IMG/VR virus record: IMGVR_UViG_3300017732_000015
Coordinates: 1-44,905 of that record
Origin: a virus
Reading direction: 5' to 3' (one strand)
Length of the DNA stretch: 44,905 nucleotides
The notes below the pieces were generated by a model. That model ran no database searches, was not told the origin of the DNA, and was given only the letters and a program-made list of their open reading frames with translations. Below are positions 1 to 44,905 of the stretch, one piece after another. A program made the translations under genes and the position numbers. How positions within the stretch are numbered: the first letter of the stretch is position 1; every line of letters starts with the position of its first letter.

Positions 1-3000
1 ATTGTGCTGAACTACTCACCGTGTTATCTGGTAAACTTGTTTTGATGTCTGATTTATCAAAAGAACCAGATATTGTTGATGCGTCAACACTACCACTAAT
101 AAGTAATGAACCTGTAAAAAAGTGTGTATCGTCTATTGAGTCACCAAATATCGTCGAACCACTTGTAAAAATTATTGATGCTGATTCAATTTCTGTGTGT
201 ATTTCTTGAGCGGTTAACTTTCCAGTAATAGTTAAATCACCATCTACAGTTGAATCAGCTATTTCACTCAATAATTGTGCAGATTCACTAATAAATAGTG
301 AACTTGTTGGAATACCCAATGTAAATGATGCTTTTCCACTTACCGCCTGTTCAAACGTAATTGTTGCCGTATTTGCTGTATCAGCTGTTATACTCTCTGG
401 TATAATAACCTGGTTACTTTCGTCATAAATCGTTACAGTTGGATATCTGTTATCTAAGGAGTGTGTTACCGCCCATGTCGTTGATGCTGTGCTAACATCA
501 ACCACCGATGCATCTCCAGCTCCTCGTGTTAATAATTGCGTGACCGTTACGTCATTACCACTTGTTGTAGCGGTTATACCATCCCCAACAAAATTTATAC
601 TACTAACAGCTGTGGTTAGGTCAGTTCCTTCTTCTTTTACAGTAATACTAGCTGCTACATTTGATAGTCCACTACCATCTCCTACAACTAAACCAAATGA
701 GCCAGTTGATGTTGATGAACCACTAATTTCACCTGAAAATTCAAATCCTTTATTAAATGAACCACTTATACCAGCGGCTGTGAATGAACTATCACCACCA
801 CTACCACCAGCTGCTAGACTTGCTGATGTGAATACTCCACCACCAACTACAATCTGCCCAAAGGAGCCAGTAGATGTTGAAGAACCACTAATCGTGCCTG
901 TAAATTCAAACCCTTTATTAAATGAACCACTTACTGCATCGGAATCTATATCTACACTACCACCAGCTGCTAGACTTGCTGATGTAAACTGACCACCACC
1001 TACCTCGATAATTCCAAAAGAACCAGTTGATGTAGATGAACCACTAATATCACCACTACTTGTTAACTGACCTGTTAGGGTTAGGGATGTTCCATCAAAT
1101 GTTAAATTAGCTTCACCTTGAACATTGGTTGAGTTTACAGATGTAATAATTCTGTTATCACCTGTACTACCATAAGATGTTATAGCGGCTGATGGTAAGT
1201 TTGTTATGTCGCTACCATCACCGATTAATTTACCGAACGAGCCAGTTGATATTGACGAACCACTAACGTTCCCACTTGGGTTTGCAAAAGAACCGCTGAT
1301 ATCACCTGCTATCTGTGCTGAACTTGAAAGTGCCCCATCGAATGTACCACTAAAGCTATCCGCTGATATGCTACCTGTGGTGTTTACAGAACCAGTAATA
1401 TTATGAACATCATCCATACTATTACCAAACTTAGTAGAACCACTTGTGGATATTATTGATGCAGATTCGAATGTGGTGTGTATCTCTTGTGCAGTTAAGG
1501 TGCCTGTTACAGTAACATCTACAAGTGTGGTGTCACCAGCAACTTGTAGGTTATCATCAATTACGACTGTCCCACCAGCGGAATCTAATGTAAGATTACC
1601 AGTTGATGTATCCAACTCACCAGCCGCTGTAACACCTACCTGTATATTACCTAAAGTAGAACCACCAGATATATCACCCATATAAGATTTTAATCTTGAC
1701 ATCGTGGCTTTTCTATTTGTACCACCAGCTCCGTCATCTAAAATAATTAAATCGGCATCAGTAATTGCCGCACCAATATCATCCGCACCATCTATGTCAA
1801 TTTGGGTTATATCAAAAGTTGTCAATCGGGTGGATAGTGATGCACTTAGAGCGGTTGATGAACCACTTATATCGGTAGCTATCTGAGCAGATGAACTTAC
1901 AACCAAACCTTCAGCTTCACTTTCTTCAGAAGTAAGTCTAGCGGCTAAACTTGATGAGACAGATGTAAACGAACCACTAATATCTGATGCTATCTGAGCC
2001 GAACCACTTATTAAAGTCCTCATTCCATTTTCATCTTGACCTTGTGAGTTTTGACCAGTATGTATCGCCCATCCCATGTAACCGTGAGAAGAACATTGAT
2101 AATAAATAATCTGTGGACTATCCTTATCAATTTTTAGTGTGATTACATTTCCATCAACCGATACGTGACTACTAGGATTATATTGTGTGGTTTTAGCAGC
2201 GTCAAAGTAAAATCTTACTGGATGTGAACTAGCACCACTGTAATCAAACTTGTAATGTCCTTCGGTCAAATATAAGAAAGGACTTTCCACACCATCAATA
2301 ACGTAACCTTGACCTGAACCTAAATTTTTATAAGGGTGATTAGATGTCTTTGAAGCTGCTAGAGCGGTGAATGTATGTGCTTTTGATGAGGCACTCACCT
2401 CACCCTCAGATTGTCTGGCTAAATAATTGAAACCTTGTACTGGTTCTCTACCTAACTCTATTTTACCTGTGGTTGTTAGGGAACCAGCTAGACTAACATC
2501 ATCATTAAAATCAATAGTTGCTCCACCAGTTGATGATACAAAAGAGTCTGCGAACATAACACCAGCCGCTTCAACCCTACCAAAAGAGCCAGTAGAAGTT
2601 GATGAACCACTAACATTACCACTCGGTTCCGCAAACGACCCACTTATATCGTCCGCTATTTGCGCAGAGCTAGATACAACATTCGGTACTTTTGTTCCTA
2701 AATGTTCTTTTGAAAAGGAACCGCTTATATCTGCAGCTATTTGAGCTGAAGAACTTACCACAGAGCCCTCAGCTTCACCCTCCTCCGAGGTGATTCTTGA
2801 TGCCAGACTTGCTGAAACTGCGGTAAATGAACCACTTATTGTGGTTCTATCTAAACTTCTGATAACATCAGCATTATCCCCAAGAGAACCACTAATGTCA
2901 GCAGCTATTTGAGCTGAACTTGTAACCACGTTGGCTACTTTTTCTGCTAAGTGTTCCTTTGAAAACGAACCACTTATATCATCTGCAATTTGTGCAGACT

Positions 3001-4276
3001 GAGATAGTAAACCTACAAAGGATGATGCGTTGACACTACCACTAATAACAAGCGAGCCTGTCATACTATGGATATCATCTATCGTGTCACCAAATTTAGT
3101 AGAACCACTCGTGAATAAGATTGAAGAGCTCTCTATTTCAGTATGAATTTCTTGAGCAGTTAATTTACCACCAACCACAAAATTACCAGTGACAGTACCA
3201 CCAGCAAATGTTGGTGAATCGGTGGTTCCAACCCTCTGATTTCCAAATGAACCGCTTATATCAGCTGCTAATTGTGCAGAGCTTGTAACCACATTAGCTA
3301 CTTTTGCTCCTAAATGTTCCTTTGAAAATGAACCACTAATATCTTCAGCTATTTGAGCCGAACTTGATAATGCTCCACTAAATGTACCCGTAAAAGTTCC
3401 AGCAGAAAAAGTTGAAGTTGCGGAACTACTTACGTTTCCACTTGCAGTTATTTGTCCTGTTACATCAATACCAGTTGATGTTGTTTCTAATTTTTTGTTA
3501 CCTGCATGATATAGTTCAACGCTGAATGCTTCAGAATCAGTTTTTAAAAGTAAATCTTGATTTTCATCGAAAGCTCTAAAGTTAATTTTATTTCCGCCAC
3601 CATTAATCGTAGCAGTAAACGGAGCACTATCATCGTCGTGAACCGCAAAGAAAGTCATACCACCAGCATCAAAGGAAATCTTATTATCAGTAAATCTGAT
3701 TGCTGTATTTACATCACCTGTATGTTTGATGTATTCTTTAACAAATAAATCCCCACCTATTGTGGTATTAGTGTCAACTTCTAATTCACCAAAAGAACCA
3801 GTTGATGTTGATGAACCACTTACATTTCCACCATAATCAGAACCACTTATGGTTCCATCAACCCTTAACTCAGAACCACCTATATGGAAAGCAACTTCTG
3901 GTGTACCTTTACCATGTGTTCCTATTCTATTTGTAGAAGCGTCTGTTTTAAATAAAGGATTATTAGAACTACCTTTTATGGTTAAATCTACATTATTAGC
4001 ACCATCATTGAATGTAATATCATGTGGAGCACTCGTAGCATCGTTTAAATCTATGTATGATATACCACCAATATTAAATCTAAGTCTATCATCTGTAAAA
4101 TTAAGATAAGTGTTAGAATCACCTTTATGAACGATGTATTGTGATACATTAAGATTATCGTTTACATTGACACTACCTGTAAATTCTGATTCACCTATAA
4201 ATGTCTGAGTTGAACCAGACAGTATAAATGAACCAGTTAACTTAGGATTTAGTTGTTTGCTGTCTAATAAAGCCAT
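1..4276 (-). CDS. Giant repeat-rich tail fibre/structural protein, 3' end beyond window
   Basis: An open frame runs from an ATG at 4276 to the window edge, giving at least 1425 residues with no stop met at any of the points I checked (2095, 145, 1426 and 3091 are all in frame). The composition is Ser/Thr/Gly-rich. It carries six copies of a motif like SGSSTSTGSFG (near 3800, 2595, 1250, 1030, 875 and 710) and three copies of a module reading roughly TAQEIHTE-x-ESASI-x-FTSGST-x-FGD-x-DD-x-H-x-TGS (near 3060-3160, 1400-1500 and 110-220). The same module occurs in the next two upstream fibre-like proteins. Residues about 648-742 look like a cupredoxin fold with His685, Cys728, His731 and Met734. 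This is presumably a distal tail appendage that contacts the host. The start is weakly supported (AGAAGTAGAG upstream) and overlaps the preceding small gene by 35 bases. Confidence 0.8.
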   Translation of the reverse strand, partial: MALLDSKQLNPKLTGSFILSGSTQTFIGESEFTGSVNVNDNLNVSQYIVHKGDSNTYLNFTDDRLRFNIGGISYIDLNDATSAPHDITFNDGANNVDLTIKGSSNNPLFKTDASTNRIGTHGKGTPEVAFHIGGSELRVDGTISGSDYGGNVSGSSTSTGSFGELEVDTNTTIGGDLFVKEYIKHTGDVNTAIRFTDNKISFDAGGMTFFAVHDDDSAPFTATINGGGNKINFRAFDENQDLLLKTDSEAFSVELYHAGNKKLETTSTGIDVTGQITASGNVSSSATSTFSAGTFTGTFSGALSSSAQIAEDISGSFSKEHLGAKVANVVTSSAQLAADISGSFGNQRVGTTDSPTFAGGTVTGNFVVGGKLTAQEIHTEIESSSILFTSGSTKFGDTIDDIHSMTGSLVISGSVNASSFVGLLSQSAQIADDISGSFSKEHLAEKVANVVTSSAQIAADISGSLGDNADVIRSLDRTTISGSFTAVSASLASRITSEEGEAEGSVVSSSAQIAADISGSFSKEHLGTKVPNVVSSSAQIADDISGSFAEPSGNVSGSSTSTGSFGRVEAAGVMFADSFVSSTGGATIDFNDDVSLAGSLTTTGKIELGREPVQGFNYLARQSEGEVSASSKAHTFTALAASKTSNHPYKNLGSGQGYVIDGVESPFLYLTEGHYKFDYSGASSHPVRFYFDAAKTTQYNPSSHVSVDGNVITLKIDKDSPQIIYYQCSSHGYMGWAIHTGQNSQGQDENGMRTLISGSAQIASDISGSFTSVSSSLAARLTSEESEAEGLVVSSSAQIATDISGSSTALSASLSTRLTTFDITQIDIDGADDIGAAITDADLIILDDGAGGTNRKATMSRLKSYMGDISGGSTLGNIQVGVTAAGELDTSTGNLTLDSAGGTVVIDDNLQVAGDTTLVDVTVTGTLTAQEIHTTFESASIISTSGSTKFGNSMDDVHNITGSVNTTGSISADSFSGTFDGALSSSAQIAGDISGSFANPSGNVSGSSISTGSFGKLIGDGSDITNLPSAAITSYGSTGDNRIITSVNSTNVQGEANLTFDGTSLTLTGQLTSSGDISGSSTSTGSFGIIEVGGGQFTSASLAAGGSVDIDSDAVSGSFNKGFEFTGTISGSSTSTGSFGQIVVGGGVFTSASLAAGGSGGDSSFTAAGISGSFNKGFEFSGEISGSSTSTGSFGLVVGDGSGLSNVAASITVKEEGTDLTTAVSSINFVGDGITATTSGNDVTVTQLLTRGAGDASVVDVSTASTTWAVTHSLDNRYPTVTIYDESNQVIIPESITADTANTATITFEQAVSGKASFTLGIPTSSLFISESAQLLSEIADSTVDGDLTITGKLTAQEIHTEIESASIIFTSGSTIFGDSIDDTHFFTGSLLISGSVDASTISGSFDKSDIKTSLPDNTVSSSAQ

Positions 4277-4535
4277 ACTCTACTTCTTGTTGTTTTCTGT
4301 CTTCCCACCAATTTGTAATTGATTTCGAAATTTTCTTTTTGTGTTCAACTGTTTTAGGTTGTTTCATTTTTTCAATAGTTTCAAGTGTAAATTTTCTATC
4401 TTGTTGTGCACAAGATTTACAAACACTATTGTTACCAACCGCTCTATCGAAAGAATCCTTACGAGTGTAGGTCAACATCTTCCCACAATCAGGACAAGGG
4501 CGATTCTTTCTATTACTCCAATGTCTTTTTCTCAT
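4242..4535 (-). CDS. Small zinc-finger protein with NUMOD3-like tail
   Basis: This 97-residue basic protein has a CPDCGK...CKSCAQQ zinc-finger pair (residues about 14-17 and 39-42). It is followed by a segment around EHKKKISKSITNWW that resembles NUMOD3, a DNA-binding element of homing endonucleases. No HNH or GIY-YIG catalytic core is visible, so it may be a remnant or an accessory of a homing endonuclease, or a small DNA-binding protein. It sits between two fibre genes and overlaps the start of the downstream giant fibre gene by 35 bases, and it has no clear Shine-Dalgarno sequence. An ATATTTAT element lies only 4 bases upstream of the ATG. That position and the content suggest a late insertion. 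The function is uncertain. Confidence 0.55.
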   Translation of the reverse strand: MRKRHWSNRKNRPCPDCGKMLTYTRKDSFDRAVGNNSVCKSCAQQDRKFTLETIEKMKQPKTVEHKKKISKSITNWWEDRKQQEVEYGFIRQQTTKS

Positions 4536-4539
4536 ACTT

Positions 4540-4547
4540 ATAAATAT
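4540..4547 (-). promoter_or_regulatory. ATATTTAT intergenic element (candidate late promoter)
   Basis: On the minus strand this reads GATATTTATAA. It is one of seven intergenic copies of ATATTTAT upstream of minus-strand genes. It is too close to the ATG at 4535 to leave a normal leader, so if it is a promoter it would serve the giant fibre gene at 4276. Confidence 0.3.
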
Positions 4548-4573
4548 CTAACAATGGTAATTCCAATGTGGTA

Positions 4574-5398
4574 TTACGAATTAAATTTACCAAAAGCTAC
4601 AATTTCGTCTTCGGCAGTTAAATCATACCCTATCGAGTCAGAATTTATAAATAAAAATAATTGATTACCACTCTGTTTTATATTCAAAGCATCGGTTTCC
4701 ATAAAAGCACCATTATTAAAAAACATAAAATCTTCTTTACTTGTCGCAGTAAAACTTGTTGGTGCCGAAGCTGTTACTGCCGTAAAACTCTGTGTTGTGG
4801 CGCTTACAAAACTACCAGTATGTGCGAAACTTTTTCTTATGTATCCTTGCGCAGCATCAACTTGGTCTTCTACATAACTTTTTAGCGCATTTTCAGTCAC
4901 AATCGCAGTGGAGTCAGTATCATTAATTGTGTTTGCTATTTCATCAAAAGTATAATCATTTAAAATAAGTGAACCACTTGTTTGAAGACTACCTGTTACA
5001 CCATGTGTATCGTCTATCGTGTCACCAAATGCAGTTGAACCACTCTTAAATATTATGGTTCGTTCATTAAGTTCTGTTATAAATTCTTTAGCTGTAAAAG
5101 AGCCTTGTACATCTAAATTTTGATTAATATTTAAATTGTTTGTAACTTGGAAATTGCTGTCTATCGTTGTGACACCTGATATCAATTGACTGGTAATCGT
5201 CGTGGTTGAATCATCAATATTTATCGTAGGACTTGTAACTTGGTTAAATTCAACATTAGCATCTGTGGACACATCTTGACCAATATTAAATGTGACATTT
5301 TTATTATCAGTCAATGTGATATTTTCATTACCATTATTTATGGTAAAACCAGTACCATCATTAAATCTAATTGGTTGCTTTAAAATAAAACGAGCCAT
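4574..5398 (-). CDS. Fibre-like structural protein, paralogue of the gp15-like C-terminal half
   Basis: This 274-residue protein lines up with the C-terminal part of its upstream neighbour (5407-7092). Both have a stretch like LTDNKNVTFNIGQ or TFAIGQ near the start of the module, then FKSGSTAFGDTIDD or FTSGSTKFGDSTDD, then TENA-x-K, then SDSIGYDL or NDSIGYDL, and both end in GKFNS. The module therefore appears to be duplicated: once fused behind the tail-completion domain, and once free-standing here. The SGST-x-FGD unit is also shared with the giant fibre downstream, which suggests related beta-rich, probably trimeric appendage folds. AGGTAA precedes the ATG at suitable spacing. It is probably a virion surface or collar fibre; no enzymatic motif is seen. 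Confidence 0.65.
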   Translation of the reverse strand: MARFILKQPIRFNDGTGFTINNGNENITLTDNKNVTFNIGQDVSTDANVEFNQVTSPTINIDDSTTTITSQLISGVTTIDSNFQVTNNLNINQNLDVQGSFTAKEFITELNERTIIFKSGSTAFGDTIDDTHGVTGSLQTSGSLILNDYTFDEIANTINDTDSTAIVTENALKSYVEDQVDAAQGYIRKSFAHTGSFVSATTQSFTAVTASAPTSFTATSKEDFMFFNNGAFMETDALNIKQSGNQLFLFINSDSIGYDLTAEDEIVAFGKFNS

Positions 5399-5406
5399 TA
5401 ATTTAC

Positions 5407-7092
5407 CTAACTATTAAATTTACCAATTACTAAAATTTCATCATCTGTTTCTAAATCGTATCCAATACTATCATTATTCACCTTAAGTAAAAAGTTTGTT
5501 GCACTTTGTTGAATCTCAATAGCGTCATGTTCCATATACTGACCATTAATAAAGAATACGAAATCGTTTTCTGTTACGGCTGATAATCCATCAGGTGCTG
5601 AAGCGGTTACAGCACTAAAACTCGCTGTCGCTGGTATTGTAATTGAAGATGAGGTTTTTACAAATTGCTTTCTCAAAAAAGATTGTTGGGTGTCAGTAGC
5701 ATTATCAACAAATGTTTTTGCTGCGTTTTCCGTAATCAAAGCTGTAGCACTACCATCGGTGAGGGATGTGTCATTTGACACCTCATTTACTGAGTAAGAA
5801 TTCAAAATTAATGAGCCAGATGTTGCTAAACTACCTGTAAAATTATGTATATCGTCTGTGCTATCACCAAATTTAGTTGAACCACTTGTAAAGACTATAG
5901 ATGCCGAGACTACCTCTGTATGAAATTCTTGAGCGGTAATTGTTCCAAAAACTGTAGCATCTCCTCTTACTGTTAGATTTCCAGTATTTGTAACAGAACC
6001 TGTTACAGTTAGATTGGTTGATGTGATTGATGAATCATTAAATGTTGTATCCCCAACTACTACTGAACTTGCAGATACAGAATTAAAAACAACATTACTA
6101 TCGGTAGCTACTGCCTGTCCTATTGCAAAAGTCGTGGTTACAGTGCTACTTCCATTAAAACTTACGTTATTTGGTGTTAGTGTTACACCTGTTCCTTGTA
6201 ATAATGTTAAAGTGTTTGTAGTTGTTACTTGAAAGTCGGTTGTAGCTGCCGGTTGAGGTGTGCTGGTTATAGAGTCTGCTTCTCCCTCTGTAAATTGTCC
6301 AGCTCTGCCTGTGGTATTATTAACCTGTGCTAGCTCGGAACCAAATACAACTGATTTTGGTGACAAATATTTTTGTGTTGTTGACCTATGGTCAAAATTT
6401 GCTTTAGGTAATAAATATCCTTTCAACGTAACAGAAAAGTTGGAACGGACAATCCTTTCAGAATCACTTACCTCAGTAGCATCAGTAATACTATCGACAG
6501 TAGAATGAAACCTCATCTTATCTGGCTCACCCCAATATGCACCATCTGAATAAACTATTCTCTCTAGTATTTTATTCATTTGTTCAATGTAACTTGTCCA
6601 CACAATAAAATCATATGATACTGTTACATAGTCGGGCATTGTCACATTATAGTATTCTCTAGTTGGTTGATTTCCTATCTGTATAGAAAAATTATCATAT
6701 CTATTCTCTTGAGAAAATTTCTTTTGAAAAGTATAAAAAAGATTTGGATTATTTGCATCTAATTTATCTTGAGGGAGCGTATCGTTTTTATCTATTGATG
6801 TTCGTTTGTACGTTATGACAGGTGTTATGATTTGGTCTTTTTTGTCCCTCATAAAACCATTTTTTCGTATGGCACTCCAACGTTCAGGTGAAGCATACAT
6901 AATTGGAACTTTTATATTTTCTCCGTTATCTTCTACCGATGGTTTAATAACATTTTCAAAATAAAAGGTAATGGCGCTATCTATATCAAGTAAGGTAACT
7001 TCAGGATTTTTTACATCATCTTTAGCTCTTGAGTATAGATAACCCCTATTTAGAACTCTTTTCTTTCTTGGTAACGGTTTTGTCGTTGGCAT
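5407..7092 (-). CDS. gp15-like tail completion/sheath terminator protein with fused fibre module
   Basis: This protein has 561 residues. Residues about 30-240 resemble T4 gp15, the tail terminator that caps the tube and sheath: an early NIKVPIMYASPERW segment matches the gp15 pattern IRVPITYASKE, and later VSYDFIVWTSYIEQMNKI and LKGYLLPK match its conserved blocks. T4 gp15 is about 272 residues. Here a second half of about 310 residues is appended, containing the fibre unit FTSGSTKFGDSTDD and ending in GKFNS, which is paralogous to the next gene. It follows the gp14-like gene with overlapping start and stop. The order gp13-gp14-gp15 matches the T4 neck set and supports the call, though similarity to gp15 is judged by eye. 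Confidence 0.65.
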   Translation of the reverse strand: MPTTKPLPRKKRVLNRGYLYSRAKDDVKNPEVTLLDIDSAITFYFENVIKPSVEDNGENIKVPIMYASPERWSAIRKNGFMRDKKDQIITPVITYKRTSIDKNDTLPQDKLDANNPNLFYTFQKKFSQENRYDNFSIQIGNQPTREYYNVTMPDYVTVSYDFIVWTSYIEQMNKILERIVYSDGAYWGEPDKMRFHSTVDSITDATEVSDSERIVRSNFSVTLKGYLLPKANFDHRSTTQKYLSPKSVVFGSELAQVNNTTGRAGQFTEGEADSITSTPQPAATTDFQVTTTNTLTLLQGTGVTLTPNNVSFNGSSTVTTTFAIGQAVATDSNVVFNSVSASSVVVGDTTFNDSSITSTNLTVTGSVTNTGNLTVRGDATVFGTITAQEFHTEVVSASIVFTSGSTKFGDSTDDIHNFTGSLATSGSLILNSYSVNEVSNDTSLTDGSATALITENAAKTFVDNATDTQQSFLRKQFVKTSSSITIPATASFSAVTASAPDGLSAVTENDFVFFINGQYMEHDAIEIQQSATNFLLKVNNDSIGYDLETDDEILVIGKFNS

Positions 7093-7583
7093 TATATACT
7101 TCTCACTCTCTCTATATTAAGATGTGATATTCTTGTTAGGTAAGCACTACATACAACAGAGTGTATATAATTAGCATCAGTTTGACCACCAATTAATTGA
7201 TTCTCATTTTTAGAAGTAATCTCCCAAAAACCATCATTCCAATTTACAATATCACCAACATCAACAACAAATTCAATATCTCTAAGAGTTTTGCGTAAAA
7301 ATGAGAATGATACGTTCTGAACTCTATCAGGTCCGAATTCATCCGTATTAGTGGTTTGGTCTTCTGCGTCCACCAATGATGCTATTTGTACACCAGCTTC
7401 ATATACCTTACCACCTACAGTCTCACCATAGATATTAGTTTTTGTATCTTTCGCTGATATTTTATAGACCTCAACTTGTTGAAATATTATACCATCTTTT
7501 TCGTTTACAACATCCCCAACAAGTTCTCTATTGAATCTGTCGAATGTATCCAAATCCAACTGTGAGTAAAAACGTTGTGCCAT
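7092..7583 (-). CDS. gp14-like neck protein
   Basis: This 163-residue protein begins MAQRFYSQLDLDTFDRFNRE and contains DEFGPDRVQNVSFSFLRKTL, then VDVGDIVNWNDGFWEIT. This order (a short FG-x-D strand region, then GD-[IL]-[IV]-x-[FW]-x(2-4)-FEI or WEI) is the conserved core of T4-type neck protein gp14, which helps join the filled head to the tail. It is shorter than T4 gp14 (256 residues), lacking the C-terminal extension. It lies between a gp13-like and a gp15-like gene, spaced 4 bases from the former and overlapping the latter, which is the expected neck/tail-completion cassette. The assignment rests on context plus core motif. Confidence 0.6.
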   Translation of the reverse strand: MAQRFYSQLDLDTFDRFNRELVGDVVNEKDGIIFQQVEVYKISAKDTKTNIYGETVGGKVYEAGVQIASLVDAEDQTTNTDEFGPDRVQNVSFSFLRKTLRDIEFVVDVGDIVNWNDGFWEITSKNENQLIGGQTDANYIHSVVCSAYLTRISHLNIERVRSI

Positions 7584-7587
7584 TTTA

Positions 7588-8742
7588 TTATCCTATGTAA
7601 ATTGGGTAAGGTACTTTTTGCAACTTCTCTTGTAAAAATTCAGCTTCGTCTTTATCTGCCTCTAATAAAGCCTTACGACTTGTTTGTTCTAAAATTTCAC
7701 GTAATTGTGTAATAAGAGCTTCTTTTTCAGCAGCTGCTTCACTCCTAAGAGTATCACCATCAAGAGTCGTATCCGCGTTTGGTATCGGTACTGTTCCGTA
7801 TTTAGAACGAATTATACCTAACAATTCTTTTGATAATGCCAAACCATATTTTCTAATCCATTGTTTACCTACATCATTTATATGAGTAAATTGCATATTA
7901 TCGTATTTAACGTTAGAATAATCTGAAACGACATTTGCGGAACCGCTCATCTCGGTTTTAAGAGGGTTATCCCTATCAGACTTAACAACGTAATCAAAGA
8001 ATAAAGTACGATTAGTCTCAGGATCGGGAAAAACTCTTAATTTATTGTTTGTCAACGTAAAAGAGTAAGCCGATTTTCTAATCTGGTCATTCATCTCGAT
8101 TGCTTGTACTCTTAATAAGTCTTCGAATATTGGCATCAATGTAAATGATACCGCTGGTGAGTAATCACCAAAACCGAAACCTTGCACTAAATTTATAGTT
8201 CCATAGCCCGTTGTAGCATATGGGTCAAAATATCTTTGTATTGCTGGTGTTGATTCGTAATATACTCGTTTTACTTCTATCGCTTGTCCACTTTCTGAAA
8301 CGTTAGCATATAAAGCGTCGAGGTCATATTCTTGTGAACCACTGTTAACTGAAATTGAACCTTTTTTCAAGTCCACATTTCCTCCGACTTGTGCTTCCGT
8401 ACCATATTCTCCTGATATTCTAATCGTATTAGCTAAAGTTGGTGTTATTCTTTTGTGTGTAAAGTTAGAACCTGTTGATTGTCCCCTTAAACTTAAAAGA
8501 TTGTCTACAATGTTAAACTGATTGACTTGTGCTGAATACTCAGATACACTCTCTTCAAAAACAGCGTAAAACTGAGTATCTTGTAATTCTACAGACATTA
8601 TAGGAAAACCTAATCTCCGTGCACACCATGTAGCAAATTGCGGTGCTTCTGTCTGAAAATCTGAGTCCTCGTCATAAAATCCGAAAGGTGTTGAGCCACT
8701 TACTGCCGAACCACTACCTGGCCATATTGGTTGTTGAGCCAT
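7588..8742 (-). CDS. gp13-like neck/structural protein
   Basis: This 384-residue protein is the first gene after the capsid terminator. The N-terminal part is WPGSGSAVSGSTPFGFYDED and the middle has a segment around FTLMPIFEDLLRVQAIEMND followed by RKSAYSF and LRVFPDP. I recognise this pattern from marine T4-like phage structural proteins placed at the T4 gp13 position (neck/head-completion protein). It ends with a charged, probably helical C-terminus (about residues 315-375, rich in E, K and L). GGAG lies just upstream of the ATG. Placement immediately before gp14-like and gp15-like genes supports a neck role; a different virion role remains possible. Confidence 0.55.
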   Translation of the reverse strand: MAQQPIWPGSGSAVSGSTPFGFYDEDSDFQTEAPQFATWCARRLGFPIMSVELQDTQFYAVFEESVSEYSAQVNQFNIVDNLLSLRGQSTGSNFTHKRITPTLANTIRISGEYGTEAQVGGNVDLKKGSISVNSGSQEYDLDALYANVSESGQAIEVKRVYYESTPAIQRYFDPYATTGYGTINLVQGFGFGDYSPAVSFTLMPIFEDLLRVQAIEMNDQIRKSAYSFTLTNNKLRVFPDPETNRTLFFDYVVKSDRDNPLKTEMSGSANVVSDYSNVKYDNMQFTHINDVGKQWIRKYGLALSKELLGIIRSKYGTVPIPNADTTLDGDTLRSEAAAEKEALITQLREILEQTSRKALLEADKDEAEFLQEKLQKVPYPIYIG

Positions 8743-8774
8743 TTAAATCTCCAAATAAATACTATTATTCATTA

Positions 8775-8782
8775 ATAAATAT
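8775..8782 (-). promoter_or_regulatory. ATATTTAT element upstream of the neck cassette (candidate promoter)
   Basis: The minus strand reads TTATATTTATTAATGAATA, 33 bases before the neck-gene start at 8742 and just after the capsid terminator, which is where a new transcript would be expected to start. Seventeen bases (8766-8782) are identical to the element before the endolysin gene (26573-26589). Confidence 0.45.
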
Positions 8783-8791
8783 AACCCAAAC

Positions 8792-8824
8792 AAAAAAGGG
8801 GAGACCGAAGCCTCCCCTTTTAGT
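8792..8824 (-). terminator. Rho-independent terminator after the major capsid gene
   Basis: On the minus strand, AAAAGGGGAG pairs with CTCCCCTTTT around GCTTCGGT. The centre can form a C(UUCG)G tetraloop, giving a stem of about 12 pairs followed by a U-rich tract (TTTTTTGTTTG). It lies about 25 bases downstream of the capsid stop codon, before the neck genes. Termination after the capsid gene is a familiar T4-type arrangement. Confidence 0.9.
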
Positions 8825-8848
8825 TACATGATATATAAAGGTCTAAAT

Positions 8849-10492
8849 TTAGACTTTATCAATATCTGCTATTCTTACTAATCCGTAGAACTCTGAACGA
8901 ACCATTTTCTTAGCGTAACGAGTCATCACACCTTTACGTGGAGTAAAGTTGGTTGGGTCGTATACTAATGGTGTCATAATCATCGGTACGTAAGGAGCGT
9001 ACACCGCGCCAGTTTCTAGGAAGTTACTTCCTCTGAAACCAACAAGAATTACGTTCTCAAACTGGTATGGGTTTTTGTAAACAGTATATCTGTTATTCAA
9101 AAGACCAGCTTTTTGAACACCCATAGCGTACTGGTTAGCTGATGCATCGCCGTCAGATGAAGTTGCATATCCAGGAATTGATTCCAAGATAGTTGCAGTT
9201 TCAGGACTTACAACGATGAAGTTAGCTCCACCACGTAGGGTTTTCTGGTGAATTGCGTTGGAAACAGACTGTATCTTGTTACCAAGAGTCTGGAACCACT
9301 CACCTTTTGTGTATGCATTTGAGTTTGCAGAAGTTTCTTCAAACAGGTTGGTAGCTGAGTTAAACTCAAATCCAACTTTTGCAGAATAGTTTTCTGTCTT
9401 AGCAGATGCGTTAGTTCTTAACATATCTAAGATTTCTAAATCGATTTCCATTGATACGTACTCAGAAAGTAATGCAGTTAATTCTGCTTCAGCATCAACA
9501 CTATGATAAGCGTTAAGGTCTTGAGCAAGCTCAGGAGTCCAAACAGCTTTCAATTTACGTGTTTTTGCAACTATTGGAATAGAACGCATTTGAATATCAA
9601 TCTCTGGTATTCCTGCGTCTGATTCTGCGCCAGTACCACTTGCAGTTGCTTCAAAGTCACCTCTTGTTGCGTCAGTTGGTTGCTTATGATAATCAACAAC
9701 GACGTTACCAACAAGTGTTTGAGCTCTGTCTTTCTTAACGATAAATGAGATTTCAGTCTCAGCAGCGTTTAATTTAGTATGTGCTGGGAAGAACTCATCA
9801 AAGTTTGAACCAGAAATGTTAAATGCTCTTATACCTTCAGGATCATATCCACTCAATGCTGCAGTTGCAACATTAATCTTCATTAATCCATTGTCAGCAT
9901 CAGCACCAGTTGATACAGATGCGGATAGGTCTGGTTCAAAATCAACATCAGAAAATGTTACTGAGCCAGTTGTATAAGTACCATCTGATACAGATGTTCC
10001 TTTTGATTGAGCTGATGATGCATTGTCATTTGCTGAGTAAGCGAAACGACCTGCGCCATATAATCCAGCAGTTGGGTCGCCAGAACCTGAAGTAATACCG
10101 AATACATCGTTACCACTTGTAAATCCAGCCTGTGCACTTCCATACTTGAAATCAAGATAGAAGATAAGACCAGATGGTAGGTTCATTGGCTGAACAGAAA
10201 CAAACTCTTGTGCGGCTAATTCACCAAAGATTTTTCTGACCAATGGTAAAGCAACGCCTGACCACTGTTCTGAATCACTATTGGTTCCTGCTTGAGATGC
10301 TTCGTCGATTAACTGACGTGCTTGGTTCTCAAGTAGAACTGCCATACCGTGAGTTTTCTGCTCATCTTGGAGTCCTTCTAAAAGGCCGGTGGCTTCCCAC
10401 TTTTTTACTAAGCCTTTAGTTTCCTCCATGCGCTGACGAACAGGATTGTATCCGTCCATCAACTTTTCGATAGTGCCTAATTTATTTGACAT
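8849..10492 (-). CDS. 23: Major capsid protein (gp23-like)
   Basis: This protein has 547 residues, close to T4 gp23 (521), and is predicted to adopt the HK97 fold. The N-terminus is a helical propeptide (MSNKLGTIEKLMDGYNPVRQ onward) ending in LIDE|ASQAG at residues 64/65. This is a prohead-protease site of the T4 [L/I]-x-E type at almost the same place as in T4 gp23 (residue 65). Further gp23-like blocks are SGLIFYLDFKYG (residues about 104-115), VVAKTRKLKAVWTPELAQDL, and near the end TPRKGVMTRYAKKMV. GGAGAA precedes the ATG. It lies downstream of the scaffold gene and ahead of a strong terminator, as expected for the most highly expressed late gene. Confidence 0.95.
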   Translation of the reverse strand: MSNKLGTIEKLMDGYNPVRQRMEETKGLVKKWEATGLLEGLQDEQKTHGMAVLLENQARQLIDEASQAGTNSDSEQWSGVALPLVRKIFGELAAQEFVSVQPMNLPSGLIFYLDFKYGSAQAGFTSGNDVFGITSGSGDPTAGLYGAGRFAYSANDNASSAQSKGTSVSDGTYTTGSVTFSDVDFEPDLSASVSTGADADNGLMKINVATAALSGYDPEGIRAFNISGSNFDEFFPAHTKLNAAETEISFIVKKDRAQTLVGNVVVDYHKQPTDATRGDFEATASGTGAESDAGIPEIDIQMRSIPIVAKTRKLKAVWTPELAQDLNAYHSVDAEAELTALLSEYVSMEIDLEILDMLRTNASAKTENYSAKVGFEFNSATNLFEETSANSNAYTKGEWFQTLGNKIQSVSNAIHQKTLRGGANFIVVSPETATILESIPGYATSSDGDASANQYAMGVQKAGLLNNRYTVYKNPYQFENVILVGFRGSNFLETGAVYAPYVPMIMTPLVYDPTNFTPRKGVMTRYAKKMVRSEFYGLVRIADIDKV

Positions 10493-10515
10493 TATATTTC
10501 TCCAAATGAAATATG

Positions 10516-11616
10516 TTAACTGTTAAATTTAGTAATCCCGGCTAACTTCTTGAATCTGTTTCTCAACTCTGAACCTTCAGAAATAATTTCTTGTTTTTCA
10601 GATTTTGTTGAGGCTACAGGCTTAGAAGCTGAACCTTTGGATTCTTTGATTTTTTCAGGCTGGTTAGTCTTAAATGACTCAACTAATGTTGAGTAGACTA
10701 ATTTAACCTCTCTTAAGTTAGTTGCTCTATCAAATGTTTCCACAACTTTCATTTTCTGGTCATTGGATAAACCAAATCCACGGAATAATTTGTTTGTGAA
10801 TAACAACTTTGCGTTAAGCAAGTTAACTTCATTTAATTTACCACGTAGATACTTAACTACTTCGCGATGTTCATCTAATTCAGACTTAAGTTGAGTAACT
10901 TCATTAACTTCTTCTGCTACTTCTTCTTCTTCATCTTCTTCAGTTAAAGCTTTTAACACTTCGTCAAGGTCGATGTCTTCATCTACTGACTCTGTGTGTT
11001 TTGCTTTATCAGCGTTACCGATGTCGGTTGAATCGCCAGCTTTTTTGTTAACTTTGTTATCAGCTGCACCAATGTCTGAAGATACGTCGTTTTCATCAAC
11101 TTTATCTTCTTCATCTTCTTCATGTGCGCCTTCTTCAACTTCTTCGTCTTCTTCGATGCTGTCTTCAAGCTCTTTAAGTACACTTTCAAGGTCGAGGTCT
11201 TCGTCTACGTCATCTTCATCTTCATCTTCACCCTCTTCGACTTCGTCTTCATCTTCATCATGCATTCTTTCTTCGACTTCATCTTCGTCTTCATCATGCA
11301 TTTTTTCTTCGACTTCGTCTTCATCTTCATCATGCATAGCTTCATCTTTAGAATCTTCGTCAGATGGGTCTTCGTCTTGAGCTTTTAATCTCATTTCTTC
11401 AACTTCATCTTCGTCTTCATCTTTCATTCTCTCATCGACTTCTTCTTCGTCTTCGTGTTCACCTTCTTCAACTTCTATTTCAGATTGAATCTTCTTAGAA
11501 AGCATAGATTGTAAACGTGGAGTGAAAGCTTCTTCTAAAGCGATTTTAGCATTTTCAAGAGCTGTTTCACGAACTGCTTTTGCATCTGCGATGGCTTCTT
11601 TTAATAAGTCATCCAT
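10516..11616 (-). CDS. 22: Prohead core scaffold protein (gp22-like), highly acidic
   Basis: This 366-residue protein lies directly before the capsid gene. The N-terminal third is helical (MDDLLKEAIADAKAVRETAL...). Residues about 45-190 are an extremely Asp/Glu-rich low-complexity tract with three tandem copies of MHDEDEDEVEE plus a diverged one. The C-terminal part (about 240-366) is helical, with LLFTNKLFRGFGLSNDQKMKVVETFD, the type of block seen in T4-like gp22 scaffolds. Scaffold proteins fill the prohead and are degraded by the gp21-type protease; LKE|A and LEE|A in the N-terminus fit its site. The acidic tract is longer than usual. AGGAG precedes the ATG, and a structured 5' leader lies upstream (11701-11731). 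Confidence 0.8.
   Translation of the reverse strand: MDDLLKEAIADAKAVRETALENAKIALEEAFTPRLQSMLSKKIQSEIEVEEGEHEDEEEVDERMKDEDEDEVEEMRLKAQDEDPSDEDSKDEAMHDEDEDEVEEKMHDEDEDEVEERMHDEDEDEVEEGEDEDEDDVDEDLDLESVLKELEDSIEEDEEVEEGAHEEDEEDKVDENDVSSDIGAADNKVNKKAGDSTDIGNADKAKHTESVDEDIDLDEVLKALTEEDEEEEVAEEVNEVTQLKSELDEHREVVKYLRGKLNEVNLLNAKLLFTNKLFRGFGLSNDQKMKVVETFDRATNLREVKLVYSTLVESFKTNQPEKIKESKGSASKPVASTKSEKQEIISEGSELRNRFKKLAGITKFNS
11230..11337 (-). repeat. Three tandem 36-bp repeats within the scaffold gene
   Basis: The units encode MHDEDEDEVEE plus one K, R or G, with the Met codons at 11337, 11301 and 11265, exactly 36 bp apart. A diverged fourth unit (MKDEDEDEVEE) lies about 90 bases upstream in the gene. 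This suggests recent expansion of the acidic tract by slippage or unequal recombination. Confidence 0.85.
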
Positions 11617-11700
11617 TATGTTTCTCCTCGGATTACGAATAATCCTTGGTTTAGGAATTAATATAGTTATTGGGAACTATAATGTGAATTTTCTTCGGTT

Positions 11701-11731
11701 ACACTGCATGATGAACGGATGTTCGCAGTGT
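11701..11731 (-). promoter_or_regulatory. Stable hairpin in the leader between bS21 and scaffold genes
   Basis: On the minus strand, ACACTGC-GAAC-ATCC-GTTC-ATCAT-GCAGTGT forms an 11-pair stem with a 4-base loop and a 5-base bulge on one side. It has no U-tract after it on the minus strand, so it does not look like a terminator for the upstream genes. It lies about 85 bases before the scaffold start and could be a 5' UTR stabiliser, a protein-binding site or an RNase-processed structure. On the plus strand it is followed by a T-rich run, but there is no plus-strand gene to terminate. Confidence 0.6.
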
Positions 11732-11748
11732 ATTTGTTTTTTATATAT

Positions 11749-11756
11749 ATAAATAT
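11749..11756 (-). promoter_or_regulatory. ATATTTAT element before the scaffold/capsid genes
   Basis: The minus strand reads CTATATATTTATATATATA, about 130 bases upstream of the scaffold gene and upstream of the 11701-11731 hairpin. It is one of the recurrent intergenic copies; if it is a promoter, the capsid mRNA would start with the hairpin. Confidence 0.4.
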
Positions 11757-11774
11757 ATAGTTACAAAAAAAACG

Positions 11775-11963
11775 TTAGCTTTTTAGACTTTTTTTATGTC
11801 TCATTTTAGCTTTTGCTCTCGCTAATCTTTTTTTAGCCGACGGTTTCGTATAATGTTCTCTTTCTTTTAGCTCTAACATTAACTTCGATTCTTTGACTTT
11901 TTTCTTTAATATACTGAGAGCCTTATCTATAGACTGTCCTTTACGGAGTTTTACGTATAACAA
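11775..11963 (-). CDS. rpsU: Phage-encoded ribosomal protein bS21
   Basis: This 62-residue, strongly basic protein matches bacterial small-subunit protein bS21 over its whole length: MLYVKLRKGQSIDKALSILK, then KKVKESKLMLELKEREHY, then TKPSAKKRLARAKAKMRHKK. The RE-x-Y-x-KPS block and the basic helix after it are the hallmark of the family. bS21 sits by the 30S platform near the anti-Shine-Dalgarno region and affects initiation. Phage copies are known in some marine phages and are thought to enter host ribosomes. The start is a TTG with AGAGG five bases upstream. It lies inside the late head operon, 8 bases after the preceding gene, so it would be made during virion production. Confidence 0.93.
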   Translation of the reverse strand: MLYVKLRKGQSIDKALSILKKKVKESKLMLELKEREHYTKPSAKKRLARAKAKMRHKKSLKS

Positions 11964-11971
11964 TATTACCT

Positions 11972-12640
11972 CTAATCTGTTTCTTTCTCTGCTTTATAAT
12001 TTGCATCGACATAGTTAAAAAACTTTTTCTTTTCATCATCATCTAAGTCAGCTGGTGAGTCAATACCAAACTTCTTCATTGCGCCTTGAAAAAATTTATC
12101 ATAATCACCTTGTTCTATTGTGAATTTAGTTTCACTATCATCTTCTTTTTCAGGTGTCATATCATCGTCTGTATCATGACCATCCACGTGACCCTCACTC
12201 ATGTCATAATATCTACCAAGAATGTTACCCATATCTTCATATAGAGCTCCCATTCTTTGCTGAAGGGCGTTAGCTTCATCTGAAATCTTTGTAAAAGACT
12301 TAGAAAGGTTTGTTAATTCTTTCATGTTACGATTCACAGTAATCTTATCAAACCAATCCTCTGTCTCACTTAATGTGTGATTTTTAGCCTGATTAGCAAT
12401 CCAACTGAGTTTTTCAGCAATCTTTTTAATATTTGATGTACCAAAAATTGTTTCTCCTAAGTTACCAAAGCTAGATAACTCATTTGTTAGACCCTTAACG
12501 TCAACCTTTTCTTCATCAACATTTCCATATTTCTCTTTAACTAATTTAGCAAGACTAATATTATCTGCAAATGGTTTAGCCGTAACGACTCCACCAATTA
12601 TAGAGTTAAAATGTTCTTTAAATAAACTTTTCTTTTTCAT
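11972..12640 (-). CDS. Conserved helical head-region protein, unknown function
   Basis: This 222-residue protein is mostly helical. It has a central region around NIKKIAEKLSWIANQAKNHT and VNRNMKELTNLSKSFTKISD (about residues 70-115), a coiled-coil-like ALQQRMGALYEDMGNILGRY segment, an acidic linker and a C-terminal small domain ending FFNYVDANYKAEKE. I recognise the central and terminal blocks from other marine T4-like phages, where they are unannotated. It lies between leader-bearing small genes and bS21 in the head operon, so a role in the prohead core or as an internal protein is plausible. There is no catalytic motif. The start follows GAGG with good spacing. Confidence 0.65.
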   Translation of the reverse strand: MKKKSLFKEHFNSIIGGVVTAKPFADNISLAKLVKEKYGNVDEEKVDVKGLTNELSSFGNLGETIFGTSNIKKIAEKLSWIANQAKNHTLSETEDWFDKITVNRNMKELTNLSKSFTKISDEANALQQRMGALYEDMGNILGRYYDMSEGHVDGHDTDDDMTPEKEDDSETKFTIEQGDYDKFFQGAMKKFGIDSPADLDDDEKKKFFNYVDANYKAEKETD

Positions 12641-12661
12641 GATAGTTTCCTCAATTCAAAT

Positions 12662-12669
12662 ATAAATAT
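12662..12669 (-). promoter_or_regulatory. ATATTTAT intergenic element
   Basis: The minus strand reads GTAAATATTTATATTTG, between the stop codon at 12670 and the start at 12640, 22 bases before the gene. It is one of seven intergenic copies. Confidence 0.35.
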
Positions 12670-13011
12670 TTACTTTCTAAGTTTTCCGCGTTTTGTGTAC
12701 CTACGAAATCCATCCCTTACCCTATTCCAAAGGGTTCTCATCAAATCTCTTTGACCTGTACCAGTATCTCTGACTGAGCCACTAACAATTGCTCTTTGTA
12801 AATCTAATGCGTCGTATCTTCCACCCTTAACACCATCCATCATAACCTTTATTGATTGTGCTGATGCTTTACCGATTATTTTTCCAATCTTTATCACGTC
12901 TTTTTCTACCATTTTTTGTGCTTCTATTGAGCTGAATGGTAATTGAGATGGTGAGCTTAGAGGAGCTTCATTTATTTCCATTAATCTTTTATAGGATGTT
13001 TTGTTTTTCAT
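12670..13011 (-). CDS. Small basic protein with capsid-targeting-like leader
   Basis: This 113-residue protein begins MKNKTSYKRLMEINE|APLSS, a basic leader ending in an INE|A site that matches the T4 prohead-protease consensus ([L/I]-x-E, then a small residue). The rest is helical and ends in a very basic tail (RRYTKRGKLRK), suited to contact DNA. It overlaps the upstream gene by one base in a row of similar small genes between protease and scaffold, the position where T4-like phages keep core and internal proteins. Inference: it is an internal head protein packaged with DNA. I see no similarity to a known enzyme. Confidence 0.6.
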   Translation of the reverse strand: MKNKTSYKRLMEINEAPLSSPSQLPFSSIEAQKMVEKDVIKIGKIIGKASAQSIKVMMDGVKGGRYDALDLQRAIVSGSVRDTGTGQRDLMRTLWNRVRDGFRRYTKRGKLRK

Positions 13012-13337
13012 TATTTGTTTCTCTTTAGCGCTGCTATAACATCATTTACTCTAAAATTATCTTTTTCAAGATAGTGTTTATCCTCAGGATTCTTGATAAT
13101 TTTTTTTATTTTATTAATCTGAGATGGTTTTAATTTTACTTTTTTCTGTTTTTTTAATATATTTTCTGATGATGTACCTCCACCCTTATAAAAGTCTTGT
13201 TTCAAATCAAAATCAACAACTTTCCACTTACCTTTTACAAAGTGTTTATCTATCACCAACTCTATCTCACCATTATTATCGTAAGCGCTTCCTACTTCTA
13301 CAGATTGTTCACTCAGTAAATCTTTTAACTTAATCAC
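13011..13337 (-). CDS. Small protein with MIKLK-type capsid-targeting-like leader
   Basis: This 108-residue protein (GTG start) begins MIKLKDLLSE|QSVEVG, followed by a beta-rich middle (NGEIELVIDKHFVKGKWKVV) and a basic lysine-rich C-terminus. The leader is nearly identical to those of the neighbouring genes although the rest of the protein is unrelated, which points to a transferable targeting signal with an LSE cleavage site. The start shares its G with the stop of the upstream gene (TAGTG), so translation is coupled. A function after injection or inside the head is inferred; the mature domain is not recognised. Confidence 0.6.
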   Translation of the reverse strand: MIKLKDLLSEQSVEVGSAYDNNGEIELVIDKHFVKGKWKVVDFDLKQDFYKGGGTSSENILKKQKKVKLKPSQINKIKKIIKNPEDKHYLEKDNFRVNDVIAALKRNK

Positions 13338-13630
13338 TAAAATGCTCCATGGATATCATTATAATTATCGTATGTTCTCTTAGCTAATTGGAAAAACTTC
13401 TTATCAACGTCATCTCTATACTTCATCAACCCTCTTGGCATACTTCCCTCTCTATCCGCAATCATTTTTATACCTTGATAAATGTTTTGATATTTGAGAT
13501 TGTTCATAGCTTTAGCTAATTCCATCCGTGCTCCATTATGGTCATTTCTATCGGTCATTTTAGCTATGTCATTTACGATAGATTTGGATAATTCTTTTTT
13601 TTCTGTTAGTATATTTTTTAATTTTATCAT
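13337..13630 (-). CDS. Small helical protein with MIKLK-type leader
   Basis: This 97-residue protein begins MIKLKNILTE|KKELSKS, with an LTE site after a ten-residue amphipathic leader. The mature part is helical (around DRNDHNGARMELAKAMNNLK and YRDDVDKKFFQLAKRTYDNY), without recognisable motifs. It starts 5 bases after the preceding stop and its own stop touches the next start. It shares the leader only with 13011-13337, 14444-14926, 14923-15207 and 43658-44596. It is probably an internal head protein. Confidence 0.6.
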   Translation of the reverse strand: MIKLKNILTEKKELSKSIVNDIAKMTDRNDHNGARMELAKAMNNLKYQNIYQGIKMIADREGSMPRGLMKYRDDVDKKFFQLAKRTYDNYNDIHGAF

Positions 13631-13634
13631 ATTC

Positions 13635-14444
13635 TTATCCGTAATACTTTAAAATTAATTGTTTCATTTTAGGTAACTGTAGAGCTCTAAATTTTTTCTG
13701 TAATCTTGGATTTTTATCATAGGCTTTATCTATCGTTACTATTAGGTTAGCGGTCTGTAAATCAATACCTTTTTCGTGTTGTTTATTTTTAAGAACCTTT
13801 TTAGCCACATCAACACCACTAACTTCATTTACGGATTCTTGTACGTACATAAATCCATCAACATTTTTAGGAAAATAATTTGTATCTAAGTTTTTCATTA
13901 GTTTACCCATCGCTACAGCAGCTGCTTGTCTTGAATCATAAGTTTTTATTTTCTTTACTTTTTTACCTCTTTTATCAGTTGTGTAAAGTGTATATCCTTT
14001 TTGCATAGCTTTACTTATTTTTCTTCCAGCACCTTTAGGAAAGATTTCATCTACGGATTCTGCGGGATTCATGATGTAATCACGAGACTTACCAACGTAA
14101 TCTTTAGCTAATGTAATCTTATCAGTCCACCAACTTGGTAATGAATCTTCGTTAGACATACCACGAAGTGCGTTTATAGTATCCATAGCATCTTTTATAA
14201 TCAGTTTGAGTTTTCTCTCAGCTGATGCTACGTCTGTGTGTCCATCTTCATTCATGTTTTCACTCCTAACTTTATTAGGTAAATCATCGTGTTTTGTAGA
14301 AGCAAACTTTTTAGTTGACTTCTTCTTCATTGATTTAGCCGCGTCCTTAACTGCTTGTGTGACTTGACTCGCTGGAACCTCACCCTTTTTGTAAGCGTGA
14401 ACCAATCCCATAAATCTTTGTTGTGCTTTAGATACTGAGGGCAC
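13635..14444 (-). CDS. DUF3008-like protein with fused C-terminal helical domains
   Basis: This 269-residue protein starts at a GTG that overlaps the upstream TAG (TAGTG). Residues 1-60 (PSVSKAQQRFMGLVHAYKKG ... STKHDDLP) match the small phage family often labelled DUF3008, which normally stands alone at about 60-70 residues. Here it is followed by a helical part (about 70-130), a basic segment (AGRKISKAMQKGYTLYTTDK, then RQAAAVAMGKLMKN) and a C-terminal helical domain. Possible maturation-protease sites, MNE|D and VNE|V, fall in the linkers, so the chain may be cut into pieces in the prohead. The function is unknown; context says head interior. Confidence 0.6.
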   Translation of the reverse strand: MPSVSKAQQRFMGLVHAYKKGEVPASQVTQAVKDAAKSMKKKSTKKFASTKHDDLPNKVRSENMNEDGHTDVASAERKLKLIIKDAMDTINALRGMSNEDSLPSWWTDKITLAKDYVGKSRDYIMNPAESVDEIFPKGAGRKISKAMQKGYTLYTTDKRGKKVKKIKTYDSRQAAAVAMGKLMKNLDTNYFPKNVDGFMYVQESVNEVSGVDVAKKVLKNKQHEKGIDLQTANLIVTIDKAYDKNPRLQKKFRALQLPKMKQLILKYYG

Positions 14445-14926
14445 TATTCTTCTTCTTGTTTATCAGCTATCTTAATACTATCTTTTCTGTTTATGATTTC
14501 CATCAAATGTAGTTTTATAAAGTTTGTATCTCTTTCAAAGTCATCATTAATCATACCACCGATACGACCTAACTGATAAGAAACTATATTTACAATCTCC
14601 ACTCCATGGTCGATTGGGTCGTGGTCAATCTCTTCACCCTTAACGACTTGTTTTTCCATTTCGAATAGGTGGTCAAGTTGTTTAGCAGAACTAATAATTA
14701 AATCTTGTGCGTCGGTGTTATCGACATCTTTTACTAATCTTTCGTAAAGAATAACTGCTGAACGACATATATCAAAATGTTCTGTTTGATAATCTAAAAT
14801 TTTTATGTTTTCACCACCACCGAAATGTTCTGGTTCATCTTGTTCCAATCTTAGTGTTGGTAATGCTTCACCAAACTTACGACCAGTCCAATAATTTTCA
14901 TTCATTATATTTTTTAACTTAATCAT
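14444..14926 (-). CDS. Helical protein with MIKLK-type leader
   Basis: This 160-residue protein begins MIKLKNIMNE|NYWTGRKFGE; MNE would be the cleavage site. The mature part is acidic and mostly helical (around EHFDICRSAVILYERLVKDV and AQDLIISSAKQLDHLFEMEK) and ends in a run of Glu. It shares ATGA with the stop of the upstream gene (overlap of 4 bases). No catalytic motif was recognised. The row of genes with the same leader and different bodies suggests a set of packaged internal proteins. Confidence 0.6.
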   Translation of the reverse strand: MIKLKNIMNENYWTGRKFGEALPTLRLEQDEPEHFGGGENIKILDYQTEHFDICRSAVILYERLVKDVDNTDAQDLIISSAKQLDHLFEMEKQVVKGEEIDHDPIDHGVEIVNIVSYQLGRIGGMINDDFERDTNFIKLHLMEIINRKDSIKIADKQEEE

Positions 14927-15207
14927 TTTAGTTTCTTTCTAAGTTTAATCATCTCTCTCATAAATTTAGTAACTGTATCTTTATATGTCTTTGTTAATTG
15001 TTTAGCTAATTTTACGTTTTCAGGTCGTGCATCTCTTAAGAACACTTGCTCTAATGCAAACATTCTTTTACGAAGTTCACCCTCTCTTTTTACGATACGT
15101 TGAACTTCTTTATCAGCAGGTCTCTGTTCATCAGGCCCTTCTGTTATAGAGCAGCATCCTCCACCACATTCACATCCATCTTTCATTAACTCTTTTAACT
15201 TAATCAT
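14923..15207 (-). CDS. Small protein with Cys-rich MIKLK-type leader
   Basis: This 94-residue protein (start chosen at the ATG at 15207, which overlaps the upstream TAA as ATGATTAA) begins MIKLKELMKDGCECGGGCCS, then ITE|GPDEQR. The C-x-C-GGG-CC cluster lies inside the presumed propeptide, before the ITE|G site at residues 23/24. If cut there, the metal-binding or disulphide-forming part would be removed on maturation. The remainder is a charged helical body ending RKKLK. An in-frame GTG/ATG further upstream is possible but would run into the upstream gene. It is likely an internal head protein. Confidence 0.6.
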   Translation of the reverse strand: MIKLKELMKDGCECGGGCCSITEGPDEQRPADKEVQRIVKREGELRKRMFALEQVFLRDARPENVKLAKQLTKTYKDTVTKFMREMIKLRKKLK

Positions 15208-15484
15208 CAGTATTCTTTCTTTTGAAGTCCGCAAATTTTACTTTCAATTCTATCAAGTTTCTTTTGTATATTTTTTGTAATTCTAATACTTCTTTTTTGT
15301 AATCACCATCTTTGTCTCTTGCTAAATCTTTGATAAGAGTTTTCATATTTCTTTCAACTCTCTCCATAGCTTTTTCAATGGTGTCGAAGTAATTTTTGTA
15401 TCCAGCAAAGCCCATTGGAATTTTTTCTTCTTCAAGTCTCCAATCTCTCCACTTTTTCCATATTTTTATTGATTCTTGTGACAT
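15200..15484 (-). CDS. Small charged helical protein, unknown
   Basis: This 94-residue protein is probably all helical with coiled-coil character (MSQESIKIWKKWRDWRLEEE, then YFDTIEKAMERVERNMKTLI, then YKKEVLELQKIYKRNLIELK). No leader of the MIKLK type and no catalytic motif. It follows the prohead protease gene directly (stop at 15485) and overlaps the next gene by 8 bases. Its position between protease and internal proteins suggests a head-core component. Confidence 0.55.
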   Translation of the reverse strand: MSQESIKIWKKWRDWRLEEEKIPMGFAGYKNYFDTIEKAMERVERNMKTLIKDLARDKDGDYKKEVLELQKIYKRNLIELKVKFADFKRKNTDD

Positions 15485-16102
15485 CTAACCTCTCATTATA
15501 TCGTTAATAATTGATTCTACTTTACAATATTCACCACAAGTTCTACCAGATGGTATTTCTTTATTTACCGACTCGTTTACAGGATACATAAAAGCTCCAT
15601 GTGTTGACGGATTGGATACAAAGTCAAAAGCGATTAATTCAAAGTCGGGTTGAACTTCTTGTGCTTCTGAACCATTCTCATTTACAGTCTCAACTGAACC
15701 CATACCCCTTGAGGATATACCTAACTTAATACCTGATTTAAATAATTCTTTTAAAATATTACCACTTGGTGTACCTAAAACCTCAACTTCACCCATAAGG
15801 TTGTCACCCTCAAAGTGCATCTTCTTTACATTGTGAGATACATTTTGTAGATTTACAACCGAAGACTCTGGATGGTCTAATTCACCCATAGCTCTTCTTT
15901 GGTCTATAAATTCTTCAGTATATTTTTTAGCTTCTCTCATCAATATATCTTTTGGGTATACTCTACCATTCTGATTTTTTGATTCAGCTCTTTGTAAAAC
16001 ACCTCTAACCACTAATTTACCATTGTTTTCTTTTATGGATTCATTAATCTGGTCTGGTTCTATTTCAAATGGTAGATAATCTACTATTAGTTGCTTATTC
16101 AC
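15485..16102 (-). CDS. 21: Prohead core protease (gp21-like)
   Basis: This 205-residue protein is close to T4 gp21 (212). It carries the family signature: a RAMGELDHPES block with the catalytic His (residues about 94-104), LMGEVEVLGTPSGNILKEL, then GIKLGISSRGMGS with the nucleophilic Ser, and LIAFDFVSNPSTHGA. This serine protease (U9/S80 type) matures T4 proheads by cutting scaffold, capsid protein and internal proteins after [L/I]-x-E. Its presence gives meaning to the many such sites in neighbouring proteins. It also contains INE|S and VNE|S that could be self-cleavage sites. It lies 11 bases after the preceding gene, in the conserved portal-protease-scaffold-capsid order. Confidence 0.93.
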   Translation of the reverse strand: MNKQLIVDYLPFEIEPDQINESIKENNGKLVVRGVLQRAESKNQNGRVYPKDILMREAKKYTEEFIDQRRAMGELDHPESSVVNLQNVSHNVKKMHFEGDNLMGEVEVLGTPSGNILKELFKSGIKLGISSRGMGSVETVNENGSEAQEVQPDFELIAFDFVSNPSTHGAFMYPVNESVNKEIPSGRTCGEYCKVESIINDIMRG

Positions 16103-16113
16103 ACCTAACTCCT

Positions 16114-16737
16114 TTAGTATAGTTGTCCAACTTTATTGGCTAATTTCACTAATCTTTCACTTATTTTTTTCATAGCCGCATGGGTTCTTTTCCAATAGGT
16201 TTTAGAATCCACATTAAGTTCGTTTTTAAGTCTTACATTTATCTTAACAAGTTTATCAAGCTCATTTAATTTATCACGAACTTCTCTCATTGACCAACCT
16301 ATTTTTTGTCTTGGGGTCATTGTGTCATCGTTACGATAATTGTGGTATTGCCCCTCGTTTACACTTTCAAGTCTCTTATCAACCTGTTTTGCTTTACTTG
16401 GTTGAACTCTGGTTACGCTTACAATATCTCCACGTTTCTTTATTTGTTTTGCAACAATCATTTTAGCTTCAGCCTTAGAACCAGCATCAACTATAACACT
16501 ACCTAAACCATCGACTTTAACATGAAATTTAGCTTCATCCACTTTAGAATATCCACCAGCTGTTGTGATAGCCTTTTCTTTCTTTTTATCTTTCTTAGAC
16601 TTGGGTTTAGTCTGAAAAGCGTATGGTGTTTTAGGTGGCCCTTCACCGCCATCAAGGTTACCTGTCATAGAGGCTTCTTCAATTTCTTTACGAATCAGCC
16701 TTCTGATAATTTCTTTAATCTTGTCGTTTGTGGACAT
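16114..16737 (-). CDS. Head-region protein with leader ending in IEE|A, unknown
   Basis: This 207-residue protein begins MSTNDKIKEIIRRLIRKEIE, then E|ASMTGNLDGG. The basic amphipathic leader ends in an IEE|A prohead-protease-type site at residues 21/22. The following TGNLDGGEGPPKTPYAF is a block I recognise from several marine T4-like phages. The middle has a beta-rich segment (around KFHVKVDGLGSVIVDAGSKA) and the C-terminus is helical, with a second possible site (SVNE|GQ). The gene overlaps the upstream one by 23 bases and has AGGAG before its ATG. A prohead core or internal protein is likely. Confidence 0.6.
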   Translation of the reverse strand: MSTNDKIKEIIRRLIRKEIEEASMTGNLDGGEGPPKTPYAFQTKPKSKKDKKKEKAITTAGGYSKVDEAKFHVKVDGLGSVIVDAGSKAEAKMIVAKQIKKRGDIVSVTRVQPSKAKQVDKRLESVNEGQYHNYRNDDTMTPRQKIGWSMREVRDKLNELDKLVKINVRLKNELNVDSKTYWKRTHAAMKKISERLVKLANKVGQLY

Positions 16738-17590
16738 TATTAATCTCCTTAACTAACTCGTAATATCTCATTAAACTTAAAACTTGTTTTTCTTCTATTA
16801 CTCTACCCTTTGTTAAGTTGACTATTTGCTTTATCGCCTCATAAAGTTTTATCTTAGTTACTTTATCCTTAACTCTTGGTAGGTGATATTGTAATTCTTT
16901 ACGAACAGATTTTACTTCTTCATTAACGAATTGTCTCATCTGATTAGTATTGCTTATATTATTAATGTAATTTTTAAGCAGCCCTTTTTGAGATTCATCT
17001 AATGATTTATATTTCTTGTTGAATTTATCAACTAAGATTTTATAAGTTAATAGTCTTAAGTCTTTATCGTTTTGACTATATTCCTTAATAATTTTATCCT
17101 GCTTATCATTAGTATTCATGTTAGTATTAGTAATGTGCTCGAGTACAGTAAACTTAGAATTTAAAACCTGTTCCGCATTGTACTCTTCTCGTGACGATTC
17201 ACTTTGAAATACATTGTAGATTGATGCTAATAATTTATAGTTAGGTATTCTACCATTGAAAAAATCTTTAGTGTCAAAAGACTCATTGATTTTTTTGATA
17301 AGATTATACTTCTCATTCTTAATCTTAGCATTTGAAATTCTTTTTCTTGAATTTACAACAATCTCTATTAGGTGATTAGCCTTATTTTCTGATTTATAAT
17401 TTTTTTCTGTTAACAACTTGTATAATTGTAATTCTCTACCTAAACAAGTGTTTTCGTTGAATGTATCTTTAACTATGTCTACGGCTTTAGAATCTTTTCC
17501 ATTCAAAACGTCGACGGTGATTTGTCTGGTAAGTAATTCGTAAAGAATTCCCGTATTTTTTATCTTCGAGTGCTTTAATTTTTTACCCAT
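16715..17590 (-). CDS. Conserved helical protein downstream of portal, unknown
   Basis: The start at 17590 (MGKKLKHSKIKN) is preferred over an ATG 15 bases upstream because GGAG lies 9 bases before it. The 291-residue protein is lysine- and asparagine-rich and helical, with KHSKIKNTGILYELLTRQIT near the N-terminus, a block shared with other marine T4-like phages. No catalytic or membrane motif. It follows the portal gene where T4 has the small core genes 67 and 68, but it is far larger and does not look like them. A head-assembly role is inferred from position only. Confidence 0.6.
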   Translation of the reverse strand: MGKKLKHSKIKNTGILYELLTRQITVDVLNGKDSKAVDIVKDTFNENTCLGRELQLYKLLTEKNYKSENKANHLIEIVVNSRKRISNAKIKNEKYNLIKKINESFDTKDFFNGRIPNYKLLASIYNVFQSESSREEYNAEQVLNSKFTVLEHITNTNMNTNDKQDKIIKEYSQNDKDLRLLTYKILVDKFNKKYKSLDESQKGLLKNYINNISNTNQMRQFVNEEVKSVRKELQYHLPRVKDKVTKIKLYEAIKQIVNLTKGRVIEEKQVLSLMRYYELVKEINNVHKRQD

Positions 17591-17625
17591 TGTAAAAAGC
17601 TCCATTTTAGTATATATGGTTAATT

Positions 17626-17633
17626 ATAAATAT
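17626..17633 (-). promoter_or_regulatory. ATATTTAT intergenic element after the portal gene
   Basis: The minus strand reads TTATATTTATAATTAACC, in the 57-base gap between the portal stop (17648) and the next gene. It is 35 bases before the preferred start at 17590 and is one of seven intergenic copies. Confidence 0.4.
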
Positions 17634-17647
17634 AAAGTAAAGTGATT

Positions 17648-19462
17648 TTATTCATTTGTTAAGGAGTCAACTTCTTCAATATATTCTTGTTGTAATTCAT
17701 TTGTTTCAGTTAAAATTTTAGTTTCGTTATCCAATTTCATTGATTTCTTCAATTTATCGAAGTGTGCTAGTGCCAAAGTCCTTGAAGATTTTGTAGCATT
17801 TTTTCTATCTACATTACCCAAGGGGTCTCTACCTCTTGCACTAAAATCTTTTCCATACTTTGGTGTTTCTTTTGGACGACCAGCACCCTCAAAACCACCT
17901 TTAGGTGAACCACCCTTGTCATCTAACTCATGTCCTGTTCTTCCCATAGCCATATCGGATGGTGTGCCTGTAGCTTCACCACTCTCCTCAGGATCGTTTC
18001 CTTCATTTTCTATCTGTGAACGTCTGAATTTTTGTTTAAAGTCATCTACTATACCCTCGTCTTCACTTTTGATTTCTTCATCAGTAAAATTAAATATATT
18101 TTTGTATATCCATTCTGATGATAATAAACCATCTTGAATCATTGAGGAAGCTAATCTTGTCTTAGAATCCCAAAGTTCTATCTTTTCTTGTTCGTATATT
18201 GTGGATGGACTTGTTAATTTTAAATCAAAGTCAATTAAATCTGAGTCTGTATATCCTTGTGCATATAAATGTACAATAGCTATCTTAGTCAATTCACTTA
18301 CAGATATTCTTTGTATACGTTCTATTGTACGAGCAAATCTTACGTCTTCAGCTGCTAAAGTAGCTTTCGAACCAACATTTTCTTCAAATCCCAAGAATGC
18401 TTTTGGTATTCTCAATGAAGATAGTAATTTATTTTTAAGATATTCAATGTCCTCAGTAGCTTCATAGGTTAAACCAGGTAATGAATCTATACTTGTACCA
18501 CTATCACCTCCTCGTACAGGTAAGAAAAAGTCCTCAGTTATATTCTGCATATTATATCTTAAGTTGTAATCACCCGTTGTCTCATCAATAATGGGTGTCT
18601 TTTTCATTTTATTAATAACTTGTTGCATGTAATTATCAACCTCTGCTGGTGGAATATTACCAATATCTAATTTAAATACTCTTTTTTCAGGTGCTCTCAT
18701 AATACGATGTATTAACATAGCATCTTCCATAAGTGTCAATTGTTTATAGATTTTTCTACCACCTTCGATTTGTGATTTACCATATGGTAAGTAATTAGAA
18801 TCTGATAACAATCTAAAGTGTGCTACTTGGAAATTTTCTAATTCTTCTTTTGTAGAGGAGTTTTGTTTTTTATATCTTGATGGTTGACTGTTTGATTCTA
18901 TAACAAACTTGACAAACTCAGGATTTTCCGGGTCTAAACCCTCTAATCTCGTCACATCATAAACTGGTAAGGGAACTACATTTGTAATACCATATTTTTC
19001 GTCAATATCTAACTTTAAAAAGAAATCACCATACTTACACATATTACGAATCCATGGCCATAGATTAAATTCTATATTCAATATATCATAAAAAAGATTA
19101 TGTAGAATTTTCTTTATTTGGTCATTACTAGAATTGATTGTTAGTACCTCACCATATTCTGATTTCATGGTTGACTCATCTGAATAGATATCCAAAGCTG
19201 AAGAAATTATAGCATTAGCATCCATAGCCTCATAGTCTTGAAAAAGATTTAATCTCATCGATTTCGTTGTTAGGCTGTCTGAATATCCACTCAATCCTGC
19301 ACCAGCATAAATTTTTTGATACCTATCAACTAGATTACTTCTAGAATAGGATTGTGTTCTACTTGTATCTGCAACACGAAGTTGTTTACCTCCGACATTC
19401 CTAACAATTACATTTGTAGAAAATAATCTTTGTAGTCTTGCAAATAAACTTGTATCTGCCAT
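17648..19462 (-). CDS. 20: Portal vertex protein (gp20-like)
   Basis: This 604-residue protein (T4 gp20: 524) forms the dodecameric DNA entry pore of the head. Typical blocks include RYQKIYAGAGLSGYSDS, LFQDYEAMDANAIISSALDI, then FNLWPWIRNMCKYGDFFLKL, RIMRAPEKRVFKLDIGNIPP and SSLRIPKAFLGFEENVGSKA, all in the order seen in T4-type portals. The C-terminal 130 residues are extended and hydrophilic (Gly/Pro/Asp-rich, then Lys-rich, then acidic). GAGGTAAAAA precedes the ATG. It lies 8 bases after the terminase gene; portal and large terminase dock during packaging. Confidence 0.95.
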   Translation of the reverse strand: MADTSLFARLQRLFSTNVIVRNVGGKQLRVADTSRTQSYSRSNLVDRYQKIYAGAGLSGYSDSLTTKSMRLNLFQDYEAMDANAIISSALDIYSDESTMKSEYGEVLTINSSNDQIKKILHNLFYDILNIEFNLWPWIRNMCKYGDFFLKLDIDEKYGITNVVPLPVYDVTRLEGLDPENPEFVKFVIESNSQPSRYKKQNSSTKEELENFQVAHFRLLSDSNYLPYGKSQIEGGRKIYKQLTLMEDAMLIHRIMRAPEKRVFKLDIGNIPPAEVDNYMQQVINKMKKTPIIDETTGDYNLRYNMQNITEDFFLPVRGGDSGTSIDSLPGLTYEATEDIEYLKNKLLSSLRIPKAFLGFEENVGSKATLAAEDVRFARTIERIQRISVSELTKIAIVHLYAQGYTDSDLIDFDLKLTSPSTIYEQEKIELWDSKTRLASSMIQDGLLSSEWIYKNIFNFTDEEIKSEDEGIVDDFKQKFRRSQIENEGNDPEESGEATGTPSDMAMGRTGHELDDKGGSPKGGFEGAGRPKETPKYGKDFSARGRDPLGNVDRKNATKSSRTLALAHFDKLKKSMKLDNETKILTETNELQQEYIEEVDSLTNE

Positions 19463-19470
19463 TTTTTACC

Positions 19471-21054
19471 TCACTTAATTAACCACTCTAATGATTCTTC
19501 TTGCTTGTTAACACTCATTGTCCAAGAATCATTTTTTTGGGTTTCGTTTGTATAAATTCCTTTATGTGAATTTATATTTGTTATTGCTGTTTTTTGTAAT
19601 TCAATTCCTTCTGCTCTTAATCTGAGGGCAGTCTCTCTTATCCAAAGACCCATTGAAAATGACATAACGAGGTCATCGTTATATCCTCTCATAGCCTCTG
19701 CTCTACTTCCGTTATATATAAATACAAACAACTCATCAATTAATCGCTGTGAATGTACTATGACGGACTTTTCTCTAAAAAATTCTTCTAATTTAGCGAT
19801 TACTAATGGTCTTGTCTTAGATGTTAGGGTAAAACCTGGTACTAAACCCTTTTCCAACCTATTTATTTTATTATTTACCTGTCTGTGCACATCAACCACC
19901 TGTAAATCTTTACTCATATAAAAAAGGTTTTCGTATCCCCTATCAATTGTTTGTTGTATTGTAGCCCAACCAATATTGTTGTTCTCAATCACCAGCAGTG
20001 CATTATTATACTCGGTTGCGATGTTCACTAATAAATTACCATAATCTCGTGTGGACATTCTACCTTTATATTCTGCGACTTGCTCTAATGTTTCTATATC
20101 CAAAATATGAAAAGCTGAGTAGTCTGTACTATCTCCTCTACTAACGTCAGCACATACTATGTAATCTTTTGTGTAGTTTGGTGGTTCCCATATCCAAACA
20201 TTACTATCAATGCCTCTTTTTTCAATTGGCTCTCTTAAATGTTTTTGTCTATATTCTTCTAATATTACACCATCAACCACACTTTGACCAGAAGTAATGA
20301 AGTCACAATCACATTCTTGAGCCGCTAGTGATGGGCCAAGTAATTTATCTTGTTCCTCTCTCCAATCTTCAGCTCTATCTGGATGTACAGTCCAATGGAG
20401 TCTTGTAAAATTAAAATCATTCAAACCATCTTCTGCATCCATCCAAGTTCTGTGAAACCAATTACCAACACCATTTGGTGTAGATAATGCGATACATTGT
20501 CCACCAGTTGATAACGTTTGTGATGCCGCTGCCCATATGCCATCTATCTTGTCAATAAAAGCTGCCTCATCAAGTATCAATAAAGACAGAGCTTCAGAAC
20601 GACCACTATCTTCTCCACTCGATACAGCTTTTATCTGAGAACCATTCTTGTATCTCAAACTCAATTTGTTATCTTCAACACACTTTTGTTTTAACCAACC
20701 AGGTAAACTCGCGTGCATAACACGTACCTTTGTTACCAAGTTTTTAGCTACCTCTTGTTTTGTAGCAATTACCAAGATATTTTTATCTTGATGAAACGTC
20801 ATCATCCATAACGAATATCCAGCTGTCAATGTAGATATACCTAACTGACGAGCTTTTAAAATAATATTAAACCTATGTTGTACAAAATCGGATACTGTAT
20901 TTTCTTGAAAGTCATAAAGATGGAATGGTATTTTTCCATGCATAGGGTGTTGTATGACACAATACTTTTTTAAAAAGTATACAGGATCAGCTGCACATTT
21001 TACGTACTCCTGCTTTATTACATCTTTTAATTGCCCTTTTTTATTTCTGTCCAT
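19471..21054 (-). CDS. 17: Terminase large subunit (gp17-like)
   Basis: This 527-residue protein is the packaging motor ATPase and headful nuclease. The ATPase part has a deviant Walker A, LKARQLGISTLTAG (residues about 61-75), where T4 has RQLGKT, and Walker B LLILDEAAFID (about 153-163). The C-terminal RNase H-like nuclease has Asp in IVCADVSRGDSTDY (about 295-308), Glu in LLVIENNNIGW (about 352-362) and Asp in GYNDDLVMSFSMGLW (about 470-485). The Ile in place of the Walker A Lys is a variant seen in other phage terminases. The start overlaps the upstream small gene by 14 bases. No separate small terminase is clearly identified. Confidence 0.95.
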   Translation of the reverse strand: MDRNKKGQLKDVIKQEYVKCAADPVYFLKKYCVIQHPMHGKIPFHLYDFQENTVSDFVQHRFNIILKARQLGISTLTAGYSLWMMTFHQDKNILVIATKQEVAKNLVTKVRVMHASLPGWLKQKCVEDNKLSLRYKNGSQIKAVSSGEDSGRSEALSLLILDEAAFIDKIDGIWAAASQTLSTGGQCIALSTPNGVGNWFHRTWMDAEDGLNDFNFTRLHWTVHPDRAEDWREEQDKLLGPSLAAQECDCDFITSGQSVVDGVILEEYRQKHLREPIEKRGIDSNVWIWEPPNYTKDYIVCADVSRGDSTDYSAFHILDIETLEQVAEYKGRMSTRDYGNLLVNIATEYNNALLVIENNNIGWATIQQTIDRGYENLFYMSKDLQVVDVHRQVNNKINRLEKGLVPGFTLTSKTRPLVIAKLEEFFREKSVIVHSQRLIDELFVFIYNGSRAEAMRGYNDDLVMSFSMGLWIRETALRLRAEGIELQKTAITNINSHKGIYTNETQKNDSWTMSVNKQEESLEWLIK

Positions 21055-21322
21055 TACTTCCTTTTGTTGAATATTTCAATCCAACCCTTTCCATTATATC
21101 ACTCAAAGTGTATCTGCCTGTCACTTCACATAAATCCATTTCAGAAAATATATCTGATTTCAAAACATCCTCTACTAAAGTTTCAAAATCCTCTTCAATT
21201 TCATAACCCACGCCTGTCTCATCTGCATAATCACCTGCTATGTCTTGTAAATCCTCAATCAGCTCTAACAATCTGATTATTTTAGTTCCACTAATTACGT
21301 ATGATTTATGTTTATCAAACAT
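21041..21322 (-). CDS. Small acidic protein upstream of terminase, unknown
   Basis: This 93-residue protein (MFDKHKSYVISGTKIIRLLE onward) is acidic, with a helical middle (around ELIEDLQDIAGDYADET) and a C-terminal SDIMERVGLKYST segment. The position just before the large terminase is where a small terminase subunit (gp16 in T4, 164 residues) could lie, but the length and sequence do not let me claim it. It overlaps terminase by 14 bases and starts directly after the preceding stop, so expression is coupled. Confidence 0.5.
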   Translation of the reverse strand: MFDKHKSYVISGTKIIRLLELIEDLQDIAGDYADETGVGYEIEEDFETLVEDVLKSDIFSEMDLCEVTGRYTLSDIMERVGLKYSTKGSNGQK

Positions 21323-21844
21323 TTATTGTAAATTTTTTTCCATTTCTTCTAAGTATTCAAGAGCCTCATCTGCTTTTTTATTCAACTCTTCACTATCATT
21401 TAACCACTTTTCTTTTGATAACTGCTGTCCATCAGGATTTATTTGATTATATACCGATGGTGCTTTTTGACCTCTCCACTCTTCAATAGATTCTCGTTGT
21501 TCTTGTATCCAAGCTATCCTATTTTCTTTTTCTTTACTTTTAATCCATTCATCATATGTTCCGTTAACTCTCATCTTATGTTCTGCTTGTATCTGACACT
21601 CAAAACAATGATTGTAAAGAACCCACATTTTGTTATCTAATCTTTTTTTCATCACCCGATTACAACTTGGACAAAACCAAGGCATTCTGGCTTCTTTCAT
21701 AATATCAGATAGTCTATCTATCTGGTCACCAGTTGTTTCATCTTTTGTATCATATCCAACCATGACTCTTTTTTCAGGTGCTTCACCTCTTAATATAGCA
21801 CGCATAGCTTTATCTTGTCGAACTTCTTCCCTACTTTTTCCCAT
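21323..21844 (-). CDS. Zinc-ribbon protein upstream of terminase, unknown
   Basis: This 173-residue hydrophilic protein has a zinc ribbon, WFCPSCNRVMKKRLDNKMW then YNHCFECQ (residues about 56-83): two C-x2-C pairs, the second written HCFEC. Before it is a charged helix, after it a Trp-rich helical stretch (YDEWIKSKEKENRIAWIQEQ) and an acidic end. I recognise similar unannotated proteins near terminase genes of marine T4-like phages. A DNA-binding or packaging-accessory role is possible but not shown. Confidence 0.55.
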   Translation of the reverse strand: MGKSREEVRQDKAMRAILRGEAPEKRVMVGYDTKDETTGDQIDRLSDIMKEARMPWFCPSCNRVMKKRLDNKMWVLYNHCFECQIQAEHKMRVNGTYDEWIKSKEKENRIAWIQEQRESIEEWRGQKAPSVYNQINPDGQQLSKEKWLNDSEELNKKADEALEYLEEMEKNLQ

Positions 21845-21852
21845 AATAACCT

Positions 21853-24800
21853 CTAAAAATTTAATAATCCTAATATTTGATTAACAGGTGCAAAAGCGCC
21901 TGTAAACTTATATGTATTTCCTTTATATTTAAACACTATTCCCTCAGTAGGAACTATTGATGATAGTCCGCCAATCTTTTCTAACTTACTGAGTTGATGT
22001 CTAAGTGTTTCAATTTTTTTGATATCACCACCACTCTTTACTGTCTTTATCGCTTTTATTACATCTTTTCTTATTTTCTGTACTGCTTTGTCTGGCGATG
22101 CAACTAAATATCCACTAATGTTTTTTAGTATTTCTGCACCCACGTCAAAAAATAAAACTTCAAATGGTTTCATGTTTTGCTTTACATACTTTGCGTGGTC
22201 TGTTTTATCGAATGATAATGCCCAATCAAGAAACTTTTTATTGTCTATATCTTTTCTCATTGTTTGAACAGAATATGATTTATCAATAAATGCCCATCTT
22301 TTTGTTAAATTTACTAATATAGTATTAGGTATCTTATAACGATATTGTTTTGCAGCGTTAAAAATAAATTCTTCCCAAAATCTTTGATGATAAAGTGCTA
22401 ATGTATCATTATCTTTTAGGGCATATTGTTTTTTTAATTTATCTAACCTAGCTAAATAAGTTTTTTTCTTTGTACCAAAGTTTTGTGTTTTTGGTACTGA
22501 TAAGAATTGTGGTTTGCCTATTTTAAAATGCTTTTGAATATTTTGATTTACCTGTTTTATCATACCTGCTAACATACGAGCAGAATCTTTAGGTTGCCCT
22601 ATTGCTTTACCACTTTCATTGTACTCTAAAGTCCCATGAAAAATAATTTGTGATTTATCATAATCTATTACGTTAGCCGAAGCAGGATATATAACTTCTA
22701 AGTTCATCCATCTTTTACCATTACTAAAAACTTTTTCTTTTTGTGGGTCGGATAATTTACCTACTGCTTTACTTAGGTCTTTCATAGCGAAAACAAAAGC
22801 GTTTCTTATGTCACCTCTACCAGCGAATTTAGATGCTACACCAGCCGTATCCATCGCTGTTGCTCCAAAATTTTTAAGTTGTCCTTTGTTTCTAGCTGTA
22901 ACCAATTTCCCATTTACCCAAGAAACCATTAGGTTTTGACCATCAAGTTTCTCTGTAACATTATCTTCTCGGCTTAAATTACCACCGAGTCCATTAATAA
23001 CTATCTGTTTTAAATCTGAAAACTTAAGATTTTTATCATCAAAGGGATGATTCATATGTCCGTATGCTCCACCCTCAATGATTAACTTGACTTCTTCTTT
23101 TAAATCTAACTTATCAACTTCGGTATTAGCAACATTATCTTTACCAACACCACCAACAACTGGTGTTTCTACTTCGACACCTGTATATGATTTTCCGTCA
23201 GGTGTTATTCCCATCCACTTTATTAATTCATATCCAAGATTGCTTAATACCACATCGTTTATGTAAGCCTTATACGAGTCTATCGGACTATTAACACCAA
23301 ACCTTGAACCATAATCACCTGATTGGGTTTTACCATAAGCTACTGCTGGTACAGTTGAATAACTAAGTGTATAATCGTAATCAGGATTAATTGCATGTTT
23401 TGATAAAATATAATTTATCACTTCCCACCCTTGACCTGCGTACATATCATCCAACCATGATTTAGAATATTTTTTGTAATCTGAGAAACCACGATAAAAT
23501 GTAGGTGGCCCATCATCGGTTGGTGATAAAGCACTTGAAGAAGCTTCTTTTAATATTTTTGATATTTTATGACCTACCAAAAAAGCATCTATATTTTCAA
23601 ATAATTTTTTAAACTTATTTGTCATCATATTATAGATACCCTTGTCAAAGTATCCAAAAGCTTGTTTAAATAATTTTTCTCTATCTTTTTCATAATCTGG
23701 TGAACCAAGTAACTGTCTCATCACAGTTCCACTTATTTCCTTACCACCCACTTTAATAGATACGTGAGGAGCTGTGAGAATATAACCGTGTTCTTTATAT
23801 CCTAATATATTACCTCTGTTCTTATCATAATCTTTAAAATACTTTCCACCCTTTAACCTACCCGCGTCTTTAGCACCAAATATGTAGATAACAGCTGTTG
23901 TTTTCTCGTCATACTTTTTTAATACATTGTTAGCTACATAAGGTGACTTTTCTTGTATGATACGATTTTTTGGTATACCCATCTTTACCATATGACGAAC
24001 TTTTTCTTTAAAGTTCATAGGATGTCTTGGTGGTTGTTTTATATTTGATGTAGTGATGTAAGCATCATCTACTCTTGACTTCAACCAATCATAGGTTTTT
24101 TTATGATGAGGGCCAAATGGTTGAAATCTACCACCATAGATACCAACTACTTTTTTGATTTTAGTTCTGTCCTCTTTTATTTTTTCATAACCACTACCAT
24201 AAGGAACTGAAGTGTTCCCTTTCTTCTTCATCTTTTTTACCATTTTTCTACTTGGTGATGGGATTGTTCCGTCAAAACTAAAAGTCTCTGTTTTACCCGT
24301 ATCGGTTTTAAGAAAAGGGCCTCTTCTAAGTGTTTGAAATCTCACAGGTACTTCTTGACCAAATAATTTTCTTGGTGCTAAAATTCTTAGTGTAACCAAT
24401 TTTTTAGGATTATCAACTTTAATAGTTTCAAACTCTATCTCTTTATACTTTTTACCCTTATGTGTGAGATTCTTACCAGTAATGAATTTTTCTATCTTGT
24501 TACCTCTAACTGCAAAAGCTTCTGAAAGACCTTGCTGTTTTAATATTTGTTGTTTTTTAATCCAACTCTTTGCTATTTTATTTTTAATTGGTTGTTTTGT
24601 AAACTTACTAACGCCTTTTTTAACAAGTGAAGCAAACTTTTTCTGAGCTACATTTGGTTTTAAAAACTTAGAATTATCCACAATAAGAAAATTTGATTTA
24701 AATAAATTCTGAAACTTACCGAGATTAGCTTGAACACCTTTCCAACTCTTTTCTAATAAATCTGGTGGTAATATTCTATCTCGTTCTTGATTACGTTGTT

Positions 24801-25734
24801 GTGCTACATCGAGAGAGGTATTAACAAATACCATATAGGTATCGTAACCATCTTCTTGTAATTCTCTTTTCATCTTAGCTATCTTACCATAATCATGACC
24901 CGTTCCATCAATAATCATACCTAACTTACCATCTTGATACAACTTCATTCTTTGTTTAGTAAGTGATTTGGCATAATCTCTTAAACCACTCTGACCTTTA
25001 GATGTTAAATCTTTAAACAACTCATCTGGCATCTTATCTAAATCTGTACCGAATCCGTATTTGTTCAGAAGAAACTTTAACTCTTTATCTGAGTTTATCA
25101 TCTTCATACCACTCATAGAAATGTTTAATCGCTCAGGTATACCAAATAAATTTTTAGCTACATAAGTCTTACCACTACCTGGCCCACCAGCAAGAAATAC
25201 AGCTTTGAATATACCAGGATCGTTAACACCCTCGTTTATATTTTCTTCTTGTTTTAGTATTCTGAATGTTGTAACCTTTTTACCATTAATAGTTGGCATT
25301 CCGTGGTCATCTTTATCGATTGATTTGACTACAACCTTTTTATTTTTAAACCTACCAGTAAGAATAGTATCACCTATTTTTACAGGTATGTTAATATCCT
25401 CATTCTTCTTTTTAGTTTTCTTTTTCATCTGATTGATGTATTTACGATACACGGCGGCTTGTGACTTTTTACCCATCTCACGAGCACGTTGTTCCATAGC
25501 TACTGCAGCTTGTATCTTATGCGCGTGGGAACGACCACTCGACTTAATTTTACTTACCGACGCTTGCGCATCTTTTACGGTAGCAAACTTAAGACCCTTG
25601 ATGGTTCCTTTTGGGTTTTCATCCGTGTATAAATCTGAATGAGATTTGGAGCCACGATGTTGTCCTTTTTTTCTTGGGACTCTTGGTGCCTCGGTCAGTA
25701 TTGATTCTACTAACCATTTTGTAAGTTTATTCAT
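21853..25734 (-). CDS. Multi-enzyme polyprotein: leader, kinase, nucleotidylyltransferase, unknown domain, ligase
   Basis: The protein has 1293 residues. The leader MNKLTKWLVE|SILTE|AP has two prohead-protease-type sites. Residues 176-355 form a P-loop kinase of zeta-toxin/polynucleotide-kinase type: GGPGSGKT (183-190), IIDGTG (274-279) and QRNQERDR (313-320). Residues about 528-690 form a cytidylyltransferase-like domain: GIYGGRFQPFGPHH (531-544, the HxGH-type motif) and ISGTVMR (667-673, the ISSTxxR-type motif), compatible with NMN- or related adenylyltransferases. Residues about 737-850 are an unrecognised domain. Residues 888-1293 are a covalent nucleotidyltransferase (RNA/DNA ligase): EKLDGQN with Lys929, LEVIYP (1012-1017), EGIVFKYKG (1264-1272) and KFTG. 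Sites INE168|G, LSE405|A, LKE730|A and IIE887|G fall between domains. It lies ahead of terminase in the head operon. Substrates are unknown. Confidence 0.85.
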   Translation of the reverse strand: MNKLTKWLVESILTEAPRVPRKKGQHRGSKSHSDLYTDENPKGTIKGLKFATVKDAQASVSKIKSSGRSHAHKIQAAVAMEQRAREMGKKSQAAVYRKYINQMKKKTKKKNEDINIPVKIGDTILTGRFKNKKVVVKSIDKDDHGMPTINGKKVTTFRILKQEENINEGVNDPGIFKAVFLAGGPGSGKTYVAKNLFGIPERLNISMSGMKMINSDKELKFLLNKYGFGTDLDKMPDELFKDLTSKGQSGLRDYAKSLTKQRMKLYQDGKLGMIIDGTGHDYGKIAKMKRELQEDGYDTYMVFVNTSLDVAQQRNQERDRILPPDLLEKSWKGVQANLGKFQNLFKSNFLIVDNSKFLKPNVAQKKFASLVKKGVSKFTKQPIKNKIAKSWIKKQQILKQQGLSEAFAVRGNKIEKFITGKNLTHKGKKYKEIEFETIKVDNPKKLVTLRILAPRKLFGQEVPVRFQTLRRGPFLKTDTGKTETFSFDGTIPSPSRKMVKKMKKKGNTSVPYGSGYEKIKEDRTKIKKVVGIYGGRFQPFGPHHKKTYDWLKSRVDDAYITTSNIKQPPRHPMNFKEKVRHMVKMGIPKNRIIQEKSPYVANNVLKKYDEKTTAVIYIFGAKDAGRLKGGKYFKDYDKNRGNILGYKEHGYILTAPHVSIKVGGKEISGTVMRQLLGSPDYEKDREKLFKQAFGYFDKGIYNMMTNKFKKLFENIDAFLVGHKISKILKEASSSALSPTDDGPPTFYRGFSDYKKYSKSWLDDMYAGQGWEVINYILSKHAINPDYDYTLSYSTVPAVAYGKTQSGDYGSRFGVNSPIDSYKAYINDVVLSNLGYELIKWMGITPDGKSYTGVEVETPVVGGVGKDNVANTEVDKLDLKEEVKLIIEGGAYGHMNHPFDDKNLKFSDLKQIVINGLGGNLSREDNVTEKLDGQNLMVSWVNGKLVTARNKGQLKNFGATAMDTAGVASKFAGRGDIRNAFVFAMKDLSKAVGKLSDPQKEKVFSNGKRWMNLEVIYPASANVIDYDKSQIIFHGTLEYNESGKAIGQPKDSARMLAGMIKQVNQNIQKHFKIGKPQFLSVPKTQNFGTKKKTYLARLDKLKKQYALKDNDTLALYHQRFWEEFIFNAAKQYRYKIPNTILVNLTKRWAFIDKSYSVQTMRKDIDNKKFLDWALSFDKTDHAKYVKQNMKPFEVLFFDVGAEILKNISGYLVASPDKAVQKIRKDVIKAIKTVKSGGDIKKIETLRHQLSKLEKIGGLSSIVPTEGIVFKYKGNTYKFTGAFAPVNQILGLLNF

Positions 25735-25735
25735 T

Positions 25736-26017
25736 TTAGAATATTACGTGAACTGTACCACTACCACTAACTTTAGAAACTCCAATTTCGAATAGGGTTT
25801 TAACCGTAAAAGCTGAAGCGGCTACTGCATTTCCATCCGTCGGAGTTATCACAGAGCTACCAGCACTTTCAACAATAAATCCACTTGTGCCCGATAATGA
25901 GCCAGTAAATTCTAATATTTCTTCACTTGTTGTTTTTATTTTACCGAACTTAGCTTTATCAGTATTATTAGTAAGAGTTCTACCACTTATACCGCTTGTT
26001 TGAGTTGGGGTTGCCAT
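25736..26017 (-). CDS. Small Ser/Thr/Gly-rich structural-like protein
   Basis: This 93-residue protein (MATPTQTSGISGRTLTNNTD onward) is low in charge, with beta-rich composition (GSLSGTSGFIVESAGSSVIT, then GVSKVSGSGTVHVIF). It resembles a fibre fragment or small virion protein and has no enzymatic motif. GGAG lies upstream of the ATG. Its stop nearly touches the start of the polyprotein gene, whose own ribosome site is weak, so translation of the polyprotein is probably coupled to it. Confidence 0.55.
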   Translation of the reverse strand: MATPTQTSGISGRTLTNNTDKAKFGKIKTTSEEILEFTGSLSGTSGFIVESAGSSVITPTDGNAVAASAFTVKTLFEIGVSKVSGSGTVHVIF

Positions 26018-26027
26018 TTATTTTCTC

Positions 26028-26525
26028 CTAAACTGAGAGAGCTCTCTTATACCATCCGTATATGAATCTCTCTTGTTCTGGTTTCTTGTTTATTAAATCA
26101 TAATAATGTTTGAGACGATAACAACGAACTCTATCGGTGGAGGGTTTGTATTTAGCCAAAGCACCCTTTGTGCCTGGCCCGAATCCACCGTCAACTGTTA
26201 AATCACCACCTTTACCGTTGATAGCTCGTTGTAATATTTTTACCGCAGTACCCCTACCTTGATTCACACACATATCAAAAAAAATGTGTTTTAAATCATC
26301 AGGTAATTCGTCCACCTTATTTTTATCCCAATAATCTTTCTTATAAATATCTTTAGCATCATCCTTAGTTAGATTTTTTATGTCTACATCAGGATAGAAT
26401 CTTTTTGCAATTCCATAATTTGTCTCACCACCTAAATCTTTTGGGTCGTGTACGTAACCACCCTCGTGGTCAAGTGTAATTTGAATTATTTCATCAAATG
26501 TTGTTAAAATTTTATCACTTTTCAT
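26028..26525 (-). CDS. Endolysin, GH108-type N-acetylmuramidase with peptidoglycan-binding end
   Basis: The start at 26525 (MKSDKILTTFDEII) is chosen because AGGGAG lies 8 bases upstream; an ATG 54 bases earlier has no such site. The 165-residue protein has LDHEGGYVHDPKDLGGETNY then GIAKRFYPD, the GH108 signature with the catalytic Glu in HEGG. The C-terminal half, with FFDMCVNQGRGTAVKILQRA, DGGFGPGTKGAL and a Tyr/Arg-rich end, fits the PG_binding_3 domain usually paired with it. It would cleave peptidoglycan glycan strands at lysis. It has no signal peptide, so it needs a holin. It is unlinked from the membrane-protein lysis-type genes near 43 kb. Confidence 0.88.
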   Translation of the reverse strand: MKSDKILTTFDEIIQITLDHEGGYVHDPKDLGGETNYGIAKRFYPDVDIKNLTKDDAKDIYKKDYWDKNKVDELPDDLKHIFFDMCVNQGRGTAVKILQRAINGKGGDLTVDGGFGPGTKGALAKYKPSTDRVRCYRLKHYYDLINKKPEQERFIYGWYKRALSV

Positions 26526-26572
26526 AGGTTTACTCCCTAGTAACTTTATTATATATTGTAAAATGTTATATA

Positions 26573-26589
26573 TATTCATTAATAAATAT
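26573..26589 (-). promoter_or_regulatory. ATATTTATTAATGAATA element before the endolysin gene
   Basis: The 17 bases are identical to 8766-8782 before the neck cassette. The element lies 48 bases before the endolysin start at 26525, in the gap that follows the surface-protein gene. It is a candidate late promoter of this phage. Confidence 0.45.
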
Positions 26590-26612
26590 CTTTTTAGTTG
26601 TTTTTCTTATTT

Positions 26613-29474
26613 TTATAAGCCATTTTGTCTCACGGTATATGTGTGGAAATTAGCAGTTGATACAACCGTACTATCACTGGAATTTAATAGAAGTGCTGAA
26701 ACCGTTAGGTTCATAGTCGTAAGTGATTCAGGGAGTGCTCCTCCGTCACCTTGACTTCTGATTTGGAATTGAACGGTATTTGAACCTGCACTTAAACCTG
26801 TTTCTGTTAAACTTACTGCAGTTGATGTGCTTACATCACTTGATACCACTACACCGGATTGTGCTGTACCATCTGAGGCAAACACCGTACCTGTACCAGA
26901 TGTAAATGGTAGATGACCCATATCTACAGCTATTCTAGTTAGGTTATCATTAGCCGCAGTTAGTGTTACTTGTAACTTGTCGTTAGCTGCTGCTACAACC
27001 GTGAATGTGAATTTATCACTCAAGTGAACCGTGCTTTCATTGAGATGAGTGTCGGTTGTGGATGAACCATCATCTATATTTATCGAACGAGCACTATCGG
27101 TAGCAAAACTTGTCGTACCAGTGAAGGAACCATTTTGATGACTATTTTCAGCTCTTACTTTAATAGCGTAAGTTTCACCTGCACTCAATGTTAAACCAGC
27201 ATCATCTTTAAGTGAAATATCTTGACTGATACTTGCTCCTTGTGAGGCTGCGGTTACCGTTCCTTCTAAAGCAGCTCCTCCAGAAGCAGCTTGTGCATTA
27301 ACTCTAAATGTTCTCGTTACTTGAGCGTTAGCTGTAATTCTAATTTCAATATCATCTGTAGCGGTTGATACTGCAGTTCCATTTATACTCGGTGTACTTG
27401 GTGTATCGGTTCTTAAACTCGATACAACACCACTACCATTGATAATAAAAACTTCTCCATTGAAGTTAAATACTTTACTACCACCATCGAAAGCTGTCGT
27501 TGTAGAGGCATTACTAAAAATCGTATCACCATCTGATATACTACCAAATCGATGTTTAGTAGCTGTTGCACTTGAGGCTTGTTCAGCACCCTCTAACAAT
27601 GAATCGTAACCTCTGAATGTACCAGACCTTCCAATAAGTGCAAATGATATGGCCACTACTGAAGTAAACGATGGTGAGAAAGCAGAAATACTACTACCGT
27701 CTTGAGAAGCTCCTGTGAACAATGTTACTTTTATCACATAAGTGTCTGCATCTGGTGCATTAAATGTACTTGCTAAACTTGTGAAAGCAATATCACCAGA
27801 AGCATTTTGTGATTGGTCTCCTCCAGCATCAGGTGAACTTCTATCAACATCATCACCAATTTGTGTGCTCGTATCCTCATCATCAAATAATTCATATCTA
27901 GCGGAAGCGGCTGCAAACCCTTGCCAATTAAATGCAATCGTAAGTGAATTACTATTCGTATTGTTACCAGCTATGTCTGGTGTTCCAACACTAAAAATTC
28001 GTGGCATATAATCAACTGCTACAGCACAATCTGTAGCTGTTTGTTGACTTGAGTTACCATCAACCGTGTATCTGACGGTGGCATCACCGACGGCACTTCC
28101 TGCTGAGACCGTTGGTTGTGTTGTTGTTTGAGAACTAGGTGTTAAATCACCTGATAAAGCTATGGCACCAGCTGAGTCAGCTTGTTCCGTGTATGTCCCT
28201 TGTGTTACGTTGTCTGTTCTGGTCGTTGGTGCACTAAAAGTAAAACTTGTTGGGTAATTACCAGTATCATTATTATTCGTTGTAGAATAAATCGTTCTTG
28301 ATGTGGGATTGATTATGTTTTTACTTGTTGTGAGTAGAGGAAATATATCAAACGCATTTGATGTTGCAGTATCACTACCATCGAAAGCTTTTACCTTGAC
28401 GGATAACGTAGTTGAGGCCTGGTCAGGTGCAGTAAATGTTTGATTTTGATTAGTTACTTTTGTAATCGTTGAATTAGTTCCATGGTCATTACTTAACAAA
28501 ACAGAATTATCTGAGGCTTGTATCAAATCAACATCAACACCACTACTGAATCCTTGGTGTGTAACAGAGGTGTTTATTGTGGCTTGAGAGTTTACATCAC
28601 TAGGGTTACCTATACTAACTGCTTTAGTATAATGTATTTCATGCAAGACTTGTGTTGCTGTTGCTGAATTTCTAGCTTGAGTAGGGTTACCATCTACTCT
28701 GAGATTTATTGAAAATTGACCAGGACCCTTATAAGTAATTGCAGGTGAAGCATCACTAACTGCGGTCAAGGTTACTGTATCAGCATCGGAACCTTCACCG
28801 CTGTTTAAACCATCACTATCACCGTCTTCTTTAGCAAATGTCCAATTATAATGGTCTATAGCATTTGAATTACCAATAGATGATATCGTGTGTTCGATTA
28901 CAGTTGATGTACTGCTGGCCGCTACGGTAGGTGTTGATGAGGCATCAGGGTCTGTTACGGCGACTGAGACAATAGCATCGTGATAATTAATATTCGTTCC
29001 GTCTTGAGTTAAGAAACCTAATCTTAATCTTGGTGTGTAGGTGTCATCGGTAAGAGCTAAACTCGAAAAAGTAACAGATACAGTACCTGAACTAGGACTA
29101 CCAGTTTCAGTATCATCAACATTACCACCACTATCAATAAGTTGAACCGTGTGAGTACCTGCTTGTGTTGTATCAAAAGCTACTGTTAAGTTTTCACCAT
29201 CAACAATATTGAAATCTGAGGTTCCTGCTGGTGTTGTAATGACAATACTACTGAACTCATCCGATGAAAAATCAGCATCGTAAAATTCTGAAATAGCGTA
29301 CGGTGAGGCTATAAGATTTGACCTTGCGGTTGTTTGAGCACCACTACCATCAACGACCGAACCTGAAGCGAATGTTTCTGATTGGACTTTTAATGAAAGA
29401 TTATCTCTACTAGCCGATGATTGATTATCGGCTATCGCTCCCATTGATAACTGACCTGAACTTGGTAAAGCCAT
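26613..29474 (-). CDS. Large Ig-like repeat surface/tail protein
   Basis: This protein has 953 residues. The N-terminus ALPSSGQLSMGAIADNQSS resembles the attachment segment of many marine phage tail proteins (SGQ[LI]S-x-G-x-I), followed by SEFYDADFSS. The rest is a series of Thr/Ser/Asp-rich beta-sandwich repeats of Ig or fibronectin type: recurring units with TVSFTFSS-like, YTPRLRLGF-like and AGTHTVQLIDSGGN-like strands, each about 90-100 residues. There are no Cys or catalytic motifs and no C-terminal chaperone. It overlaps the previous gene by one base (TAATG). It is probably an adhesin-like tail appendage that binds host surface sugars. Confidence 0.7.
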   Translation of the reverse strand: MALPSSGQLSMGAIADNQSSASRDNLSLKVQSETFASGSVVDGSGAQTTARSNLIASPYAISEFYDADFSSDEFSSIVITTPAGTSDFNIVDGENLTVAFDTTQAGTHTVQLIDSGGNVDDTETGSPSSGTVSVTFSSLALTDDTYTPRLRLGFLTQDGTNINYHDAIVSVAVTDPDASSTPTVAASSTSTVIEHTISSIGNSNAIDHYNWTFAKEDGDSDGLNSGEGSDADTVTLTAVSDASPAITYKGPGQFSINLRVDGNPTQARNSATATQVLHEIHYTKAVSIGNPSDVNSQATINTSVTHQGFSSGVDVDLIQASDNSVLLSNDHGTNSTITKVTNQNQTFTAPDQASTTLSVKVKAFDGSDTATSNAFDIFPLLTTSKNIINPTSRTIYSTTNNNDTGNYPTSFTFSAPTTRTDNVTQGTYTEQADSAGAIALSGDLTPSSQTTTQPTVSAGSAVGDATVRYTVDGNSSQQTATDCAVAVDYMPRIFSVGTPDIAGNNTNSNSLTIAFNWQGFAAASARYELFDDEDTSTQIGDDVDRSSPDAGGDQSQNASGDIAFTSLASTFNAPDADTYVIKVTLFTGASQDGSSISAFSPSFTSVVAISFALIGRSGTFRGYDSLLEGAEQASSATATKHRFGSISDGDTIFSNASTTTAFDGGSKVFNFNGEVFIINGSGVVSSLRTDTPSTPSINGTAVSTATDDIEIRITANAQVTRTFRVNAQAASGGAALEGTVTAASQGASISQDISLKDDAGLTLSAGETYAIKVRAENSHQNGSFTGTTSFATDSARSINIDDGSSTTDTHLNESTVHLSDKFTFTVVAAANDKLQVTLTAANDNLTRIAVDMGHLPFTSGTGTVFASDGTAQSGVVVSSDVSTSTAVSLTETGLSAGSNTVQFQIRSQGDGGALPESLTTMNLTVSALLLNSSDSTVVSTANFHTYTVRQNGL

Positions 29475-32400
29475 TATAACTCCTCAAGTTTTTTCTTTAA
29501 ATCATCAATCTGTTTTTGTTGTTCTTTGATTGCCTCTACCAAAACAGGTATAAGTTTTGAATATGAAACATTTAATGATTTATCTCCTAGTCGTAAGTTT
29601 TCTCTTTCCTTCACAATTGGTTCTAGTCCACTCACTTCACGAACTTCTTGAGCTATAAAACCTATATCATGTCCTTCGCCATCATACTCTTTATACCAAT
29701 CAAACTCAACACCTTTTAGTTTTTTGATTTTATCAATACTATTTGTAATTGGTATGATGTTTGTTTTAAATCTTTTATCAGAGGTAATTGATGTTGCAAA
29801 AGCAGTTATATCACCTCGTGTTGATAATGCTCCTGCATCACTTAGTGTCATATCTAGTGTCGATTGATTACCAGCAAAAAACTTTAAAAGACTAGAAGCA
29901 TGATGGATTTCAGCAACCGTTCCAAATTCTATCCCACTTCCCGCAGCTACTTCGACTTCACCCGAAGAAACTAATTTATTACCAGTGATAGTTTGTGTTG
30001 AAGTTAATGTACCCCCTGCTATCGTAGTTTTTGGTGCACTACCTCTTGTTTTAACAACGAGTGAACCTGTAATTGTGGCTTCACCTAGAATATCGACTTG
30101 ATTAGGAACACTACCATCAACTTTAAAATAAGAATTAGGTGAATCTTCTAAAGTTGAATCACTTAAAAATACAGCTTGAAAACCACCAGGAGCCATTTCT
30201 GTTAAATTGTTTTGTGGTGTGTGTATCGATTGTTTGAAAAATACGTCAAAAGTATTGTTTAAACTATTTGTGTTGGTTTTTGAGCCTACTACATATTCTT
30301 CTGTAATATTATTGTTTGTAACGGTTAGGGCATTTAATTTCCAATAATATTTGTGATTCGAACTAGGTGTATGTATTGTGCTTACGGTTATATTAGCTGT
30401 CTTAACGGTTAAAAAATCGTGAGGTAATGTTGTATCTATCGTGTGTGTCTCGATAACTGCATCACTATCATCATTGTTGATTAACTGAATGTTTCCTGTA
30501 ACCGTAACATTACCAGCAACTTCACCTCCATTACCCAAAGTCACTAATGATTTAAGACCAAGAACAGCAGTGCTTTTATATTTTATACCACTCGATAGAG
30601 TATTACCATTATTAGGGTCAGAACTTCCAACCAGAAATGTTGTTGCTCCATTATTATATCCGAAACTAGCAGAAGTTTGTGCACTACTATTATGACCTAC
30701 TACAATTTCTTGTCCATAAGTGCTACCTTCAGTACCTCCCGTGAAGTTAAACGTATTACTACCTCCTCCCCCCAAAACTTGAGATGAAGGAGTAAATTCT
30801 GGTACGATTTGTGCTTGTTTACTACCTGAAGTTAAAAAGAATCCTTCTGTTCCTTCTCCTGCATTCATTTCTACCGTAAAGTTACTTTCGGCACTATTGA
30901 TTATTTTATCACCATCAATTAGCCATCTGAAACTACCTGAACCTATCTCTCCACTTTCTGCTGTTATTGTACCTGCTATACTAGCTCCCTGAGCTTGAAT
31001 GTTACCTCCTGTATCAACACTAAATGAAGGATAATTCATTTCTAAACCAGCTGATGTACCTCGTATAAAACTCGAACCATTTTGTAAATTAAAATCACCA
31101 CTACCTGTTAAGAATATACCATCTGAACTTAAATCACCTGGAGCTGTTGAACCTAAAGCTATAGTACCACCTCTTGATGATGATACTCTTAGTGATGTAG
31201 TATTTAAATCAAATGAATTTGCATTAACTGTTAAGTTACCACTTGAATTTGTAAATACAAATTTATCTTTGAGACTAAAATCACCATCACTATTAAGAAA
31301 AAAACCTGTAGTAGAACCACCGTGAACACCAGGATTAGTAAATAATTTATTTGATTCCATAATGATACCACCAATAGAACCACTTGTTGCTTGTATTAGA
31401 CCAGATAAAAATACATTTTCACTAGCCAAACCAAATCCAGGATTATTTGGTAATGAAACACTCTTACCTATCGCAGAACCAACAAACCCACTCAAATCAC
31501 CAATCACCAATTTACGTTTCATATCATAGATGCCACTACCTGTTCTCTCAATCATCTCTATAAAAGGTGTAGCGCCAGTGGTCGGATTAGCGTTTATTTC
31601 TATAAATCCACTACCTGTGGTGTTATTTCCTGTTCCACCTAAGAAACGACCAGTAGAAACTAAAACTTGACCCTCGGTATAATCTTCTGCAGGTGATACC
31701 AAGCCAAATAAAAATGCACTATCCTTGTCTAATACATTTATCTGTGCATTATTGGAGTGGGATGCTTTCGCTGTTCCATCCACTCCTCTGTGAACCTCTA
31801 TTATTGTTGAACTTGGTGAACCACTTACCATCATTAATTCATCGTCAATTTTTATTAATTGTTTGTCAAGTGTTCTAGCATCAGCTTGGTCTACAGTCAA
31901 AGATGTTTGTGTTGCATTTATGGCACCATTTAAATCTAAGCCTGAATTAGTAGGTGCATCTATAAAATCCGATTGACCAAATGACCTTGTCACATGAAGA
32001 ATACCAGTAAAGTCTGTATCGTTTGATGGGTCTGCTCTACTAATAGATGTGATTTGCATAAACTCTTTACTGAAACCAGTACCAGTTATTTTCTTTGCGA
32101 AAATAATCTCGTCGACCTCAAATCCACTCGCATTATCTACCGCTATGGCTGTTTGTGATGAGGAGATGGAAGAACTCATTACAGTAGAGTTAGCCACGTA
32201 TAATCTACCACCAACTGCGTTTACAGTTTCTTTTTCAAATGTGGTGGTTTTCAGAGTTCCTCTTATTCTTATATTTTCAAACTCAGCGCTACCATTACCC
32301 AACGCACTTATCCTAAAACCTTTTAGTCGAGTTGCAAAATCTGAAGTCTGAATATTACCAGACGAGTCTAATAAAAGATTACTAGAACTAATAGCATTTG

Positions 32401-35239
32401 ATGTTAAAGTAAATCCACCTATTGTTCCGCCTGTTGCGGTTATATTAGCTGCGGTGACTGCTCCGGCATTGGTTACTTTAAATACCGAACTTGCACCTAA
32501 TGCAATTCCGTCTGTTCCAACGTGGACACCTGTATTGCTATCCGTTAAACTTGCTTTTGCACCAATTCTTAATTTTTTGTTCGATGAGTCAAGTGCTACA
32601 AAGTTTGCACCTGTACCAACTGATAATGCTGAACTACCAATGTCAAATCCACCAATCGTTCCACCAGCTTCTGCGGTAATCGTACCTTGCATAACAACAT
32701 CACCATCAGGTTGTAGATGAAAGTTTGAAGAGCTTATTTCTACATTACCAAGCGCACCACTTACGAATTGTGATGTGCCACCCAAGAAAAATCTTGATGT
32801 TTTTAAATCAAACGAACTGCTATTATCATTATCAGCATCGTCGGTTCTGAATTTAAAAAAGGACTCATTGGCTCCTGTGTTTCCATCATGTATTTCTAAA
32901 CCTGCTCCATTATATGTATCTTGTGTTTCACCACCAGGTGCAACAGAACCACTCCATATAAAGAAACCACCACCCGTTCCAGCCCTAGCATCTTTAAAAC
33001 CCGTATACCCAATTGCTCGAATGAATGCTGAGTTACCTCCAACTATCTCTACACCTTGACCTTGAACATTACCTACTGTAATTGTTCCGTTGACTAAATT
33101 GTCCTCACCTTGGATAAGTAATGCTTGTCCTTCTACGTCAACATCATCAACTAATGTAACCTCTTCAGCTTCATTATTGTTTACATCATAGTATTGTAAT
33201 ATAAATTGAAACTTGTCCGGCCTTTGTGTGTTCGTAGGTATTGGAACTCTTACCTTTACGTTATCAGGTGAAAAACCTGTATCTAATGCTGGTCGTAGTG
33301 ATATATCAGAAATAAACCACTCACCTGATTCTACTCTAAATTGTAATGTGGTATCTGAATTTGTTATTTGGCTCTCTTTAAATGGAACTCTAAAAGTATG
33401 AGAGACCTTACCATAATCCACTTTATCTGGCGATTCTTCAGTTAGTTCAAGACCGACAACATTTCCAAATTCATCTTTTATTGTTTTTCCAAATGAGGTT
33501 GGGTCAGAATACTTTGGATTTGTATCTGGTGGTATTTGTGAACCTGATATATGAAACTTGATAGAAGCAGTGTTTTTTACCGAATTATCTTGTTGTACTT
33601 TTCTACCTTTTTTTCCAACAATTCTCATAGATAAAGTATAAACTACGTCTTTAGTAACTTCAAAGTTAGTGTCTGTTTTGAGTGAAAATCTACCTACATC
33701 ATCTTTTTGACTAAGACTACCTGATAAATTGACCGCATCTACAATTTCACTTGAATCAAAGGTAGTTTCTAAATTAGAATTACTCTCCCAATATTTTGTT
33801 ATATGAGCTTGGCTTTGTATATAACCAGTCCTTAAAACTCCAGACGGCGAGTCAGTATCAATCATTAGTTGAGGTGATTCTAGTACGGTATCTAATAAAA
33901 CAGGAAAATCACTAACTTGAGTTTTGCTACCACCTGATACCCTCAGCCTATAAACATCACCACTAAAAGTACGTAAATTATTAAGTGTCATATCTATAAA
34001 AGAGTCAAACGCAAAAGAGGATGTTTCAGACGTACTAAGTTCTTGAAATGACATGGTGAAATCAGCTCGTGGTGAGCCGGGCGTCTCTAATGATGCATAT
34101 GGATGATTACCAAAATCTGCTAGGTAATATAGTACTTCAGCACCATCTCCGTGTTGAAGATAAAATGGCTCTTTTACGTGTATCTCTTTGTCATTGACAA
34201 CACGTTCTATAGAACCAGTGTAATCTGATATAAATATCTTTGCTCCCTCTAACTCAGGTCCCGCTGCTAAGTCTAATTGTGATGGAAATGAGTTAAGGCC
34301 TGTTCCGATTCCTACATTACCACTACCACCAACATATTGTTTTGGATTGTAAACAATAATAGATGAGGATGGGATTCTAATCTCTCCTCCGGCCATATCT
34401 GATGTGAATAGTGAGCCAGTAGAAAATATTTTCATTTGTGGTGGTTCTTCTGATGCGAATAGATTTGTAGAACTGACTTTTGCTAAAATGCTTGGTCTTT
34501 TTACCTCACCTGTCTTGAAAGCTTTAAGATTCGAAAGTTCTGTGAAATCACCACCTGGTGCATTTTTTATTGTTGATGTTTCTTCTTGAGTGTTTGTGGT
34601 GTCTGTTCCAGCTGGTGCTCCACCAGCCGTGCTTGTTGGGTCTGGAAAATATCTATCTCCAGCATTAAGTGAGAAACCTGATATACCACTACCTGATATT
34701 GTTGTTGTGGTTATTGAATTACTACCAATTGGTATTAATCTTTTCTTAAGAGTCTCATTAGTTGTGACGGATGGTTTTTTGTAAAATAAAATTGGTGAAG
34801 TATTAGTGGTTTTTGAGACATCAAGATTAATTGTTTTACGATACCTTACATTATATCTACCAACAAACTCAGATGGGACATTAATTTTTTCATTATCTAA
34901 TTCACCTAAAATAATTAATTCGGCTTTACCACCTACGTTGACTGGTGGTGAATATACCTCCACAGTAAAATAGGTAAAAGGTAAAGTAGGAAGTGAATTA
35001 TTATACCTATATCTTACAGGTGTGATGAATACTGGTGTTCCATTAGCATCTAAAATTTCAGCTTTAAGCTTTACACCTTGTTTTAATAAATCTGAGCCGA
35101 ATACCTTAAATGATGCACGACCTTGTCCGAAAGTATCAGGTATGTCTTGCACCACGATAAATTCATTATTATCGTCTTGTAAGAAAACCTCTACTTCGTT
35201 AAGATTTTGTTTTATTAAACGGCGGGGGAGAACACCCAT
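29474..35239 (-). CDS. Giant tail fibre with C-terminal S74 intramolecular chaperone
   Basis: This 1921-residue protein begins with an N-terminal domain (MGVLPRRLIKQNLNEVEVFL onward to about 170) that I recognise from marine T4-like structural proteins. A long beta-helical part follows, with repeated glycine-rich GTITAEAGGTIGGFDIGSSA-like units (several TIGGF repeats). The end is a Peptidase S74 domain: TSDKRFKTNI with the catalytic Ser and the Lys, then VEFDWYKEYDGEGHDIGFIA, QEVRE and a C-terminal coiled coil (EAIKEQQKQIDDLKKKLEEL). S74 domains trimerise the fibre and cut themselves off. It is likely the main host-recognition fibre. AGGAGT precedes the ATG. Confidence 0.88.
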   Translation of the reverse strand: MGVLPRRLIKQNLNEVEVFLQDDNNEFIVVQDIPDTFGQGRASFKVFGSDLLKQGVKLKAEILDANGTPVFITPVRYRYNNSLPTLPFTYFTVEVYSPPVNVGGKAELIILGELDNEKINVPSEFVGRYNVRYRKTINLDVSKTTNTSPILFYKKPSVTTNETLKKRLIPIGSNSITTTTISGSGISGFSLNAGDRYFPDPTSTAGGAPAGTDTTNTQEETSTIKNAPGGDFTELSNLKAFKTGEVKRPSILAKVSSTNLFASEEPPQMKIFSTGSLFTSDMAGGEIRIPSSSIIVYNPKQYVGGSGNVGIGTGLNSFPSQLDLAAGPELEGAKIFISDYTGSIERVVNDKEIHVKEPFYLQHGDGAEVLYYLADFGNHPYASLETPGSPRADFTMSFQELSTSETSSFAFDSFIDMTLNNLRTFSGDVYRLRVSGGSKTQVSDFPVLLDTVLESPQLMIDTDSPSGVLRTGYIQSQAHITKYWESNSNLETTFDSSEIVDAVNLSGSLSQKDDVGRFSLKTDTNFEVTKDVVYTLSMRIVGKKGRKVQQDNSVKNTASIKFHISGSQIPPDTNPKYSDPTSFGKTIKDEFGNVVGLELTEESPDKVDYGKVSHTFRVPFKESQITNSDTTLQFRVESGEWFISDISLRPALDTGFSPDNVKVRVPIPTNTQRPDKFQFILQYYDVNNNEAEEVTLVDDVDVEGQALLIQGEDNLVNGTITVGNVQGQGVEIVGGNSAFIRAIGYTGFKDARAGTGGGFFIWSGSVAPGGETQDTYNGAGLEIHDGNTGANESFFKFRTDDADNDNSSSFDLKTSRFFLGGTSQFVSGALGNVEISSSNFHLQPDGDVVMQGTITAEAGGTIGGFDIGSSALSVGTGANFVALDSSNKKLRIGAKASLTDSNTGVHVGTDGIALGASSVFKVTNAGAVTAANITATGGTIGGFTLTSNAISSSNLLLDSSGNIQTSDFATRLKGFRISALGNGSAEFENIRIRGTLKTTTFEKETVNAVGGRLYVANSTVMSSSISSSQTAIAVDNASGFEVDEIIFAKKITGTGFSKEFMQITSISRADPSNDTDFTGILHVTRSFGQSDFIDAPTNSGLDLNGAINATQTSLTVDQADARTLDKQLIKIDDELMMVSGSPSSTIIEVHRGVDGTAKASHSNNAQINVLDKDSAFLFGLVSPAEDYTEGQVLVSTGRFLGGTGNNTTGSGFIEINANPTTGATPFIEMIERTGSGIYDMKRKLVIGDLSGFVGSAIGKSVSLPNNPGFGLASENVFLSGLIQATSGSIGGIIMESNKLFTNPGVHGGSTTGFFLNSDGDFSLKDKFVFTNSSGNLTVNANSFDLNTTSLRVSSSRGGTIALGSTAPGDLSSDGIFLTGSGDFNLQNGSSFIRGTSAGLEMNYPSFSVDTGGNIQAQGASIAGTITAESGEIGSGSFRWLIDGDKIINSAESNFTVEMNAGEGTEGFFLTSGSKQAQIVPEFTPSSQVLGGGGSNTFNFTGGTEGSTYGQEIVVGHNSSAQTSASFGYNNGATTFLVGSSDPNNGNTLSSGIKYKSTAVLGLKSLVTLGNGGEVAGNVTVTGNIQLINNDDSDAVIETHTIDTTLPHDFLTVKTANITVSTIHTPSSNHKYYWKLNALTVTNNNITEEYVVGSKTNTNSLNNTFDVFFKQSIHTPQNNLTEMAPGGFQAVFLSDSTLEDSPNSYFKVDGSVPNQVDILGEATITGSLVVKTRGSAPKTTIAGGTLTSTQTITGNKLVSSGEVEVAAGSGIEFGTVAEIHHASSLLKFFAGNQSTLDMTLSDAGALSTRGDITAFATSITSDKRFKTNIIPITNSIDKIKKLKGVEFDWYKEYDGEGHDIGFIAQEVREVSGLEPIVKERENLRLGDKSLNVSYSKLIPVLVEAIKEQQKQIDDLKKKLEEL

Positions 35240-35257
35240 TAAAAACTCCTATTTTAA

Positions 35258-35265
35258 ATAAATAT
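35258..35265 (-). promoter_or_regulatory. ATATTTAT element before the tail fibre
   Basis: The minus strand reads GGATATTTATTTAAAATAGG, 18 bases upstream of the fibre start, between the ribbon-helix-helix gene and the fibre. It is one of seven intergenic copies. Confidence 0.35.
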
Positions 35266-35317
35266 CCACTAAAAATATTATTGAAAAAATATAGTAAAAA
35301 AGTAGTTAAAATATAGT

Positions 35318-35325
35318 TATTTATA
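35318..35325 (-). promoter_or_regulatory. TATAAATA, exact T4 late-promoter consensus
   Basis: On the minus strand this reads ATATAAATAACT and carries the full T4 late -10 sequence, 78 bases before the tail fibre gene. It is the only minus-strand exact match I found between genes. It overlaps the first base of the plus-strand ribbon-helix-helix gene, so the two could interfere. Confidence 0.5.
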
Positions 35326-35477
35326 TGGAAGACTTTGTAACAATTAAAATAAGAAAAGAATTCAGAGACCTGCTTAAGGAACATTGTAAAAAGCATGGCA
35401 TCAAGATGTATGCCCTCTTAGAGCAATTGATAAAAGAAAAATGCACTAGAACAATATTATATTCTAATCAAAAATAA
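35325..35477 (+). CDS. Small ribbon-helix-helix regulator, only plus-strand gene
   Basis: This 50-residue protein reads MEDFVTIKIRKEFRDLLKEH then CKKHGIKMYALLEQLIKEK: a short beta strand (DFVTIKIRK) followed by two helices, the pattern of the Arc/MetJ ribbon-helix-helix family, which bind DNA as dimers through the strand. No clear Shine-Dalgarno sequence is present; an in-frame TAA lies 18 bases upstream. Its 3' end overlaps the end of the convergent gp47/gp46 gene by 14 bases. It sits between the recombination block and the late structural block and its start overlaps a TATAAATA on the other strand, so local repression or a switch role is an attractive inference. The short length keeps confidence moderate. 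Confidence 0.6.
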   Translation: MEDFVTIKIRKEFRDLLKEHCKKHGIKMYALLEQLIKEKCTRTILYSNQK

Positions 35478-38400
35478 TATTACTGAAGTCTTTTTCTTTT
35501 TTAACCTCTAAGAGTGTGTCTACCGCATCTCTCATAGAATCTATATGTGATACAATCAATGTGAATTGAAATTGTGATTTTAGATACTGAAATAGATTGT
35601 ATACTGAATTTAGGTTATCTGAATCCATTGTTCCCCAACCCTCATCGATAGCTAAGAAATTACTACGTGGTAGGTTAGATACATTTATTAGACCAACCCT
35701 AATTGCTAGAGAAGATATAAATCTTTCCATTCCACTTGAAAGTTCTAAAGGCCATATATTATCATTATCATAGACTATGTAATTATTGATATTTTTTCCA
35801 TCCATTTCAAACACCATTTGGAAATCAACCAATTGAGATAATATGTTATTAACCTCACCCTCGATTGTTGGTAATGCTTTTGTTATGAGTTCGTATGGAA
35901 CACCATCACGTTTCACTGCATCAAGATAGTATTCGTAAGCCTCATATTTTTTCTCAAGGTCAGCCACCTTATCTATGTTATCTAATATATTTTTTCTCTT
36001 TGTATCTAAAACTTTTATTTCGGCAAAAACAGAATTTATCTCTTTGTTGACTTTGTCTAATTTATAGTTTGTATCACTTAAATTATCCTCTGTCGTTTGT
36101 ATCTCTTTTTCAATATTAGAGTTGTATACTATGTCTTGTTCTTGCTCATAATACTTTTGTATTTTTTCTTCGTTGAATTTTAATTGATTGATGTAATTTT
36201 TTTCTTTTTCATCCAACAATTGTGTAGATTGCTTTGACTCATTAATTAACGATGATATCTTATCAAAAGCTAGTTTTGTTTCTTGATAATCTATGTGTGC
36301 GTTTTCTATCTTTTTCCAATTGTTATGAAACCAATCATTATATACATCAATTTTTAGTAATAAATCCTTAACTTTATTTTTGTCTTTATCAATTATTTTT
36401 TTTGTTTCTATCGCATCAAGTGTAAACGGATTCTTCATACAATAGTCACAATCCTCATCGTACTCTAAATCACCTAGCTTTTTTACTTTTTCTAATTTGA
36501 CACTTACATTTTGTTTGACCCTATCCAAATCAGACGTAAGTTTTGCACCATAATCCATTTTATCAACTGCCTCTTCATACTTACTATTAGTGTCATTATT
36601 TTCATGACCTGATATCTTGTCATTTAATTTTTCTTTATCATCTATTCTTTTTTCATACTTTTCATTAGCCTGTTCATATTGACTTTTTACAAAACTAATT
36701 GATTCGTTAAGAGTATCTCTTTCATCTTCAAGCTCATCTATATTTGATATTGATTTGTCTATAGATTTTAACTTTCGAGTGAGGTCTCTAACCGTGTCTT
36801 CTTCTAAGTTTTTTGTTTCTTCTATTACACCTTGAGCTTCTAATAACTTTTCATGTTTTTTCTCAAAGTCCTCTTTTTCTTTTTTGATATCTGATAGCTC
36901 ACGTTCCCAATCGTTTCTTTTAAAGTTTTTTAGTATTGCAGCTACTTCTCTTATTTCTTCATTAGCAGATGACCATAATTTATCAAATATCTCTAATCCC
37001 ATAAATTGAGCTAATAAAGTTTTTTTCTCTTTTTGTGTTTTTTCTATAAAAACAGAATTGTTGGTTTGGGAAGAAAGTGCCGTCAATATAAAGTCATCAT
37101 ATGTACCAATTACTTTTCTTATATTTACTTGTGTTGTTCTACGTTGGTCACCATTCATGGATACACGTTCACCATCATCACCTATTGTATAAAAATCTAT
37201 ATCTACCTTAACGTTACCCTTTCTTTGTTTTTTAGCTGTTTTTTCTATAAAGTAATCTTGACCATCGACCTCAAAATTTAACTTACAATAAAAATCTTTC
37301 TTCTTGTTGTTTAGAACGTTCTCTGCTCTAAATGCTCGTGTACAGGTATCAAACAAACAAAATGAAAGGGCATCTAAGAGAGATGATTTACCAGATGCGT
37401 TCGGAGCAAATATCCCCACAACACCATTTAGTTTACTAAAGTCTACTTTATTGTCTTCACCATAGCTAAACATATTCTCAAATTCAAAAGTCTTAATTTT
37501 CCAATTTACATTTCTATAAACCTCTTCTTCAGGTATAGACTGATTTAAAGATTCATTAATGTTTTTAATTTTTAATAAAACCTCGTCAGTCACGTGATGA
37601 TTATTATTTAGATACTCTTGAATCAAATTAAATTGTACATCAGATTCGCTGATATCACCAACTGTAATTGTATCATTTCTAACTCTATCATTACTATACA
37701 AAGCGTCAGTTCGTGTAACAACCATCTCTTTTATACCATACTTTTTATGTAATATGGCTAAACATTTTTTAAGTTCTGATGGTTGGGTATTAGATGCTCT
37801 GATTCTTACTCTAGCCTTTTTAGGCATTTTATCTATGACAGGCAATTCACCATTATCTATATCAAGTGTTATGTAACCATAATCATTTGGTACTTCAATG
37901 TATTTTGATTTACGTGTAGGAACATCCCATAATAGATAACCATGTGATAATCCCTCACCATGATTCTGTTGAACGAGTGAGCCACAATAAGCTATTGTCT
38001 CCTCATCATTCAGAAATTGTCTTTTATGTATATCACCAAGTAAGGCTAAATCATAACCCTTAAATTTGTCAATATGCACATCAGATGGGAGATGAAAACC
38101 TAAATCAGTTTGTGCTCTATCTACAGTTCCATGAAATAGTACGACTTTTGTATCACCCTCAACATCATCCGCTAGAATAAAGTCTTTTTCTTTTGTCCAA
38201 CAATCCCATACCACAAATGAAACATCTCCACACTTATAAACGCCACTATCTTTTAGATAATGTAGATTAGGGTGATTTAAATTATCGACTATCGGAGTTA
38301 AGACATCTAATCGAGATAGATTGTTTAGATTACAATCATGATTACCAGCAATTATTATGGTTGGACATATGTCGGATAGATTCTTAAACAACCTTGATAA

Positions 38401-38613
38401 TTGGTCAACCAATTCTGGTGACATATCTGTTTTAGAGTGAGCTATATCACCACCGATATAGACCACTGCATTATCTTTGTTTTTTTCTATTTCTTTATAG
38501 GTTCTTTCAAAGACCTCTTCGTATTCTTTGTGTCTTTTGAGATTACGAATCTGTATATCTGAAATGTGGTGTATGTATTTTAATTTATTAAAGGGGACGT
38601 TAAGTTTTTGCAA
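35464..38613 (-). CDS. Fused recombination nuclease and ATPase (gp47-gp46, SbcD-SbcC type)
   Basis: This 1049-residue protein has residues 1-350 as the Mre11/SbcD-like phosphoesterase: HISDIQI (Asp19), GGDIAHS (Asp56), AGNHDC (Asn91-Asp93), LFHGT (His161) and LLGDIHK (His196). Motif I normally reads D-x-H; here it is D-x-Q. Residues 370-1049 are the Rad50/SbcC-like ATPase: Walker A IFAPNASGKSS (about 401-411), long coiled coils, a zinc-hook CDYC (722-725), signature LSSGMERF (958-965) and Walker B FLAIDEG (986-992). In T4 these are separate genes 47 and 46, acting in end resection for recombination-dependent replication. The fusion fixes a 1:1 ratio. It ends 14 bases inside the convergent small gene and follows the primase gene by 1 base. 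Confidence 0.92.
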   Translation of the reverse strand: MQKLNVPFNKLKYIHHISDIQIRNLKRHKEYEEVFERTYKEIEKNKDNAVVYIGGDIAHSKTDMSPELVDQLSRLFKNLSDICPTIIIAGNHDCNLNNLSRLDVLTPIVDNLNHPNLHYLKDSGVYKCGDVSFVVWDCWTKEKDFILADDVEGDTKVVLFHGTVDRAQTDLGFHLPSDVHIDKFKGYDLALLGDIHKRQFLNDEETIAYCGSLVQQNHGEGLSHGYLLWDVPTRKSKYIEVPNDYGYITLDIDNGELPVIDKMPKKARVRIRASNTQPSELKKCLAILHKKYGIKEMVVTRTDALYSNDRVRNDTITVGDISESDVQFNLIQEYLNNNHHVTDEVLLKIKNINESLNQSIPEEEVYRNVNWKIKTFEFENMFSYGEDNKVDFSKLNGVVGIFAPNASGKSSLLDALSFCLFDTCTRAFRAENVLNNKKKDFYCKLNFEVDGQDYFIEKTAKKQRKGNVKVDIDFYTIGDDGERVSMNGDQRRTTQVNIRKVIGTYDDFILTALSSQTNNSVFIEKTQKEKKTLLAQFMGLEIFDKLWSSANEEIREVAAILKNFKRNDWERELSDIKKEKEDFEKKHEKLLEAQGVIEETKNLEEDTVRDLTRKLKSIDKSISNIDELEDERDTLNESISFVKSQYEQANEKYEKRIDDKEKLNDKISGHENNDTNSKYEEAVDKMDYGAKLTSDLDRVKQNVSVKLEKVKKLGDLEYDEDCDYCMKNPFTLDAIETKKIIDKDKNKVKDLLLKIDVYNDWFHNNWKKIENAHIDYQETKLAFDKISSLINESKQSTQLLDEKEKNYINQLKFNEEKIQKYYEQEQDIVYNSNIEKEIQTTEDNLSDTNYKLDKVNKEINSVFAEIKVLDTKRKNILDNIDKVADLEKKYEAYEYYLDAVKRDGVPYELITKALPTIEGEVNNILSQLVDFQMVFEMDGKNINNYIVYDNDNIWPLELSSGMERFISSLAIRVGLINVSNLPRSNFLAIDEGWGTMDSDNLNSVYNLFQYLKSQFQFTLIVSHIDSMRDAVDTLLEVKKEKDFSNIIFD

Positions 38614-38614
38614 A

Positions 38615-39535
38615 TTAAAAACCTTTTAGTTTGTATTTCATTAAATCAGAAAATTTAGTTGTTGGCGTCATTTGTATATTTTTTATTAATTTTTTAAAAC
38701 CAATATCGCTAGGGTCTTTATCTTTTAAAACCATTATCCTAACATCTATACCTTCACCTAAAAACATATCTGTTATTTTTATAGTATCTGACATTGCATC
38801 ATCATCTAAAGCTAAATATAAAGTTTTTACTCCAAATTCAATTATTTTTTTCTGTAGGGTTTTGGATACTGTTTTACCAAATAGTGGAATAGCATTTCTT
38901 TTAAATGCCATAGCGTCAAATACACCCTCACATAATATAATTGGTTCATCCCAATTTATGAATAAGTCAAACCCAATAACGTCTTTTGAAGTAAATGAAT
39001 TTAGATATTTTAACTTACTATTATAGAAATCTCTACCCACGAAAAAATTCAGCTGACCGTTAGAATCATAAGATGGGATTATTATTCTGTTTGAATATTT
39101 ACCCTCATCACAATAACCTATATTATGTTTCATTATATCATTATCGTTTATACCTCTTTTATAAAGATAGGTTAAGGCGTGTCTTTTTACTATGCCATCA
39201 CCACCATTCCAAAGAGGTTTGAATTCTTTAGGTAATTTTACTAACTCTGTCTTTTTATCTTGATTATTCTTTTTATAAAACTTAGGTTCACCAACTAACT
39301 CTACAAGCTCAGAAAATTGTTCTCTTGAGGCACCAACTTTTTTAAATAGCTGAAATAAATTTCTACCACCTACATTAGAAACCCAACAATGCCACTTCTG
39401 AGTGTGTATGTTTACCTGTAGTTTTCTTTTATGATGAGATATGAAAGGAGACCAATACATAAACTCATCCGTCTTTTTGAGCTTAATACCATTGTTTCCT
39501 AATACTCTATTTATTAGATTAACAACTTTATTCAT
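38615..39535 (-). CDS. DNA primase (TOPRIM, gp61-like) with degenerate zinc finger
   Basis: This 306-residue protein has a C-terminal TOPRIM domain: ILCEGVFDAMAFKR (residues about 200-213, with the catalytic Glu) and TLYLALDDDAMS (D-x-D, about 240-247), followed by KDKDPSDIG. The N-terminal region keeps the layout of a CHC2-type zinc finger (YWSPFISHHKRKLQVN then KWHCWVSNVGG), but only one of the four usual Cys remains; CPxC and CWxC positions read SPFI and CWVS. It would lay RNA primers for lagging-strand synthesis with a helicase encoded elsewhere. It overlaps the upstream nuclease gene by 8 bases and sits next to recombination genes. Confidence 0.85.
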   Translation of the reverse strand: MNKVVNLINRVLGNNGIKLKKTDEFMYWSPFISHHKRKLQVNIHTQKWHCWVSNVGGRNLFQLFKKVGASREQFSELVELVGEPKFYKKNNQDKKTELVKLPKEFKPLWNGGDGIVKRHALTYLYKRGINDNDIMKHNIGYCDEGKYSNRIIIPSYDSNGQLNFFVGRDFYNSKLKYLNSFTSKDVIGFDLFINWDEPIILCEGVFDAMAFKRNAIPLFGKTVSKTLQKKIIEFGVKTLYLALDDDAMSDTIKITDMFLGEGIDVRIMVLKDKDPSDIGFKKLIKNIQMTPTTKFSDLMKYKLKGF

Positions 39536-39863
39536 CTAATAGTTCTAGTAACCTTTCCAATTCTAAAACAGCATATGTTTTAGTTCTGTTTCTTTTAAAT
39601 ATCAACAAAGGAGCGTGAGAACCACTATTATTTTCCGCTTGTTCTAAAGAAGACCATATATTTAGTTTTTCTTGATTTTTACACTCTACGCTAAAAGGAA
39701 ATAACTTTCTAGCGGCGGGAGATAAAAGTATATCTTCACCACTGTCACCCATTGTAGTTGAGCGAACATCATCTTCTTCTAGTTGTTGGAATTTTTCGAG
39801 GATAAGGTCTTTGACCTGATTCTGTAACCTTTTACCCTTGTTCTTAGCTGAACGTGATTTCAT
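39528..39863 (-). CDS. PD-(D/E)xK nuclease, Holliday-junction-resolvase-like
   Basis: This 111-residue protein shows the archaeal-Hjc/phage-resolvase layout: a basic N-terminus (KSRSAKNKGKRLQNQVKDLI), GDSGEDILLSPAAR with the acidic active-site residue, then FSVECKNQEKLNIWSSLEQA with E-x-K (VECK) and a helix, then PLLIFKRNRTKTYAVL. Similar small nucleases are common in marine phages and are usually called endonuclease or resolvase. It lies ahead of primase and gp47/gp46, so a role in branched-DNA processing is consistent. Specific substrate is not shown. Confidence 0.75.
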   Translation of the reverse strand: MKSRSAKNKGKRLQNQVKDLILEKFQQLEEDDVRSTTMGDSGEDILLSPAARKLFPFSVECKNQEKLNIWSSLEQAENNSGSHAPLLIFKRNRTKTYAVLELERLLELLDE

Positions 39864-39930
39864 CGGGATATTATTTTCTTTCTTTGGTTTTTAAAGTAAC
39901 CTTATTTAAATATCAAATAAAAAGCTCAAA

Positions 39931-40803
39931 TTACAATTTATTTTTCAACTTAGCATACTCACGTCTACCCCACTTTTCGGCAATCTCCTCAAACTTGTTA
40001 TCATCGTGAAAATCACCACCTTTTTGGACGGCAATCTCACCTGCCATGGAGTATGCTTTTTCGTATTTTTTTGCACCCATCTTTTTTCTATCAAGAGCAT
40101 GTTTGATTTCATGTAATACTGTAATTAAAAATTGTTTGACTGTAGGATATGATGGTCTTAAATTTATCGTATCGGTAACCCAATTATAATCCGCCATGTC
40201 TTTACCACGTGCAAATTTTATTTTAGATTTGAGTCCATATTTTTTAACTAATCTTTCTGCTGTATCCAAGTAGTCTATTCTTTCTAATAGTAAATAACCT
40301 GTAGTGTCTGTGATTGATTTTTTAAGCGATTTTAGTTTAGATGGCCACTCTTCTGGTTTGATAAAACCTGTTGCACCCTTTAGTCCTTTTATATTTGCAG
40401 TTGTAGAGGCTTCATATAAATTATCTAATATTCCTAATACTCTATCGTCAAATGGTTGTGGAAGATTCATTGTGTTATAATAACCCCAAGCCATATGTTC
40501 ATGATTTATATGTGCATTTATTTTTTTATCACCCTTGCATATAAAAACGTGAAAGTCTCCACCATTGTTCTTCTTAGCAACATGGGATAATTCAATATCA
40601 CGATTTAGTATAATTTGGGTTTCTTCAGTAAACTCTCTATGAGCTCCTTCTTCAGGTGTTTCATCAATATGTCGATGACCCTTTGGGATACCCCATCTAC
40701 CACTCGTACTTTGAACACACAATAACTCGTCATTCACAACGTAGGCAATACCTGCTGCGTGTTTGGAATCTTTTTGTTCGTTTATTTGTGCTAATTTAAT
40801 CAT
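39931..40803 (-). CDS. Nudix hydrolase fused to HExxH metallopeptidase, with capsid-targeting-like leader
   Basis: The start at 40803 is chosen because ATGATTAA overlaps the upstream stop; a GTG four codons earlier is less likely. The 290-residue protein begins MIKLAQINE|QKDS, a leader with an INE site. The Nudix box is G-x5-E-x7-REFTEETQ (residues about 42-64; the final Gly of the consensus is Gln). A second site, LYE|A (129-132), separates it from a peptidase-like half with VLHEIKHALD (HEIKH, 231-235) and a downstream EIAEKW that may hold the third ligand. Nudix enzymes cleave X-linked nucleoside diphosphates (ADP-ribose, Ap4A, RNA caps). A packaged, maturation-cut two-enzyme protein is the inference. 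Confidence 0.8.
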   Translation of the reverse strand: MIKLAQINEQKDSKHAAGIAYVVNDELLCVQSTSGRWGIPKGHRHIDETPEEGAHREFTEETQIILNRDIELSHVAKKNNGGDFHVFICKGDKKINAHINHEHMAWGYYNTMNLPQPFDDRVLGILDNLYEASTTANIKGLKGATGFIKPEEWPSKLKSLKKSITDTTGYLLLERIDYLDTAERLVKKYGLKSKIKFARGKDMADYNWVTDTINLRPSYPTVKQFLITVLHEIKHALDRKKMGAKKYEKAYSMAGEIAVQKGGDFHDDNKFEEIAEKWGRREYAKLKNKL

Positions 40804-41017
40804 TACAATGCTCACAAGTACAGGTACTTAAATCACTAGGTAACTCTGTCCTTGTGATGTCTTCTCCGTTACTATATTTGAAAGTCATATTACTTGAGTT
40901 AGCCCATTTAGGTTTAACAATAATATCTTCTATTGTTAAATCTTCAATGTGACATTTACAAGTGTTACAAACTTTTGATATTTGTTGACCACTGCTAGTG
41001 AATCTAACTTTTATCAT
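40796..41017 (-). CDS. Small Cys-rich, probably zinc-binding protein
   Basis: This 73-residue protein (start at 41017, MIKVRFTSSGQQISK; GGTAAA upstream and the stop of the prior gene 1 base away) has VCNTCKCHIEDL and, at the end, STCTCEHCND, giving two C-x2-C pairs with extra Cys that could form one or two zinc sites. It overlaps the Nudix/peptidase gene by 8 bases. No family was recognised; a rubredoxin- or zinc-ribbon-like fold is possible. Confidence 0.6.
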   Translation of the reverse strand: MIKVRFTSSGQQISKVCNTCKCHIEDLTIEDIIVKPKWANSSNMTFKYSNGEDITRTELPSDLSTCTCEHCND

Positions 41018-41018
41018 T

Positions 41019-41444
41019 TTACCAAGTTCTACAAGCCCAATATCTCGCCTTATACTTTGGGCCTGGATTATCACAATTGTGTCTTGCTCTGAACGATTTA
41101 CGAGCTTTTGGATTTGATTTACGTATTCTCATCGTACCACCCTTGGCATCACCACCTTGTCCAAAGTTTACTTTCACGACATTACCTTTATCGTTTTTAA
41201 CGTAAACTTTAAATTTCTTAGCATCACCTTGCATTATTTTATTGAGCTTAACTTTACGACCTTGGTATTCAGCCTCTTCCATTGGTTGTTTTTCAAACTC
41301 GAAAGTGTATCCACAACTTTCATTTTGATTTTCCCAATAGATATCGTAAACTTCTTTAACACAATTAGGCACCATCTTACCATTCTTTTCTTTCATGCCT
41401 ATCTGTTGATATCCAACCCAACAAGTTCCTCGTTTTTCGTTCAT
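41019..41444 (-). CDS. Conserved marine-phage protein with Arg/Cys-rich C-terminus
   Basis: The 141-residue protein starts at the ATG at 41444 (MNEKRGTCWVGYQQIG) with AAGG upstream; a TTG six codons earlier lies inside the preceding gene. The sequence has a C-x-VGY-x2-IGMKEK-x-GK-x-VPNC block, a middle AEYQGRKVKLNKIMQGDAKK, and a strongly conserved-looking end, KARKSFRARHNCDNPGPKYK then ARYWACRTW. I recognise this end from many marine myoviruses, where the protein is unannotated or called scaffold/capsid-associated. The function is unknown; four paired Cys suggest metal binding. Confidence 0.65.
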   Translation of the reverse strand: MNEKRGTCWVGYQQIGMKEKNGKMVPNCVKEVYDIYWENQNESCGYTFEFEKQPMEEAEYQGRKVKLNKIMQGDAKKFKVYVKNDKGNVVKVNFGQGGDAKGGTMRIRKSNPKARKSFRARHNCDNPGPKYKARYWACRTW

Positions 41445-41446
41445 GC

Positions 41447-41662
41447 TTAACCTTTTTTCCAACCACCACCAGCGGCTTTGTATTGTTTAGCTGCCCAAGC
41501 GTTTGCGTAAGCTGATGGATATACATCAAACTTCTTTTTAGCTTGAGATTTATAGTAAGACCATTTTGATGGATTTGTTGGAACATTCTTTTCAAAGAAC
41601 ATCTCAAACTTTTCCTCTATAAAAGCCTCTTTTACTATTTGTTTTAGTTCATCAACTTTCAT
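41447..41662 (-). CDS. Small conserved marine-phage protein (KSQAKKKFDVYPSAYANAWA type)
   Basis: This 71-residue protein has a helical N-terminus (MKVDELKQIVKEAFIEEKFE) and then NPSKWSYYKSQAKKKFDVYP, SAYANAWAAKQYKAAGGGW, a block very frequent in marine phages and without known function. Its ATG is preceded only by a weak AGAG, and the frame is open upstream: it continues without a stop through 41663-41863, so it could also be the C-terminal part of a longer protein whose N-terminal part is interrupted by a TGA. Both readings are possible; a separate gene is favoured by the natural-looking start. Confidence 0.65.
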   Translation of the reverse strand: MKVDELKQIVKEAFIEEKFEMFFEKNVPTNPSKWSYYKSQAKKKFDVYPSAYANAWAAKQYKAAGGGWKKG

Positions 41663-41899
41663 TTTTTTTCTCTTTTTTCTTGGATGTGAGTGTGACGACT
41701 CATCAGTTGGATTAAGTCTACTTACACTTACATTTTTGTAAAGTTTATTACCGAATTGTATATCTACAATTTCAACTTTACCATCTTCACTTAATGAGTG
41801 CCAAGTTACTTTACCGACACCCTCATTTTTTCGCTTAGGAGACCCCCAAGTCGCGTGATGGAATCATTGATGTTGAACTGATTTATTATAAGTATCCAT
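41663..41899 (-). pseudogene. Conserved small gene broken by in-frame TGA, open into the next gene
   Basis: An ATG at 41899 with AGG seven bases upstream opens MDTYNKSVQHQ, then a TGA (41864-41866), then the same frame continues FHHATWGSPKRKNEGVGKVT, WHSLSEDGKVEIVDIQFGNK and LYKNVSVSRLNPTDE, ending in a lysine-rich stretch that runs directly into the Met of 41447-41662 without a stop. The segment after the TGA has coding character (small beta-barrel/KOW-like pattern with GKVTWHS and VDIQFG) and no in-frame start of its own. The TGA would be Trp or Arg by a single change. Since other genes here end with TGA, a nonsense mutation or assembly error is more likely than recoding. Confidence 0.65.
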
Positions 41900-41907
41900 A
41901 TTATTAC

Positions 41908-42072
41908 CTATTTTCGTTTTTTTCTTCCTGCACAATGTGCTTTTTGACTAAAACCTTTTGGGTTGTTACAATCAATACTTTTCTTATATTTTTGACTCCA
42001 CTTTTTTTCTTTAACAACTTCATATAAGTGAAGACAGCCACAATCAAATTTTTCTACGAGATATCTATGCAC
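41908..42072 (-). CDS. Tiny basic Cys-containing protein
   Basis: This 54-residue protein starts at a GTG overlapping the upstream TAG (GTGCATAG). It reads VHRYLVEKFDCGCLHLYEVV, then KEKKWSQKYKKSIDCNNPKG and FSQKAHCAGRKKRK. The DCNNPKGFSQKAHCAGRKKR end is a block I recognise from marine phage small proteins of unknown role. Four Cys (C-x-C and two more) suggest a zinc knuckle, and the basic tail suggests nucleic-acid binding. Confidence 0.65.
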   Translation of the reverse strand: MHRYLVEKFDCGCLHLYEVVKEKKWSQKYKKSIDCNNPKGFSQKAHCAGRKKRK

Positions 42073-42427
42073 CTGTTTTTACCTTGATGGTCTTTTGCCC
42101 TTTACTTCTTTCACCACCTTTTTTGGGGTCACCACCTTTTTTCTGTGCTTTTCTTTTTCTATTGACAAATGCTGCGATTCCCTTTTTACCAAGTTTTCTA
42201 GCCTTTGACTTTGATAGACAGGCTGCATACGCTCCACCCTCTTCACCATCACCACATTTTCCTAGTTTTTTACCAGTAGAGGAATACCTATCCCAACCTC
42301 CACCGCCAGAACCACCTGCACCACCTTTACCAAACCACTTTCGTAGGTCTTCATTTGTGTAAGTTCCACAGAAGATACACTTATTATCTTCTATAAGTTC
42401 CAATACCTGTTTTGTTTTTTGATTCAT
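42065..42427 (-). CDS. Small Gly/Lys-rich conserved marine-phage protein
   Basis: This 120-residue protein has an N-terminal IEDNKCIFCGTYTNED with a C-x2-C pair, a glycine-rich linker (GKGGAGGSGGGGW), then DRYSSTGKKLGKCGDGEEGG, AYAACLSKSKARKLGKKGIA and AFVNRKRKAQKKGG, ending in a basic tail. The GAYAACLSKSKARKLGK block recurs in many marine phages as an uncharacterised small basic protein. It overlaps both neighbours. It is a candidate internal or DNA-binding protein; the function is unknown. Confidence 0.65.
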   Translation of the reverse strand: MNQKTKQVLELIEDNKCIFCGTYTNEDLRKWFGKGGAGGSGGGGWDRYSSTGKKLGKCGDGEEGGAYAACLSKSKARKLGKKGIAAFVNRKRKAQKKGGDPKKGGERSKGQKTIKVKTGA

Positions 42428-42536
42428 TTTTTTCTAACCATTTTTTATATTGTTTAGCTGTTCTACCTTCTCTAGCCAATTTTTTGTTAGTCAAAATTCT
42501 TTTTCTTTTTCTATCTTTCGCATTTCTGTTCGGCAT
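42384..42536 (-). CDS. Tiny basic protein (MPNRNAKDRKRKR type)
   Basis: This 50-residue protein reads MPNRNAKDRKRKRILTNKKL, AREGRTAKQYKKWLEKNESK and then NKTGIGTYRR. The start at 42536 has TAGGTAGAG just upstream. The first 35 residues match a short basic family common in marine T4-like phages. It overlaps the next gene by 44 bases in another frame. It is extremely basic and probably binds nucleic acid; the function is unknown. Confidence 0.65.
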   Translation of the reverse strand: MPNRNAKDRKRKRILTNKKLAREGRTAKQYKKWLEKNESKNKTGIGTYRR

Positions 42537-42554
42537 ATTCTCTACCTATAATTA

Positions 42555-42797
42555 TCAACTTTTACCATTTTCTTTATTTCCACCCATTACTTTTTCAACA
42601 CCAGCGATACCAAAACACCCTAAAGTAATATATAGAAAACTATTATAAACAAAGTCATTAATAGGTAAATCTAAACCCATATAACCTGTTATTAAATCCA
42701 CTGCACTATACATTCCCATGATAGTGAATGATAAAAATCCAATGATTGTTTTTTCATTAAACTCATTTTCATCTTTAAATATATCTTTAAAAGCCAT
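42555..42797 (-). CDS. Two-helix membrane protein, holin-like candidate
   Basis: This 80-residue protein has two hydrophobic segments, about residues 17-38 (TIIGFLSFTIMGMYSAVDLI) and 48-69 (FVYNSFLYITLGCFGIAGVE), a charged N-terminus and a short polar, basic C-terminus. Size and topology fit a class II holin, and it follows a spanin-like gene by one base. I also recognise similar unannotated membrane proteins from marine phages. With the endolysin 16 kb away, the holin call is an inference from topology and neighbours. Confidence 0.6.
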   Translation of the reverse strand: MAFKDIFKDENEFNEKTIIGFLSFTIMGMYSAVDLITGYMGLDLPINDFVYNSFLYITLGCFGIAGVEKVMGGNKENGKS

Positions 42798-42798
42798 T

Positions 42799-43518
42799 TT
42801 ATTTCCAATCCCAAAGTTTTACTAAGTTGTAAGTTATTCCAAAACCCCATATAGGTTCTGTCAATCCTGTAACCGCGTTATAAGTAACTCCAACCATTGG
42901 CCCAAAAGATATTTGGTTTCTTGGTGGTTTTAGACTTATAGGTTTACTTTCTCCACCCGTAAGTCTCAATCCATCAAAGGATTTACTTGGTAGTACAGCC
43001 TTGAACTCATGTTTACCTATCTGTTCTATTTCAGGTGCTCCTATATTTATTTCACCATCAAAAGATAAATCAGTTTCAGAGTCTAAGATTTTATTATCTT
43101 TTATCTTCACGCCTGTACGACCGAAGATTCTTAAATAATTATCTTGTACACCAAATTCTTTTTCAAATGGTATTAAACCACTCTCACCTAAAGATATCTC
43201 AAATTTTACTGAATCAAGAGATTCTCTTAGGTTATCAATTCTTTGTTCGTATTCTTTTTCCCAACGAACTCTTTCGTAATGTTTTGTTTTTATATCTTGT
43301 ATTTCATTTACAAGTTTTGCTCCGTGGTTGTTTAATTTCACCACTTCAGTTTTAAGAGTATCTATAGTGTATTCATTTTCTTGGATAAGTTGTTCTTGTC
43401 TAACTGAATCTTCTTTTAAAAAATCCATTTCTTGTTTAGCATAATAATAACGGACACCAACAACTGCAAGAACAGTTGCTATGTTTAACAATACACCTAT
43501 AACAAATTCTTTTTTCAT
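42799..43518 (-). CDS. Membrane-anchored coiled-coil protein with beta C-terminus, spanin-like
   Basis: This 239-residue protein has an N-terminal membrane anchor (residues 5-26, FVIGVLLNIATVLAVVGVRY), a long coiled coil (about 27-105, with heptads through QEQLIQENEYTIDTLKTEVV), then a soluble part and a beta-rich end, RNQISFGPMVGVTYNAVTGL then WGFGITYNLVKLWDW, like an outer-membrane-type strand pair. An inner-membrane anchor, periplasm-spanning coil and terminal strands fit a spanin-type protein that disrupts the outer membrane at lysis; it could also be an unrelated envelope protein. It overlaps its upstream neighbour (ATGA). Confidence 0.55.
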   Translation of the reverse strand: MKKEFVIGVLLNIATVLAVVGVRYYYAKQEMDFLKEDSVRQEQLIQENEYTIDTLKTEVVKLNNHGAKLVNEIQDIKTKHYERVRWEKEYEQRIDNLRESLDSVKFEISLGESGLIPFEKEFGVQDNYLRIFGRTGVKIKDNKILDSETDLSFDGEINIGAPEIEQIGKHEFKAVLPSKSFDGLRLTGGESKPISLKPPRNQISFGPMVGVTYNAVTGLTEPIWGFGITYNLVKLWDWK

Positions 43519-43655
43519 TTAGATAACTCCTTACTTGCATAATCAGATAAAACATCTGGTAACCAAGCGTGTATGAATAAAGCTCCACTCATCTTCATGG
43601 CTCTCCACCAATGTTTCCAATATCCTATATTATTTTCTTTTAAATGTTTCATCAT
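43515..43655 (-). CDS. Tiny DUF6356-like protein
   Basis: This 46-residue protein reads MMKHLKENNIGYWKHWWRAM, KMSGALFIHAWLPDVLSDYA then SKELSK. The pattern (Y-x2-H near the N-terminus, then an amphipathic helix with LFIHAWLP and a terminal S) matches the family named DUF6356. The stop overlaps the start of the spanin-like gene (ATGA). Two adjacent ATGs (43655 and 43652) are possible starts. It lies in the membrane-protein cluster, so an envelope role is inferred. Confidence 0.65.
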   Translation of the reverse strand: MMKHLKENNIGYWKHWWRAMKMSGALFIHAWLPDVLSDYASKELSK

Positions 43656-43657
43656 TA

Positions 43658-44596
43658 TTAACCCTTGTGAATTTTACCTTTTCGTTCTTTGAACCATTTT
43701 CTAAACTGAGCAGGTGAACCGATAGTAATTGGTTTGTTACCACTTGCTGTTGATAATAATTTTTCTATTTCAACTTTAGCCAATACACTATTATCCAATA
43801 CTCTTTGCATTACAAATATATCTATTATCTTTGTATCATAAACAAGAAGTTCATTCCACCAAGCAGTTCTTTTATTATGTTTAGAATTAATCAAACTCTT
43901 CTTGAATAGTTTTTTATTTTTAAGTAAAGTTTTGTTTGCTACATCAATATAATCTTTTACATATTTGTTAATGACTGGCCCTTGTGCTTTTTTAACTTGC
44001 TCTTTATAGTCATCATAACTAATCCTATTAGGGTCATCACTTGGTAACATCCATCTGTCGTGATATTCTCTCTCTATATCGGTCATTTTATCACTAATAC
44101 TATCATAATCAAGTTTAGAAGATTTTAAAGCATTTGTCCATATCATACTATCCTTATCAAACACATGCCAAGCCTTTACCCATCTACGACCTTGTTTATC
44201 AGGTGTTGTATCAAAATCCATAGACCTTTTTGCTAATAAATGTCCCTCTACATAACAAATAATACCACCCATACCTGTTTGAACACCACGACCTTTAGCT
44301 AATGATTCATCTTCGTGAGTTGCTGTAAATGTAGATATAGTTTTTTTTCTATTGAGAACATATTTAAGTTGTCGTATTCCATCTGGTCCTGTAATGTGAA
44401 ATGATTTTACAGGTATTTTTTTACCAAGAGCTTTCTCCACAACCGATGGTGTTAGAGGAATCACATCTCTTTGACGAACCCAATTCAATACGGATTTTGT
44501 GTGAGCGGGATACCACTTATTATCTATCCAACTAGGCCCAGCTTGTTTAGATGGTGCATAAGTGGATTCCATTAATAAATCTTTAAGTTTAATCAT
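43658..44596 (-). CDS. Leader-bearing 312-aa protein, possible injected effector
   Basis: The protein begins MIKLKDLLME|STYAPSKQ, the same leader type as the head-operon proteins about 30 kb away, with an LME|S site. The mature part has VKSFHITGPDGIRQLKYVLN, then KKTISTFTATHEDE, GGIICYVEGHLLAKRSMDFD and GRRWVKAWHVFD, followed by helical parts. An early His, a [S/T]-rich strand and a later Glu loosely recall ADP-ribosyltransferases, as in T4 Alt, which is also packaged and cut, but I cannot assign the fold. It starts within the stop of the upstream CsgG-like gene (ATGA). Unknown function; packaging is inferred. Confidence 0.6.
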   Translation of the reverse strand: MIKLKDLLMESTYAPSKQAGPSWIDNKWYPAHTKSVLNWVRQRDVIPLTPSVVEKALGKKIPVKSFHITGPDGIRQLKYVLNRKKTISTFTATHEDESLAKGRGVQTGMGGIICYVEGHLLAKRSMDFDTTPDKQGRRWVKAWHVFDKDSMIWTNALKSSKLDYDSISDKMTDIEREYHDRWMLPSDDPNRISYDDYKEQVKKAQGPVINKYVKDYIDVANKTLLKNKKLFKKSLINSKHNKRTAWWNELLVYDTKIIDIFVMQRVLDNSVLAKVEIEKLLSTASGNKPITIGSPAQFRKWFKERKGKIHKG

Positions 44597-44905
44597 TTGT
44601 ATTGCTTCATCGCCTCGTCTATAGCTTTTCTAATAGCTCCACCAAACTCACTTTGGTTAAAAGGTAGGTCTTCTTCAATCTGTAATCCTGTAGCAGATAT
44701 ATCTGTTTGGATTGTTCCAACACCTCTACTTGATACCACCTTATCCGTAGCTACCTCTCTAACCAAAATATTCATACGAACTTCAGTCTCAGACTTTCTA
44801 CGACTGAACAAACCGATGATACTGAATGCTTCGTCTGGTCTTCCAACCCAAACAATCTCAGCTGACGCTATAAAATCTGCGTTGTCATCAGCTACTAACT
44901 GATAC
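44593..44905 (-). CDS. CsgG-like protein, 5' end beyond window
   Basis: The frame is open from the window edge to the stop at 44593 (about 103 residues seen), so the apparent TTG start inside is not the true start. The visible part has FIASAEIVWVGRPDEAFSII, then EVRMNILVREVATDKVVSSR then GVGTIQTDI, and ends with FGGAIRKAIDEAMKQY. The pattern of a beta strand with REVAT-x-KVV-x-S followed by a terminal [A/G]-x-RKAI-x-EAM helix fits CsgG/curli-secretion-like lipoproteins, some of which are encoded by marine phages. CsgG forms an outer-membrane pore. The N-terminal lipobox cannot be seen. Confidence 0.5.
   Translation of the reverse strand, partial: YQLVADDNADFIASAEIVWVGRPDEAFSIIGLFSRRKSETEVRMNILVREVATDKVVSSRGVGTIQTDISATGLQIEEDLPFNQSEFGGAIRKAIDEAMKQYK

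Follow-up and report, generated by a model that had tools for sequence, protein, structure and literature searches.

The window analyzed here is a 44.9-kb virus record (44,905 nucleotides), and the gene under study (21853..25734, minus strand) runs from an ATG at 25734 to a stop at 21853, encoding a modular chain of 1293 amino acids. The open reading frame described in the earlier note was present with the same ends, though encoded on the minus strand. It sits in a T4-like head operon, of which two members were identified by profile: a gp21-type prohead protease, the presumed cutter (15485..16102, minus strand; Pfam PF03420, Peptidase_S77, 4e-28; phrog_207, 2e-54), and the major capsid protein (8849..10492, minus strand; phrog_138, 2.5e-75). 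The S77 match agreed with the previous proposal of a gp21-like protease in the same operon. Portal, terminase and scaffold are putative, read only from sequence and position. The major capsid protein carries IDE64|A, likely a reference substrate site, at a position near the propeptide length of T4 gp23 (65 residues).

Module Organization of the Chain

All segments below lie on the minus strand. The chain opens with a capsid-targeting-like leader, MNKLTKWLVE|SILTE| (residues 1-15; 25690..25734), with two sites at E10 and E15. It is followed by a basic module, BAS (residues 16-112; 25399..25689), which ends in KNE112|D, is 78% identical to part of the cyanophage P-TIM68 head-operon protein AIR93449, and in relatives follows the leader, the kinase or the KOW module. 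The next segment, a small KOW-like module ending in INE168|G (residues 113-168; 25231..25398), has only weak Pfam support (KOW, 0.028); it is also movable in relatives and forms a separate gene in HTVC008M. A polynucleotide-kinase/zeta-like kinase ending in LSE405|A (residues 169-405; 24520..25230) is followed by two movable modules, FAVRG (residues 406-485; 24280..24519) and the short SPSRK module ending in IKE521|D (residues 486-521; 24172..24279). An NMNAT/cytidylyltransferase-like enzyme (hereafter NTase; residues 522-713; 23596..24171) ends in LFE713|N, and the linker IDAFLVGHKISKILKE730| (residues 714-730; 23545..23595) leads to a domain without match plus a linker ending in LIIE887|G (residues 731-887; 23074..23544). 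Residues 731-880 gave no Pfam or PHROG match and no confident AF2 model. The chain closes with a ligase-motif nucleotidyltransferase (residues 888-1293; 21856..23073). No peptidase domain was found within the 1293 residues by Pfam.

The enzyme identities proposed earlier from the letters alone held to different degrees. First, the kinase was supported by Pfam (PF06414, Zeta_toxin, 6e-8; PF13671, AAA_33, 8e-8) and by Foldseek with the AF2 model, in which the best match was C. thermocellum Pnkp (4gp6, 1.5e-5), with zeta (1gvn, 1.1e-4) and T4 Pnk (1ly1, 2.5e-3) also detected. It has a P-loop kinase fold, and its Walker A motif AGGPGSGK is invariant. The module is polynucleotide-kinase/zeta-like, its phosphorylation of 5' ends is inferred, and zeta-, PSTK- or nucleotide-kinase-like substrates are not excluded. 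Second, the cytidylyltransferase call was supported at the level of profiles: the Pfam match was sub-threshold (CTP_transf_like, 0.0015), and profile comparison with the PDB recovered archaeal NMNAT (1f9a, 4.5e-5) and NadM (2qjo, 3e-4), the latter also found by Foldseek with the AF2 model (3.2e-3). The nucleotide-binding motifs GRFQP..H and SxTxxR were present, with the GR.QP and SGT..R columns invariant. Third, the ligase call stood on motifs only. K929xDG, R948, E1013, E1264 and K1276 were invariant in 34 sequences, a set that we take to be what a ligase-type nucleotidyltransferase should show. The Pfam RNA_ligase match was below cut-off (0.012), the family and structural matches were weak (RM378 RNA ligase, 0.04; T4 Rnl2 by Foldseek, E 1.8), no PDB match below 0.001 was returned by Foldseek for the model, and the profile search against PDB sequences found no relative; since no family or fold match passed threshold, the label "ligase" rests on these motifs. 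Homology of this module to DUF6267, a KWDG protein adjoining the HTVC008M modules, was considered and rejected (hhalign probability only 0.4%).

Cleavage-Like Sites at Module Borders

Every [L/I]xE site that had been pointed out previously, in the leader and at E168, E405, E730 and E887, was present, and two border sites had been overlooked, LFE713|N and, ahead of the NTase, IKE521|D. The chain contained 13 [LI]xE triplets where shuffled sequences gave a mean of 7.6 (p = 0.033), and six followed by A, G or S where the shuffled mean was 1.5 (p = 0.0036). These raw counts are only modestly above chance; conservation and reshuffling carry the case.

For conservation, 498 relatives were found by an IMG/VR scan and 80 were kept. 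Glu stood exactly at the border in 147 of the 173 distinct junctions of reshuffled modules, against a background Glu frequency of 5.2%. At the kinase border it was present in 28 of 29 distinct junctions, all 28 with L, I, V, M or F at P3 and G at P1'. At the ligase border, a second set of loci that partly overlaps the junction set gave Glu before GG in 39 of 40 readable distinct contexts. Glu immediately preceded the FAVRG module in 9 of 11 distinct junctions, and the border after the linker 714-730 had [LI]xE in 35 of 44. The P1 Glu was kept while the adjacent linker residues and the upstream contexts varied. As a control, [LI]xE sites inside the kinase were for the most part not retained among homologues (E201 kept in 2/21, E294 in 5/24, E328 in 13/24). 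The conservation check suggested with the original claim was met in this sense, the sites being kept at borders whatever lies upstream. The junction counts are not independent trials, as the sequences are related and the borders were defined from the sites of the window; in our view the force of this evidence lies in the variety of upstream neighbors.

Some observations count against the border-cut reading. IQE595, interior to the NTase, was conserved in 24 of 26 sequences and would need to be spared by the protease. Not all borders are canonical: the BAS/KOW border of the window reads KNE|D, Glu is missing at -1 in 26 of the 173 junctions, and V, M or F frequently takes the place of L or I at P3.

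Burial of the sites within folds would have spoken against cutting. In an AF2 model of residues 112-1293, E168, E405, E521, E713, E730, E880 and E887 fell in segments with pLDDT below 50, as did the interior E201, whereas the interior E294, E328 and E595 lay outside such segments. The border sites thus appear to lie in low-confidence linkers, which is only mildly informative because the model is weak overall (mean pLDDT 58, pTM 0.31).

Reshuffling and Single-Gene Versions

In relatives, the modules occurred in different orders, with insertions, or split into separate genes, with the borders kept; only the C-terminal order of NTase, unknown domain and ligase was nearly constant. For example, BAS is preceded in the window by the leader, SILTE|APRVPRKKG, and in one relative (L010) by the kinase, QQGLSE|APRVPRKKG; after the same kinase end QQGLSE|, the window has AFAVRGN where L010 has the basic module. 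A second kind of polyprotein, in L144 and L167, comprised a leader, the kinase, a Pol-beta-type NTase (weak match) and a cytidylyltransferase with LxE between them, and that of L144 additionally contained a PAP2 phosphatase. A scan for relatives of the LR756508 polyprotein found none. An Ntn-hydrolase identity for the Cys-starting insert of L031-type relatives had no Pfam or PDB support and remained a hunch.

The same enzymes were also found as single genes. In HTVC008M, the KOW-like module, kinase and cytidylyltransferase are adjoining but separate genes, and the stand-alone kinase begins MIPFILKE|GLYDPGIFKA; that of the Melnitz phages begins MKTFAELQE|GVYDPNIFKA. Scanning with the Melnitz kinase recovered 80 loci with 27 distinct N-termini, of which 25 had a leader of 8-16 residues with [LI]xE at its end, followed by the kinase (with G). 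The remaining two were longer (one of them an adenylate kinase) and had the ..LNE|GVYDPGIFKA joint as well. By sequence, these stand-alone leaders appear to be like those of T4 internal proteins. KVP40.0065 and the T4-like kinase matches beyond the Klebsiella and Aeromonas phages were set aside, being too diverged or without a clean border. In a jumbo phage, the ligase-type protein is a single gene, MKFLKSYEEFLNENLILE|GGSYGH.

Two Proposed Routes to the Ligase N-Terminus

In 27 relatives, Met replaces Glu immediately before the ligase, and all 27 have AAGGAG, 9 nt and ATG there, whereas none of 121 sequences with another residue at this border has AGGAG. In six Met-type ORFs the internal site was the sole in-frame start preceded by a Shine-Dalgarno sequence under the pattern used; the same pattern found no such start in the window ORF or in three Glu-type ORFs. 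A tree of 75 ligases, whose bootstrap is not fully settled, required at least eight state changes on well-supported branches. We read the protease site and the internal start as two interchangeable routes to the ligase's own N-terminus, the initiation itself being inferred.

These results bear on the most serious alternative, namely that the product is a "polyvalent" effector, multi-domain and packaged, uncut save for its leader, whose modules cooperate after injection. Such proteins with 2-15 domains are known, and N4 packages its virion RNA polymerase without processing it (PMC5512222); the near-constant order of NTase, unknown domain and ligase could likewise mean physical cooperation. Against this, the border Glu is kept regardless of the neighbor, kinase and ligase exist as single genes, and where the ligase border has lost its site an internal start has taken over; we regard an uncut effector as improbable.

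Leader and Proposed Packaging

The window leader is short, N-terminal and ends in L/I-x-E, as in T4 internal proteins; the capsid-targeting-like leader claimed at the outset is indeed similar in length and site to the capsid targeting sequence of T4. T4 gp21 cleaves after L/I-x-E, and IPIII enters the T4 head with just ten leader residues (PMC9026906). Relatives of the polyprotein carry similar leaders, and the products of six genes of the window start with an M[IN]KL leader whose residue 10 is E or D. The window also encodes a 312-amino-acid protein (43658..44596, minus strand) with the leader MIKLKDLLME|S. A module similar to this protein, the likeness being judged by eye only, is embedded in polyproteins of relatives.

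Virion data exist for related enzymes. Mass spectrometry detected the cytidylyltransferase cluster T4-GC190 in virions of S-SM1 (PMC3037559), and virions of other cyanophages contain NMNAT-like or cytidylyltransferase proteins (PMC10665884). The T4-GC190 member of S-ShM2 and its relatives bear leaders such as MKKFSTFISE|A and MKSFTSFFTE|A. The MS-detected NTases are distant from the window NTase module: its best profile match was the Melnitz protein (E 1.9e-5, nominal database size), and the leader-bearing cyanophage NTases matched more weakly. Because of this distance, the virion cytidylyltransferases support the meaning of the leader more than direct homology.

It remains conceivable that the enzymes are late products that work in the infected cell without being packaged, the leader serving another role; there are no virion data for this phage, and in Met-type relatives internal initiation would also yield a ligase without a leader in the cell. 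The leader, however, is of a kind common to other small head-operon genes, the gene itself sits in the head operon, and leader-bearing NTases are cyanophage virion proteins, all of which makes an unpackaged role very improbable. We give hardly any credence to the idea that no cutting takes place in the virion and that the [LI]xE linkers merely mark past recombination or serve as flexible joints favored in shuffling: shuffling itself could spread a common joint sequence, and the compared junctions come from related sequences and are not independent, but the P1 Glu is constant among differing linkers and contexts, the stand-alone leaders share this terminal motif despite their variety, and the switch to a start codon recurs at the same residue.

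Proposed Mechanism and Function

The border Glu, the leader-bearing single genes, the start switch at the ligase and the leader-bearing virion cytidylyltransferases together support the polyprotein reading well. Of the original proposal of a polyprotein with sites at its borders, the several units, the sites between them and the reshuffling at these sites were borne out, and cutting itself remains inferred. We consider it likely that the gene encodes a packaged polyprotein that is targeted by its leader, cut by the gp21-type protease and injected in parts, with cutting, packaging, injection and function all inferred. In this scheme the N-terminal leader would carry the chain into the prohead core, where the gp21-type prohead protease would cleave after the [L/I]xE sites, both those of the leader and those that separate modules. 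The small modules and the kinase, NMNAT-like and ligase-like enzymes released in this way would remain in the head and be injected together with the DNA. Kinase and ligase would then probably mend RNA ends broken by host defence, and the NMNAT-like enzyme might add NAD or nucleotide work.

As to function, our preferences are judgements and not results, and both the NAD-related role and the pre-emption of tRNA-cutting defences put forward in the original proposal stay at the level of inference. The pairing of kinase and ligase suggests repair of RNA ends, and RNA repair by phage is a recognized counter to tRNA-cutting effectors (PMC7824862). Some relatives contain a module of the CCA-adding/poly(A)-polymerase type (PF01743, 4e-29 and 6e-30), and L144/L167 bring a Pol-beta-type NTase and a phosphatase; it is the company of these modules and the kinase that makes us lean towards RNA repair at infection. 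Restoration of NAD by kinase and NMNAT has a precedent in NadR, which combines the two for rebuilding NAD (PMC9503650); here it seems possible but doubtful. That both activities operate, or that the role is another one, we judge unlikely.

Relation to Known Systems

As in T4 internal proteins and Alt, there is a short leader ending in L/I-x-E, an S77 prohead protease and cargo acting at infection. T4, however, has one cargo protein per gene, from which the leader (in Alt also a C-terminal piece) is removed, whereas here several enzymes are joined with sites between them. The kinase fold closest to CthPnkp, the ligase motifs, and the CCA-adding and Pol-beta modules of relatives recall RNA-repair enzymes; yet CthPnkp, T4 Pnk, CCA-adding enzymes and RNA ligases are ordinary cellular or infected-cell enzymes. 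Polyvalent proteins are also large, multi-domain and thought to be injected, and their processing into parts has been proposed (PMC5512222). Their proposed cutter is a peptidase domain in the chain (not in every member), whereas here the sites fit the separate prohead protease. Many packaged head proteins of phiKZ and SPN3US are cleaved after Glu by a gp21 relative, but no reshuffled enzyme string with intervening sites was found in the literature searched. T4-GC190 shares the NMNAT-like enzyme, the T4-like leader ending in [LI]xE|A and detection in virions, but is a single-enzyme gene only distantly similar to the window module.

Neither gp21 processing of capsid-targeted proteins nor the injection of multi-domain effectors is new; what appears new is the arrangement of known parts as a reshufflable packaged polyprotein. 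The open-access literature, to which this judgement is limited (most subscription papers and preprints being outside its scope), yielded no reshufflable enzyme string with the prohead protease as its cutter.

More broadly, we think it fairly likely that the prohead protease of T4-like marine phages serves generally to mature reshufflable polyproteins whose enzymes are injected, with the last enzyme freed by a protease site or by an internal start located at that same residue, and at least eight switches between the two. If so, a widespread marine virus lineage would bring with its genome a ready-made enzyme kit, active before viral gene expression and assembled from exchangeable parts bounded by protease sites, and the T4 internal-protein idea, so far one of single proteins, would be widened to polyproteins. 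Uncultured phages could then be searched for injected effectors by way of leaders and [L/I]xE joints, and the old question of what material T4-like phages inject, and to what end, would become directly testable.

Additional modules in the relatives and in the window

A CCA-adding/poly(A)-polymerase module (PF01743) was found within the polyprotein of two relatives, L062:2-5203 and L072:7187-11956, which also contain a module similar, as judged by eye, to the 312-aa protein at window 43658-44596. Among kinase relatives, the one from Tenacibaculum phage PTm1 (L179:1-1842) has what looks like an intein inserted at its Walker A motif, and L170:2464-3678 is a fusion of adenylate kinase, a leader-like LREFREYLNE/G (slash, predicted cut) and the kinase, in that order.

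In the window, the Nudix hydrolase at 39931-40815 (leader MIKLAQINE/Q), which also gave a weak MPTase-PolyVal (metallopeptidase) match (0.0023), is possibly a second, smaller packaged polyprotein. At 14923-15207, residue 10 of the MIKL leader is Asp, not Glu (MIKLKELMKD/G).

An inserted module of ~280 aa, present in L031:2164-3000 and in relatives L039, L040, L044 and L052, begins with Cys directly after an [IV]DE site (IDE/CIAVAKKFG, VDE/CIAIAKKFG). By eye alone, and without support from the databases, this insert resembles an Ntn-hydrolase; on that likeness, cutting at [IV]DE could expose a catalytic Cys.

Follow-up and report, generated by a model that had tools for sequence, protein, structure and literature searches.

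The precursor gene and its surroundings

The DNA analyzed here (the window) is a fragment of 44,905 nucleotides (44.9 kb) from a T4-like myovirus and is filed as virus record IMGVR_UViG_3300017732_000015. Its terminase is closest, among isolates, to those of Microcystis phage Mel-JY01 (56%) and Flavobacterium phage immuto (54%). A gene on the minus strand (39931 to 40803, with an ATG at 40803 and its end at 39931) encodes a protein of 290 amino acids, and its start overlaps the stop codon of the upstream gene (ATGATTAA). A GTG four codons upstream could also serve as the start but is the less likely choice. The frame is also present in contigs L002 to L009 at 68% to 100% identity. We confirmed the frame and the motifs that an earlier note on this DNA had described: the first residues MIKLAQINE↓QKDSK, the tripeptide and bond L129-Y130-E131↓A132, and HEIKH at residues 231 to 235 (arrows mark predicted cleavage positions). 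The homologues used throughout are the best 80 of 168 from one scan, together with those from smaller scans; all are metagenomic contigs, and many are incomplete.

The overlapping upstream gene (40796 to 41017, minus strand) encodes a small Cys-rich protein that shares ATGATTAA with the precursor gene, and relatives of this protein are found directly upstream in L005, L006, and L008. Several small, very basic proteins of unknown function containing Gly, Lys, and Cys are encoded between the precursor gene and 42427 (41019 to 42427, minus strand).

The N-terminal half is a Nudix hydrolase module

Residues 10 to 131 (40411 to 40776, minus strand) match Pfam NUDIX (PF00293) with an E value of 5.2e-10 and a score of 39.9 bits, compared with a Pfam cut-off of 21.1, and VIA-align of the module to Nudix structures gave a Z score of about 10. 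The Nudix box, G42x5E48x7R56E57F58xE60E61xQ63I64 (40612 to 40680, minus strand), follows the consensus Gx5Ex7REUxEExGU with every metal-ligand glutamate present. Its sole deviation is the late glycine, which is glutamine in the precursor and Q or S across the set. G42, E48, R56, E57, F58, E60, E61, and I64 are invariant in nine Nudix relatives. Similarity to T4 NudE is confined to the region around the Nudix box (32% over 66 amino acids).

All NCBIfam equivalog models scored far below their cut-offs for this module. Fold matches were also set aside as a guide to the substrate, since Ap4A hydrolase, Dcp2, RenU, NudB, and CoA pyrophosphatase tie at Z scores of 9 to 10. The nearest phage matches come from Burkholderia phages BcepNY3, Bcep43, Bcep781, and Bcep1, mostly from genes annotated as portal protein; a portal-annotated gene is a known way of packaging a Nudix domain.

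The C-terminal half is predicted to be a zincin-fold metallopeptidase

Residues 175 to 290 (39934 to 40281, minus strand) were modeled by AlphaFold2 (AF2) as a zincin-fold metallopeptidase with a pLDDT of 91.5 and a pTM of 0.85. The HEIKH zinc-binding motif (residues 231 to 235; 40099 to 40113, minus strand) is invariant in all 25 aligned domains at H231, E232, and H235, including the 39%-identical homologue in L122. E272 (39988 to 39990, minus strand), which forms E272-xxx-E276 in the last helix, is likewise invariant (25/25), and it is the predicted third zinc ligand on the basis of this invariance and of the gluzincin-type fold neighbors. The best PDB neighbors of the model are abylysin and jannalysin (both minigluzincins), IrrE/PprI, SPRTN, ERAP1, and ArdC, all zinc peptidases with a glutamate as the third ligand. 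PprI aligned with a Z score of 8.3 (rmsd 3.8, 98 residues aligned), and ArdC with a Z score of 7.3 (rmsd 3.0, 88 residues aligned). The module thus resembles the gluzincin-type peptidases (IrrE/PprI, minigluzincins, and SPRTN), with HExxH and a downstream glutamate in a zincin fold, and is predicted to bind metal. The earlier note had made its peptidase assignment depend on the HEIKH helix lying in a metal site, and the confident AF2 model places it in a fold of that type.

The predicted order of elements, H-E-E-E-H-H-H, agrees with that of MPTase-PolyVal (PF18818; a helix, three strands, the HExxH helix, and a later helix with the glutamate), HEIKH being in the first helix after the strands. 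Weak matches to this Pfam family were obtained for 14/14 members of the peptidase family (best E value, 5.8e-5). We did not file the peptidase there, since the members with scores shown reached 18 to 21 bits against a cut-off of 27.5. A profile of the peptidase retrieved only chance ribosomal L27 matches from the PDB sequences. No relative was detected in 50,697 phage records, Mel-JY01 included, or in plasmids, and one scan of bacterial and archaeal genomes matched only two metagenome-assembled genome (MAG) contigs.

Two conserved junctions separate the modules

The first predicted internal cleavage site, LYE↓A, occupies residues 129 to 132 (40408 to 40419, minus strand). The earlier note had placed it exactly between the two halves of the protein; the residues are as given, but the site lies at the end of the Nudix domain and is followed by a further segment of 43 amino acids. 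This middle segment (residues 132 to 174; 40282 to 40410, minus strand) begins TTANIKGLKGATGFIKPEEW and has a pI of 9.5. In five distinct proteins with the order Nudix, middle segment, and peptidase, site 1 reads LYE↓AS, LYE↓AS, IDE↓AS, LSE↓GS, and ISE↓AS, that is, [LI]xE↓[AG]S in 5/5. In L010 the middle segment opens its own gene with the leader MIKLKDIVE↓GSVTGNIKG, and in L069 a PAP2 phosphatase precedes the same segment with the junction ISE↓GSPTGNIKG. Site 1 is therefore kept in three unrelated upstream contexts: after a Nudix domain, after PAP2, and at a gene start. Conservation of the LYE↓A linker, on which the earlier note had staked its proposal, thus extends from the five Nudix relatives to a PAP2 fusion and to a true leader site. 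A divergent middle segment in L038 carries the leader MIKLKNILGE↓ISNADN, and the segment is absent in L029.

The second predicted internal site, LLLE↓R (E174↓R175; residues 171 to 175; 40279 to 40293, minus strand), coincides with the start of the folded peptidase. E↓R was found at this position in 117/117 open frames with the peptidase, duplicates included. A non-redundant set of 42 peptidase sequences (under 90% identity) has E at P1 in 42/42 and L, I, or V at P3 in 42/42 (L in 39); positions P5 to P12 carry less than 1.7 bits. The codons vary synonymously, with both GAA and GAG at P1 and all six Leu codons at P3. The distant homologue in L122 keeps a leader and the glutamate (MLIREFISE↓T) with T rather than R at P1', which argues that the glutamate belongs to the site and not to the fold.

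In the full-length AF2 model, pLDDT is below 50 for residues 112 to 152 and 161 to 175 and above 90 from about residue 181, so both internal sites fall in predicted linkers. Only this local confidence was used; the domain arrangement in the full-length model is meaningless (pTM 0.46), and its Nudix part is only moderate.

The number of [LI]xE motifs was dropped as evidence of cleavage. At the rate observed across 17 non-cargo proteins of the window, 0.0118 per residue (one in about 85), chance alone would give about 3.4 motifs in the 290-residue precursor; six are present, three of them inside enzyme cores. As judged by sequence comparison, the above-chance signal is conservation together with equivalence to the N-terminal leader sites of homologues, with the motif alone no more than chance. 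The E174↓R175 site is stronger than LYE↓A and, with the middle segment and the fusion history described below, constitutes the strongest evidence. The layout in the earlier note had included LYE↓A and had missed all three of these.

The modules have been fused or separated repeatedly

The peptidase stands alone in 20 of the 42 non-redundant relatives, preceded by a leader that ends at the E↓R point, and is fused to unrelated modules in the other 22. Among the upstream fusion partners are Nudix with or without the middle segment, a PAP2 phosphatase, an EPDTGF module, a GDTILTGRF module, an EYIS...VEKYLDR module, and an HD-domain protein. L010 and L016 keep Nudix and peptidase in two genes, arranged in the same order, and each of the two genes has a MIKLK...E leader. 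When stand-alone or fused state was mapped onto a maximum-likelihood tree of the peptidase, parsimony required at least 11 changes, 6 of which are forced by well-supported branches.

The cut site is present in all 42. The targeting part of the leader, in contrast, is recognizable in 17/20 stand-alone peptidases vs 5/22 fused ones (Fisher P = 6e-5, uncorrected for kinship). Some fusions have kept a whole leader internally: L038 has IIKLKDLLFE↓R, L069 has MIKLKPLLE↓R, and L010 has MLKLKPLLE↓R. If the first leader carries the whole chain into the head and the inner sites must still be cut, the inner targeting parts would be expected to decay and the cut sites to be kept, as is seen here in many separate events.

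Other modules show the same alternation. Before the EPDTGF module, some genes have the leader IME↓V and others an internal VVTE↓S or VE↓S; the GDTILTGRF module has either the leader ILNE↓K or an internal LSE↓A. In L006 (6013 to 7209, plus strand), four modules are joined, the Nudix-middle-peptidase chain running via VVTE↓S into EPDTGF.

Elsewhere in the window, a gene at 21853 to 25734 (minus strand) encodes a 1,293-amino-acid protein with regions resembling a zeta-toxin/AAA_33-type kinase, a cytidylyltransferase (NMN adenylyltransferase-like), and a ligase. Its ligase-like region follows IIIE↓GG, and Mel-JY01 has IIAE↓GG, which supports a cut there. The GDTILTGRF module also occurs in this protein, at about residue 112, after KKKNE↓D; Lys occupies the usual position of the P3 Leu, and the site has possibly decayed.

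A capsid-targeting-like leader and the head genes

Residues 1 to 9, MIKLAQINE↓Q (40777 to 40803, minus strand), resemble a capsid-targeting leader. T4 targeting requires no residues beyond the first ten, and cleavage by gp21 follows L/I-x-E (PMC9026906). All relatives have an equivalent of this short N-terminal leader ending in (L/I)xE, among them MIKLQHINE, MIKLKQIIE, MIKLKHLLE, MIKLKHILE, and MIKLKQIYE. MIKLK also starts five other genes of the window, each with an acidic residue at position 10; in the T4 record, the leaders of ipII and ipIII have E at this position. An aspartate at leader position 10 in T4 prevents processing and leaves targeting intact. Four of the five (13011, 13337, 14444, and 14923) lie in the head cluster, between the scaffold and prohead-protease genes (12670 to 15484). 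The fifth, at 43658 to 44596 (minus strand), encodes a 312-amino-acid protein without a Pfam match that starts MIKLKDLLME↓S and is a further cargo candidate.

The predicted cutter is an S77 prohead protease of the T4 gp21 type (15485 to 16102, minus strand; Pfam Peptidase_S77, E value 4e-28), encoded in the same genome as the precursor. Close to its N-terminus, the protease itself has an INE↓S. A point against this assignment is that an S77 gene turned up on only 8 of the 20 contigs tested from relatives, though most of these are fragments and 4 of the 5 contigs over 90 kb have it. The major capsid protein gp23 (8849 to 10492, minus strand; Pfam Gp23, E value 8.8e-79) carries LIDE↓A near residues 60 to 70, and the two nearest isolates have IVSE↓A and LISE↓A in the same place. 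These gp23 sites support use of [LI]xE by the prohead protease in the lineage of the window.

In Flavobacterium phage immuto (L119), many genes between 2239 and 25629 have other leader types (MKKSQLRxIIxKE, MENFDLKKFLVE). A 907-amino-acid protein of the same phage, annotated NadR, has two HExxH-like motifs near its C-terminus.

Discussion

We consider it probable that this gene encodes the precursor of a two-enzyme head-cargo polyprotein, whose leader would direct its packaging and which the S77 prohead protease would cleave. The observations beneath this reading are the open frame and its domains, conservation of the sites, their equivalents in separate genes, repeated fusion or separation, and the presence of the protease gene; we infer packaging, the cleavage itself, ejection, and the enzyme activities. 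MIKLAQINE would act like the 10-residue capsid-targeting sequence of T4 and direct the chain into the prohead core, and the protease would then cut after E9, E131, and E174. The products would be a 13.9-kDa Nudix enzyme (pI 5.8), a basic middle peptide of 43 residues (4.6 kDa), and a basic 13.6-kDa zinc peptidase. The released enzymes may be ejected with the DNA and act without delay inside the host. The internal sites would be former N-terminal leaders of once-separate genes; since only the first leader is needed for targeting after a fusion, the inner leaders would have decayed while their cut sites were kept. The earlier proposal of a cut-apart, packaged Nudix-peptidase precursor has held on both points that it staked, linker conservation and the metal-site fold, with virion packaging, cleavage, and substrates still at the level of prediction. 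Very tentatively, the Nudix enzyme might remove caps or signals of the ADP-ribose, dinucleotide, or NAD type, and a host protein might be the target of the peptidase.

One feature of the junctions runs counter to cleavage by S77: P1' is occupied by R, Q, or N, whereas the bond described for T4 is E-A. The peptidase domain itself, with its nearly invariant P1' Arg, may also account for some of the conservation at the junction. Self-cleavage is the main rival on the question of who cuts. Release by embedded zincin peptidases has been proposed for polyvalent proteins (PMC5512222), and here every relative has a junction immediately N-terminal to the peptidase. However, the same [LI]xE junctions occur where the peptidase is absent: in the leaders of many small genes, in gp23, and at the IIxE↓GG ligase junction shared by the 1,293-residue protein and Mel-JY01, a phage in which no peptidase relative was found among the 50,697 records. 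Stand-alone peptidases, moreover, have the same leader as other cargo. Self-cleavage therefore explains less than S77 does, and we regard cutting by the embedded peptidase as improbable.

We think it equally improbable that the protein is an ordinary two-domain enzyme that is never cut, with the junction conserved as a structural or functional linker. The near-invariance of E-R and of D at P3', next to the first helix, would suit such a linker, as would the fact that in several lineages the two enzymes have stayed in a single chain. This account fits poorly with junctions in predicted disorder, with the distant L122 homologue that keeps E and loses R, and with the same E terminating the leaders of stand-alone genes; [LI]xE stays while the upstream partners change completely. 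It is slightly less improbable, though still unlikely, that the protein is an early intracellular enzyme rather than head cargo, its MIKL leader being a common start or serving another targeting purpose. The gene does lie outside the head cluster, beside PDDEXK nuclease, primase, and SbcCD genes. Against this, the same leader is found on several genes between scaffold and prohead protease, and the length of the leader and its E at position 9 or 10 match the leaders of T4 internal proteins.

The proposed cut-apart head cargo has parts in common with several known systems. T4 IPI to IPIII and Alt, which are cut by gp21 (PMC9026906, PMC3012670), share the leader of about 10 residues ending in (L/I)xE, the S77 protease, and small basic or enzymatic cargo, and nudE lies two genes from ipIII in the T4 genome. 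Unlike the precursor described here, with two enzymes, a middle peptide, and two internal sites, T4 cargo is described as having one product per gene and a terminal propeptide. Polyvalent proteins with MPTase (Iyer et al. 2017, PMC5512222) share fusions of disparate enzymes, a zincin peptidase, and modular shuffling, and the chains described here likewise join at least two disparate domains in one polypeptide (Nudix and peptidase, and up to four modules in L006). Delivery into the host with the DNA, another polyvalent-protein trait, is suggested here by the leader. Polyvalent proteins differ in that release is ascribed to the embedded peptidase, whereas here it is predicted at leader-derived prohead-protease sites, and the Pfam MPTase-PolyVal cut-off is not reached. 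Virion-packaged phage Nudix domains (portal/MuF fusions, PMC9503650; Bcep781-type portals) are similarly predicted to be packaged and early-acting, but they are described as fused to structural proteins or standing alone, in contrast to a detachable cargo module. In the head maturation of the giant phages phiKZ and SPN3US, an S77-type protease cleaves several internal proteins after glutamate, some of them at more than one site; however, 13 of 14 sites remove N-terminal propeptides, the other being the protease's own, and no release of two enzymes is reported (PMC10052503). The precursor is best read as a variation on T4 capsid-targeted cargo in which two enzymes in one cut chain are the new part. 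We found no description of a phage multi-enzyme polyprotein cut by a prohead protease in the open-licence literature, which is weak evidence of novelty.

With somewhat less confidence than we attach to the precursor itself, we favor a broader reading in which a marine T4-like phage lineage fuses leader-tagged genes, so that inner leaders become prohead-protease sites and enzyme cassettes are swapped under one tag and freed in the prohead. The swappable cassettes would include Nudix, the zinc peptidase, PAP2 phosphatase, and others. If this is true, these chains would be a phage counterpart of the polyproteins of eukaryotic viruses, with the capsid maturation protease as the cutter. They would also add a second possible release route beside embedded metallopeptidases, the capsid protease being the better candidate here. 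The pattern provides a testable evolutionary rule for the assembly of injected multi-enzyme payloads: targeting parts decay, whereas cut sites persist. Where a leader at a gene start in one phage corresponds to an internal [LI]xE in another, the pair may, in turn, serve as a signature by which the cargo of virions and its cleavage sites can be recognized in metagenomes without the need for proteomics.
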